Positions 1 through 51,167 of a stretch of DNA of 51,167 bases are shown in pieces. The stretch comes from Bacteroidota bacterium (lineage in GTDB: Bacteria > Bacteroidota > Bacteroidia > Flavobacteriales_C > GCA-002722245). The notes under the pieces are model-generated. The model searched no databases, was not told where the DNA came from, and saw only the letters and a program-made list of their open reading frames with translations. A program made the translations under genes and the position numbers. The DNA is taken from positions 1 to 51,167 of the forward strand of contig JAPLEZ010000035.1 of the NCBI GenBank assembly GCA_026390935.1. Direction: 5' to 3'. Positions within the stretch are counted from its first letter, which is position 1. Every line of letters begins with the position of its first letter.

Positions 1-151
1 AAAATATGAGCGTCATAAGAAACTGCGCCATCAATCTACTAGCTAAGGCCAACATAGGTGGAATATCTAAAACCATTAGATTTATCGGAAATGACATAAA
101 GCAATTAATCAACCTTGTGATCAAAGAATGAATCAGTCCTGCCCGCAGGGG

Positions 152-247
152 GAGGTGGTTAATAGAAAGAAAAAACCATGAAATTAATTTAAATAACCAC
201 CTCGCCTTTCAGGCACTCCTCCTTGAAAAGGAGGAGAGTTAGTTAGC
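152..247. repeat. Dispersed hairpin repeat, left copy
   Basis: Positions 192-247 hold a repeat found again in opposite orientation at 51079-51135, with only a few differences in the hairpin loop. It starts with AACCACCTCGCC and includes a stem of CTCCTCCTT (216-224) pairing with AAGGAGGAG (228-236). A second inverted part-copy, GAGGTGGTTAAT at 152-163, faces it. The remainder of 1-280 shows no gene. This is probably a high-copy intergenic repeat of the genome. Confidence 0.7.
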
Positions 248-280
248 AGCCCATTTTGTTAAGACCATCCTCAACGAAAC

Positions 281-311
281 AAAAAACGCCCCAAAAAAAT
301 TTCGGGGCGTT
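281..311 (-). terminator. Intrinsic terminator after the alpha-2-macroglobulin gene
   Basis: An 8-bp stem AACGCCCC (285-292) pairs with GGGGCGTT (304-311) around an A/T-rich loop. Read on the minus strand it is followed by a run of six T (286-281). It lies about 40 bases past the stop codon of the large minus-strand gene, where a rho-independent terminator is expected. Confidence 0.75.
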
Positions 312-351
312 CAGTTTAACCGGGGAGATTAAACTTATCCAAACATCACTA

Positions 352-3300
352 TTACTTTACAACTTCTATCCAACGGCCGGCGACGCGGGCATTTATGGTG
401 TTGTCATACATCGCTTCGGAGTAAACCGTTGGCAGATAGAATTTACCGAGGTAGGTAGCATTCAATTGAATAGTGAACTTTTTGGTTTCTTTGTTCGACA
501 GTGAATAGTAGCTGTACACCCTGTCGTCACGAATGTCTTGGTAACGCGCAGCGCCCGATGTTCCATCGCCAAATAAGCGGGCATTGTGGATTTCCCATCC
601 GCTTGGAAAAATTTGGTTCAGCGCCATTTCATCGTATTGTGCATAAACTTTATTTCCGGGATGCGACATAGTTACTTCAGCAAAGAAATCGGTTCCCTGC
701 ATAATTTTGTCGGGTTGAATTTCATTGCCTTGCATATCTTTGTACACCACTTCCATTTTCAAATCTTTTCCACTAGAAGTTTTATCGCCGATCAAAGGGA
801 TTCCCTCCACTATCACTTTCACGAAGAGCGTGGTTTTACCAGTGTTTTTCAAAGTAACAGAAGCCTTTTTAGAAAAGTCTTTGTCGCTATATTTCACCTG
901 ATACAAACACTTGGAAGCGTTTTGATTTTTCATTTCCGTTTCATTCAGTTTATAAGAAAAAGTCATGTCGGATTTTTCTCCACTGGCACCTGTATACACC
1001 GCCATCGCCAACAATCCATAAGCAGTTTCCTGAGTACTCAACCAACGATCGGATCCTAAAATTTTAGCTACTTCTTTGGCCAAGATTGCACCTTGCGCTC
1101 TTTCTCCCAACAAACTTAATGTCTCCAGGATCATCGCCTGATCACGGTTGTTAGAACCATAACTGTACGACAATTCTTTGTACGGAGCAACAACTACCGG
1201 TAATCCACGGATGATAGACAACGCAGCCTCTTTTTGTCCAACCAGCATATAAGCCGCAGCCAATCTCCATTTAGCAGCCAGTGCCAAAGTTTTTTCTTCA
1301 CGCAAACGGTTCATTGCGCCGAGCTCGGCGTTGCCGCTCAAAGCCAGAACATATAAACGGTAAGCCTGAATCATTTGCGCGCTTTCATTGCCGTGAGGAT
1401 GATTGTAAGTGCTTCCGCCAAACCAATTTCGCGCTTGTTGTTGTTGGTATTTCACCCAGTTCGATTTCATGTTAACTGGCAGACTGTAACCTAATTTTTC
1501 TGCTGCGATGATGAAGTGTCCGCCATAATTGGTTCCCCACACACTGCTGTACGATTCGCCAGGCCAGTAAGAAAATCCGCCGTCATGCGTTTGAAACAAT
1601 TGCAAGCGTTTTATTCCGGCTTTGATATTCTCGGCAATTTTTGTTTTTTGCGTTTCTTTCATGTCCATTAAGTTGATCAAAAACAACTGAGGAAATACAG
1701 ACGACGTAGTTTGCTCAATACATCCGTGAGGATATTGAATCAGATAATCCAATCGTTTTTCCAAGCCCATCGGAGGAACAGTCGACAACTCAATCGTTGC
1801 TTTATTTGTTCCTTCCAAGCCAATGAAATTCATATTCACTAATCCTTCCTTTCCAGGCTCTATCACGATTTCACTGCCATCGGTCACTTTAGGATTTGAA
1901 GGACGAACGTCCAATTCAATTTCCTGAGTAGTGATTTCTTTGCCTGAAGTTGCAGTGATTTTCACTCGTGCAATTCCCACTTTTGCTGCAACATTCAATT
2001 TGAAATTCAACACTTCATCACCGATGCGGTCAAAATGAATTGTTTGTGATTTAGCACCGTCGATGCTCAATAAATCATTCACTTCAATGTCTACTTTCAC
2101 ATCTTTGATATTCGCTTCCATTGCGAAAACATCTACTGGTAAATACACTTGCTCCGTCGGACCGAGAACGCGCGGCAAAGTAGCCAGCACCATTAAAGGT
2201 TTTTTCACAGGCACAGTTTTTTCAGTTGAACCATAAGCCCCTTCATAGCCTGTAACTACCATGATGCGCACTGATCCTACATAGTTTGGAATTTTTACGC
2301 TGTGATTTTTTTCCGTTCCAGCTTCCACAGTAAATGGTCCCATGAATTTCACCATCGGTTTAAAGCGATTGGCTTTGGCATCTTTTCCCATACCAGCGTC
2401 ACCGTCGCCACCAATGCTTAAGAGCTTGTCGAGTTTACCTGCATAAGCACCGATCACATAATCATACATGTCCCATGTTTTCACACCCAGCGCTTCTTTG
2501 GCGTAAAAGGTAGTCCAGGGTTGTGGCGTTTTATAGCGGGTTAAATCCAGTAAACCTTCATCCACAATTGCTAAAGTGTAGGTCATTTTTCTTCCGTCTT
2601 TTTCTTTCACTTTAATGTTCACAGTTGATTCAGGTTTGAAAGATTCGGCGCAAGCAATTTCAGGATTCAAATGTGTGAGTGGATCATCCACAGTGATAGG
2701 TACCACACCATACATACGAATTGGCAAATCGTTTTTGGTACTTGCATGCGGTTGCACCAAAGTAACGTGTACATAGGCGTTTGGCGACATGGCGGCAGTA
2801 GATGGAAACTCATAAACGGTTTCTCCTTTTTTGGTAGCGATCCAAAATTTTTCCACCACTGCGGTTCTTGTTTCAACGCTCACCAGCGCCATTCCTTCAT
2901 CTGACGAAGGGAAAGTCAATTTAATATTTTCACCTTTCACGTATTTCTCTTTGTCGCAAGAGAAATTCAACATCGTAGCATTTTCATTTCCACTGCGATT
3001 TCCACGTCTCCAATAAGGCCAATCGATGTAAACCATTTTACCGGTTTGGTGTTTTCCGTGCATGTCGGTAACGGTGATTAAATAGCGACCGTAATCGGGA
3101 TAATGCGTTTGAAAAGTGAAAGAACCCATTCCGTTTTTTGCAGAGATGATGGTATCTTTCATAGCAAAAGAACCGTGACGCGACACATAATTGGTAAGAT
3201 CATCTTCGTTGTGTTCATACCACCATCTCCATTGAATTTTATAAATTTTTACTTGCAATTTTTCAGTAGAGGTTAGAGCACCTTTATCGCTTAAAGTTAC

Positions 3301-5979
3301 CACATCAAATTTGTAGTTATTTCCTGTTTCCAGCGACTGATCGTAATTGTCGCTGTCGGGAGATTTCAATCCGACGTAAGTATTGTAAGGCGAATAAATG
3401 GTAGTGTTTTTATCGATACTGAAATCGCCACCTTCTTCAAAAACTCTGGTGAGATAAGTGGTGCGCAGCATACCTGGCGCAGTTTGACCCACATTCAATT
3501 TTGTTTTCACTAAAGCTTCACCGTTGGCATCGAGCTTAGCATCAAAAATTGCTTCCGACTCTGCATAATAACTTCTGATAGGAGAATCGAAAACATAGTT
3601 TTTGAATTTATCTCCGAAGGACGTCGTGGTTTGATTGACACTCACATTTACCGTAGCACGCAAATCTTTAGCCACTGCGCCATGCAACCATTTCACCGTT
3701 AATTTGGAAGTACTGTCGTTCACTTTTCCTTTTTCAGGATCCAAATAAATTTTGAGTCGGTTGGGTTTAATGGTTTCTATTTTCAAGCCGTAGGTAAAAG
3801 TGCGGTTACCTACTCTTACTATTGCCTGATAATTTCCAGTGGGTGCATCAGCGCTGGTGCTGGCGCGGAAATCAAACATGCCGTTTACATTTTTTGTTTT
3901 GGTGGTGTGGTAAATAACTTGTCCGTTAGGATCATGCAATTCAAACTTCACTGGATGATTGGGCGGCAATTTTTTCTGTTTGTCTTCCATGATAAAAGTG
4001 AGGTACAAAGAATCGCCAGGACGCCATACACCGCGCTCACCATACAAAAATCCCTTGATGCCTTTTTGCACTTCTTCCCCTTCTACATCGAACTTGCTTA
4101 AGGATAAAGCATGACCGTCGCCCAGTTTTAAATAACCACGTTGTTTGCCCCATTTGGCCAACATTAAAAATGGTTTTTCTTTGAGTTGAATATCCAACAT
4201 TCCGTTGGCATCGGTCACACCAGAAGCAATGATTTGTTTGGCGTAATCGTAATATTCCACTGTTGCACCAGCGAGCGGTTTAGCACTAATCATGTTGGTT
4301 AAAAAGGCATGCGACAAGCGATTTTCATCCAGCTTGTAAATCATACCGATATCGGAAGCGAGAATATTTCTGCATACTGCCAATCCGTTGTAATAGCTTT
4401 CTTCGCAAGGATTGTGAGAATCATAATAATCATTCCATGTTTGGTAACCGCTAAAACCGTAGCTGTTCCAGTTGTATTCATTCCAGGTAGAATCCCAATC
4501 TTTGCCGTAAGAATTGTAATCATAATATTCTTCCTCTTCGTTTTCTTCATCATTATTTTCAGCAGCAACAGCAGCGCAAGCGTACAAAGAATAGGCTTTT
4601 GAAAACTTAATGCACACTCTGTAAATCGCACCAGGCTCCGGACTCATCCATTTGTTCAAATCGATCACATGTTTGTTCCATTGTTTTAAATTCATGGTTT
4701 TGTCATACTTAAGCGACAAAGTTTTTTCGGCCACAATTTTTCCAACACGGGTTAAATCATCGTCGCCATCGAGGTTATTGGTTTGTAAAAACTGATGCAC
4801 ATTATTTTCGTAAATTTTAATGATGCGCACGTCTACTGCATTCAGATTGATGGCCTCAAAAGGAAAAATCAATCCGTTGGAATTGGGCAAAATTGAACCT
4901 TTCCCTTTGATGCGCACCCTTGGTTTGGCTTCATCAAAAAACAAAGAATTGGAATAAGCCACATTCATTTTGTGACCTTTAAAATTTTTTATTCCGGTGC
5001 TCACGCGTAGTGTTTTATCGCCTTCAAAACGATTGGGCAAAAAGACAGTCACTACGTTTCCATCTATATCATAAGTCAAATTTTCAATGCCATCCAAAGT
5101 GACAATTCCTTTTAAATTCTGACCGTAACTGATGGGATCACTGAAAGTCAAAACAACGCTTTGCTCGTCGCCATCGGTCACCACAGCATTGTTCACATTG
5201 AAATCGCCCAAAGCAGGAACCGTCCATTCTGATTTACCAACGCTCATGGAATTGATTGACTCGCCATTCCAGCTCACCAGCAAGTTTCCCTTGGTTTCTT
5301 TACGGGGAATGCTATCAACATAAAAATGATGTTCATTTGGATTGTAATACTGCTCAAACGTTACGGGCAATTCCTTGCCATCCAGCGTAACGTGCAAAAC
5401 CTTTTTCAGATTTGCTGTGTCTTCATAATCGGAAGTATAAATTTTACCCGTTAATTTTTGCCATTCCACATCGTAATCGTCGTAAGTGCGCAAGCCAAAA
5501 ACTTCTACGTTTAAGGTCTGCGGGAAAGTAGCAAACTGAAACTCAAAATTTTTGAATTCGCTTTTCACTTTCATCACCTTACCCAAATCAAATTCCACAT
5601 CGTAAAACTGGTTCACCGGCAAAGGTTCAGCAGGAAAAAACTCAATCACTCTATTGGAAACCCAATGCGCCTTTCCTTTGATTTCGGGATCGAAGGTGAA
5701 GATATCTTCTAGTAGATTGGAATCAGGTAAAGTGTAATTCCACACGATAGAATCTTTCCCCAAAGCCGTTTTTACAATGGATTTTTCATTGATTCCATGG
5801 GCTAGTTCCACACGGATATGACTTGTTCGGGAAATCATTCCTGAAGTATATCCCGAGATAAACTGGAGAAAAGCTGGATTGACCTGCTTGATTTTTGGTT
5901 TGTTGTGAAAACAGGAATTGAGCAAGAGTAGCGCGCATCCTAAAAAGAAAAGTTTGCTGAGGAGAAGTTTGGATTTCAT
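352..5979 (-). CDS. Bacterial alpha-2-macroglobulin family lipoprotein
   Basis: An 1875-residue giant envelope protein. The N-terminus is a lipoprotein signal with lipobox LLNSC, so it should be lipid-anchored in the periplasm or outer membrane. Macroglobulin-type beta domains fill the first two thirds. The thioester motif C1420-I-E-Q1423 lies in the HGCIEQTTS context of the family and is intact. After it comes the helical domain ('GGFSYWPG') and a receptor-binding-like end. Bacterial members trap invading proteases by cross-linking through the thioester. Around residues 470-535 lies an unusual insert very rich in Asp, Glu, Tyr, Asn and Trp, flanked by cysteines. The usual partner PBP1C is not in the window; two L,D-transpeptidase genes lie upstream on the same strand, so a cell-wall protection setting is plausible. 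Family certain, biological role inferred. Confidence 0.93.
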   Translation of the reverse strand: MKSKLLLSKLFFLGCALLLLNSCFHNKPKIKQVNPAFLQFISGYTSGMISRTSHIRVELAHGINEKSIVKTALGKDSIVWNYTLPDSNLLEDIFTFDPEIKGKAHWVSNRVIEFFPAEPLPVNQFYDVEFDLGKVMKVKSEFKNFEFQFATFPQTLNVEVFGLRTYDDYDVEWQKLTGKIYTSDYEDTANLKKVLHVTLDGKELPVTFEQYYNPNEHHFYVDSIPRKETKGNLLVSWNGESINSMSVGKSEWTVPALGDFNVNNAVVTDGDEQSVVLTFSDPISYGQNLKGIVTLDGIENLTYDIDGNVVTVFLPNRFEGDKTLRVSTGIKNFKGHKMNVAYSNSLFFDEAKPRVRIKGKGSILPNSNGLIFPFEAINLNAVDVRIIKIYENNVHQFLQTNNLDGDDDLTRVGKIVAEKTLSLKYDKTMNLKQWNKHVIDLNKWMSPEPGAIYRVCIKFSKAYSLYACAAVAAENNDEENEEEEYYDYNSYGKDWDSTWNEYNWNSYGFSGYQTWNDYYDSHNPCEESYYNGLAVCRNILASDIGMIYKLDENRLSHAFLTNMISAKPLAGATVEYYDYAKQIIASGVTDANGMLDIQLKEKPFLMLAKWGKQRGYLKLGDGHALSLSKFDVEGEEVQKGIKGFLYGERGVWRPGDSLYLTFIMEDKQKKLPPNHPVKFELHDPNGQVIYHTTKTKNVNGMFDFRASTSADAPTGNYQAIVRVGNRTFTYGLKIETIKPNRLKIYLDPEKGKVNDSTSKLTVKWLHGAVAKDLRATVNVSVNQTTTSFGDKFKNYVFDSPIRSYYAESEAIFDAKLDANGEALVKTKLNVGQTAPGMLRTTYLTRVFEEGGDFSIDKNTTIYSPYNTYVGLKSPDSDNYDQSLETGNNYKFDVVTLSDKGALTSTEKLQVKIYKIQWRWWYEHNEDDLTNYVSRHGSFAMKDTIISAKNGMGSFTFQTHYPDYGRYLITVTDMHGKHQTGKMVYIDWPYWRRGNRSGNENATMLNFSCDKEKYVKGENIKLTFPSSDEGMALVSVETRTAVVEKFWIATKKGETVYEFPSTAAMSPNAYVHVTLVQPHASTKNDLPIRMYGVVPITVDDPLTHLNPEIACAESFKPESTVNIKVKEKDGRKMTYTLAIVDEGLLDLTRYKTPQPWTTFYAKEALGVKTWDMYDYVIGAYAGKLDKLLSIGGDGDAGMGKDAKANRFKPMVKFMGPFTVEAGTEKNHSVKIPNYVGSVRIMVVTGYEGAYGSTEKTVPVKKPLMVLATLPRVLGPTEQVYLPVDVFAMEANIKDVKVDIEVNDLLSIDGAKSQTIHFDRIGDEVLNFKLNVAAKVGIARVKITATSGKEITTQEIELDVRPSNPKVTDGSEIVIEPGKEGLVNMNFIGLEGTNKATIELSTVPPMGLEKRLDYLIQYPHGCIEQTTSSVFPQLFLINLMDMKETQKTKIAENIKAGIKRLQLFQTHDGGFSYWPGESYSSVWGTNYGGHFIIAAEKLGYSLPVNMKSNWVKYQQQQARNWFGGSTYNHPHGNESAQMIQAYRLYVLALSGNAELGAMNRLREEKTLALAAKWRLAAAYMLVGQKEAALSIIRGLPVVVAPYKELSYSYGSNNRDQAMILETLSLLGERAQGAILAKEVAKILGSDRWLSTQETAYGLLAMAVYTGASGEKSDMTFSYKLNETEMKNQNASKCLYQVKYSDKDFSKKASVTLKNTGKTTLFVKVIVEGIPLIGDKTSSGKDLKMEVVYKDMQGNEIQPDKIMQGTDFFAEVTMSHPGNKVYAQYDEMALNQIFPSGWEIHNARLFGDGTSGAARYQDIRDDRVYSYYSLSNKETKKFTIQLNATYLGKFYLPTVYSEAMYDNTINARVAGRWIEVVK

Positions 5980-6093
5980 GTGGGTTTATAATTTATACCC
6001 CAAATGTGCACTGCTTCTCCCCTTATATTAAAGAAGCTTTATAAAGCGTTGGCATTTTTTTATTAAGCGTAGTGAAAAAAGGAGTTTTTGAAA

Positions 6094-6168
6094 GTCTGAA
6101 CCTTGATTCACTTGATTAAAGGATATGAATCAAGATAATCTTTCAATCAAGTGAATCAAGGTTCAGAC
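6094..6168 (-). terminator. Long perfect inverted repeat, probable terminator or REP-like hairpin
   Basis: A 24-bp perfect inverted repeat (6094-6117 and 6145-6168, beginning GTCTGAACCTTGATTCAC) encloses a 27-base loop. It lies 5 bases after the stop codon of the L,D-transpeptidase gene that ends at 6173 and about 115 bases before the start codon of the alpha-2-macroglobulin gene. No clear T-run follows it, so it may act as an mRNA 3'-end stabiliser or repeat element rather than a classic terminator. Confidence 0.5.
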
Positions 6169-6172
6169 AATA

Positions 6173-6850
6173 TTACTTACTACACAACTCCGATTTTTCC
6201 AAATACTCCTTGGTAGGATAATACATGAAAAAGCAAGTTCCATCTTTAAGCACATCAATGATCGGCGCGCATAACTCGGGAGAAACGGCAGGACAGCCCA
6301 AACTTCTTCCCAAACGACCATTTTGCTTAATGAAATTTTCACAAACATAATCGGCGCCGTGAATCACAATAGCCCTTTCTTCTGCCAAATCGTTGATACT
6401 TGGTTCCATTCCCATCAAGCGCAACGACAGTCCGTGCTTTCCATTGTAGGTGGAGCCTGTAGTGTAAAAACCCAAACTAGATTGATAAGAATTAGCAGTG
6501 TTGGAAAACGACTTAGCGTACTCGTCACCCGAATTGCGACCATGCGCAACATAAGTTTGAAACAAAAGGATGTTTTTTTCTAAATCGAGAATATACAAAC
6601 GCTTAGCATTGGCCGATTGTGATAAATCGGCAATGGCCAAAATGTAATCTTTATTCAGTTTATTTTGAGCACTCAGCTTCGTCCAACCCAACATTGCCTT
6701 TTCAAAAGCAACATAACTTAAACCCACTTGCGACAAATTCATTTTTTTGTACAATGAATCGGCAGTTGGTGCCGCAAAGTTCAGCAAAGGTACTAACAGC
6801 ATAAATGCCGACAACAATACAGTTTTAACGATTGACCTTTTTATCCCCAT
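6173..6850 (-). CDS. Murein L,D-transpeptidase catalytic domain family protein
   Basis: 225 residues with an N-terminal export signal (about 1-26, cut near NFAAPTA). The C-terminal half carries the YkuD_2-type active site: H164 in VIHGADYVCENF and the nucleophile C186 in GRSLGCPAVS. This is a short stand-alone member of the family with no peptidoglycan-binding domain. Such enzymes act in the periplasm and join or modify meso-DAP residues of cell-wall peptides, or attach proteins to them. It lies on the same strand as a second, larger L,D-transpeptidase 61 bases upstream and probably shares its transcript. Substrate not predictable from the sequence. Confidence 0.88.
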   Translation of the reverse strand: MGIKRSIVKTVLLSAFMLLVPLLNFAAPTADSLYKKMNLSQVGLSYVAFEKAMLGWTKLSAQNKLNKDYILAIADLSQSANAKRLYILDLEKNILLFQTYVAHGRNSGDEYAKSFSNTANSYQSSLGFYTTGSTYNGKHGLSLRLMGMEPSINDLAEERAIVIHGADYVCENFIKQNGRLGRSLGCPAVSPELCAPIIDVLKDGTCFFMYYPTKEYLEKSELCSK

Positions 6851-6911
6851 TCATTTAAGATAGCTATTTTAAAGTCGAAACACTAGTCTTTGTACTATTT
6901 TAACATACACA

Positions 6912-8564
6912 CTACAACAACAATAGCGCCTTCATTTTAGCATCGTGCCCATAAACATCATCCCGAAATTGTATGCCGCCACTTGGATCAATCCATGCTG
7001 TAAAATAAACGATGTACACCGGAACTTTAGTTTTCAATTTCACATATTTTTCTTCTCCCAAATTCATTGCATCCAAAATTTTCTGATCGGTCCATGTAGT
7101 ATCTCCACGCAACAAATACTGAGCAAGCTCAAAAGGTTTTTCAATACGGATACAGCCATGACTAAAGGATCGCGCAGTATTGTTAAACAAGGATTTCGAA
7201 GGCGTATCGTGTAAATAAATATTATAGGAATTGGGAAATAAAAATTTTACCAATCCCAAAGAATTTGACGGTCCTGGCCTTTCGCGAATCATGTAAGGGA
7301 ATTTTTTGGGATTGTATTTCTTCCAATTGACGCTTGCAGGATCAACCACCTTATCCTTCAGCACAACTTCCATATTGTGCTCAACAAAATAGTTTTCGTT
7401 TTTTTGAATGGAAGCAATCATTTCATTTTTAATTATGCTTTCGGGCACGTTCCAATACGGACTAAAAACGATGTATTCCAAATCATCGTTAAAAATCACG
7501 GTGCTTGTAGATTGCTTGCCCAGCACCACTTTGCAGGTCCACTCCAAAACATCATTGTTGTAAACCGATAATTTATAATCGGGAATATTCACAATTAAAT
7601 AATCACCTTTAAAATCCTTTGGCACCCAGCGACATCTTTCCATGTTGATTAATATCTGCTCTATTCTTTCGTGCGCCGTCACCCGCAAAGCCTTAACAGT
7701 GCGAGGCCCCAACACTGAATCAGCTTTTAATCCGTGACGCTCCTGAAAAACTTTTATAGCGTAGCCCAGGTTGTCATTGAACAATTCTGTTGAATCATTT
7801 TCTGTCAAATCGCCACTGATGAACAAACGTTTTTTAAGCGTTACTATCAATGACGAAGAATCTCCAAGCTTAAATTTCCCCACGTCGGAACTCACCAATG
7901 GCCAACCGCCATTTTTTTCTATGTCGGCATATTTCGCCAATTGTTTTTTCAATAAAGAATATTGTTTGTACACCGGCTCATTGTTATCAAAGGCCGATTG
8001 ATTGTGCAACAGCGTATCCAATAAAGCTTCATAATTCAGCTTTTTCCTATCGACAAACCAACCCAGTGCCATCGACTTGGTTTCCGACACGCCCTTCCAG
8101 TTGCGATGCGCATATTCAAAAAAGTTGGCGCTTAGCAAAAGTTCCAGCTCAATAAACAAACTATCAGTGTTGTTTCTCAAGCAATCACCCGACGATAAAA
8201 GCGCAAATAAAGTATGCAAATCATTGTTATAAAAATCATCCGATTTTTTAATCGATTCCACATTCAAGAGGTTCACGAACTTAGCAGCCGATGCATCCAA
8301 TCCCTCCGCATTCATCCAAGCATAAGCGTAGGATCTATTTTTGTAAAACGAAGAGAGTCGGGTTTTCCAGTAAGCACTTTCCGGATGATGAGTAATGAAA
8401 GTATTCACCTTTACCGAATCAAGCACAAGCAATTTACCGTTTCGCACCGGACCTTTTACACACTCCTCAACAATAATTGATTTTGCAGTTTCAGTCGATT
8501 TTGGCGCGCAGGAAAAAGAAAGCAATAAAATTAATCCGAATATATATTGTACTCCCAGCTTCAT
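6912..8564 (-). CDS. L,D-transpeptidase, YcbB/LdtD-like, lipoprotein
   Basis: 550 residues. The N-terminus looks like a lipoprotein signal (lipobox FSC, then APKS). A long helical N-terminal part of the LdtD type follows. Next is a peptidoglycan-binding module around 235-290 (AIKVFQERHGL, GPRTVKAL), then the YkuD catalytic domain with H469 and nucleophile C471 in SFSHGCIRIEKP. The arrangement matches E. coli LdtD, which makes 3-3 cross-links between DAP residues and resists most beta-lactams. Its start codon overlaps the stop of the upstream dehydrogenase (ATGA, 8561-8564), so the two are probably translationally coupled. The smaller transpeptidase follows directly. Confidence 0.9.
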   Translation of the reverse strand: MKLGVQYIFGLILLLSFSCAPKSTETAKSIIVEECVKGPVRNGKLLVLDSVKVNTFITHHPESAYWKTRLSSFYKNRSYAYAWMNAEGLDASAAKFVNLLNVESIKKSDDFYNNDLHTLFALLSSGDCLRNNTDSLFIELELLLSANFFEYAHRNWKGVSETKSMALGWFVDRKKLNYEALLDTLLHNQSAFDNNEPVYKQYSLLKKQLAKYADIEKNGGWPLVSSDVGKFKLGDSSSLIVTLKKRLFISGDLTENDSTELFNDNLGYAIKVFQERHGLKADSVLGPRTVKALRVTAHERIEQILINMERCRWVPKDFKGDYLIVNIPDYKLSVYNNDVLEWTCKVVLGKQSTSTVIFNDDLEYIVFSPYWNVPESIIKNEMIASIQKNENYFVEHNMEVVLKDKVVDPASVNWKKYNPKKFPYMIRERPGPSNSLGLVKFLFPNSYNIYLHDTPSKSLFNNTARSFSHGCIRIEKPFELAQYLLRGDTTWTDQKILDAMNLGEEKYVKLKTKVPVYIVYFTAWIDPSGGIQFRDDVYGHDAKMKALLLL

Positions 8565-9547
8565 AATTCATTGGGAGAACTTTCCCCCTTTTGCCATGCA
8601 TCTATATTAGCAATAGTGGTATTGGCAATTCCCGTCAAAGCTTCTTTGGTAAGGAAAGACTGATGTCCCGTGATTAAAACATTTTGATAGGAACGCAATT
8701 CTAAAAACAAGCCATCAGTAATTTTTTGATCTGCATGATCAGAAAAAAATATAGCTTTTTCATTTTCATATACATCCAATCCGGCAGCAGCAACTATTTT
8801 ACCATCAATCGCTTTTCGCAAATCATTGGTATTTACAATTCCTCCGCGAGCAGTATTGATAAAGAAAACTCCCTTTTTCATTTTAAAAAAAAGTTTTTCA
8901 TCAAACAGATATTTTGTTTTTTCGTTGAGCGGACAGTGCAAAGAAATCACGTCAGATTGGACACACAGCTCATCAATAGAAACATATTTTATTTTTAATT
9001 TTTCACTCAACTCCTTATTTACTTCAACATCGTACGCCAATAAATTGCAGCCAAAGCCATTCATGATAGAAGCAAATGCCGAACCTATTTTTCCGGTCCC
9101 CACAATCCCAACAGTTTTTCCTTTCAAATCAAAACCCACCAATTCATCCAAGCGATAGTCCTCTTTGTTCATGAGTTTTTGACCCAATACAATTTTTCTA
9201 TTTAAGGCCATCAACATCGCCACCGCGTGCTCCGCAATAGCGTTGGGAGAATATGCTGCAACGCGCGCCACTTTAATCCCTAAGGTTTTAGCCTTTGGTA
9301 CATCAACATGATCAAAGCCAGCGGTGCGCAAAGCAATGTATTTCACACCAATAGCACTCAATTTTTCCAGCACTTCTGCCGAAGCATTATCAGAAGTAAA
9401 AAGAGAAATAGCTTCGCAGCCTTTTGCCAATTCAACAGTTTCAACATTGAGATGCTGATCAGTAAATATCAATTCATGTTTGCCCGAAGCTTCTTTTTCT
9501 AAAAAAGATTTATCGTAAGATCGTGCGCTATAAACTAATGTTTTCAT
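8561..9547 (-). CDS. ldhA: D-lactate dehydrogenase (2-hydroxyacid dehydrogenase)
   Basis: 328 residues, close to the usual length for fermentative D-lactate dehydrogenase. It starts MKTLVYSARSYDK, as LdhA does. It has the Rossmann motif GIVGTGKIG (around residue 150), the substrate/catalytic sequence RTAGFDHVD near 94-102, and the DVYENE and GHQSFLTKEAL blocks that mark this subfamily; the end SSPNEL is also typical. It reduces pyruvate to D-lactate with NADH in the cytoplasm, re-oxidising NADH when respiration is limited. It overlaps the following L,D-transpeptidase gene by four bases. The pairing is interesting because D-lactate is a possible depsipeptide end group in peptidoglycan, but plain fermentation is the simpler reading. 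Confidence 0.87.
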   Translation of the reverse strand: MKTLVYSARSYDKSFLEKEASGKHELIFTDQHLNVETVELAKGCEAISLFTSDNASAEVLEKLSAIGVKYIALRTAGFDHVDVPKAKTLGIKVARVAAYSPNAIAEHAVAMLMALNRKIVLGQKLMNKEDYRLDELVGFDLKGKTVGIVGTGKIGSAFASIMNGFGCNLLAYDVEVNKELSEKLKIKYVSIDELCVQSDVISLHCPLNEKTKYLFDEKLFFKMKKGVFFINTARGGIVNTNDLRKAIDGKIVAAAGLDVYENEKAIFFSDHADQKITDGLFLELRSYQNVLITGHQSFLTKEALTGIANTTIANIDAWQKGESSPNEL

Positions 9548-9618
9548 GTTCTTAATTTTTCAATTATTAAAATTCAACATATTATTAATTTCTTCATTTA
9601 CACAATTATGGAAATGAC

Positions 9619-12120
9619 TTACATATTTCTTTTCCCAAATTTTAGTACTTCGAACCAAATCACAGATATGAAACCCATTCCAATACAAAACAAGAGCTGA
9701 AACAGGTTCATCATTTCAAATTCAAAAAACTGAGTCAGTGGTTTCACGTAAAGCAAAGATGCCGATAAAAGCACAGTAATTCCAATGATTAAAAACACCA
9801 AATTATTTTTACTTTTTAAAGTATGCCAAAGTGAATAATAAAAAGAACGATTCACCAAAGTGAGGAATATATTGGAAGAAATAAGAACAGTAAAAACCAT
9901 TGTCCTGGTGAGGGCTTCATCAAAATTGTTTTTTACCGCGTATTGATAGGTAATCAACGTGGCAGCGGTAATCACTAAACCCTGAACGACACTAGTAATT
10001 AGCTCCTTCCAATTGAAAAAAGTAGTGGTAAACGGTCGGGGTTTTTGCATCATTGCATTACTTTCCATCGGCTCATTTTCATAAATCACTGAACAGGTGG
10101 GCCCCATAATCAACTCCAGAAAAATAATGTGAATAGGAGAAAAAATATTGGGATAAATCCAACCCAATGCCAAAGGTACCAGCACGGTTAGGATTATAGG
10201 AATGTGAATAGAAATGATGTATTGAATTGCCTTTTTAAGATTGGTATAAATTCTTCGCCCCATGGCAATAGCATCTACCATTTGCGATAAGTCGTCGTCC
10301 ACCAAAACCAATGAAGCTGCCTGTTTCGCTATCTCTGTTCCCTTTTTTCCCATAGCAATACCAATGTGCGCAGCTTTAAGCGCGGGCGCATCATTCACAC
10401 CATCACCTGTCATCGCTACAATTTCGTTGTTGGCTTTTAAAGCGTTTATGATTTTTAATTTTGCATCGGGAAACATGCGTGTGAAAATATTGGTGTCTCT
10501 CACCCTAGCGCTCAATGCATCATCGCTCAGTTTCATAAGTTCTTCACCAGTAATACTTTTATCTACCCCATTAAATCCTATTTGTTTGGCAATGGCCAAG
10601 GTGGTTGCAGAATTATCGCCCGTGACAATTTTAACGGAAATACCTGCTTTATAAAAAGCTTGAAATACCGTTTGAATATTTTTTTTAGGAGGATCATAAA
10701 AAGCCACCAATCCTTTAAACTGAAATTTAAATTGTTGTTGCTCCGCAGGAAAATTATCTCCATCGAATTGAGCCACCCCCACTCCTAGCAAGCGATATCC
10801 ATCACTCGCCAAAACCTGAATGGCTTTTTGAATTTGTTCTTTTTCTGTTGATGTTAAACCCGACACATTCATTAAAGCTTCAGGCGCGCCCTTTGCTGCA
10901 ATGATTCTCCTGCCAGCTTCGTTGGCAAACACGTGCGTCATCATTGGCGGATTTCCTCCCAATGAATATTCATGTATCAATTTATAATGCGGACGGTCAT
11001 CTGCAGAAGAAATTTTCGTGTATGCCGCATGAAGTGCGGCTTCCATAGGATCAAATGCAATTGGCTCGCTGGCCCACATAGCAAGAGTAATGAGTTCTTT
11101 TTCGGGATCACCCAAGGCTTCCTCCGGATTAGAAATTTTGTCGCCCGACAAAACAAAAAGTTTGGCCAATGTCATTTTGTTCTCAGTGATAGTCCCCGTT
11201 TTATCGGTGCAAATAACGGTAGCGCTACCAAGTGTCTCCACCGTTTTCATTTGCTTTACAACAACCCCCATCTTCATCAAACGCCAAGCACCAAGCGCCA
11301 TAAAGGTGGTTAAAGCAAAAGGAATTTCTTCGGGCAAAATACTCATGGCTAAGGTGAGTGCCTTTAGTAAACTATCCAAAAAATTATAAGTCCGAAAAAA
11401 ATTAATTGCCCAAACCACTGCAAAAACCACAGCTCCTGCAATCACCATTTTTTTTACAAACGAATTAATTTGCAGTTCCAAAGGCGTTTTTTCTTCCTTG
11501 ATGTGTTCCAGACTCTTGCCAATTTTACCCAATTTAGTCTGATTGGCAATGGCCGTTATTCTAGCAATGGCCAAACCACTCACCACCGTTGTACCCTGAT
11601 AAATAAAATGATCATCAGCACTTGAATCCTTGTAAGCAGCTAATGATTCACCGGTAAGAATGGATTCATTGACAGAAAAATCATTGGAGTGAAGAATAAT
11701 TCCGTCAGCAGTGATAGAAGCACCTTCCTCCACCATCAAGCAATCTCCAAGCACTAAATCCTCGCTATTAATTTCTTCTACCTTTCCATTTCGGATTACT
11801 TTACATTTGGCCTGCACAAAGTTTTTTAATTTCTCCAGTGCATTCCTACTTCTTGAATCTTGGTACAAAGTCAGTGCCGACACCACAAGTATGGCCGATG
11901 TTAGGAAAATGCCATCCCCTACTTTTCCACTAACAAAATAAATGCTTGAAGCCACTAGTAACAATAGAACCATAGGTTCTTTGGCCAGACTCTTAAAAGC
12001 TTTAACAAAACCATTCTCCGTTTTATATTCAGCAGAATTATAACCAAATTTATTTCCCGATTCTTTTACTTCCTCAGAACTCAATCCTTCAATACCAAAA
12101 AGGTTTTCCTGTTTATTCAT
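9619..12120 (-). CDS. P-type cation-transporting ATPase, type II-like
   Basis: 833 residues with the complete P-type ATPase layout: N-terminal cation_ATPase_N region, two TM helices, actuator domain with TGES, TM3-4 with PEEIP at 263-267, the phosphorylated D306 in CTDKTGT, nucleotide domain, TGDGVNDAPALKAAHIGIAMG-type hinge, then six C-terminal helices. There is no heavy-metal CxxC domain and no CPC motif, so it is not a copper/zinc pump. PEEIP replaces the PEGLP of bacterial calcium pumps, so calcium or another hard cation is likely but unproven. It lies in the inner membrane. A possible FNR-like half-site pair lies 40 bases upstream (12159-12170), facing the receiver-Crp regulator gene next door. 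Confidence 0.9.
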   Translation of the reverse strand: MNKQENLFGIEGLSSEEVKESGNKFGYNSAEYKTENGFVKAFKSLAKEPMVLLLLVASSIYFVSGKVGDGIFLTSAILVVSALTLYQDSRSRNALEKLKNFVQAKCKVIRNGKVEEINSEDLVLGDCLMVEEGASITADGIILHSNDFSVNESILTGESLAAYKDSSADDHFIYQGTTVVSGLAIARITAIANQTKLGKIGKSLEHIKEEKTPLELQINSFVKKMVIAGAVVFAVVWAINFFRTYNFLDSLLKALTLAMSILPEEIPFALTTFMALGAWRLMKMGVVVKQMKTVETLGSATVICTDKTGTITENKMTLAKLFVLSGDKISNPEEALGDPEKELITLAMWASEPIAFDPMEAALHAAYTKISSADDRPHYKLIHEYSLGGNPPMMTHVFANEAGRRIIAAKGAPEALMNVSGLTSTEKEQIQKAIQVLASDGYRLLGVGVAQFDGDNFPAEQQQFKFQFKGLVAFYDPPKKNIQTVFQAFYKAGISVKIVTGDNSATTLAIAKQIGFNGVDKSITGEELMKLSDDALSARVRDTNIFTRMFPDAKLKIINALKANNEIVAMTGDGVNDAPALKAAHIGIAMGKKGTEIAKQAASLVLVDDDLSQMVDAIAMGRRIYTNLKKAIQYIISIHIPIILTVLVPLALGWIYPNIFSPIHIIFLELIMGPTCSVIYENEPMESNAMMQKPRPFTTTFFNWKELITSVVQGLVITAATLITYQYAVKNNFDEALTRTMVFTVLISSNIFLTLVNRSFYYSLWHTLKSKNNLVFLIIGITVLLSASLLYVKPLTQFFEFEMMNLFQLLFCIGMGFISVIWFEVLKFGKRNM

Positions 12121-12158
12121 GCTATGACCAAGATCAGAATTTTAGTTAAGTACAGTAC

Positions 12159-12170
12159 TGATGAATATCA
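12159..12170. promoter_or_regulatory. Possible FNR-like operator upstream of the P-type ATPase
   Basis: The 12 bases TGAT-GAAT-ATCA match the inner part of the FNR-type palindrome (TTGAT-N4-ATCAA), with one mismatch in each outermost position. It lies 39-50 bases before the ATPase start codon on the minus strand. The neighbouring gene encodes a Crp/Fnr-family regulator. This is a short motif, and chance occurrence is possible. Confidence 0.3.
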
Positions 12171-12229
12171 CTTATTGCTTTGATTCACCTCACTTAGAAG
12201 CATCCTAGAAAGAAAAGCCAGCGAAGTAT

Positions 12230-13276
12230 TTACCAGCGTATTTTTTGCAAGCGGTCGTAATCACAAAAAGTGATTTCACTTCCCTGAATATCTAAAATAC
12301 CTTCGTCTTTAAATTCAGAGAGCGTACGAGTGACTGTTTCTTTTGAAGTGCCAACCATATTTGCCAAATCTTGTCGCATTACAGAAATGACAAACATTTT
12401 TTCATCTGCTTTTTTGTACTTAACATACAATTGTAACAGCGTATCGGCAATTCTTTTGCGAACACTGCTGTAAGCCATGCTTAGTAAGCGATTCTCCCGA
12501 TCACAAATATTATCCGACAAAATCTTGTTGAAGATTTTAACTACTTCAACATTGTTATTGTACAGCGCTAAAAATTCATCTTTTGGTATTTTTACTACTT
12601 CAGCATCTTCAAGAGCAGTTGTGCTGTAACCATACTCCATTTCATTTAACACAGATGGAAAGCCAATAAAATCACCTTCTTTATACAAGCCCGTGATAAA
12701 TTCCTTTCCATCAAAATTCATTATTGATGCCTTCACTTTTCCTTTCAGCAGATAAAAAATTCCATTTGGAAAATCTCCCGACAAAAAAAGATGGTCTCTT
12801 TTTTTGAGCACTCTTGTTTTTTTATTTTCCGACAATTTAATCAGCGCCGACAAAGCTTTTGAATCATTCACACTCCCAATTAATTCAGGTATGCGCATCG
12901 ACTTTCTACTTTTGCTTAAGCGCTTTTCAATGGTGTTTAACAAGTCGAGGTCTTCAAATGGCTTAGTGATATAATCATCGGCACCCTGATTCATCCCTTG
13001 TCGGAAATCGCTTTTTTTCGCTTTAGAACTCAGGAAAATAAAAGGAATACTGCTAGTTTGAGGATCTTTCCCCAACATGTGCAATACGCTGTAGCCATCC
13101 AATTCAGGCATCATGATATCACAAATAATCAAATCGGGTTTTTCGCTCTTGGCTTTTTCAACACCAGAAATTCCATTTTCGGCGGTGAGCACTTTATAGT
13201 TAGAAAGCACCAAAATGGTGTGGAGATTTTTGAGATTTAAGAGATTGTCTTCAATGACTAATATTGTGTTGTTCAT
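12230..13276 (-). CDS. Response regulator fused to Crp/Fnr-type transcription factor
   Basis: 348 residues in three parts. Residues 1-120 are a receiver domain with acidic pair E9-D10, phospho-acceptor D53 in ICDIMMPELDG and the conserved lysine in ITKPF. Residues about 150-270 are a cyclic-nucleotide-binding-type beta barrel (KGKVKASI, EGDFIGF). The end is a Crp-type winged helix with recognition helix TSKETVTRTL. E and R of that helix occupy the DNA-contacting positions of CRP (RETVGR) and FNR (VETISR); the residue before E is K. No cysteine cluster for an iron-sulfur sensor is present, so input is presumably phosphorylation, but no histidine kinase lies in the window. Candidate targets are the palindromes at 12159, 13777 and 32045. 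Confidence 0.9.
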   Translation of the reverse strand: MNNTILVIEDNLLNLKNLHTILVLSNYKVLTAENGISGVEKAKSEKPDLIICDIMMPELDGYSVLHMLGKDPQTSSIPFIFLSSKAKKSDFRQGMNQGADDYITKPFEDLDLLNTIEKRLSKSRKSMRIPELIGSVNDSKALSALIKLSENKKTRVLKKRDHLFLSGDFPNGIFYLLKGKVKASIMNFDGKEFITGLYKEGDFIGFPSVLNEMEYGYSTTALEDAEVVKIPKDEFLALYNNNVEVVKIFNKILSDNICDRENRLLSMAYSSVRKRIADTLLQLYVKYKKADEKMFVISVMRQDLANMVGTSKETVTRTLSEFKDEGILDIQGSEITFCDYDRLQKIRW

Positions 13277-13368
13277 ATTGAGCCAAAGGTGAACATTGCA
13301 TGAAATAATGTGTTATATAACTTTTTAAAAAACTTACATAATTGTCACATTTTAGATTTTTGAATAAG

Positions 13369-13399
13369 GGGCAGGAAAAATAAAAATGTACTCCTGCCC
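13369..13399 (-). terminator. Hairpin between the copper-binding protein and regulator genes
   Basis: GGGCAGGA (13369-13376) pairs with TCCTGCCC (13392-13399). It lies 25 bases past the stop of the four-helix copper protein and may end that transcript. The T-run (TATTTTT) is on the plus-strand side only, so termination on the minus strand would rest on the stem alone. Confidence 0.45.
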
Positions 13400-13424
13400 T
13401 ATTTTTCGCTACATCTTATGCCTT

Positions 13425-13748
13425 CTACATATTTCTGCACGCTTCAGCGCAAATCATGCAAGCTTTTGCGCATTCCTGACAATGTTCGTTTTCATGTTGT
13501 GAACACTCCTTGCTGCAAGCTTCGCAAATATCAGCGCAAACTTTACACATTTCTTTGGCTTTGGCACTGCCCAAACTCATCAATTGCACAGCCGCGGTGC
13601 ACGCCGCAACACACTCCATGTCGAGTTGAATGCAATTCGTCATCATTTTTAAATTATTTTCTTTTAAAGAAGATGAAGCGCAGTGGCTGCAAATTGCTAT
13701 ACATTGAAGGCATGCTTCAATACATTTTTTGTTTTCATGATATCCCAT
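13425..13748 (-). CDS. Four-helix bundle copper-binding protein (Csp-like, cysteine-rich)
   Basis: 107 residues, 18 of them cysteine, spaced mainly as CxxxC and CxxC along predicted helices (for example C9, C13, C16, C20, C23 and C90, C93, C97, C100, C104). This is the pattern of the copper storage protein family (Csp/DUF326), where cysteines line the core of a four-helix bundle and bind many Cu(I) ions. There is no export signal, so it is probably cytosolic like Csp3. It is monocistronic between two hairpins. A 19-bp inverted repeat at 13777-13795, just before the start codon, may be its operator. Function by family knowledge, metal load unknown. Confidence 0.88.
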   Translation of the reverse strand: MGYHENKKCIEACLQCIAICSHCASSSLKENNLKMMTNCIQLDMECVAACTAAVQLMSLGSAKAKEMCKVCADICEACSKECSQHENEHCQECAKACMICAEACRNM

Positions 13749-13776
13749 ACTATAAATTTTAAATGTTAGTGAAAAA

Positions 13777-13795
13777 TGATCTTAGACAAAGATCA
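13777..13795. promoter_or_regulatory. Inverted repeat in the copper-protein promoter region
   Basis: TGATCTT (13777-13783) and AAGATCA (13789-13795) form a perfect 7-bp inverted repeat with a 5-base centre, 29-47 bases before the start codon. On the minus strand the same stretch contains GATCTTTG, one base off the Bacteroidota -7 element TANNTTTG, so a protein bound here would overlap the promoter. The binder is unknown. Confidence 0.4.
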
Positions 13796-14263
13796 AGAGG
13801 ATGAGACTAACAAGCGTTGTAAAACTTTTGAAAGAGTTTATATAATTCACAGGTAAATGTGATCTGTTCGGAAGTCAGATTTTTAAGAATTGATCTGATT
13901 AAATACTAGTGTGATTTTTAGGGGGCTTGCAAATATTTAGGCTACAATTCAATTTCTCGCAAAGTATATATTTTTAATTCAATGTTTATTAAACGTATAT
14001 CCATACTAATTACATTATTTTTAAGTAGCTGACTAGCATTGCTTTAGTGTTTTGAATTCGTTGCGACGCAAGCGTGAAACTATTTTTTTAACTAATTAAT
14101 ATTCAGCAATTTATATTAATTAACGCTTGCTTTTTGCAGAGTATTGATGTAACTTCTCAAACAACAGTAAAGCACTTAGTTCATTGCGGTTTTGAGAACA
14201 CAACCTTTTCACTTGTTATAGAGTACTAGAACAAATGCTATTATGAGTTGATTTAAGCTATTC

Positions 14264-14285
14264 ATAATTTGATCAATCAAATTAT
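14264..14285. promoter_or_regulatory. 22-bp palindrome in the long leader of the lectin locus
   Basis: ATAATTTGA (14264-14272) and TCAAATTAT (14277-14285) are perfect inverted 9-mers around TCAA. It contains TTGA and TCAA half-sites of Crp/Fnr type, but two bases closer than in a normal FNR box. The whole gap 13749-14532 is otherwise AT-rich and unassigned. Operator role is a guess. Confidence 0.3.
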
Positions 14286-14288
14286 AGA

Positions 14289-14372
14289 ATGATTAACGCA
14301 AAGAAGATTGTTGTTAAAGTGTTAGGTCTCGTTTCTTTTATAATCGCAATTTTTTGTTTTTCAGTTGATTGA
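14289..14372 (+). other. Possible 27-residue hydrophobic peptide
   Basis: An ATG-started frame encodes MINAKKIVVKVLGLV followed by a hydrophobic stretch and a stop. It resembles a signal peptide or single membrane helix with nothing after it. It starts four bases after the palindrome ending at 14285. It could be a small membrane peptide, a remnant of a lost secreted gene, or chance. No homologue is recognised. Confidence 0.15.
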
Positions 14373-14532
14373 AATTTTCAGGATTGGGACTTAGATAGAT
14401 TTACTGTGTTTTTAAGGGAGATTAGGGGAAAATATCGGACTCATATATTTATTTACTTTGTCGCTGATAATCAAGGCAGTAGAATAAGTATTTATGAAAT
14501 CGCAAAAAGTAACGATTCAAAATGGAATGTGT

Positions 14533-17500
14533 ATGAAGAGAATTTACCAACTATTTCTATTGCTAGTTTTAACCAATGCAGCTAGTGCGCAAACATTAAA
14601 CAATGTTGCTACCAATGGATCGGCTGTTGATTTTGGTGGTGGACTTATCCGAATGACTCAGTCTACAAACGGCGTTCAAAAAGCATCGGTTTTCAGTAAA
14701 ACAAAAATCGATTTAAGTCAGTCATTTGACATGTCCTTTGAAATGTTTTTTGGTTGTGAGAGCGGTGCAAATGGTGGTGACGGGATGGTTTTCGCAATGC
14801 ACAATGACCCCCGTGGCACAGCTGCACTGGGCGCTGGTTATGGTGAGCTGGGGTATGCGGGAGTTACTAAAATATGGCCTTCGGTGGCGATTGAATTTGA
14901 TACTTACAAAGGTTCACCTCAAGATATTGCAGACGATCACACTGCCATATTAAAAAATGGAGATGTAGTGAATCATTTTCCCAGCCCAATTTCTATCGGT
15001 GCTGATTTAGAAGACTGTAGCATCTTAGGTCTCAATTCCTGGGTAATGCGAATGGTTTGGAATTCCACAACGAAAACTATCAGTCAGTACATCAATGGTA
15101 ATTTAATGTTCTCTTATACAGAAGATTTTGTAAGCACAATTTTTGGCGGTAAGACTTTAGTTTATTGGGGATTTACGGGTGCTACCGGAAACGCTACAAA
15201 CGAGCAGTGGATTGCTCCTGTTGGCGCAATAATTCCATGGCAATGCCAAGCAAATTCATGTTGTGTTCCATTTAACTTCAATATTGTAAAACCATCCAAA
15301 ATTTGCACGCCGGGCTCAGTTATTCTTGGCACTGATAAAGTCTTTAAAAAGTATTTGTGGTCGAATGGTGATACTACTGCTACCACTGCTGTAACTACTT
15401 CTGGCCAATATTGCGTTAGTGTTGTTCAAGATCAAGCAGGCTCCATGTGTCCGAGTCAAACTTGCATAACTATTGAAGTTCCTGCCTATACGGCAACAAA
15501 TGGACTCTATTGCAATTCAACTTCACTATTATCGGTTACAGGAGCTAGCACTTACAATTGGTTTGATACCATTGGTGGTACCTTGCTTGGTGCTGGACCT
15601 TCATTTGCGACGCCTGTTTTAGCTAAAGGTGCTGGCACTAAATCCTATTATGTAAGAGACGCCTCGCTAGTTGCTGATGTTGCAGGAGGTGCAGCTAGTG
15701 GATTTGGTTCAAACAATTACAGTAACGTAGCATTTTACGCAGATGCTGTAAATACAAATCTGAAATTCAAAAGTGCTGCCGACATGACCATTAATTCAAT
15801 TGATGTAGAAGTGAATTTTTGGCCTGCTTGCGCCAATGCGAATATCACTTTGAACTTAAAAGATGCCGGAGGAGCGTTAATCAAATCGTTTACTAAAAAT
15901 TTTACTTGTCCGGGCTCGGCACCATACGTGAAAACGGTGACTCTCCCTGTAAATTTTTCATTGCTGGCAGGAACTTCCTATCAAATTGATGCCGGAGGTT
16001 CAGCGAGTGTAATCTCTTGCTACCCGTCATTGGCGGTATATCCAATAGTTCAAAACAATATTACCTTAACGGGGTCGGCAGTAGGACAAAGATTTCCCGC
16101 ATTTTACAATTGGAATATTTCTCTCGATTATGGTTGTTTTACAGAGGTAAAAGCACTAGAAAATTGTCCGCTTTGCATAGCTCCGTTCAATGCCAGTCTC
16201 AGTCCGACAGACACCAGTCTATGTGGAAGTACCAGCCAGCCGCTAACAGTAACTATCGGCAACGGAAATGCTGCAACATACGTGTACACTTTTTATAAAA
16301 AAGGAACGCCAAACAAACTCGTTCAGGCACAGTCGACAAACAGTACATATACCGCCATCTCTAGTGGTGTATACTTTGCTGTGATAGGTGATCAAGCGGA
16401 CACATCAACTTGTAAATTAATAAGCAATGAAGCAAAAGTCACACTTAATGCTTTACCTATAGCAAATGCTGGCGCTGACACTTCAATTTGCATTGGAGAA
16501 AGCATGATTTTGAAAGCAAGTGGCGGGAAAAATTATTTGTGGGAAAATGGATCAATTGCAGCCCTTCGCTCGATTAGTCCTGTAACAACAGGTAGTTATT
16601 CTGTAACTGCGACTAGTGATTCGGGCTGTGTTGCTAATGACACGGTAACGGTGACTGTTAATTCAAAACCAATTGCAAAAATCAAATACTTAAACGACAG
16701 CATATGTGCAGGAGCAACTATGATTTTAGATGCTTCAGGACAAAATAACATGCAATACAAATGGTCAACTGGATCAATAGATTCTGCAATAACAGTAAGC
16801 AGCACAAAATTGTATTTGATGGAGCTCACTAATGTATTTGGGTGCCAGTCGCGAGATAGTATTCGCATAATAGTTAGCCCTCTTCCCGCACCAAGCATTG
16901 CTAATCATGCAATTTGTGCCGGAGATCCAGCTGCTATTTTTGACGCAGGAAAATACTCTTCCTATTTATGGAGTGCCAATGGAACCGGGGTATTGCAAAG
17001 CACTAGCGGAACGAAGGCCGGAAATTATACTTGTCAAGTCACAGACACAAATGGTTGTAAGGCTTCTGCAACAGGGGTGCTAACGGTGAATGCTCTTCCA
17101 TTGCCGAAAATTAGTGGAGATACTAGTTTTTGCGATGGGGAAAAATTGACATTGAATTCCGGACTTAATAATACTTCGCTGAACTATAAATGGTATCCAA
17201 GTTTACAAAGTACGTCTTCCATCCTCGTTGAAAAAAAGGGGCAATATATTTTGTCAGTCACAGATACAATAGGTTGTGAAGGAAGAGACACGATGAACGT
17301 GTTAAATGTTTATCCTTTGCCTACAGTTAGTTTAGGATCGAATATAGTAATATGTGATAATGGTTTTGGTTCTGAAACGCTATCGGCAAGTTATTCAGGA
17401 ACTAGCGTTTTGAATTGGAGCACGCTTGAAAACAACGTTGATTCAATTGTGATCCATCACTCAGGAGCATATTGGGTTCAAGTGATTGACTCCAATCAAT

Positions 17501-17844
17501 GTGAAAACACAGACAGTATTGAAGTAGCAAGTTTTTGTGAAGATTGCGAATTAGAATTTCCAAATGTAATCACCACAAACGATGATGGTGTAAACGATGC
17601 CTTTGTACCGAAGCATTGTAAAAGTGTTGATGTTAACGTACTAGCCAATGTGGAATGGATAAATTTTGTGGTGTATGATAGATGGGGATTACTTATTTAC
17701 GCTTCAGGAAATGGTGTTTTGCCATTTTGGAATGGCACTTTTAACGGATCAAAGGTTCCAGACGGAACTTACTATTTCATTGTACGGTACCTGGCTTCTT
17801 CAGGTAAGGAGCACGAAGCCGTTGGATTTATCACTGTGCTATAG
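14533..17844 (+). CDS. Secreted lectin-domain protein with gliding-motility/T9SS C-terminal domain
   Basis: About 1103 residues from the chosen start. An in-frame ATG at 14494 exists, but the one at 14533 gives a clean signal peptide (MKRIYQLFLLLVLTNAASA, cleavage before Q). Next comes an L-type lectin-like domain (NGGDGMVFAMHNDPRG, IEFDTY), then a cysteine-rich and galactose-binding-like region, several Ig/PKD-like repeats (residues about 600-1000) with Cys pairs, and the CHU_C C-terminal domain (FPNVITTNDDGVNDAF, YDRWGLLIYASG, NGTFNGSKVPDGTYYFIVRY). The C-terminal domain directs export through the type IX system and surface attachment. Likely a surface adhesin binding glycans. The next gene is a diverged paralogue. 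Confidence 0.9.
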   Translation: MKRIYQLFLLLVLTNAASAQTLNNVATNGSAVDFGGGLIRMTQSTNGVQKASVFSKTKIDLSQSFDMSFEMFFGCESGANGGDGMVFAMHNDPRGTAALGAGYGELGYAGVTKIWPSVAIEFDTYKGSPQDIADDHTAILKNGDVVNHFPSPISIGADLEDCSILGLNSWVMRMVWNSTTKTISQYINGNLMFSYTEDFVSTIFGGKTLVYWGFTGATGNATNEQWIAPVGAIIPWQCQANSCCVPFNFNIVKPSKICTPGSVILGTDKVFKKYLWSNGDTTATTAVTTSGQYCVSVVQDQAGSMCPSQTCITIEVPAYTATNGLYCNSTSLLSVTGASTYNWFDTIGGTLLGAGPSFATPVLAKGAGTKSYYVRDASLVADVAGGAASGFGSNNYSNVAFYADAVNTNLKFKSAADMTINSIDVEVNFWPACANANITLNLKDAGGALIKSFTKNFTCPGSAPYVKTVTLPVNFSLLAGTSYQIDAGGSASVISCYPSLAVYPIVQNNITLTGSAVGQRFPAFYNWNISLDYGCFTEVKALENCPLCIAPFNASLSPTDTSLCGSTSQPLTVTIGNGNAATYVYTFYKKGTPNKLVQAQSTNSTYTAISSGVYFAVIGDQADTSTCKLISNEAKVTLNALPIANAGADTSICIGESMILKASGGKNYLWENGSIAALRSISPVTTGSYSVTATSDSGCVANDTVTVTVNSKPIAKIKYLNDSICAGATMILDASGQNNMQYKWSTGSIDSAITVSSTKLYLMELTNVFGCQSRDSIRIIVSPLPAPSIANHAICAGDPAAIFDAGKYSSYLWSANGTGVLQSTSGTKAGNYTCQVTDTNGCKASATGVLTVNALPLPKISGDTSFCDGEKLTLNSGLNNTSLNYKWYPSLQSTSSILVEKKGQYILSVTDTIGCEGRDTMNVLNVYPLPTVSLGSNIVICDNGFGSETLSASYSGTSVLNWSTLENNVDSIVIHHSGAYWVQVIDSNQCENTDSIEVASFCEDCELEFPNVITTNDDGVNDAFVPKHCKSVDVNVLANVEWINFVVYDRWGLLIYASGNGVLPFWNGTFNGSKVPDGTYYFIVRYLASSGKEHEAVGFITVL

Positions 17845-18183
17845 ATCATTTAAAGCAGATTTTTTTGGGGTTAATACAGTAAAGATTTTCAATGCATTTC
17901 AAATATTTTTTTCAGTACATTTTTTAAAACAAGCATCAATGTCACTTGATCAAATTAAGATCAGGAGTTGTATAGAAGAGAATAAGAGGGTGAAATTGTT
18001 TTTTAACTGTGAGAGCTATTTACAGCATTTAGTGTAAGTGCTTCTTTTTCAGTGCAAGTGGATTGCAATTTAAGTGTGATGAAGTTTTTTATTGTGTTTT
18101 TTGGGGCGATTTTTTAAGCTGTAACAATTAAGATCTTCGCGTTGTTTGGGCTTTGCGAACAAATAATACTAAATCAAATTTAA
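17845..18183 (+). other. Intergenic region between the two lectin-protein genes
   Basis: 339 AT-rich bases with no gene. TGATC and GATCA half-sites (17948-17964) form a small inverted repeat with a 7-base centre. No terminator with a convincing stem and T-run was seen, and no repeat shared with the rest of the window. It presumably holds the promoter of the second lectin gene. Confidence 0.4.
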
Positions 18184-20853
18184 ATGAGAAATATCTACAA
18201 AGTCTTCATCTTGCTGTTTTGCGCCGTGAACGCAAATGCTCAAAATTCAGCATTCACAGGAGGAAGTTTCTTTACAAATGGAGCAGCTACAAATTTTGGA
18301 AATGGAGTTGTTCGATTAACAGAATCAGGCGCAACGGTGCAGACAGGAACTTTTTTTAGTTCTCAAAAAGTTGATTTGTCGCAGCCTTTTGATGTTTCAT
18401 TTCAAATGTTTTTTGGTTGTGACAATGGACCAAACGGTGGAGACGGGATGACTTTCGTTTTGCAAAACGATCCAAGAGGAACAAATGCTATTGGCGCTGG
18501 TTATGGGGAATTGGGTTATTCGGGCGTTGCAAAAATCACTCCGTCACTTGCTATTGAGTTTGATACTTATCAGGGATCTGCAACTGACATCGCAGATGAC
18601 CACACAGCATTATTGAAAAATGGAAATGTACTCGCACATTTTCCGAATCCGGTTTCTATAGGTAGTGATTTAGAAGATTGTCATGTCATGACTTCAAATT
18701 ACTGGATCATGCGCATGGTGTGGAATCCCGCAACAAAACAGTTTTCACAATATGTTGATGGTAATTTAAAATTTTCGTACACAGAAGATTTCGTAAACAC
18801 ATTGTTTGGTGGAAACAAAATGGTGTATTGGGGATTTACTGGAGCCACAGGAAGTGCATCGAACGAGCAATGGGTATCACCAGTGGGAGCGATTATTCCT
18901 TGGCAATGCAAAACAAATTCATGTTGCTTGCCTTACTCATTTAACATCACAGGTCCATCTAAAATTTGTGCAGGAGGCACTGTCACTTTAGGCACGAGTT
19001 TACCCTTTTCAAAATACAAATGGACCACTACTGTTGTGGGCGGTATAACGGGTGCTGATGATGGCGCTACAATAATAGTTTCTAAGCCTGGAACCTATAC
19101 CGTTAGCGTGATTCAAAGTCAAGGTGTTTCCAACTGTCCGAGCAGTGCTACTATTCAAATTATTGAGATTCCACTTTTACAGGTGATTGATAGCACTTAT
19201 TGCAATACAAGAACAACACTGTCGGTAGTTGGCGACGGAACATACGATTGGTATGATGCGGTTGGCGGAATTAAAGTAGGTACAGGAAAAACATTTAAAA
19301 CACCAGTTTTAACAGCTGGTACAGGGACAAAAATCTATTACGTGAAAGATGTCACTACTGGCAGTTTCACTGCAGGAGGTAAATCGAGTGCGTTTGGATC
19401 GAACAATTACGATGGTGCCGAATATTATAATGACGCGGCAAATACAAACTTAAAATTTACTGCCGCTTCAAATATGATCATCAATTCTTTGGATGTAGTA
19501 GTAAATTTCTGGCCCATTTGCACCAATGCCACGGTGGTCATTAACTTGAGAGATGCCGGAGGAGTGATCGTTCAAACGTATTCGCAAACAGTTATTTGTC
19601 CGGGTTCGGCCCCTTATGAAAAAACAGTTACCATTCCGGTTGGTTTTTCTTTAGTCGCGGGAAATTCCTATCAGATGGATGCTGCGGGTTCAACACATCT
19701 TATAGCAACATATCCATGGTTGGGCGTGTATCCAACAGTTCAAAATAAAATCACTTTAACCGGTGCAACTACCGTTACAAGATTTCCTGCATTTTACAAT
19801 TGGAATGTTTCGTTGGGTTTTGGATTTGGTTGTATGACTCCAGTGCAGGCATTGGAAAAATGTCCTCCTTGTGTAACGCCATTGAATCCCTCTATTAGTC
19901 CTGTGAGTGCTAGTTTTTGCGTTAGTGGCAATCAAGTTTTAACGGCTGCGGTAAGCAATACAGCGGCATCTACATTTGTGTATACCTTTTACAAAAAGGG
20001 CACACCTAATGTTTTGGTGCAAGCACAGTCAACTAATAATAAATACACCGCAACATCAGCAGGAACATACTTTGCTGTGATAGGAGATCAGGATGATCCA
20101 GCAACATGTAAGGTAAACACGCCAGATGCAGTGATTAAAATAAATCTGAATCCTCAATTTAATTTGGGTAAAGACACATCCATTTGCCAGGGGACGACGC
20201 TTGCTTTAAATGTTGGTGCAAACTATCAAAGTGTGAATTGGTACAACCTAAATTCTTCCGCTGTGATTAGTACAAGTGCGGGCATCGTGGTAGATAAATC
20301 GGGCAGCTATCACGCAGAGGTAACTGATAATAATAGTTGTGCTTCCAAAGATTCGATAAACATTACAGTTCTTCCATTGGAAGTAGCCGACTTTACAATG
20401 ACAGATTTTTGTGCTAATTCGCCAGCCCCATCTCCTATCGGTGCAACAGGATTTACCACAGGAGGAGCGTATAGTATTATAAGTCCAACTGTGCTCAATG
20501 GAGCAAGTATAAATGCGGTGAGTGGAAAAATAAGCAATGCTATAGGCGGAACTTCGTACACCGTTCAATACACTACAAAAGGCATTTGTAAGGATACTGC
20601 AACTGCAGTAATTAAAGCGAATGCAATTCCGATAATTATCAACCAACCCAGCAATAGTAGTATTTGCGGTGGCGCTACTAGTTTTGCTGTAGGGGCAAGC
20701 GCTGGCACAAACTATCAATGGCAGGAAAATATTGGAGGTACTTTTGTCAATATCAATGGAGATGCAAAACACAGTGGAGCAACAAGTGCCACACTGGATT
20801 TGTCGGGAATTGATCTGTTGTGGAATGGCTGTCTCCACAGGCACGTGTTCTGA
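18184..20853 (+). CDS. N-terminal part of a frameshifted lectin-domain/T9SS protein, paralogue of the preceding gene
   Basis: 889 residues before a premature stop. It has a signal peptide (MRNIYKVFILLFCAVNANA, cut before Q), then the same lectin-like domain as its neighbour (NGGDGMTFVLQNDPRG), the cysteine-rich linker (WQCKTNSCC), a galactose-binding-like block and Ig-like repeats. The frame breaks near 20810-20830 inside an Ig-like repeat and the protein continues in the +1 frame to 22177. Sibling repeats have about four residues (NGYxYR-like) where this one has none, so an 11-base deletion is the simplest explanation. As read, this part lacks the C-terminal sorting domain and would not be exported to the surface by T9SS. 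Confidence 0.85.
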   Translation: MRNIYKVFILLFCAVNANAQNSAFTGGSFFTNGAATNFGNGVVRLTESGATVQTGTFFSSQKVDLSQPFDVSFQMFFGCDNGPNGGDGMTFVLQNDPRGTNAIGAGYGELGYSGVAKITPSLAIEFDTYQGSATDIADDHTALLKNGNVLAHFPNPVSIGSDLEDCHVMTSNYWIMRMVWNPATKQFSQYVDGNLKFSYTEDFVNTLFGGNKMVYWGFTGATGSASNEQWVSPVGAIIPWQCKTNSCCLPYSFNITGPSKICAGGTVTLGTSLPFSKYKWTTTVVGGITGADDGATIIVSKPGTYTVSVIQSQGVSNCPSSATIQIIEIPLLQVIDSTYCNTRTTLSVVGDGTYDWYDAVGGIKVGTGKTFKTPVLTAGTGTKIYYVKDVTTGSFTAGGKSSAFGSNNYDGAEYYNDAANTNLKFTAASNMIINSLDVVVNFWPICTNATVVINLRDAGGVIVQTYSQTVICPGSAPYEKTVTIPVGFSLVAGNSYQMDAAGSTHLIATYPWLGVYPTVQNKITLTGATTVTRFPAFYNWNVSLGFGFGCMTPVQALEKCPPCVTPLNPSISPVSASFCVSGNQVLTAAVSNTAASTFVYTFYKKGTPNVLVQAQSTNNKYTATSAGTYFAVIGDQDDPATCKVNTPDAVIKINLNPQFNLGKDTSICQGTTLALNVGANYQSVNWYNLNSSAVISTSAGIVVDKSGSYHAEVTDNNSCASKDSINITVLPLEVADFTMTDFCANSPAPSPIGATGFTTGGAYSIISPTVLNGASINAVSGKISNAIGGTSYTVQYTTKGICKDTATAVIKANAIPIIINQPSNSSICGGATSFAVGASAGTNYQWQENIGGTFVNINGDAKHSGATSATLDLSGIDLLWNGCLHRHVF

Positions 20854-22177
20854 TACTACAAAGAATGCGCTATTAAGTGTTTCCTCGGTGACATCGCTAA
20901 CAGATCCTGCAAATCTTACGATGTGCGCAGGAACAGATGGCGAGTTCACAATAGTTCCCACCGGAGTAACAACCATAGAATGGCAATACAGTAGCGATAA
21001 TGGTCAGAATTTTCAAGCAGTTCCGAATGCGGCGCCGTACAGTAATGTAACAAGTTCAATATTGCGCATCACCGGAGCTACATCAAACATGGATGGATAT
21101 CTGTATAGATGTTTCGTTGTGGGATGTTTGCTCAATGCAACATCTAAAAGCGCAAAAATAACAATGCTACACTCGCCATCAATAACCACAGATCCAACAG
21201 ATGCAAAAGTGTGTTCAGGAACAGCGACAAGTTTTGCTGTTGCATCACCTGATGCCACAAATTATGAATGGGAGCTCAGCACCAATAGCGGAGTAAGTTT
21301 TACCAAACTCAGCAACACCAATTCTACGTTGAACATCACTGACCCGAATACAATGATGAATAATTTTCAATACCGCGCTATAGCAAAAGGAAGCTGTGCT
21401 CCTACTACATCTGCAATAGCTTCTTTAACAGTAGATACTACAACCGTATCAATTACGGTAAATAAACCAGTGGTGTGCACTGGAGATTCTTCTGTATTGG
21501 TGGCAATAGGTAATCCAATCAATGCAACATATTTATGGAACACGGGAGAAGTCAATTCAAAAATAGGCGTTAACAACAACAGTATTTATACCGTGGTAGC
21601 GAAGGCAAACGGATGTTTGAGTGGACCAGCGAGCGCAAGTATAAAAGTGGTTGCAAAGCCAGAAGTAGATGCAGGTGAAGATGCGTTGGTTTGTCCGGGA
21701 GCAACAATTCAGTTAGGAGGTCCGACAAAAGAAGGGCACAGTTACAGCTGGAGTTCTGATCCAAAAGGAACATTTGATTCCAGCATAAATCCCAAAGTTA
21801 TCATTACTGAAAATGTGATTTTTGTGGTAAGAGCCACCATAGCAGAATGTCCTGATGTGGCATCCGACACCGTGATTTATACCATGATAGAAGGATCGAG
21901 TTTATTTGTTCCTAATGCATTTACTCCCAATGGCGATGGCGTGAATGATATTTTTAAAGTAGAGTCAATAGGATTAATTGAATTTAGTGCAATCATCTTC
22001 AATAGATGGGGAGAGGAAATATACCAATGGAACAATGCCGCCGATGGATGGAATGGCATGGTGCGCAATGCTTCAGACTTTTCACAAGAAGACGTTTATG
22101 TGTATAAAATAACATCTAAAAACTTATGTGACATTGAAGCAAAACAAAGAACAGGTACAGTCACTATCATTAAATAG
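20825..22177 (+). CDS. C-terminal part of the frameshifted lectin/T9SS protein
   Basis: About 450 residues in the +1 frame relative to the upstream part; the open frame reaches back to 20732, but homologous reading starts near 20825 (MAVSTGTCSDTT). It contains two or three Ig-like repeats (ITGATSNMDGYLYRC, ITDPNTMMNNFQYR), a PKD-like segment (VDAGEDALVCPGATIQLGG) and a complete CHU_C domain (LFVPNAFTPNGDGVND, FNRWGEEIYQW, WNG, EDVYVYKI). There is no signal peptide of its own, so it cannot be exported unless translated as one chain with the N-terminal part. It is either a broken gene or a sequencing/assembly indel. Confidence 0.85.
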   Translation: MAVSTGTCSDTTKNALLSVSSVTSLTDPANLTMCAGTDGEFTIVPTGVTTIEWQYSSDNGQNFQAVPNAAPYSNVTSSILRITGATSNMDGYLYRCFVVGCLLNATSKSAKITMLHSPSITTDPTDAKVCSGTATSFAVASPDATNYEWELSTNSGVSFTKLSNTNSTLNITDPNTMMNNFQYRAIAKGSCAPTTSAIASLTVDTTTVSITVNKPVVCTGDSSVLVAIGNPINATYLWNTGEVNSKIGVNNNSIYTVVAKANGCLSGPASASIKVVAKPEVDAGEDALVCPGATIQLGGPTKEGHSYSWSSDPKGTFDSSINPKVIITENVIFVVRATIAECPDVASDTVIYTMIEGSSLFVPNAFTPNGDGVNDIFKVESIGLIEFSAIIFNRWGEEIYQWNNAADGWNGMVRNASDFSQEDVYVYKITSKNLCDIEAKQRTGTVTIIK

Positions 22178-22215
22178 CATTCGTCAATTTTCAAAAGAAA
22201 CTGAAAGCAAAAAAG

Positions 22216-23493
22216 ATGAGAGAAGAAGAATTACTATCTGTTCTAAAAGAGAAAATTGAAAAACAATTTTGTCATGGCGAATATCATAGTTGGGTGAACA
22301 GTGACTATATCAAACTAAGTGAAGAAATAACAGAGAAAACAAAAATATATCTCAGTCCTATCACACTAAAGCGAATTTTTGGTAAAGTGGACTATACTGG
22401 GCGCCCGCAAGTACACACAATGGATGCTTTGGCTATTTATGTGGATTGTAAAAGCTGGAAAACATTTAGTGAAGATTTACAGCATGAAAAACAAGAAGTA
22501 AAGACTTCTGCTGAAACACAAAACGCAACGAAAAAAAAAATAAAAACAACCTATGTTTTTATTTTCATTTTGCTTGCACTGGCCATTGTTTTTATAGTGC
22601 TTAAAAAAAATCAAAAGGATAATGTCTTAATATTTTCCTATCAAGGAATCGCAAAATTAGCACCGCACAACGCGGTGATAAATTTTGATATTTCAAAAGT
22701 GGACGGTGAAAATTGCAAAATCGATTACGACGATCATTTTGTAAAAGACTCGGGAAAAGTGTCTGTGCTAAAAGATAAAAACGTGCACATGGTTACGCAC
22801 ACGTATAAATTTGGTAATGTGTATCATCCTAAATTATATATAGATGATAAAATTGTTTCAACTACCAATGTTCCTGTTTTAACGAAAGGTTGGGAATTTG
22901 TGTTGGTGAATTACAATGTAAAAGAAGATTTAAACTTCATACCTGTATTTTCTGAAAAAGTAAAACAAACAGGAGGCGCGCTATTTGTCCCCCTTAGGGT
23001 TGTAAAAGATTATGGAATGGATACCATGTCCAGTTATTTTGTTAAATACAGATATGTGCATGATTTTAAGGTGGGATTCGATGACTTTTCCTGTGAAATA
23101 AAAGCAAGAAATGTTTTGCAGAAAACAAATGTTTGTCCGGAAATCAGCGTATTCATTTTGGGACTGAAGGCCTCCATCAGATTTAAAATTTTCAGACCGG
23201 GTTGTGGAGGGAAATGGACAATAGTTGAGATGGGGCAGAAAAAACTCAACGGAGAATTCCATGATCTGTCGGCTTTCGGACATGAATTAGATAAATGGAG
23301 AATCATTAAAGTAGAGGTACATGAAAATGTTGCGAAGATATTTATTGATGGAAAAATTATTTATCAAAGTAAAATCGAAGGAGAATTAGGGGGGTTTTAT
23401 GGGATGGTGCTTGATTCGCAGGGATCCGCTGAGTTTGATTACATTCGCATAGCAGATAGGGACCGTCCGATATTTGCTCAAGAATTTGATTAA
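22216..23493 (+). CDS. Membrane-anchored putative regulator with concanavalin-like outer domain
   Basis: 425 residues. Residues 1-90 match a small helical domain common at the N-terminus of Bacteroidota proteins (ITLKRIFGK, then TMDALAIYVDCKSWKTF), which looks DNA-binding-like but has no established role that I can name. One transmembrane helix lies at 111-130 after a lysine-rich stretch, so the N-terminus should be cytoplasmic. The outer part has an Ig-like segment and ends in a LamG/concanavalin-type beta-sandwich (GGKWTIVEMG, DKWRIIKVEVHENVAKIFIDGKII). It starts 38 bases after the lectin gene on the same strand and may be co-transcribed. A one-protein sensor of extracellular glycan or adhesin state is possible; this is inference. 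Confidence 0.6.
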   Translation: MREEELLSVLKEKIEKQFCHGEYHSWVNSDYIKLSEEITEKTKIYLSPITLKRIFGKVDYTGRPQVHTMDALAIYVDCKSWKTFSEDLQHEKQEVKTSAETQNATKKKIKTTYVFIFILLALAIVFIVLKKNQKDNVLIFSYQGIAKLAPHNAVINFDISKVDGENCKIDYDDHFVKDSGKVSVLKDKNVHMVTHTYKFGNVYHPKLYIDDKIVSTTNVPVLTKGWEFVLVNYNVKEDLNFIPVFSEKVKQTGGALFVPLRVVKDYGMDTMSSYFVKYRYVHDFKVGFDDFSCEIKARNVLQKTNVCPEISVFILGLKASIRFKIFRPGCGGKWTIVEMGQKKLNGEFHDLSAFGHELDKWRIIKVEVHENVAKIFIDGKIIYQSKIEGELGGFYGMVLDSQGSAEFDYIRIADRDRPIFAQEFD

Positions 23494-23561
23494 TAATATA
23501 GGAAACCAATGAAATGGTTTATGTACAAATGGGCGAATCAAGTGAAGAAGTTGAAAGTGTG

Positions 23562-23591
23562 TTTGTTTGTTTGTTTTAATGGTTAGCTTTG
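23562..23591 (+). promoter_or_regulatory. Bacteroidota-type promoter of the beta-helix gene
   Basis: TTTG at 23562-23565 and TAGCTTTG at 23584-23591 match the Bacteroidota -33 (TTTG) and -7 (TANNTTTG) elements with an 18-base spacer. The -7 box ends only 7 bases before the ATG at 23599, so the transcript would start at or next to the start codon. A leaderless message, or use of the ATG at 23605, follows if this is the active promoter. Confidence 0.5.
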
Positions 23592-23598
23592 CACAAGC

Positions 23599-25509
23599 AT
23601 GTTTATGAGTAAAAAAATAGGGCAAATAATTTTAATCGTTCTACTGCTGGGTATTGTTGGAGTATCTAAGTTGAACGCAACAATATATTACGTTAACGAC
23701 AATTCAACTACAAGTGACACATGGTGTTCAGCCGTGGGAAATGATGCCAATGATGGTCTCTCTGCTTCAACACCAAAACTAACTTTAGCCGATGTATTGG
23801 CGGATTACGCTAATGCTGCCGGCGATATTATCCGGATTGATAAGGGCACATACACCTGGTCTCAGGTTTCTATGGATGCATCAGGTTCTGCCGGAAATGT
23901 TATTACTATCATTGGTGCTGGTCAGTCGAATACAGTAATCACAGGAAGTGGCGGCGGTTATGGAGTAACCACCGCCGACTATGATTATATCACTTTTCAA
24001 AATTTGCAATGGATCAATTCTCTCAATTATGTTTTTTTCATGAGTGCAGGATCTACCAATATTACGGCTTCCTATTGTACTTTCAATTGCACTGCTGCGA
24101 ATAATGGATATCGCGCCGTTGGGTTTTACAACGGCTGTTCCAGCTGTACAGTAGATCAATGTATAGTAAGTGCTGAAAGAAATCCGGTATTGTTTTACAA
24201 TTCTTCCAGCAATACATTGTCGAATTGTAACATAAGTAGTGTGTCTGGTACGCTGGGGCTAATTCGTTTAGAACAAACGAGTCAGAACAATACAATAAGT
24301 GATAACATCTTGAACGGGGTTGCAGGTATACAATACATCATTTATTGCGAGACTACCAGCACAGGAACGACAATTTCAGGAAACAGGATAGACGGAAATA
24401 CTTGTCAAACGGGGATATATATGGTGGGAACAGCAACGAATTTCACTATCAAAAACAATTATTTTTACGATATAAAGGATGGAATTAATTCTACTGCTAC
24501 AACCTGCACAGGAACCAACTGTTATTTTAATTCAATGTATTGTACTGTGAATTGTTTGAAAGGATATTTTGGAACGTGGAATATTAAAAATAATATTTTG
24601 TACACCACGAGTAATAGTAATGGCGATTATTGCTTTAATAATTGTTGCGCTGCGTATTATCCAACTACATTGGATTATAATTTATACTATCATCCTAATG
24701 ATGCCCGTGCCGCATGGTTTGATGGTGCTGATTATGCTGCTAAGGCAGACATTGTAACGGGCACTGCCTTTGAAGACAATGGATTGGAAGCCGATCCCGG
24801 TTACCCTTTAGCCACGGTATGGTATCTGGATATTGATGCAACAGATCCACAATATCTTACTGGAGTTGCCATAGGTGGTATTACCACAGACATTAAACGG
24901 AACACGCGTCCGAGTCCGCCATCTATAGGCGCTACAGAAGTGGGTTCACCACTTCCTGTTCAATTGATTTCATTTACAGGCGAAAAAACAAAAAAAAGCA
25001 ATCGATTATTTTGGGGTACTGCAATGGAAATCAATAGCGAATATTTTGAGGTATTGAGATCTTCCGATGGAATAAATTTCGAGTCTATAGCAAAAATGAA
25101 AGCCGCAGGAAACAGTAATCATCTTTTAAATTATGTTTTTGTTGACCACGAGCCACTGAATGGAATGAACTATTATCAATTAAAACAATTCGATTACGAT
25201 GGTGCCAATGAAACTTTTGATATTGTTGCCATTAACAACAGTGAAAGTGGATTTAAAATGAACGCCATATTTCCAAATCCTATAGCCAATTTAATGACGG
25301 TTAATTTTCAGGCGGAAGAGTCGGGTGCACATTTTATTTTCATCGATGACGTTCAGGGAAATGAAGTTTATTCGGCAATGATAGCAGCACTAAAAGGCGA
25401 GAATAATTTTCAGCTATTTACCACTCAGTACAGCAGTGGAAATTACTTCTTAAGAATTGTGAATCACAAGCAAGAAACTATTTTTAGTCAGATTGTTGTG
25501 CAGCACTAA
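23599..25509 (+). CDS. Secreted right-handed beta-helix protein with T9SS sorting domain
   Basis: 636 residues. A signal peptide covers about 1-28; a second ATG at 23605 (MSKKIGQIILIVLLLG) is an equally good start. Residues 30-430 show the repeated short strands and Asn/Thr/Ser/Cys ladder of a parallel beta-helix (ITASYCTFNC, TISGNRIDGN, FTIKNNYFYD), the fold of pectate-lyase-like and surface-adhesin proteins. It starts with a DUF1565-like motif (YYVNDNS..., GNDANDGLSASTPKLTLADVL). A linker (LPVQLISFTGEK) follows, then the type A sorting domain (IFPNPIANLMTVNF ... GNYFLRIVN). No catalytic residues can be named. Probably a surface or released polysaccharide-binding or polysaccharide-degrading protein. 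Confidence 0.85.
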   Translation: MFMSKKIGQIILIVLLLGIVGVSKLNATIYYVNDNSTTSDTWCSAVGNDANDGLSASTPKLTLADVLADYANAAGDIIRIDKGTYTWSQVSMDASGSAGNVITIIGAGQSNTVITGSGGGYGVTTADYDYITFQNLQWINSLNYVFFMSAGSTNITASYCTFNCTAANNGYRAVGFYNGCSSCTVDQCIVSAERNPVLFYNSSSNTLSNCNISSVSGTLGLIRLEQTSQNNTISDNILNGVAGIQYIIYCETTSTGTTISGNRIDGNTCQTGIYMVGTATNFTIKNNYFYDIKDGINSTATTCTGTNCYFNSMYCTVNCLKGYFGTWNIKNNILYTTSNSNGDYCFNNCCAAYYPTTLDYNLYYHPNDARAAWFDGADYAAKADIVTGTAFEDNGLEADPGYPLATVWYLDIDATDPQYLTGVAIGGITTDIKRNTRPSPPSIGATEVGSPLPVQLISFTGEKTKKSNRLFWGTAMEINSEYFEVLRSSDGINFESIAKMKAAGNSNHLLNYVFVDHEPLNGMNYYQLKQFDYDGANETFDIVAINNSESGFKMNAIFPNPIANLMTVNFQAEESGAHFIFIDDVQGNEVYSAMIAALKGENNFQLFTTQYSSGNYFLRIVNHKQETIFSQIVVQH

Positions 25510-25568
25510 TTCAAAACAAAAAGCTTTATTTTCTTAGGATGCAGAGCATCATTCAAAGAGCTAACAAT

Positions 25569-25588
25569 GGGCGAAAAATTTTTCGCCC
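25569..25588. terminator. Bidirectional terminator-like palindrome
   Basis: A perfect 20-bp palindrome, GGGCG-AAAAATTTTT-CGCCC, lies between the convergent beta-helix and lipocalin genes. The G/C stem with A/T centre could stop transcription from both sides. Confidence 0.55.
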
Positions 25589-25617
25589 CTACATGAAACC
25601 CTGCTAAAAATGGACAG

Positions 25618-26133
25618 CTATTGCTTGGTAACTTGCAATGCAGTTAAATCAAAACCTTTCTCTTTCAATCGAGAAAGAATATTTTTATAAGTTTCTTCAT
25701 CCATTGTTTTGGTTCTTGAAAGTATCCACAAATATTTTTTGTTTGGATGACTCACCACCGCATAACTGTAATCATCTGCTAAATCAATGATCCAGTATTT
25801 TCCTGTAAAGGGCCAAAAAAATTGCACCTTTAATTTGGCATTGCCAGAGTTCGCTTCAACAAATGCTTTTCCTTTGATAGAAGTTTCCTTTCCATCCCTT
25901 TTGCATTTGTTCTCCACAATAACATAGCCCTTATCTGTTGGCGTATATTCTGCTGTTGTGCATTCGCATCCTTTTTGAAAGTATTGAGGAAAAGAAGCTA
26001 TCTCATACCAAATTCCTGCATATTTTTTGAGATCAACACTCGACACTGTTTTTACTTCTTGGGCATTTGAAATGGTGGTCATGAAAGACAATAGTGTTAA
26101 TAATATAGTTATTGTATGGAATAGCTTCTTCAT
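25618..26133 (-). CDS. blc: Lipocalin family protein (Blc-like)
   Basis: 171 residues with signal peptide MKKLFHTITILLTLLSF...ISNA. The lipocalin signature GxWYEIA is present as YAGIWYEIASFPQYFQKGCECTTAEY. The second and third conserved regions are recognisable (YWIIDLADDYSYAVVSHPNKKYLWILSR). This is the bacterial Blc subfamily, which binds lysophospholipids or fatty acids at the outer membrane, often under envelope stress. Unlike E. coli Blc there is no lipobox cysteine at the signal end, so this one is probably soluble in the periplasm. It stands alone, convergent with the beta-helix gene. Confidence 0.9.
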   Translation of the reverse strand: MKKLFHTITILLTLLSFMTTISNAQEVKTVSSVDLKKYAGIWYEIASFPQYFQKGCECTTAEYTPTDKGYVIVENKCKRDGKETSIKGKAFVEANSGNAKLKVQFFWPFTGKYWIIDLADDYSYAVVSHPNKKYLWILSRTKTMDEETYKNILSRLKEKGFDLTALQVTKQ

Positions 26134-26240
26134 GTATAATAAGTTTTAGTTTCAAAAATTAAGTGCGAATCAAATATATCTTCTTTTACATTCTATTGCT
26201 ATTTGTATTACCAAGGATTTTGAATGGAAGAAGGTCATAA

Positions 26241-26948
26241 CTAGTTTTTCAAGTAATTTAAATTGTTTATTGTAATTTCAATATTGTGCTCAAGCTTATC
26301 ATTGACAAGATGTACCACACCATTTTTCTCTTCCACGCCATCCACTAAAACAAGCAACTCATTCCCTTGATTTTGCTGAGCTACCGCAATATGGTACATA
26401 GTGCTTTTATAGCGATAGTGAATTTTAAATGATGTCCACTCCTTTGGTATGCAAGGGACAAAACTCAATTGATTTCCTTCTTTTTTCAAACCTAAAAACG
26501 ATTGTATAATCAAGCGATACATCCAGCTTGCTGAGCCGGTGTACCAGGTCCACCCTCCTCTTCCGGCATGAGGTGCACAGGCATAAACATCGGCTGCCAA
26601 AACGTAAGGTTCCACTTTATAGATGGCAATTTCTTCAGCTGTTTTTCCGTGATTAATAGGATTGATCATGTTCAGCAATTCCCACACCCTCTCCTTATTT
26701 CCCAATTTGGCAAAAGCAAGAATCATCCAAATTGCAGCGTGAGTATATTGTCCGCCATTCTCCCTCACTCCCGGCACATAACCTTTGATATAGCCCGGAT
26801 TTACTGATGATTTATCAAAAGGCGGATCCAGTAATTTAATGATACCTGTATCTTTTTGCACCAGATTTTTGTAGGCCGATTCCATTGCAATTTGAATGCG
26901 TTCGTTGCTTCCTGCTCCTGATAAAACCGACCAGCTTTGGGCGATCGC
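26241..26948 (-). pseudogene. C-terminal remnant of a cyclic beta-1,2-glucan synthase (NdvB-type, GH94 end)
   Basis: About 236 codons, in frame back to 26948, encode AIAQSWSVLSGAGSNERIQI and then a run with VNPGYIKGYVPGVRENGGQYTHAAIW, GRGGWTWYTGSASWMYR and FVPCIPKEW. These are the characteristic C-terminal motifs of the GH94 phosphorylase domain of NdvB/ChvB cyclic glucan synthases (and cellobiose-type phosphorylases). No start codon or ribosome site fits; the open frame begins abruptly at 26948, where a different part of the same protein is fused out of frame. Together with the upstream remnant it is what is left of a gene normally encoding 2500-2900 residues. It would not yield an active enzyme. 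Confidence 0.85.
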
Positions 26949-27753
26949 GCAGCTGACGAACTAACTCTGCCACAAAAGCACCCACCACAGGAGGATTGGA
27001 GCGCGCCATATCAGAGATCACCAAAATAAGATTTTTAGGATCCTTCTCCGTTGTTTCAATCATTTGCTTTGCCCAATAATCGGCCAAATTTCTATCCACT
27101 CTATCAATAGCAATTCGCGCTGAAACACGACGTAAATTTTCAATCAGTGCAAGTCGAAGCATAATTGGAATAGCCCACAATTCGCCCAATTGCAAATTAG
27201 TGTGCGATTGATAGGCTTTAATAAATCCACTTAAAATATCAATATCAATTCTCCCATCACTGTGGGAAATAATTTGAAGTACTATGTCGTATACTCGTGT
27301 AAATCCGGCTGACGAAACCCCTGCCAACTGTGGCAATCCTTCACTATAATCTTTTGGGAAATGTAATTTAGCAATTCGTATATGTTCTACTATCAAATAA
27401 AAATTATCGATCAGCCATTCACCGGCTGGCGTTATTTGAGATTTCCTTTTGATTGAATCTGTTAATAAGCGACGTACCTCATGAAGAATAATTTCATTGT
27501 CGGCCAAACGTTTTAGCAAATGATCCTTCGCAGGTTTCTTACTTAATTGATGCGTGCTGGCCAAAGCCTTTCCAAAACGTTCCATCTGATCGGAACTAAA
27601 CAATTCGGCTCTCAAAGGTTCTTCATTCAAATAACTCAAATTTGAGTTATTAGTTTGGAAAAAACCCCTCATATTGGAGATCAGTTCGTGTGCTACTGGT
27701 ATTAATTTCATATGTAGACAATTTGTTTTTTGATGGTCATATGTTATCCCCAT
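26836..27753 (-). pseudogene. N-terminal remnant of a cyclic beta-1,2-glucan synthase (NdvB-type)
   Basis: 305 residues as an open frame, of which about the first 270 are genuine: KRLADNEIILHEVRRLLTDS, ITPAGEWLIDNFYLIVEHIR, LPQLAGVSSAGFTRVYDI and LGELWAIPIMLRLALIENLR. These match the cytosolic N-terminal domain of NdvB/ChvB cyclic glucan synthases. After the residues RQLRDRPK the frame runs into unrelated residues, because the sequence jumps, with a frame change at 26941-26948, to the GH94 C-terminus. The glycosyltransferase (GT84), membrane and middle domains (over 2000 residues) are absent. The product would be a non-enzymatic fragment. A second possible start at 27711 exists. Confidence 0.85.
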
Positions 27754-28046
27754 GTTCTCTTCATCATTTTTTGTGTGCTGATGTGCTTGGGGATTTCATA
27801 TTACTCTTTATTGATGTTCCATTCATTCAAATGAAAAATCAATAAAGATCATGCGATAAGCGCTTTAAATTCTTACACAGTTTTGTGAAAACCTTACATA
27901 GTTCACACTAAAGATTTTCGATCAGATTCGTCAAAAGCAAAAAAAAATCGGTCGGACGATTAATTAACAGCGGCGACATTGCTCCTTATTAACACCATGA
28001 GTTATGAAAAAATTGCAAGCCGGTACGTCAATACAATCCCATCGGT

Positions 28047-28530
28047 CGACACGAAATTTTTATACTCAAAGATTGAAGCAATCCCTCTGATAGATCCTGA
28101 AACAAGTTCAGGATGACAAATGTGAACCTTACTCTTCAGGGAATGCCCGCTAATGTCATCCTGAACTTGTTTCAGGATCTACCTATCTCAGCTATAAAAT
28201 TTCTTTAATTTTTGAGTGCGGAAAATTTCGAAACGAGCCGGAGTATAATTATTAACTAAAATAACATGACACTCACCAAGGATTTAATTTTTTTCCTCGC
28301 GCGCGTCTGTGACTTACTGGTATTAAAGTTTATTATGTTTCAAACAATAATGGATGACAAATGTGAACCTTACTCTTCAGGGAATGCCCGCTAATGTCAT
28401 CCTGAACTTGTTTCAGGATCTATTTAACTAAGTTATAGGATTGCTTCAATCTTTGAGTACAAAAATTTTCGCAATGACGAACTGGGTAGAATTATCAACT
28501 AAAAAAATATGACGCGCACCAAGGATTTTA
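28047..28530. repeat. Palindromic repeat locus A, two tandem cores (REP/MITE-like)
   Basis: This fills the intergenic gap upstream of the NdvB remnant. A 25-bp perfect inverted pair (28093-28117 and 28155-28179; each also folds on itself, ATCCTGAA...TTCAGGAT) surrounds a 37-base core. The last 70 bases (28111-28180) recur exactly at 28352-28421, 241 bases on. Outer arms (28047-28085 and 28438-28479) are inverted copies of each other. The tail CACCAAGGATTT is also duplicated (28274 and 28517), the second copy touching the stop of the phosphorylase gene. The same family occupies 42831-43480. No coding potential was seen in 27754-28527. Confidence 0.8.
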
Positions 28531-31500
28531 CTTTTTTTTACTTAGAGGCAAGTAGTATTTCCTGGTGTACTCCTTAATCATCCTTTTGGTAGTGAATTGA
28601 GGCGAAATTTGAGCCATGCTGCTTTTAATTTTAGCTATCCATTTTATTGGAATATTCTTTTTGTTTCGCTCAAAATAAAGTGGAATGATTTCATTTTCCA
28701 GCAATTGATACAACACTTCCGCATCAGATGCATTGTTGTTTTTTCCGCCAACAACAGGTATGGTCCACCCTACTTCATTGTTGGCAGCCTCGGCCCACCA
28801 GCCATCGGCAACACTGCAATTGAGCACGCCGTTCAATGCGGCTTTCATGCCGCTGGTGCCCGATGCTTCCATGCCGGGCTCGGGTGTGTTGAGCCAAACG
28901 TCAACACCTTGCGTTAAATATTTTGCGAGAGCGATATCGTAATCTTGTAAAAAAATGATGTGTCCTAAAAATGCATCCTGAGAAGAAATTTCCATGATGC
29001 GTTTAATGAGTTGCTGACCTTCATAATCTTTAGGATGCGCTTTTCCAGCAAACAAAAACACAACAGGGCAATCAGCCTTGGCAATAATATTTTCTAACCT
29101 TTTCAAATCACTAAACAACAACGCAGCACGTTTGTATCCTGTGAATCTACGGGCAAATCCGATGAAGAGCGTTCTATCGTCCCATAAAGAAATATCAGTC
29201 AAAAAATCTTTTTTGTTCTTCTGTTTTTCCAGAAAAAAATCATTTCTACAAAGCACATCAATCAATTCAATCAAATTCTTTTTGAGTTGCAAACGGATAT
29301 TCCAAATTTTTTGATCGGGAACAGAATAGAATTTTTCCCACAATTTTTTATCGGAAATATTTTGCAAAAAATCTTTTCCCAAAACACTTTTGGTCAACAC
29401 CTGCCATTCTTCCGCAGCCCATGATGGGTAATGCACACCGTTGGTAACATGGCCAATATTGGCAGATCCGTTTTTTAAATTTTTGAACATGCTTTTTGTT
29501 ACCGTTTCATGAATGGCACTCACACTGTTCATCTCTTGAGAAAGTCGAGAAGCAAGATTACTCATTGAAAAAGTTTCAGATGAATCGTTTTCATTTTCTC
29601 TTCCCAAAGCCATTAAATTTTCCCAGCTGATGTTTAATAAATTGGGCACGTAAGAAAGGTAATTACGTAGCAAATTCTCATCAAACCTATCGTGTCCGGC
29701 AGCTACTGGTGTGTGCGTTGTAAACAAGGACGACGATCGCACCTTTTGCAACGCCTTATCAAAAGGCAATTTTTTATTTTGAACCCAAAAGCACAAACGC
29801 TCCAATCCAGCAAAGGCCGCATGCCCTTCGTTGTAGTGATATACATCGGGATGAATATCCAACACTTGCAATAAACGCACACCCCCCATTCCAAGCACCA
29901 TTTCTTGCTTTATTCTGTTATCCGAATCACCGCCATACAAGCGCGAAGTAATCATTTTATCTTCTGTGTTATTCTGAAAAATATCGGTGTCGAGCAAATA
30001 CAAATCAATTCGCCCTACTTCCGCTTTCCACACTTTTGCAAACAAAATTCTTCCAGGGAACGGAATACCAATTTTAAGCGAGTTCCCTTTTTTGTCGCGG
30101 ACAACAGTTAAAGGTAATTTTGAAAATTTTTGAAAATCATCAATCACCACTTGTTCACCCTGCGCCGATATTTTTTGTTTGAAATATCCGTTGTGATACA
30201 GCAAGCCCACTGCCACCATGTTCACTCCGCTATCGCTGGCTTCCTTCAAATAATCTCCAGCCAAAATCCCCAAACCTCCCGAATAAATTTTAAAGAAAGA
30301 TGCAATCCCATATTCCATGCAGAAATAAGCGATTTTAGGAGAGCTTTGAACAGTTAAATTACTTTCGTTTTCGTAAAGCTGTTTGCGCAGTTCCGCCTTG
30401 TTTAACGCAATAACATAAGTCTGACGGTAATATTCAATATAATTTTTCCATTGCGCAGTGTTCGCGCAAGAGAAAGCAGCTTGGCGACAAGCATGCACTT
30501 CTTCAGTCGTTTTATTGGCGTATTGCTGAATAATAGCAGCGATGCTTTTCACCAATTCCTGATCGTTACTGTCCGTTCTTTTCAGCACAGCAATTCCATT
30601 CTCAATTTGCGTGGAATGAGTCGAAATCATTTTTCCAAAACCAGAAAGATTAGTGGTAACAGAAGGAATATGAAAAGCCAAACTTTCCAGGGGAGTATAA
30701 CCCCAAGGCTCGTAATAGGATGGAAAAACTGAAAGATCAAAACCAATCAGCAAGTCGTAATAGCTTAAATTAAAAACACCATCATGGCCATTCATGTACT
30801 CGGGCACAAAAAAGACTTTCACTTTGTTGTCGACTCCGTTATCGAGTTTATTTTGATAAATTCTATTTAAAATCGCGTCCGATTTTTCATCTTTCAATCC
30901 GTGCGTTAAAATGTTGTTTTCCGGTGTTGGTCCGGTGTGGGAAGCAGGAACAAAAATAAATACCACTATGGTTTTATTCAAGTTAGCACTTAATGATCCT
31001 AATGCATCTATAAAAATATCGGTCCCCTTATTATGAAATTCATAACGTCCGCTGTGAATAATGAGCAAAGCATCGTGAGGTAGGCCGCAATTCAATTTCG
31101 ATTGTGCCACATCAAAAAGTTTTGCACGCGCCTCTTGTCGTTTTTTAGCATGGATCATTTTGTTGGGCAACATCAATTCATCAAAGCCATTGGGTGTAAT
31201 CACATCAGGCTTTTTTTGCAGAAACTGAACACATTCCTTTTCGGTAATTTTGCTCACCGTGGTGAATCCATCAGCATAAAAAGCAGCTTGTTTTTCCAAG
31301 GAATGTTTGGAACTACAATTGAAACGACGAGCAATTTCATTGCCGTTGTATGCATTGAAATTACTGTACAAAGGCATTCCGTGTCCGGCAACGAGTCGAC
31401 CAACAGTAGTGGCGTGCGTAGTAAAAACGGTGGCAATTTGAGGAACATTTTCATTTAAGCGCAAGAGCCCTGCTCCAGTTAGCCATTCGTGAAACTGAGC

Positions 31501-31971
31501 AACAACCTTATCCTTCAAACTCAAATGAAAAGCATAAAAACTTTCTATCACTTTTGCCGCAGCATGACCAAATATAGCAGGCTCAATATAATCCCATCCA
31601 CCATTGAGAGAATCCACTTTGTATTGATTCCACAAAGTACCAAACAACTCGTTTTTATGTATCAAAAAAGGCGTGAAATCCACCAAAAAAACAATGGGAT
31701 TTCCATCTGTTTTCCATCGACCAATTTTTAGTTTAAGTCCGCATTCCTCCGCCGAAGTTCTCCAAGAAGCAAATAGCGATAGGTCCTCTTCAAAATCGTT
31801 ACTTTGATTTGAGTTCAATAGATCAGGACCAATCATCATCAAGCGATTGCCGCAAATTTTCTGCAAAGCAAGCGCCTTTGAAGTAATCACTGTATAAATC
31901 CCCCCTACCTTATTGCACACTTCCCAACTCACTTCAAAAATGTAATCGGGTTTTAATTGTTCTTGATTCAT
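28528..31971 (-). CDS. Glycogen synthase (GT3-type) fused to alpha-glucan phosphorylase (GT35)
   Basis: 1147 residues. The first half (1-540) starts FEVSWEVCNKVGGIYTVITSKA, the signature of eukaryote-type (GT3) glycogen synthase, and includes YEPWGYTPLESLAF at its nucleotide-sugar site. The second half (about 560-1140) is a short alpha-glucan phosphorylase of the Thermotoga AgpA kind: IAYFCMEYGIAS, GGLGILAGDYLKEASD, HYNEGHAAF, and the pyridoxal-phosphate lysine K1043 in EASGTSGMKAALNG. One polypeptide thus carries chain-building and chain-degrading domains for cytoplasmic glycogen. The fusion is known in Bacteroidota. A perfect CRP-type palindrome lies 74-95 bases before the start codon. All key motifs look intact. 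Confidence 0.9.
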   Translation of the reverse strand: MNQEQLKPDYIFEVSWEVCNKVGGIYTVITSKALALQKICGNRLMMIGPDLLNSNQSNDFEEDLSLFASWRTSAEECGLKLKIGRWKTDGNPIVFLVDFTPFLIHKNELFGTLWNQYKVDSLNGGWDYIEPAIFGHAAAKVIESFYAFHLSLKDKVVAQFHEWLTGAGLLRLNENVPQIATVFTTHATTVGRLVAGHGMPLYSNFNAYNGNEIARRFNCSSKHSLEKQAAFYADGFTTVSKITEKECVQFLQKKPDVITPNGFDELMLPNKMIHAKKRQEARAKLFDVAQSKLNCGLPHDALLIIHSGRYEFHNKGTDIFIDALGSLSANLNKTIVVFIFVPASHTGPTPENNILTHGLKDEKSDAILNRIYQNKLDNGVDNKVKVFFVPEYMNGHDGVFNLSYYDLLIGFDLSVFPSYYEPWGYTPLESLAFHIPSVTTNLSGFGKMISTHSTQIENGIAVLKRTDSNDQELVKSIAAIIQQYANKTTEEVHACRQAAFSCANTAQWKNYIEYYRQTYVIALNKAELRKQLYENESNLTVQSSPKIAYFCMEYGIASFFKIYSGGLGILAGDYLKEASDSGVNMVAVGLLYHNGYFKQKISAQGEQVVIDDFQKFSKLPLTVVRDKKGNSLKIGIPFPGRILFAKVWKAEVGRIDLYLLDTDIFQNNTEDKMITSRLYGGDSDNRIKQEMVLGMGGVRLLQVLDIHPDVYHYNEGHAAFAGLERLCFWVQNKKLPFDKALQKVRSSSLFTTHTPVAAGHDRFDENLLRNYLSYVPNLLNISWENLMALGRENENDSSETFSMSNLASRLSQEMNSVSAIHETVTKSMFKNLKNGSANIGHVTNGVHYPSWAAEEWQVLTKSVLGKDFLQNISDKKLWEKFYSVPDQKIWNIRLQLKKNLIELIDVLCRNDFFLEKQKNKKDFLTDISLWDDRTLFIGFARRFTGYKRAALLFSDLKRLENIIAKADCPVVFLFAGKAHPKDYEGQQLIKRIMEISSQDAFLGHIIFLQDYDIALAKYLTQGVDVWLNTPEPGMEASGTSGMKAALNGVLNCSVADGWWAEAANNEVGWTIPVVGGKNNNASDAEVLYQLLENEIIPLYFERNKKNIPIKWIAKIKSSMAQISPQFTTKRMIKEYTRKYYLPLSKKK

Positions 31972-32044
31972 ACTTACTTATGTTAACTTCCTTTGTAAAG
32001 CTATAAAGCTACGCGAAAGTATCAGGATGTTTTTTCTCACCTTC

Positions 32045-32066
32045 TTATGTGACCTTCATCACATAA
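32045..32066. promoter_or_regulatory. Perfect CRP/FNR-type operator between divergent genes
   Basis: TTATGTGA-N6-TCACATAA is a perfect palindrome and contains the complete E. coli CRP consensus TGTGA-N6-TCACA. It lies between the phosphorylase gene (minus) and a universal-stress-protein remnant (plus). For the phosphorylase, TAGCTTTA boxes at 31996-32003 and 32004-32011 resemble the -7 element TANNTTTG, placing the operator centre about 58-66 bases upstream of the start of transcription, a classic activator position. Which regulator binds is not shown; the receiver-Crp protein at 12230-13276 is the only family member in the window. Confidence 0.6.
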
Positions 32067-32115
32067 ATTTAAAAAAAGGTTTCTTTCTTTTGAATAACCT
32101 TTAATTGCAATATAA

Positions 32116-32223
32116 ATGAAAAGCATTTTAGTCCCAGTTGATTTTTCTATTTTCCAAAGAAGCACTACATCCGAGCCAATCAACCGAAGATCATTGCCTT
32201 TACTTATACTGCATCATAATTAA
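32116..32223 (+). pseudogene. N-terminal remnant of a universal stress protein (UspA family)
   Basis: An ATG-started frame of 35 codons begins MKSILVPVDFS, the first beta-strand and nucleotide-binding start of UspA-family proteins (normally 140-280 residues). After FS the sequence (IFQRSTTSEPINRRS...) no longer resembles the family and stops. No C-terminal Usp motif (such as GSVS) is visible before the next gene at 32241. It lies about 50 bases downstream of the CRP-type palindrome, as a regulated usp gene would. Assignment rests on eleven residues plus context. Confidence 0.5.
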
Positions 32224-32240
32224 TTTTTACACATAGCACA

Positions 32241-32894
32241 ATGAAACAACTTTTCCTATTGCTCGCTTTTGCATTCAGCTTTTCAATAGCAACAGCTCAA
32301 AATCCAAGTTCTGATAGTTTAATCAACAACAGCAATGAAGAAGGAGATTCCTCTCTTTTGCTCATGGATGAACAACCTCAACAAGCTTTACTACCCGAGC
32401 GAATGATGCTTACACAACGCTTAATTTATGGTGAAAAAGGCGTATTAAGAATTAGCAACTTAATACCGCTTACATTGGAAAATCGAGAAAAAGAAATGAA
32501 GGTAAGAAGAGGAATGTTGTTTACACACCAATTGGTAGGTTACTTAACATTGGCATCTATATTGGGAACAGCAACTACTGGGATATTTTTATACAATGGC
32601 TATCCTGTTAAAGATCTTCATGAAGGTTTTGCCTCTGCCACCAATGCTGGTTATATTGCCGGAGCATGCTTGGCATTTTTAGCACCACCTCCGCTGGTTT
32701 ACAGAGGTAAAGGAAAATGGGATTCTATTGATTTCCACAAAATGTTTGCATGCATGCACCTTACCGGAATGATTACCACCAATATTTTAAGTGAATTTGC
32801 AGGACAAGGCGGAGCTTGGAAAAAAGCGCACGGAATTGCAGGAGGTTTCACCGCATTGACTTTTACTGCAGCATTTGTATCTATAAAATTTTAA
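32241..32894 (+). CDS. Cytochrome b561-like membrane protein
   Basis: 217 residues: signal peptide (MKQLFLLLAFAFSFSIATA), a periplasmic acidic stretch, then four predicted membrane helices (about 88-110, 125-145, 165-185, 195-215). Histidines fall in or near the helices (FTHQLVGYLTL, DLHEGFAS, DFHKMFACMHLTGM, KKAHGIAGG), as expected for haem ligands of b561-type cytochromes. It is followed after 9 bases by a YceI gene; E. coli pairs YceI with the b561 protein YceJ in the same way. A role in periplasmic electron or isoprenoid-quinone handling is inferred; I do not recognise an exact family. Confidence 0.6.
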   Translation: MKQLFLLLAFAFSFSIATAQNPSSDSLINNSNEEGDSSLLLMDEQPQQALLPERMMLTQRLIYGEKGVLRISNLIPLTLENREKEMKVRRGMLFTHQLVGYLTLASILGTATTGIFLYNGYPVKDLHEGFASATNAGYIAGACLAFLAPPPLVYRGKGKWDSIDFHKMFACMHLTGMITTNILSEFAGQGGAWKKAHGIAGGFTALTFTAAFVSIKF

Positions 32895-32903
32895 CTCGTG
32901 TTT

Positions 32904-33464
32904 ATGATCAATACAATCAAAACATCTGCTCTACTGCTTGTTGTAGCGCTTGCCTTTTCGTTTAATCCAGCAGTAAAATCAAAACGATTAACAGCTGATA
33001 AAACAAAATCATACATTAAATATTACATGTACCATAGTGCTCACGATTGGGATGGCACGTGCAACAACATCAGTTGCAACATCACTTACAACGACAGCAC
33101 TAAAGTGATTAATGGTGTTGGTGTGGCAGCAAATATTTCGTGTTTCAATACTGCCAACGACAGCAGAGACAGTCACACGCTGGAAGTAACCGAAGCTTTG
33201 AAATATCCAAGTGTTCAATTTTTAAGCACGTCTATTGTCAACCAGGATACCAACCTCACTGTAAATGGTAATCTTACTTTTCATAACGTAAAAAAACCCA
33301 TCTCCTTTAAGGCGAGTAAAATTATTTCTAACGGAGAAATGACGGTGCGCGGCACCTTCTCTATTAAAATTACAGATTACGGAATGGAGTTGCCAACCTT
33401 AATGATGGTGGCAACGGAAGACTTAATTAAAATTGAGTTTGTTACAGTATTTAAAGTAAAGTAG
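32904..33464 (+). CDS. YceI family periplasmic protein
   Basis: About 186 residues. ATG at 32904 is preferred over the GTG two codons earlier. Signal peptide MINTIKTSALLLVVALAFSF. The mature part shows the YceI/lipocalin-like barrel: KSYIKYYMYHSAHDWDGTC, DSRDSHTLEVTEALKYPSVQFLST, LTVNGNLTFHNVKKPISF. Family members bind polyisoprenoids such as quinone precursors. It sits directly after the b561-like gene and probably forms an operon with it. Its stop is only 10 bases from the stop of a convergent truncated efflux gene, leaving no room for a terminator, which suggests the downstream side was rearranged. Confidence 0.9.
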   Translation: MINTIKTSALLLVVALAFSFNPAVKSKRLTADKTKSYIKYYMYHSAHDWDGTCNNISCNITYNDSTKVINGVGVAANISCFNTANDSRDSHTLEVTEALKYPSVQFLSTSIVNQDTNLTVNGNLTFHNVKKPISFKASKIISNGEMTVRGTFSIKITDYGMELPTLMMVATEDLIKIEFVTVFKVK

Positions 33465-33474
33465 TATTTTACAT

Positions 33475-33770
33475 CTACATTCCCTTCATATCGTGTCCCG
33501 ACATTGGATTACTTCCTTTTTTGAAGAGATATTCACTGCTGAGTAAATACGCTCCCGACACCACTACCGAATCACCCTCACGGAGTCCATTTACAATTTC
33601 TAAATATTCGCAGCTTTCCAAGCCAGTTGTAATCATAATGCTTTTAAAAGAGTTGTGTCCCGATTTTATCCAAACAGAAACACCCTTACTATCTTTAACT
33701 GCTGCATTCACAGGCAAAGCCAGTACTTTGGATTTATTAAGTAAAACCATCACGATCACCTGCATTCCAC
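33475..33770 (-). pseudogene. C-terminal remnant of a CusB-type RND efflux adaptor
   Basis: About 97 codons encode GMQVIVMVLLNKSKVLALPVNAAV, then ITTGLESCEYLEIVNGLREGDSVVVSGAYLLSSE and a His/Met-bearing tail (PMSGHDMKGM). These are the final beta-barrel and membrane-proximal parts of the CusB/HlyD adaptor of copper/silver RND pumps, normally about 400 residues. The lipoyl, hairpin and N-terminal portions are absent. It joins, in another frame, the first residues of a CusA-type pump. Non-functional alone. Confidence 0.85.
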
Positions 33771-33962
33771 CTGATCTTCTATTACCTGCGGACTACATCC
33801 CATCCACTCAGTAAACACTATCACCTGATTTTCCGACAAGTCGGGAATGACATCAATAGGATTTTGTTTTACCGAATACATGCCCCACCCGAACAATCCC
33901 AAAGTGAGGAAAATAAAGATGTAGCGGTTGCGCAGCGATATGGATATTAATTTTTCTACCAT
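33756..33962 (-). pseudogene. N-terminal remnant of a CusA-type heavy-metal RND pump
   Basis: ATG at 33962 starts MVEKLISISLRNRYIFIFL, one membrane helix, then NPIDVIPDLSENQVIVFTEWMG and PQVIEDQV, the first ~60 residues of the heavy-metal efflux RND pump (CusA/CzcA, about 1040 residues or more). The frame then ends within the CusB remnant. It starts 5 bases after the metal-binding lipoprotein gene, so the original operon order was HMA protein, lipoprotein, cusA, cusB. CACCTG occurs at 33757-33762 and again at 33768-33773 at the joint. Confidence 0.88.
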
Positions 33963-33967
33963 GTGAA

Positions 33968-34207
33968 TTACATTTTCATTGTGCTGTCGGCACCATCCAT
34001 TTTCATTTCTTTTTTCTCTACTGGCATTCCGCATTTCGGACAATCGCCTGGTTCGTTGGTAATCACTTCAGGGTGCATCGGACAAGTGTATTCCACTTTT
34101 TCTGTTGTGCTGGAAGGTGTTTCGTCAGCTGCTCCATTTTCACCTCCGCAAGAAGTGGTAAACAATGTTGCTACAGCCATGCTTAGGAATAAGATTGTTG
34201 TTTTCAT
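33968..34207 (-). CDS. Heavy-metal-binding lipoprotein (YHS-like CPMHP domain)
   Basis: 79 residues from the ATG at 34207; a longer open frame upstream lacks a sensible start. Lipoprotein signal MKTTILFLSMAVATLFTTSC with lipid-anchored C20. After a Ser/Thr/Glu-rich linker comes the heavy-metal-binding domain YTCPMHPEVITNEPGDCPKCGMPV, whose CPMHP and CPKCGM motifs bind copper or similar ions. Such domains are usual in Bacteroidota Cus efflux operons as periplasmic metal chaperones. It is probably co-transcribed with the HMA protein upstream, and formerly with cusA downstream. Confidence 0.9.
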   Translation of the reverse strand: MKTTILFLSMAVATLFTTSCGGENGAADETPSSTTEKVEYTCPMHPEVITNEPGDCPKCGMPVEKKEMKMDGADSTMKM

Positions 34208-34235
34208 AATTTTAATTTTTAATGGTTTATTGATT

Positions 34236-34574
34236 TTATTTTCGTTCGTATTGACAACATGCATTTAATTTTGAATAAGCTTTATCATCGCCTTTGTATT
34301 TGTCCGTGTCATAACCAACAGCTGCAATATGCTTTTGAATTTGATCCAAGCTTATTTTAGTGCTATCGTAAGTCACGGTGATCATTTTGGTTTTCACATT
34401 CCAATCGGCTTTTTCAACGCCTTTTACTTTCAGAGATTTTTCAATAGTTTTTTTACAAGTTCCGCAATTGCCCCATACTTTAAAGGTTGATGTAACTTGG
34501 TTGCTGCTTGATGTTGCGCTCACAAAGGCAAATAAAACAAGCAATAATGATGTTTTTAAAAACAACTTTTTCAT
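34236..34574 (-). CDS. Periplasmic heavy-metal-associated (HMA) domain protein
   Basis: 112 residues: export signal (MKKLFLKTSLLLVLFAFVSA) and a ferredoxin-like HMA domain with metal-binding C37-x-x-C40 in VWGNCGTCKKTIEK. The motif lacks the Met of the common GMTCxxC. The rest follows the fold (VKGVEKADWNVKTKMITVTYDSTKISLDQI, AVGYDTD). The end ACCQYERK adds a CC pair. Probably delivers or buffers Cu(I) for the Cus system, of which only pump fragments remain. First gene of the small copper cluster, with a terminator-like hairpin before it that ends the upstream transcript. Confidence 0.9.
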   Translation of the reverse strand: MKKLFLKTSLLLVLFAFVSATSSSNQVTSTFKVWGNCGTCKKTIEKSLKVKGVEKADWNVKTKMITVTYDSTKISLDQIQKHIAAVGYDTDKYKGDDKAYSKLNACCQYERK

Positions 34575-34608
34575 ACTACAATTTTAATAATGAATGAATA
34601 GGGAATAT

Positions 34609-34642
34609 AAAAAAGCCCTTCATCATAAAAAAATGAAAGGGC
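34609..34642 (-). terminator. Intrinsic terminator after the toxin-antitoxin-like pair
   Basis: GCCCTT/CAT and ATG/AAAGGGC (34615-34642) form a stem with an A-rich centre, followed on the minus strand by a run of T (from 34614 downward). It separates the TA-like pair from the copper genes. Confidence 0.6.
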
Positions 34643-34696
34643 GAAAGAGCAATCAAATACGGATTACTCTGTTTAATAAATAGCTTGGGTTTTTAC

Positions 34697-34930
34697 TTAT
34701 TCCCGGAAGGGAATTGGCAAGGAAAGACTTATGGTCCAGCTCAAAATTCGAAGGAGCTTCACTGGTCTCCTGAAAAACCGCAACAACAGAATCTCAGCAC
34801 TTTTAAATATTTTCTTCACCACTTTTTTAGCGGGAGCCTCTGATTGTGCTTGTTTGGTGATAAAGTCGTAGATATCTTCTAATGCTTCAAACGCTAAGTC
34901 AGTCCAATCTAATTTGTATTTTCCTGCCAT
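34697..34930 (-). CDS. RelE/ParE-like toxin, probably with altered C-terminus
   Basis: 77 residues. The first 50 (YKLDWTDLAFEALEDIYDFI, then KKVVKKIFKSAEIL) resemble the ParE/RelE toxin fold, whose members inhibit gyrase or cut mRNA at the ribosome. The usual length is 95-105 residues and the conserved C-terminal strand with FR...Y is missing; instead the chain ends in a Leu/Arg/Ile/Pro-rich stretch (LLLRFFRRPVKLLRILS). The same DNA in another frame stays open (VFQETSEAPSNFELDHK), so a frameshift or replacement of the tail is possible. The ATG shares one base with the stop of the upstream antitoxin-like gene (TAATG). Confidence 0.55.
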   Translation of the reverse strand: MAGKYKLDWTDLAFEALEDIYDFITKQAQSEAPAKKVVKKIFKSAEILLLRFFRRPVKLLRILSWTISLSLPIPFRE

Positions 34931-35154
34931 TAAAGTCCGAAATGTTTTTTCACTTCATTATGACTTTTCACCTTGCCTCTTTCTATTTGTTTTACAGATT
35001 TAGTATGGCGAGCATACATTTCCTCATTGGAAATTGTAGGCGGATGGATATAAGAATACTTATTATAAATTTTTTCCAATTGTTTTATTGAATCCTCATC
35101 ATGGAGATGTAGTACCCAATCAATTATACTTAATTTTCTTGCTTGTAAATCCAT
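34930..35154 (-). CDS. Antitoxin-like small protein
   Basis: 74 residues: helical, charged, with the C-terminal pattern SVKQIERGKVKSHNEVKKHF common in Bacteroidota antitoxins placed before RelE/ParE toxins. The N-terminal half (KLSIIDWVLHLHDEDSIKQLEKIYNKY) is also of that type. Its stop overlaps the start of the toxin-like gene by one base, the usual order (antitoxin first). No separate DNA-binding fold can be named. With the partner apparently truncated, the pair may be decaying. Confidence 0.65.
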   Translation of the reverse strand: MDLQARKLSIIDWVLHLHDEDSIKQLEKIYNKYSYIHPPTISNEEMYARHTKSVKQIERGKVKSHNEVKKHFGL

Positions 35155-35269
35155 GTCAGTAATATACGAAAACCCAATTAACGAGGTCTTTTTTTGTTAA
35201 AAAAAGCAGGAAAATCCCCGATCTTGTCAGAAGGTTTAAGTTATGGGCGGTAGATCCTTCCAAGACCAC

Positions 35270-35455
35270 CCTGCTTCGCAAAGTTTAAGCGCAGCGTAAC
35301 TTTGCGAAACCACGAGTTTACTTGGAAGTTTTCAACTTCCTTTTTCTGCAAGAAAAAAAAATTTATGGTAGTGTTCTTCTTCGAAGAAAGAAGTTGAAAA
35401 CTTCTATGAGGGCTTGTCAAATCACCAAGTTCGCTGCGCTAAACTTGATGAGGTG
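35270..35455. repeat. Second palindromic repeat family, free copy
   Basis: A cluster of hairpins: TTCGCAAAGTT facing AACTTTGCGAA, GGAAGTT-TTC-AACTTCC near 35324, TTCTTCGAAGAA and GAAGTTGAAAACTTC near 35390. Twenty-nine bases (35320-35348) recur exactly, in reverse, at 43151-43179 inside repeat locus B. Motifs of the form AAGTT-CGC-TGCGCTAAACTT are also shared. The whole gap 35155-35459 contains no gene. Confidence 0.65.
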
Positions 35456-35459
35456 GAGA

Positions 35460-36269
35460 TTATTCATACTTAACAAAAAAATACATTTTACTCTTCCCTG
35501 AACCAACAACTAAACTATAGGGCAACATTTTCCCTGTTGAATTAGAATAGAATATTGTCATTGGAGAATATCCCAAATATCCCCAGCTTATTTCACGAAT
35601 CAATCCTTCGTCGTCATATTTGTAAGTCGACTTATTAAGGCGATTGGATTCTTTTACTAACAAGCCATTTTCATATTTGTATTTCGTTATTAAAACCGTG
35701 TTTTTACCACCATACATTAATTGTGTAAAAACAGATTTTACGAGCAACGAATCCTCATATAGGTATATCGTCTGCTCAGCAGGCAAGGAATCTTTAAAAT
35801 AAAATTTCAACTCTTTTTCCAGCAATCCATTCTTATAAAAATAGGATGTACGAGATGAATAAACCGACGAATCTCTATAAGTTCGTTTTATCTCTTTAGA
35901 TTGAATTTCTTGAACCTCACAATTAGTTCCATAAACATATTTATTTTTCTTCTGAATTTTATATAGGTTATCATATATCAGATTGCCACATTTATCATAA
36001 TTGTAGATTGTAGTATCATAAAACCGACAGTTTATGCATTTATCATATACGAGATAATGTTCATCGTTAATTTTTTCAATTATTCTGTTATTGGCTTCTG
36101 ACGGCATTTCCCCATACATTGATGGATGCAATTTAAACCCGCTAATAGTAATTTTCTTAAAAGTAATCTTGTAATAATTCTCTAGTTGTTTAGGATCGGA
36201 AGTCAATAAATTCTGGGATCTCAAACTTAACCCAAACAATACAAGAGCTATAAACAAAAAGTATTTCAT
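35460..36269 (-). CDS. Secreted hypothetical protein with YxY-type repeats
   Basis: 269 residues with signal peptide (MKYFLFIALVLFGLSLRSQ). The mature part has repeated short strands of the form Y-K-Y-x-x-G-L-L-V-K-E (TKYKYENGLLVKESNRL, STYKYDDEGLIREISW, SYFYKNGLLEKELKFYF), similar in rhythm to RHS/YD or toxin-antidote-type repeats of Bacteroidota. Six cysteines near residues 75-120 (DKCINCRFYD, DKCGNL, TNCEV) could form disulphides. No enzyme motif. It is monocistronic between a repeat cluster and an ATPase remnant. Exported protein of unknown function. Confidence 0.7.
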   Translation of the reverse strand: MKYFLFIALVLFGLSLRSQNLLTSDPKQLENYYKITFKKITISGFKLHPSMYGEMPSEANNRIIEKINDEHYLVYDKCINCRFYDTTIYNYDKCGNLIYDNLYKIQKKNKYVYGTNCEVQEIQSKEIKRTYRDSSVYSSRTSYFYKNGLLEKELKFYFKDSLPAEQTIYLYEDSLLVKSVFTQLMYGGKNTVLITKYKYENGLLVKESNRLNKSTYKYDDEGLIREISWGYLGYSPMTIFYSNSTGKMLPYSLVVGSGKSKMYFFVKYE

Positions 36270-36356
36270 TATCCAACTGTTAGGCCTCTAAAATAATAAA
36301 ATCAAATTAACTATGCTCTAGAAGGCATACGATTGGGGATTTTTTCAATCTTCAAC

Positions 36357-36515
36357 CTACTTCTCAAGTTGATTCACCTGTTGCACCTTGTTTTTTCCAT
36401 GTTGCTGTAAACGCAACAATGCCTCTTGTTCGGTGAGTCCGGTTGTACTATCCGATTTTAATTCTTTTATAACAGCATTTATATCGGATGAATAATATTC
36501 CAAAGCGCTATATGT
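36357..36515 (-). pseudogene. N-terminal remnant of a P-type cation ATPase
   Basis: A frame without start codon reads KTYSALEYYSSDINAVIKEL, then KSDSTTGLTEQEALLRLQQHGKNKV, and stops at 36357. This matches the cation-transporter ATPase N-terminal domain (pattern: ...VIxxLxTDxxxGLSxxEAxxRLxxxGxNxL). It overlaps the end of thioredoxin in another frame, so the gene probably began inside or just after trxA. The remaining ~800 residues are gone; unidentified sequence follows up to 36269. A full P-type ATPase exists at 9619-12120. Confidence 0.65.
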
Positions 36516-36804
36516 TTTGCTTGATTATTCCTACCAACATTTCCTTTGGCATCACTCCCGACTGTTTCCAAACTTGCTTTCCATCTTTAAAAAGAATCAT
36601 GGTTGGAACTCCACGCACTTGGTAAGCGGTGGCCGCTGCCGGATTTTTATCAACATCAATTTTTATCACTTTCACTTTGCCTTTTAAATCAACTGCAACT
36701 TCTTCTAAAATGGGCGATAGCTGTTTGCATGGCCCACACCACGTGGCAAAAAAATCAACCAACACCGGGGTTGATCCATTGATGAGTTCGTTGAATTTCG
36801 ACAT
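36508..36804 (-). CDS. trxA: Thioredoxin
   Basis: 98 residues, cytoplasmic. Active site W22-C23-G24-P25-C26 and the cis-proline loop VRGVPTMILF are present; length is slightly under the usual 105 because the N-terminus is short. It reduces protein disulphides using thioredoxin reductase (not in the window). The start codon lies 2 bases after the stop of the DnaJ-type gene, so they form one operon, and a P-type ATPase remnant follows. Stress-type operons of chaperone plus thioredoxin are familiar in Bacteroidota. Confidence 0.93.
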   Translation of the reverse strand: MSKFNELINGSTPVLVDFFATWCGPCKQLSPILEEVAVDLKGKVKVIKIDVDKNPAAATAYQVRGVPTMILFKDGKQVWKQSGVMPKEMLVGIIKQNI

Positions 36805-36806
36805 AC

Positions 36807-37676
36807 TTATTTACTTTGAAGGTCTTTGATTTGCACAAATAATTTTTTCTGTTCTTCACTCAATTGCGTTGGAATTGCAATTTTCACCGTTACTATCATA
36901 TCTCCAAAACTTCCGGGCTGATCGTACACCGGCATTCCCTTTCCTTTCAATCGCAGTGTTTTATTGTTTTGGGTGCCTTCGGGAATGCTTAAGTTGAGTT
37001 TCCCTGAAGGCGCTAATATTGCAGCTTTTCCGCCCAACACTGCGGTATATAAGTCAAGAGAAATATTTTGATGAATATCGGCCCCTTCTACTTTAAATTG
37101 CGGATGCTCTTTCACATGAAAAGCAATATACAAATCGCCGCGCTCTCCCCCATTACGGGCAACATCGCCCTTGCCCTTGATTTTAATTTTTTGCTCGTGG
37201 TGAATTCCCGGCTTCAGCGTTAAGCGAATTTTATCGTCGCCAACATTGATCACCCGCACTCCACCATGATAAGCATCTTCAAAAGAAAGCTCCAACGCAG
37301 CTTCTAAATCCCTGCCCTTTCGCGCGCTTTGCTGAGATTGACCGCGTTGCTGCGAAAAAAACGACTCAAAGAAATCGGAAAAATCTCCTTCGTTTTCATA
37401 GTTTTGAGCTTGTTGCCTTCTGCCGTGATTTTGCGATTGAGCTTGCTGCTGTTGCTTCCAGTTAACACCCAGCTCATCGTATTTTTTTCTTTTTTCGGGA
37501 TCACTCAACACTTCATTGGCTTCATTCACTTCTTTGAATTTATCCTCTGCCGCCTTGTTTCCCTGATTTTTATCGGGATGGTATTTCACCGCCAACTTCC
37601 GGAAAGCCTTTTTAATGACATCCTGCGTAGCGTTTTTCTCTACCCCTAAAACTTTATAATAGTCTTTGTATTCCAT
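36807..37676 (-). CDS. cbpA: DnaJ/CbpA-type co-chaperone
   Basis: 289 residues. J domain at 1-70 ([23 protein letters not shown] in [10 protein letters not shown]), a Gln-rich G/F-like linker (about 75-125), and two C-terminal substrate-binding beta domains ([57 protein letters not shown]). There is no zinc-finger domain, so it is CbpA type rather than DnaJ. It stimulates DnaK ATPase and presents unfolded clients; E. coli CbpA also binds curved DNA. First gene of the operon with thioredoxin; diverges from the TlpA gene with a shared upstream region of 149 bases. Confidence 0.9.
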
Positions 37677-37825
37677 TAATGTTCAAAAATCGCCCATTAG
37701 TGGGAATTCTCCGATGATGAAGATCAACAATTTAATTGATTAGGGTCACGACCAGCAACAATTACCAAAATAAATCTCGGCATTTCCTTTTTGTTGCTAT
37801 TTTTGTAACGTTTAATCCAATACAA

Positions 37826-38968
37826 ATGGCTAGAAATTCCTATTCAACCTTGACTCTATTCAGAAAATTCATCCTGACGCCCTTGCTGCTGGCCATTGTT
37901 AGCTGCGGATTGGTTTCGCCAAAAGAACATACCAACGAAACGGTAAACGGTGTCATTAAAAATGCTGGCGATGATTTCCTGATTGTGGAGAAACTTACCC
38001 TCAATAAAATTGAACCGGTAGATACCCTCGACTTGGAAGACGACGGTAGTTTTAGTTTTAAATACAAATCGGATACAGCGTGGTTTTACCGCTTCCGTTT
38101 ACAAAATAAAAACACGTGGGTGCAGGTGCTCATTCACCCTAACGACAAATTGGATGTTACAGCCGATGCCAACGACCTCATCGCTTCCTTCAATGTAAAA
38201 GGAAATCCTAAATCAGAAAAATTCAGAGAATACCTCCGTCAATTCATCACCTTCGGAAACGCGAAAGATTCTATCAATCAGATTTATCAAGCCGCGCAGG
38301 CCGAAAACAAAGCCCATCTTATTTTTGACGACATGCAACAGAAATACATGAAGCTGATGGCCGATTTTGAGACTTACTCTCACGATTTCGTAGTGGCCAA
38401 TCCCGATAACCTTGGAAGTTTAATTGCTGTGCAAAACCTTGATCCTGTTAAAAACCAGGAGCTCATTGGCAAATTAACAGTAAGTCTTAAAAAGGCTTAT
38501 CCTAACCAGCCTTACGTTTTAGACTTTGTAGATAAAACCAGTAAAGCCATTGCTTTAAGTGTGGGTGGAACTGCTCCCGATATTCAACTCACCGATCCAA
38601 ACGGAAAAGCTTTGTCGTTGTATAGTTTAAGAGGTAAAGTGGTATTGATTGATTTTTGGGCTACGTGGTGCGGACCTTGTCGCAAAGAGTTTCCGTTTTT
38701 GAAACAGGCTTATGCTACTTACAAAGACAAAGGTTTTGATATTTTCAGCGTGTCTCTTGATAAAGACCTTAACACCTGGAAAAATGGAATTACTCAATAT
38801 GAATTGCCTTGGAACCACGTGTTGGAATCACAAGCGGGCGCAGCTTCAAAAACTTATGAAGTAACAGGAATTCCTAAGACTTTGTTAATCGACAAACAAG
38901 GGAAAATACTTGCTGTTGATCTTCGCGGTGAGGCCCTATTATCAAAATTGGCGGAAGTCCTTAAATAA
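37826..38968 (+). CDS. TlpA-like thioredoxin-domain lipoprotein (DUF4369 type)
   Basis: About 380 residues from the ATG at 37826; the longer frame to 37736 begins with TTG and adds residues before the signal. Lipoprotein signal MARNSYSTLTLFRKFILTPLL...AIVSC. An N-terminal beta-rich DUF4369-like domain is followed by a helical middle and a C-terminal TlpA/AhpC-type redoxin domain: GTAPDIQLTDPNGKALSLYSLRGKVVLIDFWATWCGPCRKEF, GIPKTLLID. A periplasmic disulphide reductase or thiol-dependent folding/cytochrome maturation role is likely. A possible -7 box TATTTTTG occurs about 20 bases before the start. First gene of a tight three-gene operon. Confidence 0.88.
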   Translation: MARNSYSTLTLFRKFILTPLLLAIVSCGLVSPKEHTNETVNGVIKNAGDDFLIVEKLTLNKIEPVDTLDLEDDGSFSFKYKSDTAWFYRFRLQNKNTWVQVLIHPNDKLDVTADANDLIASFNVKGNPKSEKFREYLRQFITFGNAKDSINQIYQAAQAENKAHLIFDDMQQKYMKLMADFETYSHDFVVANPDNLGSLIAVQNLDPVKNQELIGKLTVSLKKAYPNQPYVLDFVDKTSKAIALSVGGTAPDIQLTDPNGKALSLYSLRGKVVLIDFWATWCGPCRKEFPFLKQAYATYKDKGFDIFSVSLDKDLNTWKNGITQYELPWNHVLESQAGAASKTYEVTGIPKTLLIDKQGKILAVDLRGEALLSKLAEVLK

Positions 38969-38971
38969 AAA

Positions 38972-41900
38972 ATGATGAAGAGTGCTCTCCGTTTTTTCGT
39001 CACTCTTTTTCTGGTTTTTATTTCAAATACATCCTTTGCTTATTGGCAACAGGAAGTGAACTATAAAATTGAGGTAGCCCTCAACGACCAGAAACATGAG
39101 CTCAATGGTTTTATTGAAATAGAATACATCAATAATAGTCCTGACACACTAAATTTTCTTCTCATTCATCTTTGGCCAAACGCTTATAAAAACGAGGAAA
39201 CCGCTTTAGGCCAGCAATTGCTGGTGGTGGACAAAACCAATTTCCACTGGTCGGAAAAAAAAGACAGAGGTTTTATCGACAGTCTGGATTTTAAAATAAA
39301 CCAGCAAAACGCAAAGTGGAGTTATTACAATAAACAGATTGACATTGCTAAAATTGAGTTGGGACAAGCTTTGTTACCCGGACAAAAAACTACCATCACC
39401 ACCCCCTTCCGCGTTAAAATTCCTTTGGGCACTTTCTCTCGACTAGGACATATTTCACAGAGCTACCAAATCACACAATGGTATCCTAAACCTGCTGTGT
39501 ATGATGCGCAAGGATGGCATCCGCTCAACTATTTAAATCAGGGAGAATTTTATTCGGAGTACGGATCTTTCAATGTAAAAATAACTTTGCCCGAAAATTA
39601 TGTAGTAGGCGCAACCGGTGATTTACAAGGAGAATCAGGAGAAAAAGAATTGCAATGGCTTCAATATAAAGTGAAGCAAACCGAAGAAAAAATTAAGAAA
39701 GCAAAAGACGGACGATGGGCCAAAATATTTGATAAGGAAAATGATACTATCCGCACCGCATCTAGTAGTAGAGTTAAAACTTTAGAGTATGCTCAGCACA
39801 ACATTCACGACTTTGCTTGGTTTGCCAACAAAGAATGGAACGTATTAAAAGGTGAAGTGCTATTGCCACAATCGCAAAGAAAAGTCACCACCTGGGCCAT
39901 GTTCACGGATGCTGAATCATACCTATGGCAAAAATCGCTCACGTACTTGCACGACGCTACTTACAATTATTCTTTGTGGAATGGTGAATATCCTTACAAC
40001 CATGTTACTGCGGTGGATGGATCTTTGTCGGCAGGAAGCGGCATGGAATATCCAAACATTACCGTGATTGGTGAAAGCGACAGCGACCTCAGCTTGGAAG
40101 AAGTGATTATGCACGAAGTAGGTCACAACTGGTTTTACGGCATTTTAGGAAGTAATGAGCGTCGCAATGCATGGATGGATGAAGGCATCAATTCCTTCAA
40201 CGAAATGCGTTATCTCAAACAAAAATATCCAAAGGCTTATGCTTCTTCGCTGCTTTTCGGACCTATTCACGGACTGCTTGGAAAAAACGATCCTCCTCTT
40301 TTTGATTTGTACTACATCAACTATATCCATGCTGCGTTGAAAGGGGAAGATCAAAAACTGGATCTTACTTCTGCCGATTTCAGCAATGATAATTATGGCG
40401 CTATAGTTTACTCCAAATCGGCAGCGATATTTAATTATTTATTCAACTATCTCGGACAAGAAAAATTCGACTACTGCATGAAAATGTATTTCAATCAATG
40501 GAAATTCAAGCATCCGCAACCTAAAGATTTGGAGCAAATTTTTACAGAAAATTGTAAGGAAGATTTATCATGGTTTTTTAATGATTTGTTGAAGACGGAT
40601 AAGGTGGTGGATTATCAAATTATTAATTCAGGACTTGTAAATGAAACAACAACTTACAACGACACCAAAAAATCCATTAGTGTGCTTGTAAAAAACACAG
40701 GAGAGATTGAAAGCCCTGTTTCTATTTCTTGTTTTCAAAACGACAGCTTAGTGCTTCACGAATGGTTTTCGGGATTTAAAGGAACAGAAGTCCTGTGTTT
40801 TAATTCAAATGTTGATTTCAATAAAATTGTAATTGATGCCGAACATTCTATGCCCGAAATAAACCGTTCCAACAACACTTTGAATTCGGGAATCTTTCCG
40901 CGAATGGAACCCATCAAATTATCTCCAGTGCTCAGCATGGAAAATCCCAAATACAACAACGTATATTTTTTACCAACTGTTGGTTTCAACGAATACGACA
41001 GATTCATGCTGGGAATGGCTTTTCACAACTACCAGTTCCCGATGAAAAACACTCGTTTCTGGATCAACCCTACTTACTCCTTCAAAAATAAAATCATGAA
41101 TGGCGATGCGCATCTTCGCTATTTCATAAGAAAACCACTTCCGTTTTTGAGTGGTATGGAAGCGGGTGTTGCACTGAAACAATATTCCATTAATGAGTAT
41201 GCTGGAGTGAGTGCACAGTTTCAAAAAATTGAACCATCTATCCGTTTCATCTTTAAAAAGAAAGATGCCAATTCACCTTATTCTACTGAATTGGTGACGC
41301 GCATGGTGCGACTCAATAAAGAAATGATTGCTGGTTTAGGCGACAATAAATATGAGGTGCGCAACAACTGGAAAAATTATTATGAAGCGAAATTCATCAT
41401 CACTAAAAAAGCAGCAACAAATTCATTTGTACTTACTCCGCTTTGGCAACTCGGACCCGATTTTCAAAAAATTACCATCACTGGTGATTTCCGATTTAAA
41501 CTCAACAAACAAGGCAATGAACTGAAGGTCCGAATTTTCGGAGGAAAATTCCTTGATCAAGCTTACCTTCCCACGCAACAATTTACTTTGAGAGGCCACC
41601 GCGATGAGGATTATTTGTACGACAATGTTTTGATTGGACGTGGAGTTTACAACTCTATTTATATGTCGTCGCAACAAATTTATACTGCAGATGGCGGATT
41701 TAAATTCGGCTTGTATGGCAACGACATCAGAGGAAAAAACTGGATGGCGGCCATCAACTTCACTTATGATTTGCCAATTCCTGCTGGTCCAAATGGACCT
41801 TCTAAGCCGACATATCTCTTCGCACTTTTCGCCGATTTAGGTACATCCGATGGAGTGTTGAACAACGGCGCTTCCTTTTACTACGATAGCGGAATACAAT

Positions 41901-42067
41901 TGACTTTACTGAAAGATGTAATTGAAATTTACTTTCCGATTTTCATGTCGGACCAGCTCAAAAATTCATACGAAACATCTGCGTTTTCCTTCAATTATTT
42001 CCAAAAAATTCGTTTCTTGCTGAACTTTAACAACATGAATTTATTGAAGAAGCTGAAAGATTTATAA
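38972..42067 (+). CDS. M1 family metallopeptidase (aminopeptidase N-like)
   Basis: 1031 residues with signal peptide (MMKSALRFFVTLFLVFISNTSFA). The N-terminal beta domain has the typical start (YKIEVALNDQKHELNGFIEIEYINNSPDTLNFLLIHLWPNAY). The catalytic domain carries the zinc site H381-E382-x-x-H385 in HEVGHNWFYG with the third ligand E404 in WMDEG, and GSGMEYPNI in place of the GAMEN exopeptidase motif. Residues about 640-1031 look beta-rich with repeated long amphipathic strands, possibly an outer-membrane barrel-like part. It starts 3 bases after the TlpA-like gene and shares one base with lpxH. Cleaves N-terminal residues of peptides outside the cytoplasm; the specific substrate is unknown. 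Confidence 0.9.
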   Translation: MMKSALRFFVTLFLVFISNTSFAYWQQEVNYKIEVALNDQKHELNGFIEIEYINNSPDTLNFLLIHLWPNAYKNEETALGQQLLVVDKTNFHWSEKKDRGFIDSLDFKINQQNAKWSYYNKQIDIAKIELGQALLPGQKTTITTPFRVKIPLGTFSRLGHISQSYQITQWYPKPAVYDAQGWHPLNYLNQGEFYSEYGSFNVKITLPENYVVGATGDLQGESGEKELQWLQYKVKQTEEKIKKAKDGRWAKIFDKENDTIRTASSSRVKTLEYAQHNIHDFAWFANKEWNVLKGEVLLPQSQRKVTTWAMFTDAESYLWQKSLTYLHDATYNYSLWNGEYPYNHVTAVDGSLSAGSGMEYPNITVIGESDSDLSLEEVIMHEVGHNWFYGILGSNERRNAWMDEGINSFNEMRYLKQKYPKAYASSLLFGPIHGLLGKNDPPLFDLYYINYIHAALKGEDQKLDLTSADFSNDNYGAIVYSKSAAIFNYLFNYLGQEKFDYCMKMYFNQWKFKHPQPKDLEQIFTENCKEDLSWFFNDLLKTDKVVDYQIINSGLVNETTTYNDTKKSISVLVKNTGEIESPVSISCFQNDSLVLHEWFSGFKGTEVLCFNSNVDFNKIVIDAEHSMPEINRSNNTLNSGIFPRMEPIKLSPVLSMENPKYNNVYFLPTVGFNEYDRFMLGMAFHNYQFPMKNTRFWINPTYSFKNKIMNGDAHLRYFIRKPLPFLSGMEAGVALKQYSINEYAGVSAQFQKIEPSIRFIFKKKDANSPYSTELVTRMVRLNKEMIAGLGDNKYEVRNNWKNYYEAKFIITKKAATNSFVLTPLWQLGPDFQKITITGDFRFKLNKQGNELKVRIFGGKFLDQAYLPTQQFTLRGHRDEDYLYDNVLIGRGVYNSIYMSSQQIYTADGGFKFGLYGNDIRGKNWMAAINFTYDLPIPAGPNGPSKPTYLFALFADLGTSDGVLNNGASFYYDSGIQLTLLKDVIEIYFPIFMSDQLKNSYETSAFSFNYFQKIRFLLNFNNMNLLKKLKDL

Positions 42068-42816
42068 TGACCACCAAAAACAAAATATATTTTCTCTCCG
42101 ATTTTCACCTCGGCGTTCCTTCCAAAGAGGAAAGTTTGATTCGTGAAAAAAAGATTGTCGCTTTTTTAGATTCAATAAAAGATTCGGCAGCTGAAATATA
42201 TTTAGTGGGTGACATTTTCGATTTCTGGTTTGAGTACAAACATGTTGCTCCGAAAGGGCATGTGCGCATGCTGGGGAAATTGGCGGAACTTTCCGACAGC
42301 GGAGTTAAACTACACATTTTCACAGGCAATCACGACATGTGGATTTTTGATTACCTGCCTTCTGAAATTGGCGCTACACTTTACCGCACACCGGTTGAAA
42401 AAACCTTCAATGGCAAAACATTTTTAATTGGTCACGGCGACGGCTTAGGTCCGGGTGACAAGCCATACAAAGTCATTAAAAAAATATTCGCCAGTAAATT
42501 GTGTCAGTGGTTATTTGCGCGTATTCATCCCAACCTGGGAATTTCAATTGCAAATTTCTGGTCGGGAAAAAGCAGAATGGCCAACAAAATAAAAGATCAG
42601 TTTTACTTAGGTGACGACAAAGAATATCTGGTAGTTTACTGCAATGATGTTTTAAAAACAAAGCATTACGATTATTTCATTTTCGGGCATCGCCACTTGC
42701 CACTCGACATACTTTTATCTAATAAAAAATCACGCTACATTAATTTGGGAGAATGGGTGATGAATCCGCATTACGTGGTAATTGATGGCGAGGAAGTGAA
42801 GTTGGTGAAGTTGTAA
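42067..42816 (+). CDS. lpxH: UDP-2,3-diacylglucosamine diphosphatase
   Basis: 249 residues, typical length. Calcineurin-like phosphoesterase motifs in order: SDFHLG (D12, H14), VGDIFDFWFEY, TGNHDMW, GHGDGLGPGD and FGHRHLPLD. The DFW variant after GDIFD is the LpxH hallmark. It hydrolyses UDP-2,3-diacylglucosamine to lipid X in lipid A synthesis, at the inner face of the cytoplasmic membrane, using Mn2+. Its ATG overlaps the stop of the peptidase gene (TAATG), implying coupled translation. The stop is followed after 14 bases by the outer arm of a 650-bp palindromic repeat locus. Confidence 0.9.
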   Translation: MTTKNKIYFLSDFHLGVPSKEESLIREKKIVAFLDSIKDSAAEIYLVGDIFDFWFEYKHVAPKGHVRMLGKLAELSDSGVKLHIFTGNHDMWIFDYLPSEIGATLYRTPVEKTFNGKTFLIGHGDGLGPGDKPYKVIKKIFASKLCQWLFARIHPNLGISIANFWSGKSRMANKIKDQFYLGDDKEYLVVYCNDVLKTKHYDYFIFGHRHLPLDILLSNKKSRYINLGEWVMNPHYVVIDGEEVKLVKL

Positions 42817-42830
42817 TAACAAACAGCCCA

Positions 42831-43480
42831 CACGCTCGTCATTGCGAAAATTTTTGTACTCAAAAATTAAAGCAATCCCTCTACTTTTTTTCAAAATCAA
42901 ATGGATCCTGAAACAAGTTCAGGATGACAAATGTGAACGATTCTCAAAAAAGAATTCAAAATATATTTCAGGGAATGGAACGGTAATGTCATCCTGAACT
43001 TGTTTCGCCGCTTCACCAAGTTTAGCGAAACGAACTTAGTGATTTTACGAACGCACTTAGAAGCTTTCAGCTCAAAGACCGAAAGTTCCTTTCGCCTCTT
43101 AATATCAAATCTCGAAGAGGAACATCCCGAATAACCTTAATTTTTTCTTTCAGAAAAAGGAAGTTGAAAACTTCCAAGTAGATACGAAATTTCGCGAAGT
43201 TCGCTTCGCTAAACTTCACGAAGCGATGAAAATAAGAGCGCATTGGGAATGAGATCGCTTCACTTTTGAGCACAAAATTTCCGCAAGGACGCACTGAGTA
43301 TAAGGTGCGTAAGGTTTCGAACAGTAATGAATGACAAATGTGATCGATTCTCAAAAAAGAATTCAAAATATATTTCAGGGAATGGAACGGTAATGTCATC
43401 CTGAACTTGTTTCAGGATCTATAAAACATTAGGGATTGCTTTAATTTTTGAGTACAAAAATTTTCGCAATGACGAGCGTG
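42831..43480. repeat. Palindromic repeat locus B with perfect 50-bp inverted ends
   Basis: The ends 42831-42880 and 43431-43480 (CACGCTCGTCATTGCGAAAA...) are perfect 50-bp inverted repeats. Inside are the 25-bp inverted units of locus A (42904-42928 and 43395-43419) and two direct core copies (about 42923-43006 and 43328-43412) containing TGACAAATGTGA, AAAGAATTCAAAATATATTT and AACGGTAATGTCATCC. Between the cores a block of the second repeat family (about 43007-43270) is inserted. The element fills the gap between convergent lpxH and the large CHU_C gene, ending 4 bases from the latter's stop. No protein is encoded. Confidence 0.88.
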
Positions 43481-43484
43481 AAAA

Positions 43485-46400
43485 TCAATACATCACCTCC
43501 ATCCATCCCGTTGCCTCCCCTTTTTTATCTGCAGTATCTGTCCACCTCACAATCCAATAATACACTCCAGGCGCAACTGTTTGTCCGAGATAAGTAGCGT
43601 CCCACTCAGGAATTTCAACTACTTTGCCTCTTTCATACATCAACAATCCCCATCGATCGTACACCACAAAATAAGTTTCTTTCAATTTTCCTAAGGTAGA
43701 ATCGTTGACATATTTAGGATAAAAATGATCGTTTTTTCCATCACCATTCGGACTCACCCAGTTTGGAAAATCCCATACGAGGGGAGTACAATGATCACTT
43801 AAAACAAGAGTATCGCTGGCAGTGCATCCACCTTTAGAAACCTTAACTATCACCGTTTGTGCATTGGTAATTTCAATGGACGATAAGCTACTATTGTCCA
43901 TCCAAGTCACCGAAGCAAAAGTATCGGGAACAGCAATTTTAAAAGTATGTCCGAGCTCCATAAAACACAATGCTGTATCCTTGCCTAAATTCACTTTTGG
44001 TTTTGCAACAGGCTCTACAGTAACACTATCAATTCCTTTGCAATTTCGAGCGTCAATTACCATCACTTTTTTCTTTCCAAACGATACCAGTAATATTGAA
44101 TCAATCCCTGCTACTCCATCCCAAGCGTACGATAAGGGAACTGTGTGAACACCAGTAACAGTAGCTTTCAACACCACAGGATCTCCTGAACAAGCTGGCG
44201 ATGGATCGTTTAAAGAGACATTTAAATTACTTCCTGCATTCACCTGAACAAATAAAGTGTCCTTACATGAGTTGTTGTTTTCTACCAACACCCAATGTTT
44301 TCCAATTGAAGAAATAGATGTTGTTTTTGCTGCAGCAGCATTGTCCCATAAATACGATTTCCATGCTCCAGCATCTACTGTAATACTTCCTCCAGCGCAT
44401 ACCGAAGTGTCGCTGATAGCTCCTGATGGCAAATCATTAACGATTAAAGTTGTGGTTAAACTATCTGTACAACCCGCTAAATTTTGAACCACCACCCAAT
44501 ATACGCCGGCCGTTTTTGCTACAATAGAGGAATCTATGGAACCATTCGACCATTTATAAGAAGGATAAGTTCCGGGATACAATAGCGCTGAATCTCCGTT
44601 ACAAATAGTAGTATTCGGTAAAGAACCTACATTGATTGCATTGAGAATAATATTCATAGTATCTGATTGATCACAACCTGAAACGGGATCTGCTACTTTT
44701 ACAAAATACTGTCCGATAGTATTCACTGAAAGAGATGATGAATTGTCACCCGTCGACCATAAGTAATTATAGCCAGCAGAAAGTGAAGGATTCAAAACAA
44801 CAGCTGGAATAAAAGGATCGGAGCATCTTGTGAGATCAGCTCCCAAATCAACTTTAGAAATAGGATTGCCAAGCAAAGAAAATGAAAAAGTGCTTTTGCA
44901 ATTCTTGTTGTTCTCCACAACTACCGAATGAATGCCGAGCGTTGAAATAGTATTAGTAGAATTTACAGAAGCATCATCCCACAAGTACGACAACCATGAA
45001 CCTGCATTCACCAACACTGCTTCACCGCGACAAGAGTACACATCGTTAATTACTCCGACAGGTTTTAAATTCATGGAAATTGTTGCTGCAACACTATCCG
45101 CGCATCCCACAGCATTTTTTACTACTACCCAATACACGCCAGGAGTTTTTACTTTCAAGGACGAAGAAGTGGAATTATCCGACCATCTATAAGAATTAAA
45201 AACGCCTGGCGTCAACAGCAAAGAATCATCTTCACAAAATTCAGCGTCGCTTAAAGCAGCAGAAGGCAAAACTTCTTGAGTGATTTTTATGGTGTCCGAA
45301 TTTGAACAAGTAGAAACATTATCGGTCACCTTCACAAAATATTCTCCAAAAGCATTTACAGAAATTGTTGGAGTAGCTTCAGCAGTAGACCACAAGTAAA
45401 CAAACGCGTTAGGTAGTGCCGGATTTAAAATCACTACTGGAGAAAAAGGATTGGTGCAACGTTTTAAATCGGCACCGAGATTTACTGTGGGAATTGATTT
45501 TTGTTTGATCTCAAAAGTATCGCGATCAGCAATATTTTGAATGCCTTTCACTTCTACCCAATATAATCCAGGAGTCACATTGCTTAGCGTAAGCGTTGGC
45601 GTCACAGCCCCCGTCGACCATAAATAAGAAGTAGCGCAAGCTTGTGTGACATCCAAATTTAATGTGATGGTAGAGCACGTTGCTGTGTCTTTAATATCCA
45701 CTATAGGCTGCGTGCACAGCGATGCAAATTCAGAAGTATTTCCCAAGGCATTAGTAGCAGTTACGATGAGCGAATTACATGCAGCACCACCCACTTTTGA
45801 ATAAGTCCAAGTGCCATCTCCCGCTACCACCACACTGGCCAGCCATGTTTGTCCCTGCGAATTTCCACTGAAACATAAATTACAAGCATCAGGCACATAA
45901 ATATCAATGATATCGCCTGGAGTACCGGTTCCAAAAGTTTTGGTTTCAGTAGAAGTTCTGTCCACAACAGGCTTTGATTTTCCATTATTACCGATAACAG
46001 AAGTGAGTAATCCGGTTTTTTCACTTTGCGTAATTCCTTTTACGCCATTGCAATAAATTGCATTTTTACGCACAGTAATTTTTGATGGAGCGCCACCAAC
46101 ATAAGCAACTCCACTGTACCATTCGCTGATAAAAACACCCGCTTGTCCGTTGTTAAAAATTTGATTGGCCTCTCCCACTCCATTAAAATCAACACCCACC
46201 ACAACATTTTGCACATCGCTGTTGAGTAAATCCACACCATGTTCGCCATTGTAGGAAAAAATATTTCCGTACACTTTATTTCCTGTTGAATTTTGGTTGA
46301 ACGACAATCCGTCGCCAGTATTATAACTTATATTGTTGTGCTGAATCAAATTATTATGAACGCCCAACTGATACTCTACACCAGTAAAATTAGGCAATGC

Positions 46401-47045
46401 AGTACCATTGACACTAATTCCTACTTTGTTGTTTTCAACTGTATTGTTGGTAGCAGGAGCTGTAGTCACCCAAACGCCACGAGTTAAGTTTCCCGACAAA
46501 ATATTTCCATCGGAAGCCGAAGCACCACCTATGATATTATTAGAAGATCCCATGATCCAAACTCCATTCACATTTGGCTTTGCTATTGTACCAGTAACGT
46601 CTGTACCAATGTAGCAACGCTTCACAGTAACGTCGTGAGCCAGCGAAATTAAAATAGGAGAAGAATTCGTATTATAAGTAAAGCCATTCAACACCAATCC
46701 CTGAAACACTGTGAAACTACCGCCAACAGAATTCAAATCAAATCCGGTTTGCGCTGCGCATAAGGTTCCATCAAATTCAATATTTGGTTTCCCAGCTGCT
46801 AATCCGTCAATAGTCAACTGTTTTCCAATGCTGTAAGAAGATAGAGGTTTGATGGTATGTGGGCCAGGTCCGGGAATATTAAACTGAATTACATCGCCAT
46901 TATTGGCTGTGGCCAACACCGCTCTGAAAGAACCTGCACCAGCATCGTTGGTGTTTGTGACAAATAATGTTGCGGCTTCTAATTGTTGTGCTATAATTAG
47001 CAACAAAAAAAACAATTTGAATTGAATATTGTATTTACGTCTCAT
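43485..47045 (-). CDS. Large secreted beta-helix/Ig-repeat protein with CHU_C C-terminal domain
   Basis: 1186 residues with signal peptide (MRRKYNIQFKLFFLLLIIAQQLEA). Residues about 25-340 form a parallel beta-helix (TNTNDAGAGSFRAVLATANNGDVIQFNI start, NNLIQHNNISYNTGDG, NKVYGNIFSYNGEHG). After a linker come about nine Ig/PKD-like repeats with paired cysteines; a three-repeat block (VNLGADLKRC..., YRWSDNS..., SYLWDDAS...) is present twice. The end is the gliding-motility/T9SS domain (WDFPNWVSPNGDGKNDHF, YDRWGLLMYERG, PGVYYWIVRW). Likely a surface-exposed adhesin exported by type IX secretion. Transcribed alone, with an unusual E. coli-like promoter upstream. Confidence 0.9.
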   Translation of the reverse strand: MRRKYNIQFKLFFLLLIIAQQLEAATLFVTNTNDAGAGSFRAVLATANNGDVIQFNIPGPGPHTIKPLSSYSIGKQLTIDGLAAGKPNIEFDGTLCAAQTGFDLNSVGGSFTVFQGLVLNGFTYNTNSSPILISLAHDVTVKRCYIGTDVTGTIAKPNVNGVWIMGSSNNIIGGASASDGNILSGNLTRGVWVTTAPATNNTVENNKVGISVNGTALPNFTGVEYQLGVHNNLIQHNNISYNTGDGLSFNQNSTGNKVYGNIFSYNGEHGVDLLNSDVQNVVVGVDFNGVGEANQIFNNGQAGVFISEWYSGVAYVGGAPSKITVRKNAIYCNGVKGITQSEKTGLLTSVIGNNGKSKPVVDRTSTETKTFGTGTPGDIIDIYVPDACNLCFSGNSQGQTWLASVVVAGDGTWTYSKVGGAACNSLIVTATNALGNTSEFASLCTQPIVDIKDTATCSTITLNLDVTQACATSYLWSTGAVTPTLTLSNVTPGLYWVEVKGIQNIADRDTFEIKQKSIPTVNLGADLKRCTNPFSPVVILNPALPNAFVYLWSTAEATPTISVNAFGEYFVKVTDNVSTCSNSDTIKITQEVLPSAALSDAEFCEDDSLLLTPGVFNSYRWSDNSTSSSLKVKTPGVYWVVVKNAVGCADSVAATISMNLKPVGVINDVYSCRGEAVLVNAGSWLSYLWDDASVNSTNTISTLGIHSVVVENNKNCKSTFSFSLLGNPISKVDLGADLTRCSDPFIPAVVLNPSLSAGYNYLWSTGDNSSSLSVNTIGQYFVKVADPVSGCDQSDTMNIILNAINVGSLPNTTICNGDSALLYPGTYPSYKWSNGSIDSSIVAKTAGVYWVVVQNLAGCTDSLTTTLIVNDLPSGAISDTSVCAGGSITVDAGAWKSYLWDNAAAAKTTSISSIGKHWVLVENNNSCKDTLFVQVNAGSNLNVSLNDPSPACSGDPVVLKATVTGVHTVPLSYAWDGVAGIDSILLVSFGKKKVMVIDARNCKGIDSVTVEPVAKPKVNLGKDTALCFMELGHTFKIAVPDTFASVTWMDNSSLSSIEITNAQTVIVKVSKGGCTASDTLVLSDHCTPLVWDFPNWVSPNGDGKNDHFYPKYVNDSTLGKLKETYFVVYDRWGLLMYERGKVVEIPEWDATYLGQTVAPGVYYWIVRWTDTADKKGEATGWMEVMY

Positions 47046-47080
47046 AACATTAGTTTTAGTTCACAAAACCTATTAGTGTA

Positions 47081-47109
47081 AATATAACACTATTAAAGAC
47101 CGGTGTCAA
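47081..47109 (-). promoter_or_regulatory. E. coli-like sigma-70 promoter before the CHU_C gene
   Basis: On the minus strand TTGACA (47109-47104) is separated by exactly 17 bases from TATATT (47086-47081), near-consensus for a sigma-70 promoter of the E. coli type. It lies 36 bases before the start codon. Bacteroidota normally use TTTG/TANNTTTG instead, so the match could be chance, but placement is right. Confidence 0.4.
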
Positions 47110-47162
47110 GTTTATTTTTATATATACCACAATCAATTGATATTGTGATAATTAAATAAATT

Positions 47163-47193
47163 AAAAAAGCCATCCGCTAGGCAACGGATGGCT
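47163..47193 (-). terminator. Intrinsic terminator after the MFS-acyltransferase gene
   Basis: AGCCATCCG (47168-47176) pairs perfectly with CGGATGGCT (47185-47193) around an 8-base loop; read on the minus strand the stem is followed by a T-run (47168-47163). It lies 48 bases after the stop of the minus-strand MFS gene. Confidence 0.8.
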
Positions 47194-47240
47194 ACAACAC
47201 ATACAATATTCCAACTACACTTGTTCTTTAATATTTATCA

Positions 47241-49400
47241 TTAGGTGAACACAAGAAATCCGCATTCGTCCATAAATCCATAATATTCAGTTTCCAACCA
47301 TTCTTTACTTTGTGTAAATGCATGTTTAAAAAATACCTGTCCGCAAGTATTGGCAGGAACTGCCTTTTTTTGCTCATCGAGAATAGTCACAGTAACACCC
47401 GGCAATGGTTTTCCAGCAGCATCTTCGCGTGTTCCGATAAAATCAAAATCATTTCCCATTAAATCTTTAATGGTATAATTGGGTGTATTGATGACCACGT
47501 CTTTCAATTCCAAATCTTCAATTTTCTGAAAAACATCACCCTTTCTGTGCACCTGTTGCGCAGCGACATTGGCAGCTTCAATAGCATTCAGTTCTTTTGT
47601 TCGTCGCGAAAAATTATTTACCTCCAACTCCTTAATCGCCTGACGCAATTCAAAGGCACTCACTGGAGAGGAAATGGCTTTTCCCAAAGAGATAAACACT
47701 TTTTTTCTCAGGTTTTTCAATCCGAAACCATATTGTTTAGCCGTTCCAATTTTGTACGACAATGGCGTTCCCACAACGTTATCAATGTGCATCGGATAAA
47801 TTGGAGCATTGGTTGCTTTTGAAATATGCTCTATCCCTTTTTTAAACGGCATCATCTGTCCGTTTCTGCTTAACATCCCTTCAGGAAAAATACAAATCAG
47901 ATGTCCGTTATTAATTTCAGTTTTACAACGATTAGTAAAGGCACGCAACGAATCTTTGTCTTTACCGGCAGAAATAGGAATCATGTTGCATTTCTTCAAC
48001 AGTGGTTTCAGGAATTTTATGTTGTAAAATTTTTCGTGCATCACAAAGCGCACGTTACGTGGGGCTGTAGCAATGATCAGTAAAAAGTCGAGCATCGAAA
48101 CGTGATTACACGCAATGATTCCTCCCGATTGCACCGGCAAATTTTCATTGCCTTCAAATTTCAATCGGTACAACACTTTAGTTGTTACCACCAACATCCA
48201 TCTCAAAACAGCAAAGGGAATTTTAACCAATACTATCAAGGCAGTAAGCAAAGCAATCCATCCAGTGATTTCAAATATTTCACCCGACGTAAAAACACTT
48301 TGCAACAAGGCGAAAGAAACAGAAGCCAGCAGAATAGCAAGAAAAATCATCATATTGGAGTAAGCCAGCATTTTACTTATTTCTGTTTTTTCGGTGCGTT
48401 CCTGCACCCATGTGTTCAACGGAATTTTATAGATCCCACCAAAAAAAGCAGTGAGCATCAAAACCACAATAAAAGCAGATGTAGAAATTCCTGTTTTTGC
48501 TAAAACGAACAAACAAATCGCCATCACCAACACACCAAAAAAGATGAGTCCCATTTCCAATCTCTTTTTTGATATCAATCCGGCTACATAACAACCAACA
48601 CCTATTCCAACCGCAACAAAGGCAGTGATTAATCCTGTGCTGGAATTCGACATATGCAATACTTCTGTACAATGCACCAGCAAGTTCATTTGCAACAAAG
48701 CACCAATGAACCAAAACACCGCCAAGCCCAACACAGCAGCATTTACACCTTTGTATTTTTTTGCGCCTTTATAGCTTTGAATGAAATATTTAATCGGATT
48801 TAAAACACGTTCTGCTTTAGAAGATTCGGGCTGATTGCTGGTTTTAATTTTTAAGCTAACGAAAAATGAAACAGCAGAAATCGACAATAAAACAATGGTG
48901 ATTATTAAGTTTTTATTGTGTGCGTTATCCGCTAAAAATCCGGCAATGGTTGAAGCTAGTAACACCGCAACAAACGAAAGCAATTCCATGATACCAAGTT
49001 TCAAGGATACTTTTCCACTTTCGGAAAGCTCATTCACCAATCCGTACTTTGCTGGAGAAAGCAAAGAACTGTGTATCCCCATCAACAACATACACAACAA
49101 TACCACAAGCAAACTGTTGCTGTAAAATCCAACACAAGCCAAAAGCATAATGAAAATTTCGGCCAGCTTGGCAATTTTAATAACTAGCGTTTTGGTGTAA
49201 CGCTGCGCAAAATATCCAGCCAATGGCGACAACAAAATAAATGGAAGCACCATCGTGGCTGAGGCTGCAGCAATAATTAGACTTTTATCTTCCGGTGCCG
49301 ACCAGTAAATGGCGACGAAGCAAATTAAGTTTTTTAGCAGATTGTCGTTCAGTACTCCTAAAAATTGTGTGATGAATAAGTTGATCCAATTTGTTTTCAT
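47241..49400 (-). CDS. MFS lysophospholipid transporter fused to PlsC acyltransferase
   Basis: 719 residues. Residues 1-400 are a 12-helix major-facilitator transporter resembling LplT (FLGVLNDNLLKNLICF, LLMGIHSSLLSPAKYGLVNEL), which flips lysophospholipids inward. Residues about 410-610 are a PlsC-type acyltransferase with the catalytic N-H433-x4-D438 motif (ACNHVSMLDF) and FPEG near 506. Residues 635-719 (NTPNYTIKDLMG, GKPLPGVTVTILDEQ, EYYGFMDECGFLVF) look like a short piece of an acyl-ACP/acyl-CoA synthetase of the kind fused in Aas, without its ATP-binding core. The protein likely re-acylates imported lysophospholipids at the inner membrane. The tail is either a relic or a reduced functional domain. 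Confidence 0.85.
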   Translation of the reverse strand: MKTNWINLFITQFLGVLNDNLLKNLICFVAIYWSAPEDKSLIIAAASATMVLPFILLSPLAGYFAQRYTKTLVIKIAKLAEIFIMLLACVGFYSNSLLVVLLCMLLMGIHSSLLSPAKYGLVNELSESGKVSLKLGIMELLSFVAVLLASTIAGFLADNAHNKNLIITIVLLSISAVSFFVSLKIKTSNQPESSKAERVLNPIKYFIQSYKGAKKYKGVNAAVLGLAVFWFIGALLQMNLLVHCTEVLHMSNSSTGLITAFVAVGIGVGCYVAGLISKKRLEMGLIFFGVLVMAICLFVLAKTGISTSAFIVVLMLTAFFGGIYKIPLNTWVQERTEKTEISKMLAYSNMMIFLAILLASVSFALLQSVFTSGEIFEITGWIALLTALIVLVKIPFAVLRWMLVVTTKVLYRLKFEGNENLPVQSGGIIACNHVSMLDFLLIIATAPRNVRFVMHEKFYNIKFLKPLLKKCNMIPISAGKDKDSLRAFTNRCKTEINNGHLICIFPEGMLSRNGQMMPFKKGIEHISKATNAPIYPMHIDNVVGTPLSYKIGTAKQYGFGLKNLRKKVFISLGKAISSPVSAFELRQAIKELEVNNFSRRTKELNAIEAANVAAQQVHRKGDVFQKIEDLELKDVVINTPNYTIKDLMGNDFDFIGTREDAAGKPLPGVTVTILDEQKKAVPANTCGQVFFKHAFTQSKEWLETEYYGFMDECGFLVFT

Positions 49401-49546
49401 AATTAAAATTTATGGAGCAAACTTAGGATCGGAATTGCACGTGACCCACCCAACAATTTCAAATTACGTACTTTATATTTTTTAAATATATTTATCAAAA
49501 CCATTATTATTAGTACATTTACATACATAAATACGTATTTTTAAAA

Positions 49547-51043
49547 ATGGATTCATTACAAGAAGTTATTCATTCTTTCAATGTTGATCAGCAAAAAGAA
49601 TTCATCTATTTCATCCAAAGAAATAAGTACCGCAAGGGTCGAAAAGACTTGCAACTATTTAATTTACTGAAGCAGGAAAAAGAATACAGCACCACCTATT
49701 TGGTGAGTCAGTTAAAAACAACCAACCACAATGCCTACCACACCATTCGAAAGAGACTCTTTTCGCATTTGGCCGACTATGTAGTGCTGCAATCCACGTC
49801 GGGAGATGCCAGCACATCTTCACACGTGAACGCCATCATTGGTGTTGTTAATTATTTATTTGATAAAGCCTTAATCAAACAAGCATGGAAATATCTTTTT
49901 CTAGCAGAAAAAATTGCTATGGAAAATGAATTTCGGGATGTGCTTAACACCATTTATTTATTACAGATAGAAAAATGTCATTTGAATAGCGACATTGATA
50001 TTTATTCCATTGTGATGAAATACGAACAAAACCACGAAGCATTGCAGCTCAACGAAAAACTGCAAATTGCATCGGGATTGATACGCAACAAACTGATACA
50101 GGAAAAGAAAAAAGGCATTGACATCAACTTCAGCGACATCGTGCAAAACGCTTTACAGAGCTTGAAACTAGATGAAAGAGTCCTGAACACGCCTAAAATA
50201 AGTCTGGATTTCGTGAAAATAATCCGCGCAGGAATTATCGCGAAAAAAGATTTTTACAACTTCGAACCTTTCATTTTAAAAGCGTACTTGAAACATTATA
50301 AAAATCAAAAGCAGGAAAGCAATCCGATGGTGAAATCGGAATTTCTTTATTTACTGTCGCATGCTTTATACCGCAATAAAAAATTCAGTGATTCATTGCA
50401 CTATGTTGAACAAATGGAAATCGCCTTGAAAGACTGCTCTAAAGCGCATCAAAAGCAGCAGTTGGCACGTTGCTCACAATTGAAAGCAGCCAACCTTATG
50501 TTTTTAAATCAGCTGCCTGAAGCATTGAACTGTTTAAATCTCTTGCTTAAAAACGACAGTCAATTGAGTCTCGAAGAAAAATCCAACACGCTCGTCAACC
50601 TTGGTATTTACCATTATTTAAAAAAGGATTACAAAAAAGCCAATCAACTATTATTGCAACTGAACCACAGCGACAGCTGGTACAAAAAAACAATGGGCGC
50701 CGAATGGTTATTTAAAAAATACCTGATGGAAATTTTATTGTTTATCGACCTCAAACACATTGATGTTGCGGAATCAAGAATTAGAACCACAGAACGTTCT
50801 TTCAAAAATTTTAAAACCAATCCGGTGTATGAAAGAGCTTTCGGATTTTTGGATTTGATAAAAATCTATCTCGAAAGCAACAGTAAAAAATTATTGAATG
50901 AAGCAATCGAAAAACAAGTTGTTTTTATTCCTTTTGAATATGAAGATTTACAAGCAATGACATTCTTTGCGTGGTTGCGGGCGAAGGCGAAGGGAGAAGA
51001 TTTTTATAGTACGTTGTTGGGGGTGACAAACAGAGAAAAGTAA
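49547..51043 (+). CDS. Helical protein of unknown function (TPR-like)
   Basis: 498 residues, no signal peptide and no membrane helix. It is almost entirely alpha-helical with repeat-like helix pairs of TPR rhythm in the C-terminal half (SLHYVEQMEIALKDCSKAHQ, EALNCLNLLLKNDSQLSLEEKS, NLGIYHYLKKDYKKANQLLLQL). The N-terminus (FNVDQQKEFIYFIQRNKYRKGRKDLQLFNLL, then NAYHTIRKRLFSHLADYVV) resembles a conserved family of cytoplasmic Bacteroidota proteins for which I know no function. It diverges from the MFS gene with a 146-base AT-rich gap. The last 124 bases of the window after it contain only a terminal repeat. Confidence 0.7.
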   Translation: MDSLQEVIHSFNVDQQKEFIYFIQRNKYRKGRKDLQLFNLLKQEKEYSTTYLVSQLKTTNHNAYHTIRKRLFSHLADYVVLQSTSGDASTSSHVNAIIGVVNYLFDKALIKQAWKYLFLAEKIAMENEFRDVLNTIYLLQIEKCHLNSDIDIYSIVMKYEQNHEALQLNEKLQIASGLIRNKLIQEKKKGIDINFSDIVQNALQSLKLDERVLNTPKISLDFVKIIRAGIIAKKDFYNFEPFILKAYLKHYKNQKQESNPMVKSEFLYLLSHALYRNKKFSDSLHYVEQMEIALKDCSKAHQKQQLARCSQLKAANLMFLNQLPEALNCLNLLLKNDSQLSLEEKSNTLVNLGIYHYLKKDYKKANQLLLQLNHSDSWYKKTMGAEWLFKKYLMEILLFIDLKHIDVAESRIRTTERSFKNFKTNPVYERAFGFLDLIKIYLESNSKKLLNEAIEKQVVFIPFEYEDLQAMTFFAWLRAKAKGEDFYSTLLGVTNREK

Positions 51044-51078
51044 ATATTTTTTTTTAGAGTCCTTATCAAAAAATGCCA

Positions 51079-51135
51079 GCTAACTAACTCTCCTCCTTTT
51101 TTAAGGAGGAGTGCCTGAAAGGCGAGGTGGTTAAT
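51079..51135. repeat. Dispersed hairpin repeat, right copy
   Basis: This is the reverse-oriented counterpart of the repeat at 192-247: GCTAACTAACTCTCCTCC, a hairpin AAGGAGGAG, then GGCGAGGTGGTTAAT. It follows the last gene by about 35 bases and reaches almost to the window end. Confidence 0.75.
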
Positions 51136-51167
51136 AAAAAAAACAATTGAATCTATTTATATAACCA

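Follow-up and report, generated by a model that had tools for sequence, protein, structure and literature searches.

The 650-bp feature at 42831-43480 of the window (the whole 51,167-nt stretch of Bacteroidota DNA analysed here) is best read as a nested composite of separate, non-autonomous REP families present as REP dimers, a reading to which we assign a probability of roughly 0.82. This feature takes up the whole interval separating two convergent genes, starting 14 bp past the stop codon of the plus-strand gene (42816) and stopping 4 bp short of that of the minus-strand gene (43485). The sequence-only reading had placed the feature and its limits correctly and treated it as one element, whereas several independent REP families are stacked here, each of which recurs alone, B as dimers, A as pairs with unrelated spacers and C as dimers. 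The composite belongs to a known kind of object, and each of its REP families is scattered genome-wide as a small mobile element. The features are listed in Table 1; the left flanking gene is presumably LpxH-like.

Table 1. Repeat units and flanking genes in the window
Feature	Position	Strand	Evidence
Left flanking gene, calcineurin-like metallophosphoesterase	42067..42816	+	ORF, Pfam PF00149
A, left arm, CGTC tag 42837-42840, long hairpin ATTGC...GCAAT, tail CCC, tag outward	42831..42880	+	Perfect complement of 43431-43480; 41-mer copies; fold
B, left REP, first copy (TGTCATCCTGAACTTGTTTCAGGATC on - strand)	42904..42929	-	Exact match, one of 93 genome units
B core, first copy, long variant	42930..42986		Alignment with paralogues
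B, right REP, first copy, 6 nt missing at C junction	42987..43006	+	Complementarity, paralogue alignment
C, inverted dimer, REP type flanking the genome's RAYT genes	43007..43228		Paralogue alignment; repeats around L034 and L036 RAYT genes
D, right half of A-like dimer (CGTCCTTGCGG... on - strand)	43229..43330	+	Matches arms of D dimers in L040, L046, L055
B second copy, left-hairpin end and core, first 20 nt of left hairpin missing	43331..43393		83-bp direct repeat, 99%
B, complete right REP with tail CTA	43394..43422	+	26-mer match, fold
A, right arm, tag outward	43431..43480	-	Complementarity to left arm; 41-mer copies
Right flanking gene, CHU_C (type IX secretion signal) and beta-helix protein	43485..47045	-	ORF, Pfam PF13585, PF13229
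Second A-B-A stack, damaged A arms	28054..28236		Repeat comparison
Half stack, B right REP then A	28352..28480		Repeat comparison
Further C dimer	35273..35459	-	Genome search, paralogue alignment

Most of the architecture described from the sequence alone held up. The outer arms are 50 nt each, 100% complementary and 550 nt apart. The inner REP at 42904-42929 is perfectly complementary to 43394-43419 (one exact 26-mer on opposite strands) and also to the truncated 20 nt at 42987-43006, and structure prediction folded each inner REP as an 8-bp hairpin. The two direct core copies are real as 83-bp repeats (42924-43006 and 43331-43413; 82/83, 99% identical, spacing 407), but they are not whole elements, as one B is cut on the right, with the last 6 nt of its right hairpin gone, and the other on the left, lacking 20 nt of its left hairpin. 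Between them lies a second repeat family, as had been proposed, forming a 324-bp insert of C and D (43007-43330). The predicted RNA fold of the whole stretch was -249.5 kcal/mol compared to -139.8 +/- 8.4 for 20 shuffles (z = -13), which together with the genome-wide recurrence of the units argues that the structure is not due to chance. The feature contains a single ORF of 110 aa that had no Pfam match, in agreement with the claim that it encodes no protein. A single autonomous element was considered and rejected, as there is no coding capacity inside and the copies recovered include no gene that A or B flanks.

Copy numbers were taken from genome searches. A search with a 670-bp stretch returned at least 136 partial matches (40 of 180 candidate stretches were scored), and the only full-length match was the window itself. 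The genome has 93 B units and 22 A copies, more than the two copies that, with no empty sites, were to argue against mobility.

CGTC REPs are a large superfamily with no dedicated transposase known, defined by a CGTC/TGTC terminal tag, an 8-9 bp stem starting with AT, a 4-5 nt loop and a 3-nt tail (PMC3733652). Unit B reads TGTC-ATCCTGAA-CTTGT-TTCAGGAT-C, that is, a TGTC tag, an 8-bp stem starting with AT (ATCCTGAA/TTCAGGAT) with a predicted hairpin, the 5-nt loop CTTGT and a tail of CTA or CTG in the 38 dimers read. It is present in high copy as head-to-head dimers, and among the Y1 loci scanned, a scan of the Y1 class only, it was not associated with a transposase gene. By the published definition (PMC3733652) B is, as judged from its sequence, a CGTC-superfamily REP. 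The B 26-mer was found in 93 near-identical units here, with 0 matches for the reversed control, as compared to 4 in the nearest relative (G002, Flavobacteriales bacterium isolate nzgw150, JAHEZL01), 2 in G001 and 0 in both G003 and G004, all of the same genus. The units nearly always formed head-to-head dimers, most of them exactly 87 bp; the dimer core occurred in either orientation and a longer class of 105-111 bp included the window copy. Across the class, the B-like pattern was detected in 66 of 395 genomes and was very uneven, with high counts in G012 (85), G058 (75), G156 (87), G185 (83) and G343 (63) and none in most others; G330 and G380 also count among the high-copy genomes. In a hand count of the listed exact matches outside the genus, the third stem pair was complementary in 51 of 54, with all four Watson-Crick types represented. 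The B family thus appears, from its copy distribution, to have multiplied recently in a lineage-limited burst.

B shares with the CGTC-tagged REPs of Di Nocera, De Gregorio and Rocco (2013, PMC3733652) the TGTC/CGTC tag, the 8-bp AT-starting stem, the 5-nt loop, the 3-nt tail, the head-to-head dimers and an intergenic location without an attached transposase gene; it differs from them in a dimer core that is conserved in either orientation and in its recent lineage-specific burst. It also resembles the REPINs of Bertels and Rainey (PMC8049555), in which two inverted REPs and a short spacer make one large hairpin that spreads non-autonomously. The two inverted REPs and the short spacer are present in B dimers, but no cognate RAYT was found among the loci scanned, and the B core is conserved, not highly diverse as in REPINs.

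The outer arms belong to unit A, a 41-nt sequence GTCATTGCGAAAATTTTTGTACTCAAAAATTAAAGCAATCC behind a C that occurs as inverted pairs with unrelated spacers and with the tags outward. The 41-mer was present in 22 copies with up to 3 mismatches, 12 of them exact, compared to 0 for the reversed control, and elsewhere in the genus 13 copies were detected in G002 and none in the three other genomes. The window arms consist of the A family consensus and 6 further matching bp outside it. Recent origin or homogenisation, which had been read from the perfect arms, does not follow, as the arm sequence is the common A family sequence. The left arm had a predicted fold of -8.4 kcal/mol, and the predicted hairpin has a two-part stem (5 + 8 bp) with an internal loop and about 36 nt from tag to tail in place of the 8-9 bp stem and 4-5 nt loop of the CGTC definition. 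The CGTC tag and CCC tail fit, and we regard A as a putative CGTC-tagged long-hairpin relative that 'works like' a CGTC REP and do not file it as a member; its hairpin is much longer than those of the four published CGTC families (8-9 bp stems, PMC3733652), and its pairs carry the tags outward. A text search of the literature for the A motif returned no paper on repeats. Unit D (102 bp) is only the right half of an A-like dimer, and intact dimers of this kind were found in L040, L046 and L055.

Unit C, roughly 220 bp long, is an inverted dimer that combines an outer palindrome with the inner hairpin AAGCTTTCAGCTT; in the copy within the composite the inner hairpins lie at 43057-43074 (+) and 43160-43174 (-). 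The genome has three PF01797 (Y1) genes. Two of these, on contigs C135 and C106, encode RAYT (TnpA_REP) proteins of 181 aa each that are 71% identical to one another, and C-family repeats flank both genes as inverted ends (126 nt at 80% in L034 and 89 nt at 74% in L036). The RAYT homologue of G003 (L156) is likewise flanked by C-type inverted repeats (61 nt at 97%), and G002 has a C match some 125 bp away from its Y1 match. Many of the more distant homologues in the class have inverted hairpin repeats of their own that differ from C. Subclass 2.6 of the Bacteroidetes TnpA_REP proteins is described as about 179 aa long with the motifs NH[LIV]H, WQ and YIH[QN]NP (PMC6006769). Read by eye against these reference motifs (PMC6006769), and not with a subclass profile, the C106 protein contains NHVH, WQ and YIHNNP and the C135 protein YIHDNP, one residue off; both 181-aa RAYTs fit subclass 2.6 by these sequence motifs. 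As in subclass 2.6 REPs, the same repeat is found inverted around a RAYT gene. The C repeats flanking the RAYT genes, taken with the subclass 2.6 motifs, make C best read as the REP dimer of the RAYT, non-autonomous and probably moved by the RAYTs of this genome. The 181-aa Y1 protein, and its flanking inverted hairpin repeats of atypical form with further copies across the genome, resemble subclass 2.6 and its atypical REPs; unlike those (PMC6006769), C sits inside a REP of another superfamily and is fused to D. The third Y1 gene falls into a different group; it has GGGGACAGAC repeats at its borders and resembles the TIR-bordered genes of PMC3733652. A second Y1 gene group (R118 type) with inverted GGGGACAGAC-type repeats, resembling published TIRYT genes, was seen at L035, L182 and L184.

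The search for a RAYT suggested by the sequence-only reading therefore succeeded for C, whose family ends are carried by two RAYT genes, and not for A and B: strict and relaxed hairpin scans showed no A or B pair around any Y1 gene examined, in line with the published finding that CGTC REPs have no dedicated transposase (PMC3733652). The A and B copies recovered likewise included no A- or B-flanked gene, and G330, a near-complete genome with 25 CGTC matches (some in an array), had no PF01797 match. The absence of A and B from Y1 flanks and the G330 result agree with mobilisation by another enzyme and do not prove it. In G330:C4:346171-346700 the CGTC REP units form an array at multiples of 84 bp on one strand. 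The sole suggestive case of CGTC REPs flanking a Y1 gene, L171, was rejected, as the hairpin of its array is unlike A or B. At that locus (G039:C280, 1400-2990) a RAYT gene lies within direct repeats of about 230 bp containing CGTCATCGTCG...GACGATTAG, a possible CGTC-like tag.

Mobility was assessed by comparison with the nearest relative. The orthologous gap in G002 lies between the same two genes, measures only about 200 bp and has a different palindrome family where the composite would be; three B copies (contigs C92 and C93) face B-free orthologous sites in G002. The search for empty sites thus returned one composite-free gap and three B-free sites but no exact junction, the intergenic DNA of G002 having diverged so that the ends could not be placed to the base. 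Target-site duplications, also proposed as a check, had no constant length at the C copies, measuring 83 bp here (C and D), 15 bp at L058 and 0 at 12 others, and the constant-length duplication at the ends expected of a MITE or IS was not found. The many copies, the burst-like distribution, the composite-free gap and B-free sites in G002 and the RAYT genes with C ends support the view that the A, B and C families are mobile, non-autonomous and REPIN-like, and the earlier suggestion of a non-autonomous or REPIN-like element was largely right. The repeat filling the orthologous gap (G002:C28:153896-154025) is about 130 bp long with dozens of copies in G002, and another repeat family (AAGGAGGAGTGCCTGAAAGGCGAGGTGGTTA...) is found at both ends of the window (140-257 and 51069-51146); from their sequences the two are taken to be the same or related. 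A further family of about 78 bp (L194, 4005-4083), self-complementary as judged by two-strand matches, also has dozens of copies in G002.

The location between two stop codons, the extreme predicted fold stability and three terminator-like sites against 0.7 expected would suit a bidirectional terminator or structural RNA selected for the two convergent genes. We consider this very unlikely, since the nearest relative has no composite and a different palindrome in that gap and 23 of the 38 B dimers lie between co-directional genes (with 1 in an ORF and 1 in a divergent gap by a simple ORF-based classification). Rfam gave no meaningful match, the sole hit being a chance match to MIR5380 at 21.6 bits against a gathering score of 150. 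A terminator or structural RNA role, which had been proposed, is thus possible as a side effect of the very stable predicted hairpins, with no Rfam match near the curated threshold. Most likely there is no selected function at this locus; the nearest relative has another palindrome in this interval, which suggests that repeats of this kind are tolerated in such gaps whatever their family. Were either gene to read through, the predicted hairpins would be transcribed and could end transcripts or protect 3' ends.

The nested arrangement recurs. Of about 12 intact A pairs, four enclose B (the composite itself, L041, L051 and L052), and two further loci, the second stack in the window and L047, have B inside an A pair with one damaged or missing arm. 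With about 46 dimers, about 0.5 kb of A spacer and a few hundred kb of intergenic DNA, the random expectation of B in an A spacer is about 0.05 by our rough estimate, and on that estimate B within A pairs would be far commoner than chance. The A-B gap sequences differ from locus to locus, which argues for separate insertions. A composite mobile element moving whole in the manner of a MITE, with the A arms as terminal inverted repeats around B, C and D, could draw on the recurring A-B-A arrangements and on A pairs that hold different contents at different loci. It is nonetheless unlikely, as the full 650 bp was matched by the window alone, B, C and D were found without A at many loci, the A-B gaps vary and most A pairs hold short unrelated spacers. 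Among the REP dimers described within other palindromes and the mosaic intergenic repeats of Neisseria (PMC3733652), dimers likewise lie inside longer palindromes and CGTC REPs are interleaved with other families between genes; what differs here is the strict nesting of three to four families, one of which is that of a RAYT.

The best paralogues of the window's long B variant were only about 82% alike over the 61-bp core, compared to 82/83 between its own two copies, indicating that the duplication was local and recent, and we take the 99% identical 83-bp duplication to be a real sign of such an event. It could have arisen by replication-coupled insertion or by recombination with a circular or neighbouring copy, and it is not a known signature of RAYT activity. 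The same comparison counts against an assembly artefact in which repeats of different loci were misjoined in this 155-contig draft. Some contigs do begin in or beside these repeats (C84, C69 and C141), but the composite is internal to a 51-kb contig, has unique genes on either side, and shares its C-D junction with L037, making a misjoin highly improbable. At L264 (G000:C97:12500-14000) a B dimer at 656-873 has another palindromic element in its core with the 13-bp direct repeat ATGGTTCACATTT on either side; a palindrome in a B core with 13 bp on both sides points to an event similar to the insertion of C and D in B. A further small palindrome family, GTCTGAACCTTGATTCACTTGATTAAAGGAT with 31-nt arms at 94%, was seen at 6094-6168 of the window and near repeats in L038 and L266.

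Returning to the nested composite, the order of insertion was inferred from the nesting alone. An outer pair of A REPs would have come first, a B dimer would then have entered the A spacer, and C and D would last have entered B with the local 83-bp duplication. The C copies may derive from the RAYT REPtron as non-autonomous forms; the Y1 (HuH) proteins encoded on contigs C135 and C106 would mobilise them in trans by recognising their hairpins in single-stranded form, and A and B would be spread by a further enzyme. The part played by the stack at this locus is probably no more than passive, that of stable hairpins past the stop codons of two convergent genes. Outer-flank complementarity was also compared for insertion into pre-existing hairpins. 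It was not significant for B (run length p = 0.07, identity p = 0.68), and the signal for A (run-length p = 0.005) seems to reflect weak sequence conservation immediately beyond the tag.

We offer only tentatively, and with the odds against it, that in this lineage CGTC REPs like B are currently mobile through an enzyme other than a Y1/RAYT and home into other hairpin repeats (A pairs). Hairpin-targeted insertion of this sort, at times leaving a long local duplication, would then let REP families form nested stacks. Because the burst of B is recent and confined to one lineage, the missing enzyme can be sought in a smaller set of genes, those that this genome shares with the other high-copy genomes and that the relatives lack. 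The stack shows REPs as landing sites for other REPs, and the composite is of value in that it exemplifies REP nesting and points to a recent burst of CGTC REPs without a known enzyme.
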